A DNA stretch of 36,277 nt from Lentisphaerota bacterium (lineage in GTDB: Bacteria; Verrucomicrobiota; Lentisphaeria; Victivallales; Victivallaceae). Each line of letters starts with the position of its first letter. The first letter of the stretch is position 1. The stretch lies in NCBI GenBank assembly GCA_015061525.1, contig SUWK01000021.1, forward strand, positions 1 to 36,277, given 5' to 3'. The notes under the pieces were generated by a model. That model was not told where the DNA came from. It worked only from the letters and a program-made list of their open reading frames with translations, and did not search any database. The position numbers and the translations under genes were made by a program. This document shows, in pieces, positions 1 through 36,277 of this stretch.

Positions 1-606
1 TTTGTTGCGTCGGCTTTGCTCGCATGGAAATGCTCGCAAAGTTCATTCGCATGCGGACTGCGCGCTCGGCGGCAACCGCCTCGCACCCGTGTGTTGAACA
101 TGCCACAGAGGGCATCAAAAAGAAAAACCACGCGGGTGTTACTCCACTGAGTTTTTTGCAAAGCTTTTTTCCAAAAAAGCGTCGATCAAGCCGCGACAAC
201 GGAGCGGCGCGACAGTTCGCTTTCTTTGCCGAGCTTTCTTTCTCGTGAAAGAAAGCGGAGTGGGGCGAGTGCCGTCGGCACTCTTTCCGGTCGCTCGCGG
301 CTTATTGCTCGTCCTCCGCTCATCCTCGCGACATTTGTCGCATCGGCTTTGCTCGCATGGTTTTGCTCGCAAAGTACATTCGCATGCGGACTGCGCGCTC
401 GGCGGCAACCGCCTCGCACCCGTGTGTTGAACATGCCACGGAGGGCATCAAAAAGAAAAAAACAGCGGGTGTTACTCCACAGGGGTTTTGCAAAGCTTTT
501 TTCCAAAAAAGCGTCGATCAAGCCGCGACAGCGGAGCGGCGCGACAGTTCGCTTTCTTTGCCGAGCTTTCTTTCTCGTGAAAGAAAGCGGATATCGGGAA
601 CAGAGC
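1..606 (-). repeat. Tandem modular hairpin repeat array (left end)
   Basis: No believable gene. Read on the minus strand this is the same repeat as at the right end: a partial unit at 450-606, a complete 333-bp unit at 117-449 and a truncated unit at 1-116, with unit borders at the motif GATGCCCTC (complement at 108-116 and 441-449). Modules in order are M1 (GATGCCCTC to GCAAAGCCG), M2 (GC-rich, with hairpins at 328-341 and 267-283), M3 (CTTTCTTTC hairpin plus GC core) and M4 (T/A-rich, ACGCTTTT...AAAAGC). It begins 15 bp after the minus-strand oxidoreductase gene and may serve as its 3' end. Open frames across it come from a lack of stop codons in repeat sequence, not from coding. Confidence 0.85.
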
Positions 607-612
607 TTTTTT

Positions 613-1875
613 TTACTCTATCGTGCAAACCGTACCGGTACGCCGCGACTCCTCTGCCGCAAATACCATCAGATGGCTTTCCAATGTTTCATCAATGCCG
701 GTCAAAATCAGTGACGGGTCGTTATTCGCCACTGCCGACACGAAGTTTTCCATCAATCCCATATCACCGCCGCCGTGACCGGTCAATATGCCGCCGTCAT
801 TGGCAGTATTGCTGTCGATCACCCGCTCGCTGTCATCCAGGAAATGCCGCACCGTGATCATCTCGCTGTCGGTGATGATCTCACCGATGGAACCGAAAAT
901 GCGCGTAATGCGGCCGCTGTGGAAGTTGAAGCCGGTCATGGTCATCTGCGCCGTCGAACCGTCTTCAAAACTCATATTCACCACCTGATTATCCACCACA
1001 TCGTTGTCACAGGCATAAACACATCTGCCGTAATCGCCGTTTTTCAGCGCATCAGCCAGCGTGTCGCCGGTAACTTCCGGAGTAAGCACATTGACCGGCC
1101 ATCTGGAGTGCCCCTTGCAGAAACGGTCGCGGAAGTAGATCTTCAATGCAGAATACGGACACTTGCTCTCGATCTGCACCGGGCAATCCACGCAGCGGTC
1201 CGCCGCTCCGGCAGGTTTTTCCGATGCCCGGAAGTGCCGCAGTGAACCGAATGAGTGGATCGCCACACACTTTTTGCCCATGATCCCGCGCAGCCAGTCC
1301 ACATCGTGACAGCTTTTAGCCAGCAGCATGAAACTGGACTGCGCCTCGTTGCGCCAGTTGCCGCGCACATAGGAGTGGGCATGGTGCCAGTAACCCAGCG
1401 GCTCAAGGTGCTGGATCGTCATTATCTCACCGATCTCCCCGGAGTCGATGATCTGCTTGATCAGCGCAGTGTAATTCGTATAGCGCAGCACATGGCAGAC
1501 CGCCATCATCACCCCGGCCTCTTTCACTGCGGCAACGATATTGCGGCACGCTTCAGCAGTGGGAGCCATCGGTTTTTCCAACAGGATATGGTAACCGGCT
1601 TTCGCGCATGCCACGGCGGGAGCTTCATGGAGATTGTCCTGCGTACAGATCGCCACGGCATCACAATATTTCGGTGCTTTCACAAAATCCTCATAAGAAG
1701 CAAAACACCGCTCCTGCGGGATACCGTACATCTCCGCCATTTTGTTACGGCGGTATTCATCCGGATCGGCAACTGCCGCGATTTGAAGTTTTTCCGGAAA
1801 CGCTTTGGCATAAGTGGCATAACCATTTCCTCTGGCTCCGGCTCCGATGACTGCAAGTTTTACAGGTTCACTCAT
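613..1875 (-). CDS. Gfo/Idh/MocA family NAD(P)-dependent oxidoreductase
   Basis: A 420-residue cytoplasmic oxidoreductase, probably acting on a sugar, inositol or related polyol; the substrate cannot be read from sequence. The N-terminus has the Rossmann nucleotide-binding pattern VIGAGARGNGYA (about residues 9-20), followed by the family motif LLEKPMAPT (about 98-106), whose EKP lysine is catalytic in this family. The C-terminal half is the alpha/beta dimerisation domain and carries a Cys-rich stretch (RCVDCPVQIESKCPYS) seen in a subset of the family. ATG at 1875 is preceded by GGAG at good distance. It is last in a minus-strand set with the MBL-fold and CBM9-like genes (32-bp gap), so it may process a sugar released outside the cell. 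Family certain, substrate unknown. Confidence 0.93.
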   Translation of the reverse strand: MSEPVKLAVIGAGARGNGYATYAKAFPEKLQIAAVADPDEYRRNKMAEMYGIPQERCFASYEDFVKAPKYCDAVAICTQDNLHEAPAVACAKAGYHILLEKPMAPTAEACRNIVAAVKEAGVMMAVCHVLRYTNYTALIKQIIDSGEIGEIMTIQHLEPLGYWHHAHSYVRGNWRNEAQSSFMLLAKSCHDVDWLRGIMGKKCVAIHSFGSLRHFRASEKPAGAADRCVDCPVQIESKCPYSALKIYFRDRFCKGHSRWPVNVLTPEVTGDTLADALKNGDYGRCVYACDNDVVDNQVVNMSFEDGSTAQMTMTGFNFHSGRITRIFGSIGEIITDSEMITVRHFLDDSERVIDSNTANDGGILTGHGGGDMGLMENFVSAVANNDPSLILTGIDETLESHLMVFAAEESRRTGTVCTIE

Positions 1876-1907
1876 TCTTTATCTCCTCAAAATATTGTTG
1901 ATTTTAT

Positions 1908-2801
1908 TTACTTTACACAAACGCCGAATGTCCTGCCGTCGGAGAAAAATACTGTCCGGGGATACTCTCCTGCCCGGTAAAACGGTATTTTCCGCTCCCG
2001 GATCATCCCCTCCACCCGGAAACTGCGGCTGTCTTTGCTCAACCACAGCGGCTTATCGGCCATTGCAGCTTTCGGAGATACGGCATCCAGAAACTCTTTG
2101 CTGGTATTATTTATTCCGGCATGGTGGGCGACCTTGAGCAGATCGCTTTTCAAATCAAATTTTCCGGCAAAAATGCGCGGCTCTTCCTGCAAAGAACAAT
2201 CCCCGGTGAAAAGCACCGTAAAATCTTTGTAATGCATCTTGAAAACCAAACTGTGCGAGTTGAGGTTGTAATCCTTTGAACCGGCCTGCGCCGCACCGAA
2301 AACATCACCGTAAATGCCGCCGCCGAAGTCGATCCGGTCGCCGACTTCCAGTTTTCTCACCGGAATATTGCCCCGGTCGGCAAGCATCATGATGCGCCGG
2401 AACACCTTCCGCGTAAATTCCCCGGGAATATCCTTTTCCGGCATGCTGGAGTAGAGTATCCCGCCGATGGTGATCCCCGGATCGTTCAATACCGCATAAA
2501 GCCCCCCGACATGGTCGATGTGAAAGTGCGTCAGGATCACCGTGTCGATATGGGTGATCTTATGCTTGTTCAGTGCCGGTATCAGATGGCTCTCGGCGGT
2601 ATTCGCTCTGCCGGCATCCAGCAGTATCACCCGGTTTTCCGGAGTACGGATGATATAAGAGTCACCGATCTCATCGGCAAAATCTATCTGCGCTATCTGC
2701 AGTGTTCCGGCGGGCACTTTATCATGCTCCCCGGTGAACTCCGCCGCAGCGAGGCACAACACTGTAAAAACAGCAAAAACACTCAACGATATTTTACGCA
2801 T
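1908..2801 (-). CDS. Secreted metallo-beta-lactamase-fold hydrolase (ComEC/Rec2-type domain)
   Basis: About 297 residues, beginning with a signal peptide (MRKISLSVFAVFTVLCLAAA), so exported. The metallo-beta-lactamase fold is shown by LTHFHIDHVGG (HxHxDH zinc motif), VLFTGDCS with the bridging Asp, and VAHHAG with a later His ligand. It resembles stand-alone relatives of the ComEC hydrolase domain, some of which are phosphodiesterases or nucleases; the substrate here is unknown. The start is uncertain: GTG at 2807 overlaps the stop of the upstream gene and sits only 4 nt from GGAGG, while ATG at 2801 sits 10 nt from it. I chose the ATG because the signal peptide begins there. Translation is probably coupled to the upstream CBM9-like gene. 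Confidence 0.88.
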   Translation of the reverse strand: MRKISLSVFAVFTVLCLAAAEFTGEHDKVPAGTLQIAQIDFADEIGDSYIIRTPENRVILLDAGRANTAESHLIPALNKHKITHIDTVILTHFHIDHVGGLYAVLNDPGITIGGILYSSMPEKDIPGEFTRKVFRRIMMLADRGNIPVRKLEVGDRIDFGGGIYGDVFGAAQAGSKDYNLNSHSLVFKMHYKDFTVLFTGDCSLQEEPRIFAGKFDLKSDLLKVAHHAGINNTSKEFLDAVSPKAAMADKPLWLSKDSRSFRVEGMIRERKIPFYRAGEYPRTVFFSDGRTFGVCVK

Positions 2802-2803
2802 AA

Positions 2804-4000
2804 TCACTTATCCTCCCAGATGATGAAACCGAAACGCTCCGGCTGGAAATTCGCACCGAAATTTATCGGACTCCAACTGGCAAATGTTCCTTTGACTCCG
2901 CGCATCGTACGGTAACGGTAAACATTGGCAAGGAACATCTTTTCCGGAACTCCGTTCTCCCAACCGAAATCGGCGAAAGGAACCGTCAGCACCGCCTCCC
3001 AGTGTTTGCCGGAGTGTTTCATTTCAAGCTGACCGCGGCTGTTCCACGATACATTGTGGTCATAGCCGACATCCTCCCGTTTGGAGTCCCAAAACACCCC
3101 GGCAGAGGTGATGATCAGCTGGATGCACTTTTGCGGTTTATCCGGATCCGGTACGATAAAGATCTCAAAGCGGTCATCTTTCCACGCATCCGGATAATCT
3201 CTCCCGGTTCCGGTGATGCGCCGTTTATCCATGTGCGGTTCTTCAGCAAAAAGTTTGATTATCAAAGACTTTTTATCCGGAGTAACGTCAAACTTCACCG
3301 TGGATTTCACCTGCACATCATCGCCCAGATAACCATTCATCACCGCCGGAACTCCGGCTGTTCCTGAAACATAAAAGCGCGGACGGCTGGCATCAAGCAG
3401 CTTTTCAATATTTGTCCGGCGCGCCTTGAAGTACGCATATTCGGCGTTGACCTTTGCCGCATATTTACTCTCTGCCGCCGCCCGGACTGCCGATTTGAGC
3501 AAACTTTCCAGCTTATCCAGCACTTTGGCATCATAAAAGTTGAATATCTGCGGTTTCAAAGGTCCATTGAATCCGGTCAGTGCAAAATTGGTATACACCA
3601 TCCGTTCCATTATCCGCAAATATTCGTAAATATACCCTCCGGCTGCCGTACCGCAACGCTCATTAAGAAACTTTTTCCGATCGGCAACCGGATCGACCGT
3701 TTCGCCCTTTTCCAGTTTTTTCTGCACAAATGCGTTGTATTCACCTGCCAGTGAACCGTCATTGACCACTTTGACCGCGAAATGCTTTTTCTGCTCTTTT
3801 CCTTTGCCGGCAAGATAGATCATCGCCCGGTCAAGCGGTATGGACAACGTGCCGTCGAACCACGGTTTTGCCGTAAACTCCGTCGTTTCAGCCGGGATCT
3901 CCCCGCCGTTGGCAACTGTCAGCAAATGTGCCTCACCTGCCGCCAGCGGCAGAGTACACAACCCGGCTGCCAGCAGTATACTTGAAACTTTTCTGTTCAT
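2804..4000 (-). CDS. Secreted protein with CBM9-like/DOMON-type C-terminal domain
   Basis: About 398 residues. ATG at 4000 opens a signal peptide (MNRKVSSILLAAGLCTLPLAAG); the frame extends upstream to a GTG at 4036, but that would bury the signal peptide. The middle is charged and mostly helical. From about residue 215 the sequence fits the carbohydrate-binding family 9-like sandwich found in extracellular sugar-processing proteins: DDRFEIFIVPD, GVFWDSK, WEAVLTVPFADFGW and a final ERFGFIIWED. The protein probably acts outside the cytoplasmic membrane, binding or presenting a glycan. First gene of the minus-strand set 4000-613, with a long leader upstream. The N-terminal function is not recognised. 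Confidence 0.82.
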   Translation of the reverse strand: MNRKVSSILLAAGLCTLPLAAGEAHLLTVANGGEIPAETTEFTAKPWFDGTLSIPLDRAMIYLAGKGKEQKKHFAVKVVNDGSLAGEYNAFVQKKLEKGETVDPVADRKKFLNERCGTAAGGYIYEYLRIMERMVYTNFALTGFNGPLKPQIFNFYDAKVLDKLESLLKSAVRAAAESKYAAKVNAEYAYFKARRTNIEKLLDASRPRFYVSGTAGVPAVMNGYLGDDVQVKSTVKFDVTPDKKSLIIKLFAEEPHMDKRRITGTGRDYPDAWKDDRFEIFIVPDPDKPQKCIQLIITSAGVFWDSKREDVGYDHNVSWNSRGQLEMKHSGKHWEAVLTVPFADFGWENGVPEKMFLANVYRYRTMRGVKGTFASWSPINFGANFQPERFGFIIWEDK

Positions 4001-4354
4001 AAAAAATGAAACCCTTTTTTTCAGCTCAGTCCGCACATCGACGCAAACAGCGGACCGGTTATTTTCAGTTTCCTATTAATAGTTGTTGTCCTGAATTTTG
4101 TAAAAAATCTAACCTGCGGTGGCAGCTTGCGGGTAATCTCGCGCCTTGCTCCTGCGCCGGAGCAGTCGAGTACATAGTACACTCCTGCTCCGTACTCGTC
4201 GCAAAACACGACCTTCCTCCGCAATCCATCCACCGGTTGGATCAAACCCGTACCGGCTTGGTTGACAAATCACAACTTATGTGATATGTTTTATACACTG
4301 ATAGAAATGTTTGTTTATAACCTCATGCTTCCGTTTCACAAAATTTGGGACATT
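4001..4354 (-). promoter_or_regulatory. Long GC-rich structured leader of the CBM9-like gene
   Basis: No convincing gene in this 354-nt stretch. If the minus-strand promoter at 4362-4390 is right, it is the 5' leader of the transcript starting with the CBM9-like gene. Complementary segments overlap so that they cannot all pair as simple hairpins: GGAGCAG (4159-4165) with CTGCTCC (4185-4191), CGAGTAC (4167-4173) with GTACTCG (4192-4198), and GCTCC (4148-4152) with GGAGC (4159-4163). That arrangement resembles an attenuator or riboswitch-type leader, but I recognise no known class. An open frame of 74 codons beginning with TTG crosses it and is not supported. Confidence 0.4.
4262..4290 (+). promoter_or_regulatory. 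Possible sigma70 promoter with palindrome in the spacer
   Basis: TTGACA (4262-4267), a 17-nt spacer and TATGTT (4285-4290). The spacer is almost filled by the inverted repeat ATCAC-N7-GTGAT (4269-4285), the kind of site a dimeric repressor covers. It points rightward, but no rightward gene follows; transcription would run antisense into the 3' end of the glycosidase-like gene. It could instead be only an operator inside the leader of the leftward genes. Confidence 0.35.
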
Positions 4355-4361
4355 ACCTATT

Positions 4362-4390
4362 AATATACTGCCGGTAAAGTTTTTTTTCAA
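4362..4390 (-). promoter_or_regulatory. Promoter for the CBM9-MBL-oxidoreductase gene set
   Basis: Read on the minus strand: TTGAAA (4385-4390), a 17-nt spacer and TATATT (4362-4367). It begins just 2 bp beyond the stop codon of the glycosidase-like gene. The same hexamers at the same spacing occur upstream of the U32-like gene and, with a 16-nt spacer, upstream of rpmE. Confidence 0.6.
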
Positions 4391-4392
4391 CC

Positions 4393-7300
4393 TCAATTCA
4401 GTGAATAAGAACTTTTCCCCGCCGGACAGGCGATGTTGCTGCCGTTCAGGATCAGCGTGAAGGCTTTTTCCGCTTCGACATTCACGGTATTATTTTCCGG
4501 ATCAGCGATCAATGAAACACCCGAACCGCCGATCTTCAAATTCTTTATACCGCTGCGTTTATCCGATGACGGCTCCCAGATGATCTTATTTTCCAGAGCA
4601 TTGACCTCACGGATGCCCAGAATGTTTTCAATGAACATTGATATGGGACCAAGTGCCGACCAGCCGCAGAAATCCGGGCGGGCCAGACAGCCGACTTTAT
4701 CTGTTGACGGCTTATCCTCGGTCGGGGAATAGCACTCCCAGATGGTGTGCGGTTCAAAATTTTTCCACGTGCGGTACTGCAGTGAGATCATCTTGCGCGC
4801 CACCTCATCGGCAAGCGTTTTATGACCGTTTTTCTCCAAACCTTTCACCGTCATGTAAACCTTGGGCATCCAGATGCCGCCTCTCCAATACTCACCGACC
4901 GGCGAGAAACGGCGGTCATCCCGGCTGATACTGGGAATGGGGCGTTCACCGCCGAGTTTTTCCGGATCGGCAACGACCTTTGCCAGAGCTTCGACCTGTT
5001 CACTTCCAGCAACTTCTGCCAGCAGCGGCCAGAGTATCGCCGGGGTGATGAGACTGCAAAATCCGCTCTCATCGACAAACCGGTCAAGATAAAGCTGATC
5101 TTTCTCTGACCAGAATCTTTCATTGATGAACTTTTTCTGCACTTCAAATTCAGCGTACCACTTTGACGCAAGCTCTTTTTCGCCGATCGCTTCAGCAAGA
5201 CGGGCAATGTAGAGCGCACTCAACGCCTGCTGACTGGACAAGTCCACATAGTAGATCGACTCCGGATCATCATCACCGCGCGGCGTATTATCCATACCCG
5301 CTTTATCGCCGCCCCACTTGAAGCCTTTGCCGGGAACCCACTCCGCCACAGCCACGCTGGACGCGTAATCGTATACTACTTTTCCCTTGCGCTCATTGAG
5401 CCACTTGTAATGTTTCTGCAGATACTCTTTTTCCAACAGCACATGTTTCACGCGTTCCACGTCGCCGGTGTGTTTGAAATACTCATACTCCGTCCACGCA
5501 AACAAGGGCGGGTTATCCGGAATATGCACTTTCAATACCATATTTTCTCCGTCGTACATCACCCGGTAAAAGTTGTCCAGACTCTGGATGCCGGGGAAAA
5601 CATCCGCCGCATACCGGCAGAACTGCACCATGAAACAAGTGTCCCAGATCCAGATCTTGTGACAGCGTATGCCCTCATTCATATACGGCGAAACCGGTGC
5701 GCCGCGCGTGGAAAAAATATGCGTCCACGCCGACTGCCATGCGGCATAGTAGAGCTCCACCCAGTCCGGATTTTCCTCATAAACTATCTCCGGCACCAGA
5801 GAACGGTCCATTTCAGAAGTGTTCCAGCTGAAAAGCGGGACACGCGGTTTTTTGTCCCAGCCGGGATTGCGGGTGGCGACCGAGTAGAATACCGGGTACT
5901 TGTCACCGCACTTTTCAAGACGGATCTTCACCGGCTCTGATGATTCAACCAGCGGCATGGTAAAACAGCCGTTTTCATCAAATCCGGCGGTGAACTTTCT
6001 GCCGTCGCAAGTCAACGTGAATTTATCAGTCACCTCCTGCGCTCCGCAGATGACCAGCTCTTTGCCCCGTTTCAGCTCCATTTCCATAAAGCCGTTGGGA
6101 AAGACCCGGTTGCCCGCCCAGCGCGAAGGTTTGCCGTTATGCAGCATACTGTGCGATGCGTGCATATAGCGGTAAATGCGCCAGTCATCGGTAATACCGC
6201 CGGTAACGATGGCATCAACACAACCGTAAAGTTTCTCCTTTGCCGCGAACTCCGCCGGGAACTCCTGCAAAAGCTCCTGACAGATCGCCGCCAGAGGTTC
6301 GATGACCAACTCTTCAATGGTGCGGTTCAACTCGCGTGTACGGTGTTCCAGACCGTTGATGACCTCGCGTTTGACCACTTCCACTTTGTGTCCGGCAAGG
6401 CGTTCAAACTCCCGCATGGAAGATGCCACCTGTGCCTTGAGATGCGGATGATCCGCCTTTTCCCACTCCATATCGTCAAAGTAGTAGATGAAACACAAAA
6501 TCATCTCTCTGACCGCCCGGGTCACGATGGGGGCATTCTCCCAGAGCCGGTGACGGAAGTCATCGGGGGGCAAATTCAGACTTTTCAGCAAAGCCAGCCC
6601 CTTGTCCGCCAGTACGACGGCCTCTTTTTTCTCCTCAAAGATCGCCCCCCTGCCCGGACTTTTACGGTCGGTCAGTATCGACCAGATGCCTCTGCCGTTG
6701 ACAAGAGTTCTGCGGCCCTCGGCGAAAAGTCCGAAAATGAACGCCGCTTTGATGTACTTCATGGAGTAGTTGCCGTGGAAAAGCACATGACCGTCGATAT
6801 AGTAGGTCTTCTGAACCATTTCCCAGCCGAGCTTATCCAACTCGATAAGTGCCTCGCGCTTGTCTGCCGGATAGTGCTTATCGTACCACTCTTTTCTGAT
6901 TTCATCAGCAGTGATCTTCTCATCTTCCAACGCTCTGGCATAGGCGTAATAGTTGATCTCATAGAGGTCAAAAATGCAGTTGCCCCGGCGATCGACCCGG
7001 ATTACGAAACGGTCAACTCCGGCTTTCTGCCCTTCGCGGACGTAACGCACCAGATTGTGGACATGCTCAAAGGGCATATTCCCCTGCCCCATAAATTCAC
7101 CGACCGCCTCGCACTCTGCAGAGAGCGTGAATCCGGAACTTTTCCGCAAAAACGGATTTTCCGGCAGAAACGGTACAAAATCATAAGGTGTGATCTTCGT
7201 TTCGATCTCGAATTTATGTCTGCCTTCCAGAGCTTCAGCTCCGGCGAGGATGCACTCGTAATCTTCGGCAATTGAACCGAATGAACGCATGATGAAACGT

Positions 7301-7869
7301 TTACCGCGCTTTTCAAGTTCGGAAGCAAAAATACCGATGATGAATTTCACCACCTCCACCGGCGGATACTTATCGGTATTGGAGTTGTGGATGGCAGAAT
7401 AGTCCGCCTCGGTCAACGTCAGCACCAGACCGTCAAGAGCCGGAACTGCGGCAAAGGTCTTATCCAGTTTGTAACGGATAAGGTCGGCAAAAGCTTTGCC
7501 GGTAAGGTCAAATTCACCGTCGCCGTCCAAAAGTCCGGGCATATCTTCAAGCATCCCCGGCGGCAGCATCACCTCACGGTGCCAGAGATAGACTGCTTTT
7601 CCTGCCGCATGGGAAATATCCAGTATCTTATTGAGTTTGCGCTGATTGTCAGCTACGGCACTCTGATCCCAGCTGGCAAATGCCGCCGGAAACTCCCGGT
7701 AATCCACCAGACCGTCCAGTCCGCCGTAAGGAGAGTGGCACTGACCGCAGATCTCAAAACTGTCAACAGTATAATCCGCGTCTGCAGCTTTTTTTACCAG
7801 TTTTTTCACATAATCAGGATCAAGCGGCGTCGGATGCATCAAACTCCAGGTGATTTCAGGACGTTTCAT
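4393..7869 (-). CDS. Two-domain glycosidase-like protein (TIM-barrel-like plus (alpha/alpha)6 barrel)
   Basis: A 1158-residue protein without a signal peptide, so probably cytoplasmic. The N-terminal ~350 residues look like a (beta/alpha)8 barrel of the alpha-glucuronidase kind (GLVLTLTEADYSAIH, FIMRSFGSIAEDYE, then GVDRFVIRVDRRGN). The region from about residue 670 looks like an (alpha/alpha)6 toroid of the GH63/GH37/mannosylglycerate-hydrolase type: WIWDTCFM (Asp743), the GGIWMPK segment and HTIWECYSPTEDKP (Glu1045), acidic residues placed where that clan has its catalytic acid and base. ATG at 7869 has GAGG 5 nt upstream; the longer frame to 7890 overlaps the preceding gene. Last gene of the five-gene Fe-S operon, 7 bp after its neighbour. 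Exact substrate unknown; assignment is from motifs only. Confidence 0.78.
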   Translation of the reverse strand: MKRPEITWSLMHPTPLDPDYVKKLVKKAADADYTVDSFEICGQCHSPYGGLDGLVDYREFPAAFASWDQSAVADNQRKLNKILDISHAAGKAVYLWHREVMLPPGMLEDMPGLLDGDGEFDLTGKAFADLIRYKLDKTFAAVPALDGLVLTLTEADYSAIHNSNTDKYPPVEVVKFIIGIFASELEKRGKRFIMRSFGSIAEDYECILAGAEALEGRHKFEIETKITPYDFVPFLPENPFLRKSSGFTLSAECEAVGEFMGQGNMPFEHVHNLVRYVREGQKAGVDRFVIRVDRRGNCIFDLYEINYYAYARALEDEKITADEIRKEWYDKHYPADKREALIELDKLGWEMVQKTYYIDGHVLFHGNYSMKYIKAAFIFGLFAEGRRTLVNGRGIWSILTDRKSPGRGAIFEEKKEAVVLADKGLALLKSLNLPPDDFRHRLWENAPIVTRAVREMILCFIYYFDDMEWEKADHPHLKAQVASSMREFERLAGHKVEVVKREVINGLEHRTRELNRTIEELVIEPLAAICQELLQEFPAEFAAKEKLYGCVDAIVTGGITDDWRIYRYMHASHSMLHNGKPSRWAGNRVFPNGFMEMELKRGKELVICGAQEVTDKFTLTCDGRKFTAGFDENGCFTMPLVESSEPVKIRLEKCGDKYPVFYSVATRNPGWDKKPRVPLFSWNTSEMDRSLVPEIVYEENPDWVELYYAAWQSAWTHIFSTRGAPVSPYMNEGIRCHKIWIWDTCFMVQFCRYAADVFPGIQSLDNFYRVMYDGENMVLKVHIPDNPPLFAWTEYEYFKHTGDVERVKHVLLEKEYLQKHYKWLNERKGKVVYDYASSVAVAEWVPGKGFKWGGDKAGMDNTPRGDDDPESIYYVDLSSQQALSALYIARLAEAIGEKELASKWYAEFEVQKKFINERFWSEKDQLYLDRFVDESGFCSLITPAILWPLLAEVAGSEQVEALAKVVADPEKLGGERPIPSISRDDRRFSPVGEYWRGGIWMPKVYMTVKGLEKNGHKTLADEVARKMISLQYRTWKNFEPHTIWECYSPTEDKPSTDKVGCLARPDFCGWSALGPISMFIENILGIREVNALENKIIWEPSSDKRSGIKNLKIGGSGVSLIADPENNTVNVEAEKAFTLILNGSNIACPAGKSSYSLN

Positions 7870-7876
7870 AATAACC

Positions 7877-8812
7877 TCACTTGCCTCCATCCAGAGAAAG
7901 TTTCCATACCGGTCGTTTGCGGAATAATGTTTTGAATTTACGCTTCAACACGCCTTTTTCTTCCAGATGCACATAGCAGGCGGTGTCGCACATCCTGCCG
8001 CACATACTGGCAACAAAAGCGTGTTTGTTGGGCGGATAGAAGTTGATCTGGTCAATAATCTCTCTCGCATGTTCCGGAGTCAAATCCGCTTCACCGGCGA
8101 TGATCGCCAATCTTTCCGGATCATCGGCAAACGCATCCGGCGGCATAAAGGGGTTGCGGGAACGGTTCGCACCTTTGTAATAGGCGGCACACTGCCAGCT
8201 GTCACGCTTGCCGTCTTCGCTCAATGCATGACCCGGACACGCTTTGATACACTCTTTGCAGTTGTCACAAAGGTGCGCAGTGACCGCTTCATCGGCAGGC
8301 AGTTCCGCATCGGTGATGATAAATCCCCACCGCTGATTGGGTCCGAAATCATCGGTCAGAATGGAACCGGATAAACCGATCTCACCCAGACCGCAATCGC
8401 GGGCGCAGCGTTCAAAATCCAGCGTCACTTCCGGTTTGACATTACGGAAAACCTCGTTATAGTCCGCTTCAAAGTTGGTACTGTCATCATTGGAAATAAG
8501 CAGCTGACGCTTCTGGGGCAGTGCCTCAAATCCGGCTTCTTCCAATACCGCACAACCACGGAGCAAAGCTCCCGGGATCATCACCTCTTCCAGAGTTTCC
8601 ACGCTGGTTGAGTATTGATAGAATACTGTACCATCTTCAATACCCCGGCGGGTTCCGCGCAACTGACGGAACGCCACACAAATAACCGTTTTGGCTTCCG
8701 GGAAAAGTTTTTTTACTGCGGGATCTGTCATCCGTTCAATATTACCGCACGCCACCAGATCGGCGGCACTCTTCTTCAATGCGGCAATCAATTTATCTTT
8801 AAGCTCTTTCAT
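7877..8812 (-). CDS. QueG-like double-[4Fe-4S] protein, paralogue 1
   Basis: About 311 residues, one of three adjacent paralogues related to the iron-sulfur half of epoxyqueuosine reductase and reductive dehalogenases. Visible landmarks: CGLGEIGLSGSILTDDFGP (about residues 150-168), the ferredoxin-like LCDNCKECIKACPGHAL, SWQC, and C-terminal CGRMCDTACYVHL. Together these give eight cysteines, enough for two [4Fe-4S] clusters. It is presumed a cytoplasmic redox protein; partner and substrate are unknown, and calling it QueG would over-reach. ATG at 8812 overlaps the stop of the upstream paralogue (TGATG), so translation is coupled. The frame extends to 8848, but that start lies inside the neighbour. 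Confidence 0.85.
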   Translation of the reverse strand: MKELKDKLIAALKKSAADLVACGNIERMTDPAVKKLFPEAKTVICVAFRQLRGTRRGIEDGTVFYQYSTSVETLEEVMIPGALLRGCAVLEEAGFEALPQKRQLLISNDDSTNFEADYNEVFRNVKPEVTLDFERCARDCGLGEIGLSGSILTDDFGPNQRWGFIITDAELPADEAVTAHLCDNCKECIKACPGHALSEDGKRDSWQCAAYYKGANRSRNPFMPPDAFADDPERLAIIAGEADLTPEHAREIIDQINFYPPNKHAFVASMCGRMCDTACYVHLEEKGVLKRKFKTLFRKRPVWKLSLDGGK

Positions 8813-9717
8813 CACAGCACCCCTTTCTCTTTCAAGTGACGGTAGCACGCCATATCACACGCCTTGCCGCAGATACACGGAATATAACCGGTAGGTTTGC
8901 TCGGCAGAAAGTTGATCTTTTTGTAAATCTCTCTTGCCTCTTCTTTGGTAAAATGTTTATTTCCGGAAATGATTTGCTCTTTTTCCGGGTCATCAGCAAG
9001 AAATTCTTCACTCATAAACGGATTGCTCTTGTGCGCGCCGCGATAATAGACCGCGCACTGCCAGGAGTCAGTACCCTTTTCGCTGACAGCATTGCCCGGA
9101 CAGGCGGGAATGCATTTACCGCATTTGTCGCAGAGCGTTTCACCGAAAGGAGCATCCGTTTCCAGCGGCGCATCGGTGATGATAAATGCCATGCGGACAA
9201 AGGGACCCATCTTGGGAGCGATCAAATGTCCGGACAACCCCACATCGCCCAGACCGCAAACTTTAGCGGCAAAATTGTAGTCGATGATCACATCCGGAGC
9301 CGGTTTACCGGGAGCGACCGGTTCGGCGTGGATGAGTTCGTAGGTGTCGATCAACTCCGGGTTGGTGGTCTTATCGCCTTTGATGCGCAAGTTGGAAACA
9401 TTGCGCTGCAGACAGGCATCGAAGCCCTCATTTTCGATCAAAGCACCCATTTTCAAGAGGAAAATTTCGCTCAAGTCTTCGTCGATGTATTTCACTCCGA
9501 CTGAAGTGTACTGCATGAACTGGTTCCCCTGCTCCATCGTGCGGTACAACGCTCTGGGAACCCGGAAAAGGAATCCGATAATAGTTTTCGCATTGGGCAG
9601 GATGCTCTTCGGGTCGCGCTGCGGGTCGCAGCCGTCAAACAGTGCGATATCACCGATGCCGACAGCGGCGGCACCGTATTCGATGGCTTTTTCTTTGATA
9701 AGCTTTGCATTAAGCAT
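8812..9717 (-). CDS. QueG-like double-[4Fe-4S] protein, paralogue 2
   Basis: A 301-residue paralogue of the genes on both sides. It shares the layout: N-terminal AAVGIGDIALFDG, VCGLGDVGLSGHLIAPKMGP, the cluster motif LCDKCGKCIPACPGNAV, SWQC, and terminal CICGKACDMACYRHL. The spacing suggests two [4Fe-4S] clusters. ATG at 9717 has GAGGTG 5 nt upstream. The stop overlaps the start of paralogue 1, and paralogue 3 ends 8 bp upstream, so all three are made from one message. Function is inferred only as redox or electron transfer. Confidence 0.86.
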   Translation of the reverse strand: MLNAKLIKEKAIEYGAAAVGIGDIALFDGCDPQRDPKSILPNAKTIIGFLFRVPRALYRTMEQGNQFMQYTSVGVKYIDEDLSEIFLLKMGALIENEGFDACLQRNVSNLRIKGDKTTNPELIDTYELIHAEPVAPGKPAPDVIIDYNFAAKVCGLGDVGLSGHLIAPKMGPFVRMAFIITDAPLETDAPFGETLCDKCGKCIPACPGNAVSEKGTDSWQCAVYYRGAHKSNPFMSEEFLADDPEKEQIISGNKHFTKEEAREIYKKINFLPSKPTGYIPCICGKACDMACYRHLKEKGVL

Positions 9718-9725
9718 GATTCACC

Positions 9726-10796
9726 TCAACGATCCATTTCCCACGGTTTATCGGTCCGCAGCGGTTCGTGGAAACGCCCCGCCATACAGCCGCCTTTTTT
9801 CTCCAACATGCTGACACAGGCGCGGATACAGCCGCCGCACTTTGCCATATTGTAGCCGACCCAGGTCGGAAAATATTTTTCCAGAGCAAGATAGACTTTT
9901 TTTACGGTTTTCTCATCGGCTTTGACATCAGCTTTTTCCAGAACGTCAAGGTCACCGTTTTCATTTTTATCCCAAACCTCTTTGGGAACAAAGGGGTTGA
10001 ACTTTCTGCCGCCGTGGGTGTAGAAAGCGTAGCACTTCCATTCATCAAGTTTGCCCCATTCGCAGATTTTTCCGCCGACACTGACTTTGATGCTCTCGGT
10101 TTTGCTCAAGCATCCGCCGGGACACTCACGCACACACGCCATACAGCGGCGGCAGAGCGGTTCACCGTCATAAAGCGGATCGGGTTCAAGTTCAGCATCG
10201 GTAAAAATGAACGCCACGCGCTGAAGCGGACCGAAATCTTTGGTCAGAAACATCTTGCTCCAACCGATCTCACCAAGTCCGCAGGCGACTGCCGCCAGAC
10301 GGAACTGAAACTGCAAGTCCGGAGCCTCCTGTCCCGGACGCGCCGGACGGGTGAACTGCACACTGCGGTGATGATTGGTCTTGCGTTTAGCCTGATTCAT
10401 CGCTTCGATCTGTTCTTCCGGAGAAAGGGTGTTGCCGGGAGTGCCATCCATATCAGATACGCTCCCGCGCGCTCCGGTGTTGCGGTAGATGAAGGCCTCG
10501 TACCCCTCGTCTTCGATGAGCTGCCCGACCTGATACAGCACCGACGGAGCAAAAATTTCATTGATACCGCCGTATGCCATAGAGGGGTACTGGTAAAACT
10601 GCGTGCCTTCCTCGATACCCCGCTGTACTCCACGGGGGATTCTGAAGACCATGCCGATTACTGATTTGGCTTCAGGGAAAATGAACCGCGGGTCCATCTC
10701 CCGGGGTGCCCCTTCAAAGCGATCCATCGAACCGATACCGCACATATCGGCTCCGGCGGCGAGTGCCGCCTCTTTGATCATCTGACTTGTCAACAT
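9726..10796 (-). CDS. QueG-like double-[4Fe-4S] protein, paralogue 3 (longest, divergent)
   Basis: A 356-residue third paralogue. It keeps ACGLGEIGWSKMFLTKDFGP and LCRRCMACVRECPGGCL, but carries an insertion after the first cluster motif (KVSVGGKICEWGKLDEWKCYAF) and a different C-terminal motif, CGGCIRACVSMLEKKGGC. An additional central insert of about 30 residues (near GNTLSPEEQIEAMNQAK) makes it longer. Divergence from the other two suggests a distinct role, for example a larger partner in a hetero-oligomer; this is inference. ATG at 10796 has AAGGAA 7 nt upstream. It lies 20 bp downstream of the U32-like gene. Confidence 0.86.
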   Translation of the reverse strand: MLTSQMIKEAALAAGADMCGIGSMDRFEGAPREMDPRFIFPEAKSVIGMVFRIPRGVQRGIEEGTQFYQYPSMAYGGINEIFAPSVLYQVGQLIEDEGYEAFIYRNTGARGSVSDMDGTPGNTLSPEEQIEAMNQAKRKTNHHRSVQFTRPARPGQEAPDLQFQFRLAAVACGLGEIGWSKMFLTKDFGPLQRVAFIFTDAELEPDPLYDGEPLCRRCMACVRECPGGCLSKTESIKVSVGGKICEWGKLDEWKCYAFYTHGGRKFNPFVPKEVWDKNENGDLDVLEKADVKADEKTVKKVYLALEKYFPTWVGYNMAKCGGCIRACVSMLEKKGGCMAGRFHEPLRTDKPWEMDR

Positions 10797-10816
10797 TTTT
10801 TGTTTCCTTTTATTGT

Positions 10817-11797
10817 TTACAGTATCACTGTTGCATTTTTCTGTATTTCTTTACAATATCCGCACTTTTCACAAATCTTATCACACTCGAAACGGTGCGT
10901 TATATAATCTGCCGGGATCATTTTATTGGCGATGATCTGCCCCGGAAAAAGCGCAGAGTGCGCCGGTTCCGTCAAGTCAAGCACATTACCGTGAAATCTC
11001 CCGTTGAAATAGGCAAAAGCCACTGCCATCGGGTTGAAGTTGGTACGGGTGGCAAGTTTCATACCGTCGCACAGCTCATCATAATGCGGCACATCCTCCG
11101 GACGGATGAAGTTGCTTTTGGCAAGGAGATTTTCCTTATTCGTTCCGGCAGAAAGAAATTTGGTGCATACTCCATGAAAAGTAACCGCATTATCCATCTG
11201 CGCGATTTCATGCTGATGCGCCACCAGATTGTCATGGAACGTCCGCGCCGAACAGAAGTTCAGACAGCCGCTGTTTGCCAGTATATAAAGTTTTTTACCG
11301 AGTTTGCGGCACACTTCGCGCATACGTACTATACGCGCTCGATCGTAATTGTATTCGCGTTTCAAATAAAAACTGTCGAACTCATCAGCAAGATACTCCA
11401 CACCTTCCGGAGTGCCGATCTCCATATTTACTGAAGCACGGATGTGGAGGGCGGGAAAATTTTTCTTCAAAAATCCGGCAATGACCGGCGATGCCGTGGT
11501 AACTGAAGCCAATCCGAAACGCTCACGGATTTCCCCTGCAGCACTGCCCAGACGCTCAAAAAATGCTTTTGACAACGCCTCTTTACCGTAACAGTTGCCA
11601 TTCAACAGCAGACAGAATTTGAACTTTTTTCCGGCAAAAAGCGCAAGGTCATCCTCAAGCTGCTGTTGTTCCGCATTCACTCCCCTGCCGGTGGTAAAAG
11701 CTCCCCACGGAAAATAAAGCTCCGAAACCATCTCCCCGTGTTCAAGCAGATAGTTCAGAAATTTACGGTTGTTCTGATAGCCGACTTGAAACTTCAT
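10817..11797 (-). CDS. U32-like TIM-barrel protein with probable Fe-S cysteines
   Basis: About 326 residues. The order of segments (FKFCLLLNGNC, ASVTTASPVIAGFL, IRASVNMEIGTPEGVEYL, LYILANSGCLNFCSARTFHDN, and a final CDKICEKCGYCKEI) fits the peptidase-U32-like barrel family. Relatives such as UbiU/UbiV and TrhP bind an Fe-S cluster through cysteines and work in anaerobic hydroxylation rather than proteolysis. The two cysteine groups here suggest the same. ATG at 11797 was chosen over an upstream in-frame start at 11944 because the extra 49 residues run through the promoter region and look non-coding. First gene of the five-gene minus-strand operon. The family assignment is moderately sure. Confidence 0.72.
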   Translation of the reverse strand: MKFQVGYQNNRKFLNYLLEHGEMVSELYFPWGAFTTGRGVNAEQQQLEDDLALFAGKKFKFCLLLNGNCYGKEALSKAFFERLGSAAGEIRERFGLASVTTASPVIAGFLKKNFPALHIRASVNMEIGTPEGVEYLADEFDSFYLKREYNYDRARIVRMREVCRKLGKKLYILANSGCLNFCSARTFHDNLVAHQHEIAQMDNAVTFHGVCTKFLSAGTNKENLLAKSNFIRPEDVPHYDELCDGMKLATRTNFNPMAVAFAYFNGRFHGNVLDLTEPAHSALFPGQIIANKMIPADYITHRFECDKICEKCGYCKEIQKNATVIL

Positions 11798-11873
11798 TTC
11801 AACATCTTTCTTAATGAAATACCGGAAAATACAAGCATAACTGCCGCTAACTGTCGCCGTCATACAGTTACTT

Positions 11874-11902
11874 AATATACACCGTTTCCGGCATTTTTTC
11901 AA
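11874..11902 (-). promoter_or_regulatory. Promoter of the U32-Fe-S-glycosidase operon
   Basis: Minus strand: TTGAAA (11897-11902), a 17-nt spacer and TATATT (11874-11879), with GGTG directly before the -10. It lies about 75 nt upstream of the chosen start and divergent from the parE promoter. The GGTGTATATT block recurs upstream of rpmE. Confidence 0.65.
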
Positions 11903-11929
11903 ATCACGCAGGAAAAATCTCTGAAAAAT

Positions 11930-11958
11930 TTGCATTTCCGGCAAAATGGTGTTATATT
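11930..11958 (+). promoter_or_regulatory. Promoter of parE-parC
   Basis: TTGCAT (11930-11935), a 17-nt spacer and TATATT (11953-11958). The expected start is near 11965, about 30 nt before the parE ATG, which has AAAGGG 5 nt upstream. Confidence 0.65.
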
Positions 11959-11995
11959 TTCCAAAATATATTTATGTTACTGATAAAGGGAAAAC

Positions 11996-13834
11996 ATGTC
12001 CGACGAAGAAACTGTAATGCCGCAAGTCACCTATGACGAGGGTGATATCAAGACCCTTACCGCACTGGAACACATCCGGAAGCGGCCGGGTATGTATATC
12101 GGCCGTCTGGGCAACGGCGCGCACCCGGATGACGGCATATACATATTGCTCAAAGAGATCATCGACAACTCCATAGATGAGTTCATCATGGGGTGCGGCA
12201 AACGCATTGAAGTGACTATGGATGTGGAATCCGGCAGAGCCACCGTCCGGGACTACGGGCGCGGGATTCCGCTGGAAAAACTCGTCGACTGCGTTTCCCT
12301 GATGAATACCGGCGGCAAATATGACAGCGATGCTTTCCAATACTCCATAGGTATGAACGGCGTGGGAACCAAAGCCGCCAACGCGCTTTCTGTCTGTTTC
12401 AAGGCGCGCAGTGTGCGGGACGGCAAATTCCGCGAAGCGGAGTTCTCACGCGGCAAACTCATTTCGGACAACTCCGGTGTTACTGAAGAGCGCAACGGTA
12501 CTTTCATTGAATTCATCCCCGATCCGGAAATGTTTGAAAACTACAAGTTCAAAATGGACTATGTGGAAAAACGCATCTGGATGTACGCCTATTTGAACGT
12601 CGGACTTTTCCTTTACCTCAACGGCGAAAAATACTACTCCGCCAAAGGTTTGAGCGATCTGCTGGAAACCGAGACCGGCGATGAGCGGCTCTATGATATC
12701 ATCTATTTCCGCAACAGACAACTGGAGTTCGCCCTCACCCACGGCGACAACTACGAAACCAACTACTCCTTTGTCAACGGTCAGTACACCAGTGACGGCG
12801 GGACCCATTTGTCCGCATTCAAAGAGGGTGTTCTCAAAGGCATCAACGAGTACTCCGGCAAAAGTTTCAAAGCCGACGCCATCCGCGACGGCATGATCGG
12901 TGCCATCGCCGTAAAGGTCAAAGAGCCGGTCTTTGAATCCCAGACCAAAAACAAACTCGGCAGCACCGACGTGCGCGGCCCGATAGTTTCAACAGTCAGT
13001 GCCGCCGTGGCGGACTATCTGCATAAACACAAAGAGATCGCCGAGATCGTTATCGACAAGATCACCCGCAACGAGCAGTTTCACAAACAGACCCAGGAGG
13101 CGAAGAAAAAGTTCCGTGAAACCGCCCAGAAGACCCGTTTGCGCATACCCAAACTCAAAGACTGCAAGTTCCATGTCGGCGATAAGTGGCCGCGCAAGGT
13201 CGAACCCAAAGAGACCATGATCTTTCTCACCGAGGGCGACTCCGCCGCCGGTTCTCTGGAAAAGAAACGCGACGTGGACAATCAGGCGATCTTCGCATTG
13301 CGCGGCAAACCGAAAAACGCTTTCGGTGAAACTTTTGAAATGATTTACAAAAATGAGGAACTCACCTTTCTCATGCAGGCTCTCGGCGTGGAAGACTCCA
13401 CTGAAAATCTGCGCTATGACAAGATCATTCTCGCCACCGATGCCGACGTGGACGGGCTGCATATCCGCAATCTGCTGCTGACCTTCTTTCTCTCATTTTT
13501 CAGTGATCTGGTGCTTTCAGGTCACCTATACGTGCTGGAAACACCGCTTTTCCGGGTGAAAAAAGGCAGGGATATCTACTACTGTTACAACGAAGCCGAA
13601 CGCGACAAGACCGCCGGTGAGCTGGGCAAATGCGAAATAACCCGCTTCAAAGGTCTCGGCGAAATATCTCCGGACGACTTCGGTGAATTCATCGGCGAAA
13701 ACATGCGCCTTTCTCCGGTGACTCTGGATAATATGCACGGGGTCAACGACGTTTTGAAGTTCTACATGGGCGACAACACCCCGGAACGCAAAGAGTACAT
13801 CATGAACAATCTGGAGGTCGTGGACTATGAGTGA
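11996..13834 (+). CDS. parE: DNA topoisomerase IV subunit B (ParE/GyrB family)
   Basis: A 612-residue ATPase subunit of a type IIA topoisomerase. The GHKL ATPase motifs are present: EIIDNSIDEF (about residues 53-62), DYGRGIP (about 86-92) and GMNGVGTKAAN (about 118-128). The Toprim domain shows FLTEGDSAAGSLEKKRD and LATDADVDGLHIRN, giving the metal-binding Glu and DxD. It ends soon after Toprim like ParE and lacks the insert of enterobacterial GyrB. The downstream partner gene overlaps it by 8 bp, so the two subunits are translated together. Gene symbol rests on the pairing with a ParC-like subunit; a gyrase role cannot be fully excluded. Confidence 0.92.
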   Translation: MSDEETVMPQVTYDEGDIKTLTALEHIRKRPGMYIGRLGNGAHPDDGIYILLKEIIDNSIDEFIMGCGKRIEVTMDVESGRATVRDYGRGIPLEKLVDCVSLMNTGGKYDSDAFQYSIGMNGVGTKAANALSVCFKARSVRDGKFREAEFSRGKLISDNSGVTEERNGTFIEFIPDPEMFENYKFKMDYVEKRIWMYAYLNVGLFLYLNGEKYYSAKGLSDLLETETGDERLYDIIYFRNRQLEFALTHGDNYETNYSFVNGQYTSDGGTHLSAFKEGVLKGINEYSGKSFKADAIRDGMIGAIAVKVKEPVFESQTKNKLGSTDVRGPIVSTVSAAVADYLHKHKEIAEIVIDKITRNEQFHKQTQEAKKKFRETAQKTRLRIPKLKDCKFHVGDKWPRKVEPKETMIFLTEGDSAAGSLEKKRDVDNQAIFALRGKPKNAFGETFEMIYKNEELTFLMQALGVEDSTENLRYDKIILATDADVDGLHIRNLLLTFFLSFFSDLVLSGHLYVLETPLFRVKKGRDIYYCYNEAERDKTAGELGKCEITRFKGLGEISPDDFGEFIGENMRLSPVTLDNMHGVNDVLKFYMGDNTPERKEYIMNNLEVVDYE

Positions 13835-16418
13835 CGGAATTGACCCGCAAAACGATCTGCCGAATGAGCTGCAAAGTGATGTGTCAAGTGATGTGCAAAG
13901 TGATGTATCTGTCGAAGAGAACGACTCCGCCGTGCTTGCCAAACATAAACAGGGAACTAACGACTACTTCCGGAAAATGATCGACCGGAACTTTCTGGAT
14001 TACGCCAGTTACGTCATCGGTTCCCGCGCCATTCCCGATGTGGATGACGGCTTGAAACCGGTTCAGCGGCGTATCCTCTGGGCTCTCTATCAGGTCTACG
14101 ACGGACGCACGCAGAAAGTTGCCAACATCGTCGGCAACACCATGCACTATCACCCCCACGGTGATGCTTCCATCGGCGACGCGCTGGTGGTGCTTGCCAA
14201 CAAGGGCGGCGTGATCGAAAACCGTTACCGCGACCGGAAAACCGGGCAGGAAAAAGTGGAGTTTCTCAATATCCCGTATTTCATTATGAAGCAGGGAAAC
14301 TTCGGCAACATCCTCACCGGCAGTCCGGCGGCGGCCGGCAGGTACACCGAGTGCGGTTTGACCAAACTCGCTTACGAAACGATGTTCAACAACGACATCA
14401 CCCCCTTTGTCCCCAACTACGACGGACGCAAAGAGGAACCGGTGGTTCTTCCTGCCAAGCTGCCAAGTCTGCTCATGCTCGGCAGCGACGGTATCGCTGT
14501 AGGTATGTCCACCTGCGTGCTGCCGCACAACTTCAATGAACTTATTGATGCCGAGATCGCCGTACTGCAGGGCAGAGCGTTCCAGCTTTATCCCGACTTT
14601 CAGCAGGGCGCGCTGATGGATGTGCGCGAATACGACGACGGCAACGGCAAAGTGATACTCCGAGCCAAAATCGACATCGACGGCAGGGATCTGATCATCC
14701 GCGAAATACCGGCTACCTGTACCTCTGAATCGCTGGTGGCAAGCATCGAACGCGCCGCAGAAAAAAATAAGATCCGCATATCCAGTGTGGATGATTTCAC
14801 CACCGATCATGTGGAGATCCGGATCACCCCCACCCGCGGCTACACCCCGGAACAGACTCTGCAGGGGTTGTACATGTATACGGACTGTTCCATTTCGCTC
14901 TCATCGCGCATCGTGGTCATCTGCGACCGCAAACCGGTGCAAATGAGTGTCTCTGAGGTCTTGAAACGCAACGTGGAAAAGCTGGTCGGCTATATCAAAC
15001 AGGAGTTGGAAATCGACCTTGACCGGCAGAATGAACTGCGCCATGCCAAGACGCTCGCCCAGCTCTTTTTTGAAAACCGCATCTACAAGAAGATCGAGGA
15101 GTGCCGGAGTCAGGAGGAGGAGTATGCCGAGGTCCATGCCGGACTCAAACCTTTCCGCCATCTGCTGCTGCGCGACGTGACCAATGAAGATATCGACAAA
15201 CTTCTGGCTCTGCCGGTTCGCCGTATTGCCCGTTTTGATATTGAGAAAAACCAGCAGGAACTGCGTGAAATAGATGAGAAGATCAAAAAGATCCGGTACA
15301 AACTTTCCCACTTGATCAACTGCACCATCGAAGAACTGACCAAAATAAAAGAAAAGTACGGAGCAAACTTCCCGCGCCGTACTGAAATTGAAAACATTGA
15401 ACAGATCGACCGTAAATCTGCCGCTTTGAACAACATCAAAGTCGGTTGGGACCGCCGCAACGGTTACGCCGGAACTGCGGTCAAAAGTGACGATGTCATC
15501 GTCTGCAATGAGTATGACCGCCTGGTGTGCATTGAAAAATCCGGCAAGTACAAGGTCATACCGATGGTTCCGGAAAAACTTTTCATCGGCAAACTGTACG
15601 ACTTCCGCAAATACGATGCCGCAACGCAGTTCGGAGTGATCTACAAAGAGGTAAAAAGCGGAAAATACTACGGCAAACGTACCAGTATCGGCGGTTTTAT
15701 TCTGGAAAAAGAGTACACTCTCTGCCCGCCGGGATGCAAACTGGAACTGCTCACCCCGCGCGCCGATGCCATCTATCTGTGGAGCGAAGAGGACGGCAGG
15801 GGAAAAGTAACCACCCGGGAAATAAATCTGATGGAGTTCCCCGTGCGTTCACCCAAAGCACGAGGTTTTCTCATCAGCAGTAAATCCATGACCAAAGTGG
15901 TACATAACCGCTATCTGACCGAAGAGGAGATCGCAGCTCTGGTCGTACCGGAAGATCCCGAAGAACCCGATGAAGAAACTCCGGATACTGAAGAAAACGC
16001 AGAAGAAGAAATCATCAGCGTTCAGGAGGAGAAAAAACTCCCGATACCAAAAGGTATTCTGGCGATCGCAGCTGCAGCTAAAGAATCCGCCAAACGCGCA
16101 ATGATCGTCCCCGTTCAGGAACCCGAACCAACAGTTGAAACCGAAACGATAGAAACTGAGCCAGTCGAGGAACCGAAGCCGGTCGAGGAACCCGAGCCGG
16201 TCATTGAACCCGAGCCGGTCGAGGAACCCGAGCCGGTCGAGGAACCCGAGCCAGTCGTTGAAGTAGAGCCGGTCGAGGAAAAGTGGGAACTTTCCGGAGA
16301 TCCCGACGATATGCCGCGCCGCCGCCGTCCCCGCGCCCCCATACCGCAGGTGACTGTGACCAAACCGGCCGTTCAAGACGATGACCTTGGAATAATCCAA
16401 CCGGAATTCGGCTTCTGA
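13827..16418 (+). CDS. parC: DNA topoisomerase IV subunit A (ParC/GyrA family) with repetitive acidic-proline tail
   Basis: An 863-residue DNA-cleaving subunit. The winged-helix region has YVIGSRAIPDVDDGLKPVQR and HPHGDASIGDALV, and the catalytic tyrosine is Tyr173 in AAAGRYTECGL. A coiled-coil tower follows (about residues 380-520), then a shortened C-terminal beta region without a GyrA box, which favours topoisomerase IV. The N-terminus has a short repeat (QSDVSSDVQSDVS), and residues about 765-815 are near-perfect EPEPVEE repeats ending in an Arg-rich patch (PRRRRPRAP). The tail is probably disordered and variable in length. Start overlaps parE by 8 bp. Confidence 0.92.
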   Translation: MSDGIDPQNDLPNELQSDVSSDVQSDVSVEENDSAVLAKHKQGTNDYFRKMIDRNFLDYASYVIGSRAIPDVDDGLKPVQRRILWALYQVYDGRTQKVANIVGNTMHYHPHGDASIGDALVVLANKGGVIENRYRDRKTGQEKVEFLNIPYFIMKQGNFGNILTGSPAAAGRYTECGLTKLAYETMFNNDITPFVPNYDGRKEEPVVLPAKLPSLLMLGSDGIAVGMSTCVLPHNFNELIDAEIAVLQGRAFQLYPDFQQGALMDVREYDDGNGKVILRAKIDIDGRDLIIREIPATCTSESLVASIERAAEKNKIRISSVDDFTTDHVEIRITPTRGYTPEQTLQGLYMYTDCSISLSSRIVVICDRKPVQMSVSEVLKRNVEKLVGYIKQELEIDLDRQNELRHAKTLAQLFFENRIYKKIEECRSQEEEYAEVHAGLKPFRHLLLRDVTNEDIDKLLALPVRRIARFDIEKNQQELREIDEKIKKIRYKLSHLINCTIEELTKIKEKYGANFPRRTEIENIEQIDRKSAALNNIKVGWDRRNGYAGTAVKSDDVIVCNEYDRLVCIEKSGKYKVIPMVPEKLFIGKLYDFRKYDAATQFGVIYKEVKSGKYYGKRTSIGGFILEKEYTLCPPGCKLELLTPRADAIYLWSEEDGRGKVTTREINLMEFPVRSPKARGFLISSKSMTKVVHNRYLTEEEIAALVVPEDPEEPDEETPDTEENAEEEIISVQEEKKLPIPKGILAIAAAAKESAKRAMIVPVQEPEPTVETETIETEPVEEPKPVEEPEPVIEPEPVEEPEPVEEPEPVVEVEPVEEKWELSGDPDDMPRRRRPRAPIPQVTVTKPAVQDDDLGIIQPEFGF

Positions 16419-16419
16419 C

Positions 16420-16561
16420 TTACTTTTCTTTTTGCGAAAAAAGAAAAGTAAGCAAAAGAAAAACGCATTACCCTACTTTCTTTTTCGAAAAAAGAAAGTA
16501 GGCAAAGAAAAAAGTCAGACAAGTCGGACAAGTCAGACAAGTCAGACAAGTCGGACAAGAT
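16420..16561 (+). repeat. Two A/T-rich hairpins and a 5x 9-bp tandem repeat after parC
   Basis: Two long hairpins follow the parC stop: CTTACTTTTCTTTTT / GCGA loop / complementary 15-nt arm (about 16420-16453), and CCTACTTTCTTTT / 5-nt loop / complementary 13-nt arm (about 16472-16502). Each is followed by a GCAAA(A)GAAAA tail, which is the tail seen after the hairpin of the large modular repeat. Then come five 9-bp units, GTC(A/G)GACAA, ending at about 16558. The hairpins may end parC transcription, although their stems are A/T-rich. Confidence 0.7.
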
Positions 16562-16585
16562 TGAAACAAAAAAACAGGTAAAAAA

Positions 16586-17827
16586 ATGTCATTCAGCAAA
16601 TCACAGCGCGCATGGCTGTTGTACGACCCTGCTCTGTCGGCTTATGCCATGATCGTGCGGACAGTTGCCGCACCATTGTTTCTGGCGTATCTTGCCGACG
16701 GAGTATTGAGTGAAGCCAAATGCACAGAATATTGGGGTTACACCTGCAGTATCGCCGGTTTGACAGCCGGAGCGCTTTCGGTCTTTTACGGTCCCGGAAT
16801 CGACGCCGGACGCAAAAAGGTGCAGACGGTGGGTATTTTTACTGCGCTCGGTGTCATTTCAACATTGGCGTATATTTTTGTCCCGCACCTCGGAGTGCCG
16901 CAGTGGGCCCCTTTACTGGTGATGCTGATAAGTTTTACCGGCATGATCAGTTTCATGGGGGCGAACAGTTTTTACGATTCCCTGCTGATAAGTGTCGCCG
17001 GAAAAAGTGAGCGCGACAAAGTATCCAGCTGGGGGTTCGCACTGGGATACGCCGGAGCGTTGATCTCATTTCTCTCCTGTCTGCCGTTTATGCAGATCGC
17101 TGAAGGCAGATACTTTTTCCCGGCGGCATTCATCATCGCAGCTTTATGGTGGACTGCCGGTTCATTGCCTTTGTTCCGGCATGTCAGGGAAAGTGCCGCA
17201 GAGCAGCAAATTCCGGCGGTCAAACTTGCCGATACGCTGAAGTTCATATATTCGCAGAAAAACATCCTCATATTTCTGATTGCGTACTTCCTCTACATCG
17301 ACGGCGTCGGCACCATTATGATGCAGGCGGCACTGATCGCCAAGTCGCTGGGGATATCCGGAAACAACATCATGCTGACCATCCTTGCCCTGCAGGTGAT
17401 CGGTCTGCCGTTCACTCTGCTTTTCGGTTATCTGGCAAAACGTTTCAGTGCCAAAGTGATGGTGCTTGCGGCGATCGTGATCTACATACTTATTTCCGGC
17501 ATTGTCACTGTGATGTCATTTATAAATTCAACTTCGCTGAAAATCGCGTTCTTTTACACGGCAGCCGCGCTGATCGGCACGGCTCAGGGCGGAATACAGT
17601 CGTTGAGCAGATCGCTTTTCAGCCGGATCATCCCGGCAGAACGTGCCGCCGAACTCTTTGCGGTTTACAATATTTTCGGGCGTTTCACCACTATCGTAGG
17701 TCCCCTGATGATGATACCGCTGGCAGTCCACCTGTGGGAAAAAGCTGAACTCGGAATTTCGCTGATGATCCTGCCATTCATCTGCGGAGCGATACTGCTT
17801 GCTAAAGTGAAAGTACCGGAAAATTGA
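16586..17827 (+). CDS. UMF1/Atg22-type MFS transporter
   Basis: A 413-residue inner-membrane protein with about 12 hydrophobic segments. The opening SQRAWLLYDPALSAYAMIVRTV is close to the N-terminal signature of the UMF1 family (WALYDWANSAFATVV type), and AAEFF-like PAERAAELFAVYNIFGRFTTIVGP near the C-terminus also fits it. Relatives export amino acids or other small molecules; the cargo is unknown here. ATG is preceded by a weak AGG. The next gene overlaps its stop codon. No promoter was recognised between parC and this gene. Confidence 0.85.
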   Translation: MSFSKSQRAWLLYDPALSAYAMIVRTVAAPLFLAYLADGVLSEAKCTEYWGYTCSIAGLTAGALSVFYGPGIDAGRKKVQTVGIFTALGVISTLAYIFVPHLGVPQWAPLLVMLISFTGMISFMGANSFYDSLLISVAGKSERDKVSSWGFALGYAGALISFLSCLPFMQIAEGRYFFPAAFIIAALWWTAGSLPLFRHVRESAAEQQIPAVKLADTLKFIYSQKNILIFLIAYFLYIDGVGTIMMQAALIAKSLGISGNNIMLTILALQVIGLPFTLLFGYLAKRFSAKVMVLAAIVIYILISGIVTVMSFINSTSLKIAFFYTAAALIGTAQGGIQSLSRSLFSRIIPAERAAELFAVYNIFGRFTTIVGPLMMIPLAVHLWEKAELGISLMILPFICGAILLAKVKVPEN

Positions 17828-18837
17828 TCTTCTCATACATCTGCAAACGGCTGCTGCTGGCAATTTTCACCCTGCTGACGATCCTCTTTGTCAGTTACGC
17901 TCTGCTGCGTCTTGCTCCGGGGGATCCGACCCGCAGCGACATGCTTACCGGTGAAAGCGGCAGTATGGACAGCAAAAACAGTGCCCTGCGTCAGAATAAC
18001 GCCCTGCGCGAAAAACTCGATCTGGATAAACCGATCGTCACCGGCTTTGCCATCTGGCTGAAAAAAGCGGTTCTGCACGGGGATTTCGGGGAGTCTGCCG
18101 CCGTTGAACCGGGCAGAAAAGTGACTGCTCTGATCGCACAAAGAATTCCTCTGACTGTAACATTGAATTGCTGGGCGATTGCCCTGACGTACTTCTTTGC
18201 CATAATCATCGGAGTAACTTCTGCGTCCAAAGCCGGTTCCGTCTATGACCGCACGATGGAAATACTCCTTTTCACGCTCTACTCTCTGCCGGTGATGTGG
18301 GTGGGACTGCTGCTGCAGGCTCTCTTCTGCGAAGGCGGCAAATATCCGTTCTTTCCCCTCAGCGGAACTCTGCCGGAAAATTCTCTGGAACTGACCATCT
18401 GGCAGTACACCTTTGAGCAGTTCCGCCATCTGCTGCTGCCGGTTCTCACGCTGACCTACGGCGGACTTGCCGGATTGTCGCGCTTTGCCCGCGGAAGTGT
18501 GCTGCAGAATATCCGTGCCGACTTCATCCGCACCGCCCGTGCCAAAGGTTTGTGCGGAACGGAAGTGCTGTGGAAACACGCTTTCGGCAATGCGTTGATA
18601 ACCATGATAACGCTCTTCAGCGGATTGCTGCCCGCGCTGATTTCCGGCAGTGTATTGGTGGAGTACATATTCAATCTGCCGGGCATGGGGACACTCTCGC
18701 TGCAGTCGCTTTCCAGCCGCGATTATCCGTTGCAGATGGCTCTCTTCACCTTCGCCGGAGCATTGACTCTGACCGGAATATTCATCTGCGACCTATTATA
18801 TATGGCTGCAGATCCGAGAATCAGGTTGACAAAATGA
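17824..18837 (+). CDS. DppB/OppB-type ABC transporter permease
   Basis: A 337-residue inner-membrane permease of peptide/nickel-type ABC importers. The N-terminus (RLLLAIFTLLTILFVSYALLRLAPGDP) is the classic DppB opening. The cytoplasmic coupling loop is visible as DFIRTARAKGLCGTEVLWKHAFGNAL (EAA-type). About six membrane segments. The start is TTG at 17824, overlapping the preceding TGA; it is kept because the family N-terminus begins there. No DppC partner, ATPase or binding protein is next to it, so it must work with subunits encoded elsewhere or be a remnant. Confidence 0.88.
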   Translation: MIFSYICKRLLLAIFTLLTILFVSYALLRLAPGDPTRSDMLTGESGSMDSKNSALRQNNALREKLDLDKPIVTGFAIWLKKAVLHGDFGESAAVEPGRKVTALIAQRIPLTVTLNCWAIALTYFFAIIIGVTSASKAGSVYDRTMEILLFTLYSLPVMWVGLLLQALFCEGGKYPFFPLSGTLPENSLELTIWQYTFEQFRHLLLPVLTLTYGGLAGLSRFARGSVLQNIRADFIRTARAKGLCGTEVLWKHAFGNALITMITLFSGLLPALISGSVLVEYIFNLPGMGTLSLQSLSSRDYPLQMALFTFAGALTLTGIFICDLLYMAADPRIRLTK

Positions 18838-18854
18838 AAAAAGCGTGATAGATT
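18826..18854 (+). promoter_or_regulatory. Promoter of the secreted repeat-protein gene
   Basis: A perfect TTGACA (18826-18831) overlaps the last codons of the permease gene; a 17-nt spacer and TAGATT (18849-18854) follow. The -10 is weaker than elsewhere in the window. Confidence 0.5.
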
Positions 18855-18899
18855 ATATCAGAAGCTGTACCGCTGTTACGATCAAGGAGAAAAATTTTT

Positions 18900-20531
18900 A
18901 TGCGTTTGAAGTATATTTTGTCTGCTGTTATCACTTTGACTGCTGTTATCGTGTCCGCCGCTGACCCGATGGAGTCACTTGTCAGTCTGCGCAATGCCGT
19001 TATCAAAAACGATATCGATTCGGCAATGTCATTTCTTGAAAGAAAGTACACTTCAGAGATGATCAAAAGCAGCAGGATACCGAAACAACTGCGCGACATT
19101 CTGATCAATCTTACCGGAGCTTTTGAAGAGACTTCCGTCAGGATGAAAAACCCCGACCGTGCCGACATTTTCGCTTCTGTAAAAGGTGAGGACGGTAAAG
19201 ATTACACCATCCGTATCGTAATGATGCGTCAGGACGCCAATTATCTTTTCAGCACTTTCAGCAAACAGCCGCTGCCGGGAGCAAAAATTTATCTGGATGA
19301 GTTCCTTAATGCTTTGAACCACGGTGATACAGATCTGGCGAAAAGTTACCTTGATGAAAAACTTGCCGGGGAGTTTGCCGACGGTATCCCTGCCGCACTG
19401 CGCCTGCAGGCGGTCAATAAAGTATCCGCACCGGAAAATTCCGGCAGCGATGTGGTTTTCCCCCTGGAACGCATGGGGGAAAAGGGCACTGTCACCATGA
19501 CGGAGGATAAACTCATGTGGAAAATTTCCGGCATCAGCAAAAATCTGCTGACGGACAACGCCGCCATGACCATCATGCCCTTTACGGAAAACTGCCGGGT
19601 CTTCGCCGGACAATTCGAAAAACTCAAACAGGAGCTGATCAAAAACGGTCTGAATGACAAAAATGCCGGTAAAGATGTGGATGAGGTCAAAACTCTTGCC
19701 GAAGCATTTCTCAAGGCTTATGCCGCCTCCGATCAGGAAGAGATCAAAAAATACACTGCCGACACTTTCGCCAATCAGCTTATTGAAGATATCCAGCACA
19801 ACCGGAGCAACGCCAAAGGAAGCACCTCTTCGATCGTAATGATCCTCTTTTCTTCAGACAGTGAAGCGGAAATTTGTGTACAGACAGTTTCCGCGCACTA
19901 CACCGCACACAATATTTACAAAGCGAAAAAAGAAAATGAGCAGTGGAAAATCCACTCCGTCATCCAGACCCCGGACTTCAACAGCAAACGCAAAGCCCTG
20001 ATCGACAATGCGGATTTTGCCGCGCGCAGTGAGGAACTGCTGCTGGCACTGCTTTTCAAAAGCCGCCACCTGATCCACCCGGAAAGTTTCACGCTGATCG
20101 CCGGAGGCATTGAAATGCTCAAGAACAGCGAAGTATTCCGTGACGACGACAACAGCAGAACCGCTCTCTTGAACAAACTCAAAGCGATGCTCTTTGAAGA
20201 ACTGGCGATACACTTTTCCTCTTTCGCCGGATTCAAAAGAATCAATTTCTCCGTTGACAATTCCGACGGCAAACTGGTCAGATTCAGCACTGACCAAAAC
20301 AGCGACGCCGGATTGCAGATGACCATGACCGGCAGCGAAGAAAACAATGACATCAAATGGCTCATCAGCGGCGATCCGCAACTGGCAAAACTGCTCCAGC
20401 AAATCATGCAGAAACTCCAGGCTGAACTGCAGAAAGAGCTGCAGCCCGTCGGCGATGTGGATGCAAATGAGCAGAATATCAAAGCGCGTGTAAACAAAGC
20501 TGACAGCGAGATCGACCCGGATCTGGAATAA
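18900..20531 (+). CDS. Secreted protein of unknown function with repeated helical/NTF2-like segments
   Basis: 543 residues with a signal peptide (MRLKYILSAVITLTAVIVSAA), so exported. Not recognised as a named family. It contains several related segments of about 130-150 residues, each starting with a helix of the form 'LRNAVIKNDIDSAMSFL', 'LNALNHGDTDLAKSYL' or 'LKAYAASDQEEIKKYT', followed by beta-rich stretches such as ISSV/WKI. This resembles tandem SnoaL/DUF4878-type domains but is inference. Gln/Leu-rich amphipathic helix near the end. ATG has AGGAGA 9 nt upstream. It is monocistronic, with its own promoter and a terminator lying inside the converging VOC gene. Confidence 0.75.
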   Translation: MRLKYILSAVITLTAVIVSAADPMESLVSLRNAVIKNDIDSAMSFLERKYTSEMIKSSRIPKQLRDILINLTGAFEETSVRMKNPDRADIFASVKGEDGKDYTIRIVMMRQDANYLFSTFSKQPLPGAKIYLDEFLNALNHGDTDLAKSYLDEKLAGEFADGIPAALRLQAVNKVSAPENSGSDVVFPLERMGEKGTVTMTEDKLMWKISGISKNLLTDNAAMTIMPFTENCRVFAGQFEKLKQELIKNGLNDKNAGKDVDEVKTLAEAFLKAYAASDQEEIKKYTADTFANQLIEDIQHNRSNAKGSTSSIVMILFSSDSEAEICVQTVSAHYTAHNIYKAKKENEQWKIHSVIQTPDFNSKRKALIDNADFAARSEELLLALLFKSRHLIHPESFTLIAGGIEMLKNSEVFRDDDNSRTALLNKLKAMLFEELAIHFSSFAGFKRINFSVDNSDGKLVRFSTDQNSDAGLQMTMTGSEENNDIKWLISGDPQLAKLLQQIMQKLQAELQKELQPVGDVDANEQNIKARVNKADSEIDPDLE

Positions 20532-20540
20532 GATACCGTC

Positions 20541-20885
20541 TCACTGCGCCTGACAGAGCAGAACTTTATTGCCTTCCGGATCACTGACCCGGAAGGCTTT
20601 TTTCCCACCGGTGCGGAACGCTTCATCCACCGGACAGCACTCGCGCTCAAGATGTTTGATCAATTCCGGCAGATCGTTGACCTCCAACATGAAACTGCAC
20701 GCACTTGAAGAGTGTTCCAAGTAGGGCGAAGTACACTTTTCCAATACCAGAAATGTGTCTCTGTTCAACAGAAACTCCACTTGAAAGTTACTGTCAAACA
20801 CCGGTTCACCAAGTTTCAATGTACTGCGGTAAAAATAACGGCAGATATCAAGATTTTCCACCAGTAAAACGATTTCACAACGCAT
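20541..20885 (-). CDS. VOC (glyoxalase/bleomycin-resistance fold) family protein
   Basis: A 114-residue single-domain VOC protein: EIVLLVENLDICRYFYRSTL at the start and AFRVSDPEGNKVLL at the end are the two halves of the beta-alpha-beta-beta-beta fold, with the usual terminal DPEGN. Such proteins form dimers that bind metals or small molecules; the role here is not defined. ATG at 20885 has AAGGAG upstream. It converges with the secreted-protein gene, with only 9 bp between stops, and its conserved C-terminal codons double as that gene's terminator. Confidence 0.85.
   Translation of the reverse strand: MRCEIVLLVENLDICRYFYRSTLKLGEPVFDSNFQVEFLLNRDTFLVLEKCTSPYLEHSSSACSFMLEVNDLPELIKHLERECCPVDEAFRTGGKKAFRVSDPEGNKVLLCQAQ
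20571..20603 (+). terminator. Intrinsic terminator located inside the VOC coding region
   Basis: GCCTTCCGG (20571-20579), 9-nt loop, CCGGAAGGC (20589-20597), then six T. A textbook rho-independent terminator on the plus strand, 40 nt after the stop of the secreted-protein gene, made entirely of VOC codons. Confidence 0.85.
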
Positions 20886-20908
20886 AAATCAATTTCTCCT
20901 TTGCACAC

Positions 20909-20937
20909 AATATACCCCGGAAAAGCACTTTTGTCAA
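20909..20937 (-). promoter_or_regulatory. Promoter of the VOC gene
   Basis: Minus strand: TTGACA (20932-20937), a 17-nt spacer and TATATT (20909-20914). One of the best promoter matches in the window. The repeat arm at 20938 begins immediately next to the -35 hexamer. Confidence 0.75.
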
Positions 20938-21144
20938 GCCAGCTTTCTTTTGCAAAAAAGAAAGCTGGGCAAAGAAAATGAACTGTCGCGCCGCTCCGTT
21001 GTCGCGGCTTGATCGACGCTTTTGAAAAAAGCTTAGCAAAACCTCAGTGGTGGTTCGGCTCTGGCGGGCTATCGCCCATCCGTACCCATCCGTACCCATC
21101 CGTACCCATCCGTACCCATCCGTACCCATCCGTACCCATCCGTA
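20938..21144 (+). repeat. Left inverted arm of the phage-gene cassette
   Basis: No gene in 20886-21243 beyond this arm and the VOC promoter. It holds modules M3 and M4 of the terminal repeat (13-bp hairpin with a GCAA loop at 20939-20968; GC core at about 20983-21017), then a stretch reading GGTGGTTCGGCTCTGGCGGG, then seven tandem copies of CCCATCCGTA (21075-21144). The same order occurs in reverse complement at 22501-22777. Confidence 0.85.
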
Positions 21145-21243
21145 CCTCCACCCCCGCCCTCCCCCAAAAAAGCCCGCGCGGCATGTTTACAATAGAGCAT
21201 ATATATAGAGAGAGCAATTTTTTACCATTGGAGGGTACACACT

Positions 21244-21984
21244 ATGAGCAAGAAAAAAGAGACCATTATCGTTCACGTCAACCAGCTGGATGCGCTGTTG
21301 GCATTGACTCCGGAAGATATGCAGACGATCGTATCGGCAATGCGGAAGTATGCTTTCGGGAATGAATCAGTTGACATTCCGGAACATCTGCAGTTCGGCT
21401 GGATATTTTTCAAACAGGCAATAGATTACGATTGCAAACGCTACGCAGCAGCCTGCAGTGCAAGGCAGGAAGCCGGCAGAAAGGGCGGAATAGCAAGTCA
21501 GGCAAAACAAGCAAATCAGGCAAAAGAAGCAAAACAAGCCAATAACAATAACAATAACAATAACAATAACAATAACAATAACAAACACAGTAACAATAAC
21601 ACTCCCTCTGATGAAACCCGGGAGGCGGTCATTGTTTTGGAGAAAGAGCAGTTTTACAGTGCCGTGGATGAGATAGTGAAAAGTTATCCGTCCTGCCGTC
21701 CGGCACAGAGAGATAAGACGATAAGTGCCGTTGCGGAAAAATTGGCAGAGGATCAGGATCGACCGGTACCGGAGATACTTGACGAAATAGTTGCAGGAGT
21801 TAAAGCCTACGCATCGGCAGTGGAAACGTGGGAAGAAAAACGCTTTGTCAGTGATCCGGTGAAGTTCATCCGGGAAGGGACGTACAAGTGTGATCCGGCA
21901 GTCTGGGTACGCAAACCGCCGCACTCACCGGCAAAAAACGGTTTTAATCCGATGGATCCGGCAACGTGGAACCGCCCGGAGTAA
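21244..21984 (+). CDS. DUF6291-like phage replication-type protein with poly-Asn tract
   Basis: 246 residues. The N-terminal ~85 residues (LDALLALTPEDMQTIVSAMRKYAFG, FGWIFFKQAIDYDCKRY, RQEAGRKGG) match the pattern of the DUF6291-type domain common in phage and plasmid replication genes. A Gln/Ala/Lys linker follows, then 14 consecutive Asn coded by seven perfect AATAAC units (21541-21582). The C-terminal domain has YPSCRPAQRDKTISAVAEKL and a FVSDPVKFIREGTYKCDP segment typical of primase or helicase-loader accessory proteins. ATG is preceded by GGAGGG. Probably co-transcribed with the next gene. Role in replication is inference from family resemblance. Confidence 0.75.
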   Translation: MSKKKETIIVHVNQLDALLALTPEDMQTIVSAMRKYAFGNESVDIPEHLQFGWIFFKQAIDYDCKRYAAACSARQEAGRKGGIASQAKQANQAKEAKQANNNNNNNNNNNNNNKHSNNNTPSDETREAVIVLEKEQFYSAVDEIVKSYPSCRPAQRDKTISAVAEKLAEDQDRPVPEILDEIVAGVKAYASAVETWEEKRFVSDPVKFIREGTYKCDPAVWVRKPPHSPAKNGFNPMDPATWNRPE

Positions 21985-21996
21985 GGAGGAAAAGTT

Positions 21997-22485
21997 ATGC
22001 AGTGGCAGGAGTTTTATTCAACGTGGCTCGCATTGATCGGCAGGATCGACCGGGAGGTGCTGGGTGTGTGGAACGAATATATTTCAGCGTGTGACCGTGA
22101 TACAGCTCTGGAAGCGGTGAACAGCCTCGCGGAAAAGTACAATCCGGCAAAGGAGAAAGACAGCTTTGTTCTTATGCCCAATTTGTGGCAGTTCCGCAGG
22201 GAGTACGAAAATATCCGGGAGCGGAAACGTCAGCAGAAGAAGAGTTGTGTTTCCTGCGGATTTTGTGAAAATTCCGGAACCGTATACGTTCTGGATACCG
22301 GCAACTATCAGAGCGATGAGTTCCCGGTCGATCCCGGAGTTTACGACGGCAGGCGCTGCTTGTGTGTCGTGCCCTGTCCGCACTGCCGGAAAGACAACTA
22401 CAGCGGTATGGCGGAACTTTCCGACAGGATCATCCGTTTCTGCCGTCCGTTTTCCCGGCGCGATGAACTGCTTATGCCGGGGTGA
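21997..22485 (+). CDS. Cys-rich zinc-finger protein, phage-like
   Basis: 162 residues. The N-terminal half is helical (WQEFYSTWLALIGRIDREVLGVWNEYI; SFVLMPNLWQFRREYE). The C-terminal half has two paired cysteine groups, CVSCGFCENSG and CLCVVPCPHC, which fit a zinc-binding fold. Small proteins of this layout follow replication genes in phages. ATG has AAGGAGG 6-7 nt upstream, 12 bp after the preceding stop. Exact role unknown. With its neighbour it forms the whole content of the cassette bounded by inverted repeat arms. Confidence 0.72.
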   Translation: MQWQEFYSTWLALIGRIDREVLGVWNEYISACDRDTALEAVNSLAEKYNPAKEKDSFVLMPNLWQFRREYENIRERKRQQKKSCVSCGFCENSGTVYVLDTGNYQSDEFPVDPGVYDGRRCLCVVPCPHCRKDNYSGMAELSDRIIRFCRPFSRRDELLMPG

Positions 22486-22500
22486 GCGACAGCCGGTGTA

Positions 22501-22777
22501 CGGATGGGTACGGATGGGTACGGATGAGTACGGATGAGTACGGATGAGTACGGATGGGTACGGATGAGTACGGAGGGCGGCAGCCCGCAGAGCCGAACCA
22601 CCCCACAAAAAAAGAAAAAACCAGCGGGTGTTACTCCACTGAGTTTTTTGCAAAGCTTTTTTTCAAAAAAGCGTCGATCAAGCCGCGACATCGGAGCGGC
22701 GCGACAGTTCATTTTCTTTGCCAAGCTTTCTTTTTTGCAAAAGAAAGCGGCAAAAGAAAAGTAAGGGCTTGCAAAAA
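22501..22777 (-). repeat. Right inverted arm of the phage-gene cassette
   Basis: Reverse complement of the left arm. Seven 10-bp units CGGATG(G/A)GTA (22501-22570), then GGGCGGCAGCCCGCAGAGCCG, then the complement of M4 and M3, with the hairpin near 22728-22749 (loop GCAA on the minus strand) and the core near 22673-22708. It is longer than the left arm because M4 is complete here. Nothing else is seen between 22486 and 22844 except the purB leader. Confidence 0.85.
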
Positions 22778-22806
22778 TTGCTTTAACAGTTTAAATTATA
22801 TAAGAT
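22778..22806 (+). promoter_or_regulatory. Possible purB promoter
   Basis: TTGCTT (22778-22783), 17 nt, TAAGAT (22801-22806), in an A/T-rich stretch 38 nt before the purB start. A TTGCAA at 22769 offers an alternative; neither matches well. Confidence 0.3.
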
Positions 22807-22844
22807 GAATTTTATGCATCACTTAAAGATAAAGAGGTTTTTTC

Positions 22845-24290
22845 ATGATTAACGATCCTGCAAATTGCGTTTACCGCAATCCGCTCACCGACCGCTACGC
22901 GGGCAAAGAGATGAGTTTCATCTGGTCGCCCCAGCACAAACACGCTACCTGGCGCAAGCTCTGGCTGACCCTCGCCACCTGTGAAAAGGCTTTGGGCCTG
23001 CCGATCACCGATGAGCAGATCGCCGGTCTTGCCGCACATCAGGATGATATCGACTTCGACCGTGTTGCCGAGCTTGAAAAAGAGCTGCGTCACGACGTCA
23101 TGAGCCATATCCGCGCCCTTTCCGAACTCTGTCCGGAATCCGCCCCCATCATCCACCTCGGTGCCACCAGCTGTTTTGTCACCGACAACACCGAGCTGCT
23201 CCAGACCAAAGAAGCATTTGCCGTCATCCGGGGAAAACTGCTCAAACTGATTGCCAACCTTGCGGACTTCTGCGAAGAAAACCGCGCTCTGCCCATGCTC
23301 GGATTCACCCATTTCCAGCCGGCACAGCTCACGACTCTGGGCAAACGTTTCGCCCTCTATCTGCAGGATTTCGTCCTCGACTTTGAACGTCTTGACCGCG
23401 AAATGAACGAACTGCCTTTCCGCAGTGTCAAAGGCACCACCGGTACCCAGGCAAGTTTCCTCGAACTTTTTGACGGCGACCATGACAAGTGCCGCCAACT
23501 GGAAAAAGACGTTGCTAAAGCGATGGGTTTTGACCGCGTGATCTCGCTTTCCGGTCAGACCTACACCAGAAAAGTCGACTACTTCGTATTGTCCACCCTC
23601 TCCGGCATTGCCCAGAGTGCGGCGAAAATGGCGACCGATATCCGGCTGCTGGCGAGCATGAAGGAAGTTGAAGAGCCTTTCGGCAAAAAACAGGTCGGTT
23701 CCAGTGCCATGGCTTACAAACGCAACCCCATGCGCAGCGAACGCGTCACCTCACTTGCCCGCTATGTCATGAATCTGCCCGGCAACGCCGCCATGACCCA
23801 CGCGACCCAGTGGTTTGAACGCACCCTTGACGACTCCGCCAACCGCCGCGTCGTCCTGCCCGAAGCGTTCCTTGCCACCGATGTCATCCTCTCCATTCTC
23901 ATCAACGTCACCGACGGTCTGCAGGTCTGGAAAAAAGTCATCGCCAAGCACATCAATGCCGAACTGCCCTTCATGGCTACCGAAAACCTCCTCATGGAGG
24001 CGGTCAAACACGGCGGTGACCGTCAGGAACTGCACGAAGTCATCCGCGAACACTCCATGGCAGCCAGCCGCCGCGTCAAGGAAGAGGGTCTGGACAACGA
24101 CCTCATCGACCGTCTGCGCAATGATCCGGCTTTTGCCGCCATCAAAGATGACTTTGACACCATCATCAATCCCTCGGCATTCATCGGGCGCGCTCCGCAA
24201 CAGGTCGAAGCGTTCCTCGCCGAAGTTGTCCGTCCGCTGCTTGAAGCAAACAAAGATGCCATCAAAAGCGGCGACAGCGTGAATGTCTGA
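22845..24290 (+). CDS. purB: Adenylosuccinate lyase (eukaryote-like type)
   Basis: A 481-residue cytoplasmic enzyme of purine synthesis; it cleaves SAICAR and adenylosuccinate with release of fumarate. The superfamily signature GSSAMAYKRNPMRSER holds the catalytic serine loop, and LGATSCFVTDN and KGTTGTQASFL give the other active-site segments. Length and the motifs WFERTLDDSANRR, ELPFMATEN and PSAFIGRAPQQVE fit the longer animal-type enzyme as I recall it, rather than the ~430-residue Bacillus type. ATG has AGAGG upstream. It is followed by uxaC (53-bp gap) and purM. Confidence 0.95.
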   Translation: MINDPANCVYRNPLTDRYAGKEMSFIWSPQHKHATWRKLWLTLATCEKALGLPITDEQIAGLAAHQDDIDFDRVAELEKELRHDVMSHIRALSELCPESAPIIHLGATSCFVTDNTELLQTKEAFAVIRGKLLKLIANLADFCEENRALPMLGFTHFQPAQLTTLGKRFALYLQDFVLDFERLDREMNELPFRSVKGTTGTQASFLELFDGDHDKCRQLEKDVAKAMGFDRVISLSGQTYTRKVDYFVLSTLSGIAQSAAKMATDIRLLASMKEVEEPFGKKQVGSSAMAYKRNPMRSERVTSLARYVMNLPGNAAMTHATQWFERTLDDSANRRVVLPEAFLATDVILSILINVTDGLQVWKKVIAKHINAELPFMATENLLMEAVKHGGDRQELHEVIREHSMAASRRVKEEGLDNDLIDRLRNDPAFAAIKDDFDTIINPSAFIGRAPQQVEAFLAEVVRPLLEANKDAIKSGDSVNV

Positions 24291-24343
24291 GCAACCGAAC
24301 CGGATAAAGCAACATCAAGCAAAATATAAGGAGTTAAACAAAA

Positions 24344-25717
24344 ATGGCTTTTATGGATAAAAATTACCTGATCGGCAATGCTGCCGGTCTGCAGATCTTT
24401 GACACCGTTAAATCCCTGCCGGTCGTCGACCCCCACAACCACGCCAACGTCAAAGAGATCGCCGACAACAACTGTTACAGCGATGCCTGGCAGCTCTTCG
24501 CCGCCACCGACCACTACGTCTGGGAGATGATGCGCAAACGCGGCGTGCCGGAAACTCTCATCACCGGCAAAACCGCCTCCAATGAGGAAAAATTCCTCGC
24601 ACTTGCCAAAATTTTCCCCGAAGTCGCCGGAAACCCGGTCTACGAATGGATCCACCTTGACCTCAAACGCTACTTCGGCATTGAAGAACTCCTCTCTGAA
24701 AAGACCGGCAAAAAGATCTTTGACACCGTCAATGCCAAACTTGCCACCGATGCCTACCGTCCGCAGGCCCTGCTCACCGGTCCGCTGAATGTGGAAGTGA
24801 TGAGTTCAACCGACGATCTGATCGACACGCTGGAAGATCACGCCAGAGCCAACGCCGCTTTCGGCAGAGTCCTCATCCGTCCGACGTGGCGGCCCGACAA
24901 AGCCATGAAGATCTTCGCCCCGGCGTGGCGGCCGTATATGAATCAGGTCGCTGCCCGTTTCAATATCACCCTCAACAGCGTGCGCGATCTGGTCGATGCT
25001 TTCAAAATGAGCCACGACTACTTTGCCGAACGCAACTGCCGCGCCAGTGACCACGGTCTTGAATATCCGGTTTTCGCGGATATTGATGAAAAAACCGCCG
25101 ATCGCGTATTCCGCAAAGCGATGGCAGAGGAAAGCCTTACGCTGGAAGAGGTCAACGCCTTCATGGGCTACATCCTCGCTGAAGCCGCTGAATTGAACAG
25201 TCAGACCGACTGGGTCACCCAGCTGCACCTCGGAGCCGTGCGCGACGTGCGCGCCACGCTCTTTGACGCTCTGGGTCCGGATGTCGGCGGCGATATCAGC
25301 AGTCACTATCTGGATTATGCTCCGGCACTCTGCAGCTTCCTCAACCGCTTTGATGACCGCTTGAAGGTGGTTCTCTACTGTCTGGAAGCCTCCCACCAGG
25401 GAACACTGGCCACCATCAGCCGTGCTTTCGGAGCCAAAGTCGCTCTCGGTTCGGCATGGTGGCTGCTCGACACCCCAATCGGCATGCACCGTCAGCTGGA
25501 ATACATCGGTTCCACGGATACGTTGAGCAACTTTGCCGGTATGGTTTCCGACTCCCGCAAACTTTTGAGCTACGGTTCGCGTTTTGAGATGTTCCGCCGG
25601 GTGATGTCCGACGTGCTTGGCAATCTGGTCGAACGCGGTCAGATGCCCGCTGAGATCGCCTTTGACCTTGCCGAACGCATGGCGTACAGCGGCACCAAGA
25701 AATTCTGGAATCTGTGA
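24344..25717 (+). CDS. uxaC: Glucuronate isomerase
   Basis: 457 residues. It interconverts D-glucuronate and D-fructuronate (also galacturonate and tagaturonate) in the amidohydrolase-like fold. Visible motifs: VVDPHNHANVKEI near the start (metal-binding HxH), TLEDHARANAAFGRVLIRPTWRPDKAM, TDWVTQLHLGAVRD, and GSAWWLLDTPIGMHRQLEYIGSTDTLSNFAGMVSDSRKLLSY at the end, which contains the conserved DSRK. ATG has AAGGAG upstream. It sits between two purine genes (27 bp before purM), an odd placement for a uronate enzyme. Confidence 0.93.
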   Translation: MAFMDKNYLIGNAAGLQIFDTVKSLPVVDPHNHANVKEIADNNCYSDAWQLFAATDHYVWEMMRKRGVPETLITGKTASNEEKFLALAKIFPEVAGNPVYEWIHLDLKRYFGIEELLSEKTGKKIFDTVNAKLATDAYRPQALLTGPLNVEVMSSTDDLIDTLEDHARANAAFGRVLIRPTWRPDKAMKIFAPAWRPYMNQVAARFNITLNSVRDLVDAFKMSHDYFAERNCRASDHGLEYPVFADIDEKTADRVFRKAMAEESLTLEEVNAFMGYILAEAAELNSQTDWVTQLHLGAVRDVRATLFDALGPDVGGDISSHYLDYAPALCSFLNRFDDRLKVVLYCLEASHQGTLATISRAFGAKVALGSAWWLLDTPIGMHRQLEYIGSTDTLSNFAGMVSDSRKLLSYGSRFEMFRRVMSDVLGNLVERGQMPAEIAFDLAERMAYSGTKKFWNL

Positions 25718-25744
25718 TAATTTTACATAAGGATTGGAAAACAA

Positions 25745-26782
25745 ATGGCTAAAAGTGAACTCTACAAAGCAGCTGGTGTTGATATCGACCTGGCAACCAC
25801 CCTCCTTGACCGGGTCAAAGCTGATCTGGGCAGCACCCGCCGTCCGGAAATGCTCACCCCCATCGGCGGATTCGGCGGACTTTTCCAGATCGACCTTGCC
25901 AAATACAAGGAACCCGTGATGGTCGCCAGTATCGACGGCGTGGGTACCAAACTCATGGTCGCTGCGATGATGGAAAAATACGACACCGTCGGTATGGATA
26001 TCGTCAACCACTGTATCAACGATATTTCCGTGCAGGGTGCCGAACCGGTCTACTTCCTCGACTACATCGGCATCGGCAAACTGCGTTCCCCGCTCTATGA
26101 AGAAGTCCTCGGCGGTATCGCCAAAGCCTGCAAAGCCGCCGGATGCGCCGTTCTCGGCGGTGAAACTGCCGAAATGCCCGGTATGTACGGCAACGACTTT
26201 GACCTGGTCGGTGTCATCACCGGTATCGTGGAAAAGAGCAAAATCATCACCGGTGAAAAGATCCGCCCCGGACACGTCGCCATCGGTATCGCCTCCAACG
26301 GCCCGCATACCAACGGTTTCAGTCTTGCCCGCAAGATCCTCTTTGACAGCGGCAAATACACTGCCAAAACCTACGTGGACAGCCTCGGTGAAACCGTCGG
26401 CGAAGCTCTGCTGCACCCGCATATCTGTTACTATCCCGCCATCCGGCAGGCGATGAATGAGGGTCTGGCTCTGGATGGTATCGCCCACATCACCGGCGGC
26501 GGACTTTACGACAATGTTCCGCGTATCCTGCCGTCGGATGTTTCCGTGAAATTCGATCCTTCCGCGCTGCCGGTGCCCCCGATCTTCAAACTCATGGTTG
26601 AAGAGGGCAACGTCAGTCACACTGAAGCGTACCGCGTTTTCAACATGGGTGTCGGTATGGTCTGGTTCGTTCCCGCCGATGCCGAAGCCCGTGCGCTGGA
26701 GATCATCCGTGCCAACGGCTACACTGCCGAACACATCGGCGAAGTCGTTGCCGGAAACAAGAGCGTGGAAGTCGCTGAATAA
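25745..26782 (+). CDS. purM: Phosphoribosylformylglycinamidine cyclo-ligase (AIR synthetase)
   Basis: 345 residues; it makes aminoimidazole ribotide from FGAM with ATP, step five of purine synthesis, in the cytoplasm. The PurM family layout is clear: GGFGGLFQID, ASIDGVGTKLMVA (nucleotide loop), INDISVQGAEPVYFLDY, LGGETAEMPGMY, and ASNGPHTNGFSLARKI. The length is standard. ATG has AAGGA upstream. The AI-2E-type gene begins 2 bp after its stop, so the four genes downstream of purB probably share a message. Confidence 0.96.
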   Translation: MAKSELYKAAGVDIDLATTLLDRVKADLGSTRRPEMLTPIGGFGGLFQIDLAKYKEPVMVASIDGVGTKLMVAAMMEKYDTVGMDIVNHCINDISVQGAEPVYFLDYIGIGKLRSPLYEEVLGGIAKACKAAGCAVLGGETAEMPGMYGNDFDLVGVITGIVEKSKIITGEKIRPGHVAIGIASNGPHTNGFSLARKILFDSGKYTAKTYVDSLGETVGEALLHPHICYYPAIRQAMNEGLALDGIAHITGGGLYDNVPRILPSDVSVKFDPSALPVPPIFKLMVEEGNVSHTEAYRVFNMGVGMVWFVPADAEARALEIIRANGYTAEHIGEVVAGNKSVEVAE

Positions 26783-26784
26783 TC

Positions 26785-28617
26785 ATGACAACACTGGAAC
26801 GTTTGAAACAATTCTGGGGATTCCGGCACAATATCAATATCAGCCGGAATCTCCGGGAAAAATTTCTGACAGTTACCGAAATGGTTTTCGGCGGTCAGCA
26901 CGATGGAAATGCCGGACAATACCGTCTGGCATTCCAGTCGCTCGTACGCCCGTTCATGATCAAAGACGGCCGGATCGACGAAACCGCCAAAGGCGTTTAC
27001 CGCAAACTGCTGGCGGAGTATTTCGATCATCAGACCGCCGGTTCCCACGCCGCCGAGATCATGGATATCGAACCGATGGCACTGAGTGATGCCTGCACGG
27101 TTCTGCGTACCGCCGCCGGAAGCAAAGCAGTCCGCATTGCGGAATTCATCATCACTCTGGCGGTGACGCTCAATACCGCCGGCCGTTCCCCTGAACTTTT
27201 GAAAGAAACCTCTCTTACTCTGGGTATGAAAGAGGAGGAGTTTGAAAATTTTCTGCGCGATACCGGAGACTCCGAAAAGCGCAAACAGCACCTGCGCAAC
27301 TCCAGCTGCAGTATTCTCGCCACTTTGGTGATACTGCTGATATTCGTTCTGACAGCGAAGTATCTGCAGTCAGTGATCTTCGGCATTCTTCTGGCATGTA
27401 TTCTGATGCCGCTGGAAAAATTCTTTGAAAAATGTCTGCGTCACAAACTCAATCCCGTCTACGGGGCAACGAAATTCATCTCACTGCTCATTCTGCCGCT
27501 GAAAAAACTTTCCGGTCTGCTCACCCGGCAGGGCGATCCCCAGACTCCGGCTCCGGCTCCGGCGGAAGTATCCGGTCAGGTTGACAGCAGGATCATCCGT
27601 CAGGCGGTCGCATTGACCGTTTTAAGTGCGTTTCTGATCTTCACCGCTGCATGTACCGGATTGGTCAAACTGACCGGTCACTATATGCACGATCTGCAGC
27701 AGTCGGTAAAAAAGTGGGAACAGGAACGGCTGATGAGCAACAACGGCGGCGGGGTGTCGCGTTCGGATTATGTATTGGAAAAACTGCGGCAAAGTTTTGA
27801 AGGTATCCCGCTGGCACAAACCGGTTTGAACTATCTGGAACAGATGCTCAAAGATCCGGCGTTCCGGGAAAAGATCACCGCCGGAATAATCAACAGCCGC
27901 GGCGATATCGGTGAAACCGTCACCCGGATATTCTCCACCGCAGCGGCAGTTGTCTGCGATATTCTGCTGACCATCTTTTTCGCGCTGTTATTCCTGCTGA
28001 AATTTGCGGAGTTCCACGCGAAAAACAAAGAGAAAAAATCCGGCAGTGAATATGTGGTGCGGAATATTTTCAACGGAGTCTGGCTGCCGGATGCCGGGGA
28101 AAAAGTCGTTGAGGACACCTGCCGGATCATCAACGGTATACTCTTCCGTCTGCGCCGCTGGCTCAAAGGCTACATCACGCTGATCCTGGTGGATTCCACG
28201 GTCTACACGATCTGTTTCTTCTTCCTCGGCGTACCGTTTTTCCTGCCGCTGGGCATGATCGCCGGATGCGGAATCGCCCTGCCCTATCTGGGGCCGGTGA
28301 TCTCCTGCGTGCTGACATTGACCGTTTCCATCGCCGCCGGAGGAGCGACTGTGGAGATGATCGCGGCGATCGTGATATGCTATTTGATCTACAACGGTAT
28401 CATTGAGCAATTCATCCTCTATCCCGCTGTCATCGGCGACTCGCTGGGATTGAATACGCTGGAAACCATCATCGTCGTTCTGCTCGGCGCACTTTTCGCC
28501 GGTATTCCCGGCATGATCTTCTCTCTGCCGACCGCATCAGTTGCCAAGTACATCATCCCGATGATCTATCACGGGTTCACCGCCGGACAATCCACCGAAG
28601 AACGCGGGATATCATGA
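26785..28617 (+). CDS. AI-2E family transporter with N-terminal TerB-like domain
   Basis: 610 residues. The first ~155 residues (REKFLTVTEMVFGGQHDGNAGQ, MVKDGRIDETAK-like, EEFENFL) look like a TerB/tellurite-resistance helical domain. From about residue 175 a membrane region follows, with a long extracytoplasmic insert (residues about 290-390) and C-terminal hydrophobic segments GVPFFLPLGMIAGCGIALPYLGPVIS and IIVVLLGALFAGIPGMIFSLP, which are diagnostic of the AI-2E (PerM) family. Relatives export signalling molecules or exchange ions; cargo unknown here. The cytoplasmic TerB-like domain is unusual for the family. Overlaps the lipase gene by 4 bp. Confidence 0.85.
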   Translation: MTTLERLKQFWGFRHNINISRNLREKFLTVTEMVFGGQHDGNAGQYRLAFQSLVRPFMIKDGRIDETAKGVYRKLLAEYFDHQTAGSHAAEIMDIEPMALSDACTVLRTAAGSKAVRIAEFIITLAVTLNTAGRSPELLKETSLTLGMKEEEFENFLRDTGDSEKRKQHLRNSSCSILATLVILLIFVLTAKYLQSVIFGILLACILMPLEKFFEKCLRHKLNPVYGATKFISLLILPLKKLSGLLTRQGDPQTPAPAPAEVSGQVDSRIIRQAVALTVLSAFLIFTAACTGLVKLTGHYMHDLQQSVKKWEQERLMSNNGGGVSRSDYVLEKLRQSFEGIPLAQTGLNYLEQMLKDPAFREKITAGIINSRGDIGETVTRIFSTAAAVVCDILLTIFFALLFLLKFAEFHAKNKEKKSGSEYVVRNIFNGVWLPDAGEKVVEDTCRIINGILFRLRRWLKGYITLILVDSTVYTICFFFLGVPFFLPLGMIAGCGIALPYLGPVISCVLTLTVSIAAGGATVEMIAAIVICYLIYNGIIEQFILYPAVIGDSLGLNTLETIIVVLLGALFAGIPGMIFSLPTASVAKYIIPMIYHGFTAGQSTEERGIS

Positions 28618-30452
28618 AAAATATATCATTTTTTCCCATATCCATCCTCCTGATTGCCGCGACACTGTTTTGCGGCTGCAGCAGTGATGTCAGCATCAGG
28701 GAAGTCGGAGCATCCGGCAGGGCAGGATATGAGGATTCCTTTGTTTTTCACGGTGATTTAAGTGCCAATACGACCAACTTTCTGAGTAATCATCTGCTCA
28801 ATTCCGTAATGCTCTCTGATCCGGAACAATTCATCTATGAACTGGAAAAACTCTGCAGCGAAGATCCTTCACCGAAAGTACTCATCACCATTGCGGAAAC
28901 CTCGCAGCTTTTGGCGGCACACTATCGCGACACCCCGGAAACAGCCGTCCGTTATGACCTGACCACGCTGCTCTACGTCCAGAAATACCTTGAAGAACTG
29001 CTCAAGAACCGTTCCTCCAAACTCTTTGACCCTGAAGCGATCGTGGCGGTAAAGTGCTACAACCTGGCATTGACAAATTTGTTTTCGTTTCTGCAGCAGC
29101 GGTCACTGCATACGCACGGAACCTTTGAATTGACCGCTTCCGGCGGACAGGTCATCCATTTTGCCAAACCGGCATACTCTCTGCCGGTCAAAGAGAAACA
29201 TATCCTCAAATTTCTGCTCTGTTCCGACTACCGTCCGGTCAATCTCACCCACAACAGCCGTCGTTTCGGCATCGGCGTGCCGCTGGTTTGCGAACTGGAA
29301 AAAGATGCCATTCCCGAAACCACCTTTGCTGAAGGTCAGGTCATCCCGGCGACACTGGCATTCAAAATCGAAAGCAGTTCCGCAGCTCAGCGTTACCGGG
29401 CACGGCTGCACTACATCGACTCGCGTTCGGTGGATGAGGTGCAGATAAATAATGTTCAGATCCCATTTGCGCAGGATTTTTCCACTCCGCTGGCATATAT
29501 GGTCAAAGAACCGCCGGTATTCGGCTTCCTCGAAAGAACGTTCCAGATCGATCTGACCGGCAAAGCCGATGGATTGTATCACCTTGAACCGCACCATGAC
29601 AACCGGATCCCGGTGGTACTGGTTCACGGACTGCTGTCGGATGTACGCACCTGGCTGCAGATGATCAACACGCTCCAGAGCGATCCGGAACTGCGCAAAC
29701 ATTACCGTTTCATGGGATTTTCCTATTCCAGCGGCAATCCGATCTTCGTTTCCGCCAGACAGCTGCGTCAATCACTGCTCAAAGAACGCGAGCGGCTCCG
29801 GCGCGACGGCCATGATCTGACGAGATTTGACCGGATGATACTTATCGGTCACAGCATGGGCGGTCTGATCTCCCGGCTGCAGATAGCGGAATCAAATGAT
29901 GAAATATTGGAAAAATTCATCGGCACCAAAGCCTACCGGGAAAACTTTGACACCACCCATCCGGTCTTCCGTGAAACATTGATATTCTCCCCGGTACCAT
30001 CGGTCAAAAGGGTGATTTTCATCGCCGTGCCGCACCGGGGTTCCGATCTGGCAGTCAGTTGGTACGGCAAACTTGCCTCATCGCTGATAAAATTACCGTC
30101 ATATTTGATAGACAACAACTTGCAAATAATTCTATCACACAAATCCGGAGTTCCGCACATCCGCAGAAACTACAACGGCATCGACAATCTTTCGCCCAGC
30201 GGTCCGGCATTGAAACTGCTCAACGCCCTGCCGATGGCTCCGGATATCCCCTGCCATTCGGTCATCGGCAACAACAAAAAACGCGGAGTTCCCGGCGGTA
30301 CTGACGGCGTGGTTTCCTACAACAGCAGCCATTTGGATTGTGCAGACAGTGAGATCGTGGTCAAATCCGGTCACAGTGTTCAGCAGAATCCGTTGGCGAT
30401 ACAGGAGATAAAACGTATTTTGAAGATCCATCTCGAATCGGAGAAAAAATGA
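28614..30452 (+). CDS. Lipoprotein alpha/beta-hydrolase (lipase-like)
   Basis: 612 residues. The N-terminus is a lipoprotein signal (ILLIAATLFCGC, lipobox with Cys near residue 22), so it is probably membrane-anchored outside the cytoplasm. The C-terminal half is an alpha/beta hydrolase: VVLVHGLLSDVRTW (oxyanion region, about 337-350), LIGHSMGGLISR (nucleophile Ser about 415), and a late acidic residue plus KSGHSVQ His. The N-terminal ~300 residues are unrecognised. Start overlaps the transporter (ATGA) and the end overlaps the DUF4105 gene. Substrate presumably an ester or lipid; not provable here. Confidence 0.85.
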   Translation: MKNISFFPISILLIAATLFCGCSSDVSIREVGASGRAGYEDSFVFHGDLSANTTNFLSNHLLNSVMLSDPEQFIYELEKLCSEDPSPKVLITIAETSQLLAAHYRDTPETAVRYDLTTLLYVQKYLEELLKNRSSKLFDPEAIVAVKCYNLALTNLFSFLQQRSLHTHGTFELTASGGQVIHFAKPAYSLPVKEKHILKFLLCSDYRPVNLTHNSRRFGIGVPLVCELEKDAIPETTFAEGQVIPATLAFKIESSSAAQRYRARLHYIDSRSVDEVQINNVQIPFAQDFSTPLAYMVKEPPVFGFLERTFQIDLTGKADGLYHLEPHHDNRIPVVLVHGLLSDVRTWLQMINTLQSDPELRKHYRFMGFSYSSGNPIFVSARQLRQSLLKERERLRRDGHDLTRFDRMILIGHSMGGLISRLQIAESNDEILEKFIGTKAYRENFDTTHPVFRETLIFSPVPSVKRVIFIAVPHRGSDLAVSWYGKLASSLIKLPSYLIDNNLQIILSHKSGVPHIRRNYNGIDNLSPSGPALKLLNALPMAPDIPCHSVIGNNKKRGVPGGTDGVVSYNSSHLDCADSEIVVKSGHSVQQNPLAIQEIKRILKIHLESEKK

Positions 30453-31429
30453 AGAGTATTCCGGAAAAGGTTTTAACAATTTTATCATTTATTCTGACGC
30501 TGGCAGTACTGACAGCCGGGATATGGATGTTCGCCGCACTTCCGGTGGTGCTGAATAAGGTGCCGCGTGTACTGACGGGGACAGTGCAGTGTCTGGCGGT
30601 GGTACTTTTCATCATGGGTTTCCGGGCGAAAAGTTTCCATATCATGCTGCTGATACTGGAAGTGACATTTGCCATGTATTTTGCCATGCTCACTCCGGCA
30701 GAGCAATTCAAAGATGTGAAGTTTCAGCGGGTATTTGCAGTAAAACCGCAGATAAAGTACCTTGATGATGACACGTTTGAGGTGATCGACCTGCGGAAAA
30801 ACCGTTATCAGGACGATTACGATGAACGCGATGAGAGCTATGATGACCGTTTCGTCAATGAAACATTTTCATTCTCAAAAGCACACTCGATGCAGCTGGC
30901 GATGGTCTACTGGAACAATATGGATCTGGCGGCGCATACGATGCTCAATTTCATCTTTTCCGACGGCAGGGAACTGACAGTTTCCGTTGAACCGCGCACA
31001 CCGGCAGGAGTTGACCGGGAACCATTCACATGTTTGTGCAAACAGCAGGAGCTGCTCTTTATATTGAGCGATACCGGGGATCTTTTCGATCTGCGCAGCC
31101 GTATACGCGGCGAAGATCTTTACGTTTATGACACCACATTTTCCGCAGCTGAAGTGCAGCAGATCCTGCGCGGAATAATCGGTAAAACCCATGATATTTA
31201 CCATGCGCCGGAGTTTTACGATCTGCTGAAAGCCAACTGCATCACCGCGCTGCTGCCGCATATGAAAGCGGCGAAAAAAGAGCTGAAATGGGACATCCGG
31301 TGCATATTGAACGGCAGATTCGACCGGCTGTGTTATGAGCAGGGAGTTTTGAAATGCCGGGAAAATGAGAGCTTTGAATCGCTGAAATCCCGCAGTTTCA
31401 TCAAAGGAAAATCGCAGGGCAAGTTGTAA
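30449..31429 (+). CDS. DUF4105 (Lnb N-terminal periplasmic) domain membrane protein
   Basis: 326 residues. Three hydrophobic segments at about 10-30, 34-53 and 57-75, then a soluble domain with MQLAMVYWNNMDLAAHTMLNFIFSDGRELTVSVEPR, the core of DUF4105, followed by ELLFILSDTGDLFDLR and FYDLLKANCITALLPH (the His/Asn and Cys residues shared by this papain-like group). Probably a membrane-anchored protein facing the periplasm, with unknown activity. It overlaps the lipase stop by 4 bp, suggesting joint function. Confidence 0.82.
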   Translation: MKSIPEKVLTILSFILTLAVLTAGIWMFAALPVVLNKVPRVLTGTVQCLAVVLFIMGFRAKSFHIMLLILEVTFAMYFAMLTPAEQFKDVKFQRVFAVKPQIKYLDDDTFEVIDLRKNRYQDDYDERDESYDDRFVNETFSFSKAHSMQLAMVYWNNMDLAAHTMLNFIFSDGRELTVSVEPRTPAGVDREPFTCLCKQQELLFILSDTGDLFDLRSRIRGEDLYVYDTTFSAAEVQQILRGIIGKTHDIYHAPEFYDLLKANCITALLPHMKAAKKELKWDIRCILNGRFDRLCYEQGVLKCRENESFESLKSRSFIKGKSQGKL

Positions 31430-31452
31430 AATCCATTGAGAGGGATTATATT
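31424..31452 (+). promoter_or_regulatory. Promoter of pssA and the epimerase gene
   Basis: TTGTAA (31424-31429) across the end of the DUF4105 gene, a 17-nt spacer, and TATATT (31447-31452), the -10 seen elsewhere in the window. A weak GC hairpin (around 31494-31525) follows in the leader. Confidence 0.45.
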
Positions 31453-31565
31453 AAGCAGTGTAACGTTTGCTGTCTTCTGCAAAAAAAAGCACATGCCGGA
31501 CAAAGCTGATGCGCCTGTGCCGGCGGTTTGATTTAAAAAAACAGATTTAACATGAAGAAAGAATA

Positions 31566-32393
31566 ATGAAAAAGAAATCACAGATTCTGGTGGAAAAGGC
31601 AAAGTTCCTGAAACATATTCCGAATTTTCTGACGATATGCAACTCACTGTGCGGATTTGCCGCGATTTTGCTGCTGCTGCCGATAAGTCAGGCGACCCCG
31701 GTGGAACAGGCGATAAAATTGTTTGTGATCTGTTCCATAATGATTTTTTCGGCAATGATTTTTGACGTTTTTGACGGTTTTGCCGCGCGATTGCTCAATG
31801 CGGTAAGTCTGCACGGCATCCAGATGGATTCGCTTTCCGACATGGTGACATTCGGGGTGACACCGGCGGTGATGGTGGCAACAGCGTCAAGATGTTTTTT
31901 CAACTGGGATATGAGCTTCTGGCAGCATGCGTATGTCTATTTGCTCTGCTCGGTATACATCGGCGGAGCGGCACTGCGGCTGGCAACATACAATGTCAAT
32001 GCGACACTCAAAACCAAAAGTTCGGAAAACTTTTCCGGCCTTCCCTCCCCCGGAGCTGCGGCAGCGGTCTGTGTGGCGGTGTTTTTTCTTTACGCCAACG
32101 GAGGTCTTTCGGCGGAAAAACTGCGCATTGCCGCATGGGTACTTCCGGCGTATTCCGCTATTCTGGGTATATTGATGAACAGTTCAGTACCGTATATCCA
32201 CGCGGGCAAATGGCTGATGTCCATCCGCCGCAACCGTAAAAAACTGCCGCTGGTGGTCTTTATGGCGGCGGTGATCGCAGTATTCCGGGTCAACGGTCTG
32301 ACATTTCTCACGATCGCGTACATCTTTTCCGGCCCGATCATGCTGATCTTTGAGAAGCTCTACCGCAAAAAACAATCCCCGGAGGCAAAATGA
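31566..32393 (+). CDS. pssA: CDP-diacylglycerol-serine O-phosphatidyltransferase
   Basis: 275 residues; it makes phosphatidylserine from CDP-diacylglycerol and serine in the inner membrane. The CDP-alcohol phosphotransferase signature is complete: DG-xx-AR-x8-G-xxx-D-xxx-D in DGFAARLLNAVSLHGIQMD (about residues 76-94) followed by SLSD. The start FLKHIPNFLTICNSLCGFAAI is the usual PssA opening, and several membrane helices follow. It overlaps the epimerase gene by 4 bp (ATGA). Confidence 0.93.
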   Translation: MKKKSQILVEKAKFLKHIPNFLTICNSLCGFAAILLLLPISQATPVEQAIKLFVICSIMIFSAMIFDVFDGFAARLLNAVSLHGIQMDSLSDMVTFGVTPAVMVATASRCFFNWDMSFWQHAYVYLLCSVYIGGAALRLATYNVNATLKTKSSENFSGLPSPGAAAAVCVAVFFLYANGGLSAEKLRIAAWVLPAYSAILGILMNSSVPYIHAGKWLMSIRRNRKKLPLVVFMAAVIAVFRVNGLTFLTIAYIFSGPIMLIFEKLYRKKQSPEAK

Positions 32394-33349
32394 AGATCCT
32401 TATCACCGGCGGAGCCGGTTTCATCGGCGGTCATTTGACCGAAGCTCTGCTCAAACGCGGCGATCAGGTTGTGGTGGCGGATAATTTCTCCACCGGATCA
32501 CGCAGCAATCTGCGCAGTGTTGACGGTAAAAGTGCCGAAGTCGTGGAAATGGATATTTCCCGTGAACCGGAAAAGCTCCGGGAACTGGTAAAAGCTGCCG
32601 ATGCCGTCTTTCACCTCGCCGCTGCGGTGGGCGTGGAACTGGTGGTCAATGATCCGGTGCATACCATCCAGACCAATATTGACGGTTCGGCACATGTGGT
32701 CAAGGCCGCTGCAGAGTTTGACAAACGGCTCTTCATCGCCTCGACCAGCGAGGTTTACGGCAAATCGGAAAATGACAAATTCTGTGAAAGCGATGATCTG
32801 CTCATCGGTTCGCCGTACCACTCGCGCTGGAGTTACGCCTGCAGTAAACTGCTGGATGAATTTTATCTGATGGCGTACCATCAGGCGATGGGTCTGCGCG
32901 GTACAGTGGTGCGTTTTTTCAACACCGTCGGCCCCCGTCAGACCGGCAAATACGGCATGGTCGTGCCGCGGTTCGTTGCCAATGCGCTTGCCGGAACTCC
33001 GCTGAAAGTTTACGGTGACGGCGGGCAGTCGCGTTGTTTCTGTCACGTTGCCGACGTGGTGCGCGCGCTGCTGCTGCTGCTGGATGACGACCGCAGTATC
33101 GGCAATATCTACAACATCGGCAGCGACCGGCTCATCACCATAAAAGAGCTTGCAGAACTGGTCATCAGAGAATTGAAGAGCAGCTCGGAAATTGAGTATA
33201 TACCTTACGAAAAGGCGTACTCCAAAGGTTTTGAAGATATGCGGCGGCGCAAACCGTCAACCGGCAAACTGTATGAGCTGGTCAACTGGAAGCCGGAACA
33301 TACTCTGGAAGAGATCATTCACGACGTTGCGCGGGAAATGCAGAAGTAA
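32390..33349 (+). CDS. NAD-dependent sugar-nucleotide epimerase/dehydratase
   Basis: 319 residues of the extended short-chain dehydrogenase family. GGAGFIGGHL is the NAD-binding glycine motif (residues 7-16), STSEVYGKS gives the catalytic Ser/Thr region, and YACSK contains the Tyr-x3-Lys pair. The last part (GDGGQSRCFCHVADVVRALLL and YNIGSD) fits UDP-glucuronate decarboxylase or UDP-glucose 4-epimerase-like enzymes. It probably makes an activated sugar for surface glycans or lipids; the precise substrate is undetermined. Translationally coupled to pssA. Confidence 0.9.
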   Translation: MKILITGGAGFIGGHLTEALLKRGDQVVVADNFSTGSRSNLRSVDGKSAEVVEMDISREPEKLRELVKAADAVFHLAAAVGVELVVNDPVHTIQTNIDGSAHVVKAAAEFDKRLFIASTSEVYGKSENDKFCESDDLLIGSPYHSRWSYACSKLLDEFYLMAYHQAMGLRGTVVRFFNTVGPRQTGKYGMVVPRFVANALAGTPLKVYGDGGQSRCFCHVADVVRALLLLLDDDRSIGNIYNIGSDRLITIKELAELVIRELKSSSEIEYIPYEKAYSKGFEDMRRRKPSTGKLYELVNWKPEHTLEEIIHDVAREMQK

Positions 33350-33407
33350 CGGTTCCGGGAGTGTTCGGAAAAACCGCAAAATATTGCAAAAAAGCGGCAC
33401 AGAAAAC

Positions 33408-33435
33408 TTGAAAAAGTAAAAAGTTGGTGTATATT
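33408..33435 (+). promoter_or_regulatory. Promoter of rpmE
   Basis: TTGAAA (33408-33413), a 16-nt spacer and TATATT (33430-33435), with GGTG before the -10 as in the U32 operon promoter. Two further TTGACA hexamers (33442, 33454) lie downstream but lack a fitting -10. Confidence 0.6.
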
Positions 33436-33487
33436 CTTACTTTGACATGTTTATTGACAAATTATCAACATAAAGAGAGATTGAACA

Positions 33488-33688
33488 ATGAAAAAAGAGA
33501 TCCATCCCGAATACGGTGATGCCGTCGTGACCTGCGCCTGCGGTGCGACCTGGAACATCAAATCCACCCGCAAAGAGTACAAAGTCGGTATCTGCGCCAA
33601 ATGTCACCCGTTCTTCACCGGTAAGCAGAAATTTGTTGATACCGCCGGTCGTATCGACAAATTCAACCGCCGTTACAAAAAAGCGTAA
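33488..33688 (+). CDS. rpmE: 50S ribosomal protein L31 (zinc-binding type)
   Basis: 66 residues of the large ribosomal subunit. The zinc ribbon is intact: Cys16 and Cys18 (CAC) with Cys36 and Cys39 (CAKC), so it is the C+ form. The start [10 protein letters not shown] and the end FNRRYKK are typical. RBS AGAGAG is upstream. An intrinsic terminator follows 18 bp after the stop. Confidence 0.97.
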
Positions 33689-33706
33689 TTCACCTTTGCA
33701 CCCATT

Positions 33707-33735
33707 GGCTTGCCTGAACCGGCAAGCCTTTTTTT
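33707..33735 (+). terminator. Intrinsic terminator after rpmE
   Basis: GGCTTGCC (33707-33714), 6-nt loop, GGCAAGCC (33721-33728), then seven T. It lies 13 nt before the prfA start codon. Confidence 0.92.
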
Positions 33736-33748
33736 GGTATTGAACTCT

Positions 33749-34852
33749 ATGACTCCGGCAGACATATCAGACTATGTAGACAAGCTCCGTTCCTCTGCGA
33801 AGGAACTGGAAAGCACCCTCTCTTCGCCGGAAATTTTCAACGACATGTCCCGTTTCCGGCAGTTGAGTCAGCAGTTGAGCAAACTTACTGCTCTTTTTGC
33901 TGATTTTGACCGTTGGCAAAACGCACTGCAGAGCATCAGCTCCGACCGCGAACTGCTCGCGGTGGAAAGCGACAGTGAAATGCGTGCGCTGCTGGAAGAA
34001 GAGATCACCGCCCTTACCGGAGAAACTGAACTTCTGGAAAAGAAGATCCAGCTCTCTCTGCTGCCGCCGGATCCCAACGATGCAAAAAACATCATCGTCG
34101 GCATCAAACCTGCCGCCGGGGGAGATGAAGCGGCACTTTTCGCCGGAGAACTCTTCCGCGCCTACACGCATTTTGCCGAATCGCAGCAGTGGAAAATCGA
34201 GATCCTCGATCAGACAGATACCGATCTCGGCGGAGTGAAAGATGTTTCATTTTCGCTTTCCGGGTGCGATGTTTACAGCAAAATGAAATTTGAAAGCGGC
34301 GTCCACCGCGTTCAGCGTGTCCCCGCCACAGAAGCAGGGGGCAGGATCCATACCTCCACGGTCACAGTCGCGGTCATGCCGGAAGCTGAAGCTGTGGAGT
34401 TGAATATCAAGCCGGAAGAGCTGCGTTTCGATGTGTTCCGTTCCAGCGGCCCGGGCGGTCAGTGCGTCAACACCACCGATTCTGCGGTTCGGGTCACCCA
34501 TATACCCAGCGGATTATCTGTCGCCAGCCAGCAGGAAAAATCCCAGCACCGCAATAAAGAGATCGCCCTGCGGATCCTTTACGCCCGGCTTCTTGAACAC
34601 AAACAGCAGCAGGAGCAGGAAAAACTTGCCGCTGACAAACGTTCACAGGTCGGCACCGGTGATCGCAGTGAACGTATCCGCACCTACAATTTTCCCCAGA
34701 ACCGTGTCACTGACCACCGGTTCAATATCTCATCTTTTGATCTGCCCAAGATCATGGAGGGCGATTTCGGGCTGATCCTTGACCAAATACTGCAGATCAC
34801 CTGCGAACAGCGACTGGCATTTCTGTTTGGCTCTGTTCCCGATATTGGTTGA
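33749..34852 (+). CDS. prfA: Peptide chain release factor 1
   Basis: 367 residues; it ends translation at UAA and UAG. The stop-codon reading motif is Pro192-Ala193-Thr194 (PAT, which marks RF1 rather than RF2), and the peptidyl-release loop is GPGGQ with Gln238. The residue after GGQ is Cys where His, Ser or Gly are common. ATG at 33749 was chosen; upstream is only the T-run of the rpmE terminator, and there is no Shine-Dalgarno. The C-terminus ends unusually (FLFGSVPDIG). The DNA for these last residues shares 16 bp with the junction beside the left repeat array, so the end is probably repeat-derived. Confidence 0.95.
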   Translation: MTPADISDYVDKLRSSAKELESTLSSPEIFNDMSRFRQLSQQLSKLTALFADFDRWQNALQSISSDRELLAVESDSEMRALLEEEITALTGETELLEKKIQLSLLPPDPNDAKNIIVGIKPAAGGDEAALFAGELFRAYTHFAESQQWKIEILDQTDTDLGGVKDVSFSLSGCDVYSKMKFESGVHRVQRVPATEAGGRIHTSTVTVAVMPEAEAVELNIKPEELRFDVFRSSGPGGQCVNTTDSAVRVTHIPSGLSVASQQEKSQHRNKEIALRILYARLLEHKQQQEQEKLAADKRSQVGTGDRSERIRTYNFPQNRVTDHRFNISSFDLPKIMEGDFGLILDQILQITCEQRLAFLFGSVPDIG

Positions 34853-35351
34853 TGCCCTCAGTGGCATGTTCAACGCTCGGGTGCGAGGCGGTTGCCGCCG
34901 AGCGCGCAGTCCGCATGCGAATGTACTTTGCGAGCATTTCCATGCGAGCAAAGCCGCTTTCTTTCGCGAGAAAGAAAGCTTGGCAAAGAAAGCGGATTGT
35001 CGCGCCGCTCCGCTGTCGCGGCTTGATCGACGCTTTTTTGAAAAAAAGCTTTGCAAAAAACTCAGTGGAAGAACGCCCGCTGGATTTTTCTTTCGCAAGA
35101 AAGAAAGCTTGGCAAAGAAAGCGGATTGTCGTGCCGCTCCGCTGTCGCGGCTTGATCGTTTTATTTTTGGCACAGCAGTATGCGGCAATGCCGGGTTTTG
35201 CAAGGAGCAAGCAAAGGAGCATACTATGTATGTGACTGCGCGAGCGACGTCCGCAAGGCGCGGCATTGACCATAATGCAAAGCCAAAAAACGCTTTTGAG
35301 AAAAGCTTGGCAAAACCCAAGTGGAGTAACATCCGCAGGGTTTTTCTTTTT
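34851..35351 (+). repeat. Modular repeat unit R1 (501 bp, variant order)
   Basis: Begins with GATGCCCTC at the prfA stop codon. Module order is M1-M3-M4'-M3-MX-M4: it lacks M2 and has a second M3 hairpin (loops GCGA, then GCAA) plus the 131-bp MX module. No gene is supported in it; long open frames run through on both strands because the repeat has few stop codons. Confidence 0.85.
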
Positions 35352-35811
35352 GATGCCCTCTGTGGCATGTTCAACGCACGGGTGCGAGGCGGTTGCCGCC
35401 GAGCGCGCAGTCCGCATGCGAATGTACTTTGCGAGCATTTCCATGCGAGCAAAGCCGACGCAACAAATGTTGCGAGGATGAGCGGAGGACGAGCAATAAG
35501 CCGCGAGCGACCGGAAAGAGTGCCAAAGGCACTCGCCCCACTCCGCTTTCTTTCGCAAGAAAGAAAGCTTGGCAAAGAAAGTGAACTGTCGCGCCGCTCC
35601 GCTGTCGCGGCTTGATCGTTTTATTTTTGGCACAGCAGTATGCGGCAATGCCGGGTTTTGCAAGGAGCAAGCAAAGGAGCATACTATGTATGTGACTGCG
35701 CGAGCGACGCCCGCAAGGCGCGGCATTGACCATAATGCAAAGCCAAAAAACGCTTTTGAGAAAAGCTTGGCAAAACCCAAGTGGAGTAACATCCGCAGGG
35801 TTTTTCTTTTT
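35352..35811 (+). repeat. Modular repeat unit R2 (460 bp)
   Basis: Order M1-M2-M3-MX-M4. M2 hairpins are at 35460-35473 (GCAACA/TGTTGC) and 35518-35534 (GAGTGCC/GGCACTC, loop AAA). MX is inserted between CTTGATCG and ACGCTTTT. Confidence 0.88.
35619..35749 (+). mobile_element. 131-bp MX insert within the repeat (MITE-like)
   Basis: Present in R1 and R2, cleanly absent from R3 at the same point. Near its ends it has TTTTTGGC and GCCAAAAA in inverted order, with an inner inverted pair CAATGCCG/CGGCATTG. Contains AAAGGAG followed by an ATG, but no supportable gene. No target duplication is evident. Confidence 0.5.
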
Positions 35812-36140
35812 GATGCCCTCAGTGGCATGTTCAACGCTCGGGTGCGAGGCGGTTGCCGCCGAGCGCGCAGTCCGCATGCGAATGTACTTTGCGAGCATTT
35901 CCATGCGAGCAAAGCCGACGCAACAAATGTTGCGAGGATGAGCGGAGGACGAGCAATAAGCCGCGAGCGACCGGAAAGAGTGCCAAAGGCACTCGCCCCA
36001 CTCCGCTTTCTTTCGCGAGAAAGAAAGCTTGGCAAAGAAAGCGGATTGTCGCGCCGCTCCGCTGTCGCGGCTTGATCGACGCTTTTGAGAAAAGCTTGGC
36101 AAAACCCAAGTGGAGTAACATCCGCAGGGTTTTTCTTTTT
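35812..36140 (+). repeat. Modular repeat unit R3 (329 bp, basic form)
   Basis: Order M1-M2-M3-M4 with no insert; closest in length to the complete left unit (333 bp). The M3 hairpin has a GCGA loop; M2 hairpins are at 35920-35933 and 35978-35994. Confidence 0.88.
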
Positions 36141-36277
36141 GATGCCCTCAGTGGCATGTTCAACGCTCGGGTGCGAGGCGGTTGCCGCCGAGCGCGCAGT
36201 CCGCATGCGAATGTACTTTGCGAGCATTTCCATGCGAGCAAAGCCGACGCAACAAATGTTGCGAGGATGAGCGGAGG
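36141..36277 (+). repeat. Modular repeat unit R4 (cut by window end)
   Basis: M1 and the first part of M2, with the GCAACA/TGTTGC hairpin at 36249-36262. The left window end stops in the same module. Confidence 0.85.

Follow-up and report, generated by a model that had tools for sequence, protein, structure and literature searches.

The repeat described here has a multi-branched fold in which the base pairing is conserved and the stem sequence is not. Bacterial high-copy repeats are usually plain palindromes; this one is present in about 100 copies in a single genome, and its fold is as elaborate as that of a large noncoding RNA. The evidence points to an undescribed, structure-recognised element with folded DNA or folded RNA as its working form. 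Our preferred reading, in which we place about as much belief as doubt, is that of a family of non-autonomous mobile repeats, high in copy number, in gut bacteria of the Victivallales type; the conserved single-strand fold would be its body, and a protein would recognise the structure of this fold, most likely in folded DNA. Among the titles and abstract openings covered, none describes such a repeat in Lentisphaerae.

The window, that is the whole stretch of 36,277 nucleotides that was analysed, is contig C47 of a 2.83-Mb genome in 122 contigs, related to Lentisphaeria/Victivallaceae genomes from gut metagenomes. A 22-base pattern from the core of the repeat has 115 matches in this genome at up to three mismatches (control 1). 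Many matches to the core and to the inverted repeat described below lie near contig ends, and the repeat may be the cause of the poor assembly of this genome. Named records hold at least 48 stretches with a 24-base core pattern; among the matches listed, which may not include the own genome, 47 come from metagenome-derived genomes with Lentisphaeria, Lentisphaerae, Victivallaceae or uncultured bacterium in their titles, and the other is from Arthrobacter. The latter (L084) was left out as a chance match, having the 24-base core only and no further feature of the element. A viral origin was rejected, the 22- and 24-base patterns giving 0 matches in viral contigs by exact search.

Within the window, arrays at 1-606 and 34851-36277 consist of five modules, A to E, for the most part in the order C-D-A-B-C (Table 1), and 168-507 is complementary to 35754-36093 (340 nt, 92%). 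Modular copies had been claimed by an earlier note on this DNA; the two arrays are real, but the supposed copies at 20938 and 22501 consist only of C/D hairpins and a 10-bp tandem repeat and are devoid of the core. The right-hand element, said to start at 34851, begins at 34830 with its terminal inverted repeat, which lies within a release-factor gene and provides its last codons and TGA stop. Its first module A is truncated, C following directly. The left element starts a few bases past the stop codon that ends the gene at 613-1875. Each array is cut off by an end of the contig, and the three fold matches listed for the window are without the closing strand of stem P5, scoring 101 bits versus about 124-128 for complete copies. 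Because its own copies are truncated, the window is a good pointer to the element and a poor example of it.

Table 1. Features of the repeat in the window (R1, covariance model of the fold).
Position	Strand	Feature	Remarks
1..588	-	Left array, leftward C-D-A-B-C-D-A-B; fold match 266-422	R1 101.4 bits
587..606	-	Terminal inverted repeat of left element	First 16 bases intact
20942..21146	+	Cassette left arm: C, D(1-35), 10-bp tandem repeat CATCCGTACC	No core
22498..22748	-	Cassette right arm, inverted order (tandem repeat, D, C)	No core
33710..34852	+	Class-I peptide chain release factor gene (PCRF + RF-1 domains)	Insertion at 3' end
34830..34852	+	Terminal inverted repeat, left end of right-hand element	Exact GCTCTGTTCCCGATATTGGTTGA
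34851..34956	+	Module A, 5' half of conserved fold	Core hairpin 34885-34906
34956..35351	+	Accessory hairpin modules C, D, C, E, D	
35352..35544	+	Modules A+B; fold match 35379-35538, truncated in stem P5	R1 101.1 bits
35545..35811	+	Accessory modules C, E, D	
35812..36004	+	Modules A+B; fold match 35839-35998, truncated in stem P5	R1 101.1 bits
36005..36140	+	Accessory modules C and D	
36141..36277	+	Module A and beginning of B	Cut by contig end

The earlier note had also claimed that stems of the repeat stay paired while their sequence changes. Every swap that it named exists and recurs in the stretches that we fetched, about one tenth of the genome. Counted between fixed flanking letters, the first hairpin appears 53 times as GCAACA/TGTTGC, 13 times as GCGACA/TGTCGC and 16 times as GCAACA opposite AGTTGC, a form with a single mispair; a half-change at the swapped pair is absent from all 82. 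Likewise, CTTTCTTTC/GAAAGAAAG occurs 52 times and its T/A version 16 times, with no mixed form among the 68, and the GAGTGCC/GGCACTC stem, said to be kept, is intact in 63 of 65. GNRA loops, described for most copies of the CTTTCTTT hairpin, are indeed present in 45 of 68 on the sense strand (33 GCAA and 12 GCGA, besides 21 ACGA and 2 ACAA) and in none read antisense, but this hairpin belongs to the accessory modules and is not part of the fold shared across genomes. Equal strand use without a GNRA bias had been named as a counter-test; orientation to genes is neutral, and the GNRA bias is that of the accessory hairpin. The proposal of a structured RNA or a structure-recognised DNA rather than decaying junk is supported by strong covariation across the genus and beyond; the covariation check that the note called for was carried out with a covariance model and a home-made phylogeny-aware test, and significant pairs were found. 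Beyond these proposals, the repeat unit turned out to be a mobile element with terminal inverted repeats.

The fold has a multi-branched core of about 165 nt. Hairpin P1 is followed by the long-range helix P2, which encloses hairpins P3 and P4, then by the strip CGAGCANTAAGCCGCGAG and by P5, a variable hairpin that CGC-A-GGC closes. Many copies continue with a purine-rich stretch and then a 3' hairpin that contains an AA/TG internal loop. Downstream of the core, other genomes have the same architecture in different letters. The AA/TG loop was found at 35 of 49 loci (34 of 47 distinct loci), a weak count, since a control loop, AA/GT, which overlaps it by a shift, was found at 31 of 49. Of the 34 genus genomes, 20 have a match to the covariance model R1. 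The own genome has at least 85 copies, all 85 scored candidates matching R1, and in a sample of the phylum the fold occurs in 17 of 288 genomes and 5 of 152 genera, that is in four genera besides its own. At gathering scores Rfam has no match in the window. Among the matches listed for nine element-bearing loci only two tRNAs exceed gathering, and none overlaps the fold, relaxed thresholds included; a known RNA family was rejected for the loci scanned.

Covariation was assessed in two alignments. For A1, 27 segments were aligned with MAFFT, which was given no structure, and the structure was drawn by hand on the same sequences; its rows were picked by core letters and the CCGCGAG..CGCAGGC motif, so that the invariance of those helices is partly selection. 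R1 was built from the hand-drawn A1 structure, and A2, comprising 78 model-aligned matches (69 distinct rows), is fitted to that structure. In A1, 86.0% of cells pair, compared with 33-39% when the 3' partners are slid; covariation is 0.305 versus 0.114 +- 0.008 in shuffles, and double-change cells number 165 versus 63.5 +- 6.2. Two of the five measures do not exceed shuffles, namely double-change pairs (22 versus 21.1) and further pair types (44 versus 52.3). RNAalifold found only 23 pairs in A1 because MAFFT had misplaced the variable hairpins. In A2, double changes occur in 39 of 45 pairs and covariation is 0.532 versus 0.139, values that come from an alignment fitted to the structure. P1 is invariant in A1, which is partly selection, and varies with compensation in A2. 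The long-range helix covaries as well: A1 columns 44-102 and 45-101 are paired in 27 of 27 rows, with three pair types each.

The phylogeny-aware test, of the R-scape type, was written in Python and relied on a tree from FastTree and on 60 null alignments in which each column retains its substitution counts (E<0.05); it covered all column pairs and made no use of the structure. It gave three significant column pairs in A1, two of them in the structure, and 11 in A2, 10 of them in the structure. The remaining pair adjoins P5 and had earlier been left out of the structure. In A1 (132-183) it is C-G in 12 rows, T-A in 8, G-C in 4 and A-A in 3, Watson-Crick in 24 of 27; in A2 (188-255) it is C-G in 24, T-A in 15 and G-C in 11, Watson-Crick in 50 of 63 and unpaired in 13. 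RNase P, the positive control, gave six significant pairs, all structural. Folding energy was more than 2 sd below that of dinucleotide shuffles at 24 of 25 loci chosen by hand from those of A2, and two examples folded as single-stranded DNA gave z values of -4.12 and -2.33.

Complete copies elsewhere in the genome start with GCTCTGTTCCCGATATTGGTTGA and finish with its near-inverse. A 19-base part of this inverted repeat has 177 matches in the genome (96 forward, 81 reverse) at up to three mismatches (control 0). The stretches that we fetched contain 23 complete elements with paired ends, and 11 of these have a length of 397 or 398 bp. Clear A/T-rich target duplications of 8-10 bp (score >=6) flank 10 of the 23, versus 3.6% of mismatched flank pairs; in another 10 of the 23 no target duplication was detected, and three of those begin at contig starts with the same flank. 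For the release-factor gene, loci of 29 relatives were fetched and 25 used, of which one (L220) could not be parsed; in 24 of 24 parsed relatives the gene ends normally, free of the insertion. Copies are also fused head-to-tail with the hairpin repeats C, D and E, which yields the arrays. The inverted repeat is common to other, shorter hairpin elements in the genus, and its pattern occurs in 18 of 34 genus genomes including the own one (up to three mismatches; G019 76, G015 51, G002 23 matches). The ends differ by genome: by eye, copies in G006 finish in short AGAAAAAC..GTTTTTCT repeats, and copies in G031 have no inverted repeats at their ends. Inverted repeats at the ends, with target duplications around about half of the complete elements, look as if a transposase had moved the element in trans. 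No such mobilising transposase was found among the families searched, ISL3-type and Y1. The letters of the inverted repeat suggested what we took to be an ISL3 partner, a candidate dropped when the ISL3-type DDE family gave 0 matches in the own genome. Nor was a recurring neighbour found: 77 neighbouring proteins, 74 of them distinct, match 139 Pfam families, and among the 25 commonest of these families none has more than two members.

The chemistry of the pairs bears on whether the fold works as DNA or as RNA. RNase P of the genus served as yardstick (25 of 30 loci used, RNAalifold structure). Pairing in the element is nearly all Watson-Crick, with 47 G-U and 29 A-C among 2917 cells (G-U 1.6%), versus 287 G-U (11%) and 19 A-C among 2595 cells in RNase P; this control is tilted towards G-U, since RNAalifold takes G-U and penalises A-C, and its rows are more alike than those of the element (identity 81% versus 60%). 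In pairs that are at least 90% paired, the element has 29 G-U and 10 A-C among 1975 cells. A1 alone has 23 G-U and 33 A-C, part of which we ascribe to misalignment. A typical RNA would be expected to have more G-U pairs. Paired bases are near-symmetrical in the element (G 40%, C 39%, A 11%, T 10%) versus G 39%, C 33%, A 11% and T 16% in RNase P, and unpaired positions are purine-rich in both (A 37% and G 33% in the element, A 41% and G 26% in RNase P). Folding favours the element strand in 63 of 69 sequences, but the asymmetry (-6.6 kcal/mol) is only slightly greater than in dinucleotide shuffles (-4.4), is mostly composition and was discarded as a strand signal. Gene contexts with a neighbour on both sides, taken from our own reading-frame calls, number 49 (21 of 88 own-genome clusters and 28 of 51 distinct loci elsewhere); 23 are convergent and 2 divergent, and the codirectional ones divide 13 to 11, which amounts to no orientation preference relative to genes. 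In 55 of 78 own-genome clusters the upstream gene lies on the same strand, but this was dismissed as a sign of strand bias, the two-sided contexts showing avoidance of divergent gaps instead. With G-U rare and gene orientation neutral, we lean towards a folded DNA strand, which, provided that the fold is functional, seems to us somewhat probable; RNA, for which the purine-rich loops speak, is a strong rival and falls not far short of an even chance on the same proviso. The near lack of G-U, measured against RNase P of the genus, makes the element a testable case of structure that is possibly conserved at the level of DNA.

As a full explanation, a structured noncoding RNA, transcribed from transposon-carried copies, with its effect in trans or on the element that bears it (as scaffold or guide, ribozyme-like or protein-sequestering), is the most serious rival, a distinct possibility that we nevertheless do not expect. 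A covarying multi-branched fold with a long-range helix would suit it, as would unpaired positions as purine-rich as those of RNase P, the recurring A-A/U-G internal loop of the 3' hairpin at the loci counted above and the excess of G-U over A-C in well-paired columns; the scarcity of G-U overall, the neutral orientation to genes and the lack of an Rfam match speak against it. Palindromes could also be kept perfect by a mutational process such as template switching or hairpin-templated correction, with no selection for the fold. Correction in one step fits both the almost exclusive Watson-Crick pairing and the absence of half-changed stems in the genome (0/82, 0/68), but a process local to a hairpin would not be expected to make a helix around two hairpins covary; conserved unpaired positions and a conserved architecture across genera also tell against it, and we regard it as improbable.

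Spread of REP-like elements by a Y1 (RAYT/TnpA-REP) transposase would account for high copy number, intergenic position and richness in hairpins. The Y1 motif is HUH. The own genome encodes one Y1-domain protein (L059:1477-1923), which has HIQ at the expected HUH position. Of 12 genus genomes with at least eight fold copies, seven have no match to Y1 (PF01797) and one further genome has only a broken, sub-threshold match, some of these genomes being incomplete; moreover, inverted repeats and 8-10-bp duplications indicate another transposase. Spread by RAYT is thus largely refuted, and we consider it very improbable. Least credible of all are transcription terminators or 3'-end hairpins under host selection that were amplified by chance. 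The copies do tend towards gene 3' ends and nearly avoid divergent gaps (2 of 49), yet they have no preferred orientation, their multi-branched fold far exceeds a terminator, inverted repeats and target duplications are present, and 14 of 34 genus genomes have no fold match.

In the preferred reading of a mobile repeat read as structure, a protein would recognise the structure of the fold and not the sequence of its stems. The recognised form would most likely be folded DNA, on a strand that replication or transposition exposes, and its reading by the protein may help the copying or the spread of the element. A bolder version, which we think rather unlikely, is that of an unrecognised class of folded RNA or single-stranded DNA device, a near-exclusively Watson-Crick covarying multi-branch fold that would travel as a passenger with transposon ends, unrelated from one gut Victivallales genome to another, and promote their spread.

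The element resembles a MITE in being short, mostly intergenic and of high copy number, with terminal inverted repeats, target duplications and no coding capacity seen. Unlike a MITE, its body is a multi-branched fold that covaries across genera, its ends vary by genome and no parent transposase was found for it (ISL3-type 0 matches, Y1 one match in the own genome). The attC site of integrons acts as a folded single DNA strand, its structure being recognised and not its stem sequence. The element shares the conserved structure and variable sequence, but its architecture differs and no gene cassettes are seen with it. BOX elements of Streptococcus pneumoniae are modular, repeated, intergenic and hairpin-forming, as is the present element, whose modules are different and which adds inverted repeats and deep covariation. 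HEARO RNAs are mobile and of high copy number. With the HEARO/IscB-associated RNAs and Acido-Lenti-1 RNA (RF01687) the element has a structured nature in common; unlike them, it has no Rfam match at gathering or relaxed thresholds in the loci scanned and no recurring neighbour family among the commonest 25 of 139 families. Acido-Lenti-1 is given for Acidobacteria and Lentisphaerae, and one RNA is listed for the latter phylum (PMC2864571). As far as partial accounts go, REP/BIME palindromes and REPINs with RAYT are likewise high-copy extragenic hairpin DNA in mosaic arrays, whereas the element differs in its much bigger fold, in its terminal inverted repeats and target duplications, and in the lack of a Y1 match in 7 of 12 high-copy genomes. 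In one such account, REP/RAYT palindromes bear a GTAG or CGTC tag (PMC3733652).

Some minor observations were made along the way. At 20942-22748, a two-gene cassette lies between inverted C/D hairpins and 10-bp tandem repeats. The gene at 21244-21984 is DUF6291 in Pfam and matches phage families, mostly of unknown function; that at 21997-22485 belongs to no PHROG family. Tandem repeats like those of the cassette adjoin D modules elsewhere in the genome (C1, C58, C102). The window contains no tRNA gene; by eye, an array directly follows the apparent 3' end of a tRNA gene at L170 ~1480-1600 (G000 C82:7980-8100). The Y1-like protein adjoins a ParB/KilA-like reading frame, named by eye. A gene resembling gyrase/topoisomerase IV subunit A has an 18-bp tandem repeat (16149-16292), encoding six-residue units, near its C-terminal end. 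Finally, hairpin elements of about 160 bp in L261 (G015) and L280 (G002) have similar inverted repeats and, by eye, flank duplications around a different body, and are candidates for a wider transposon family of the genus.
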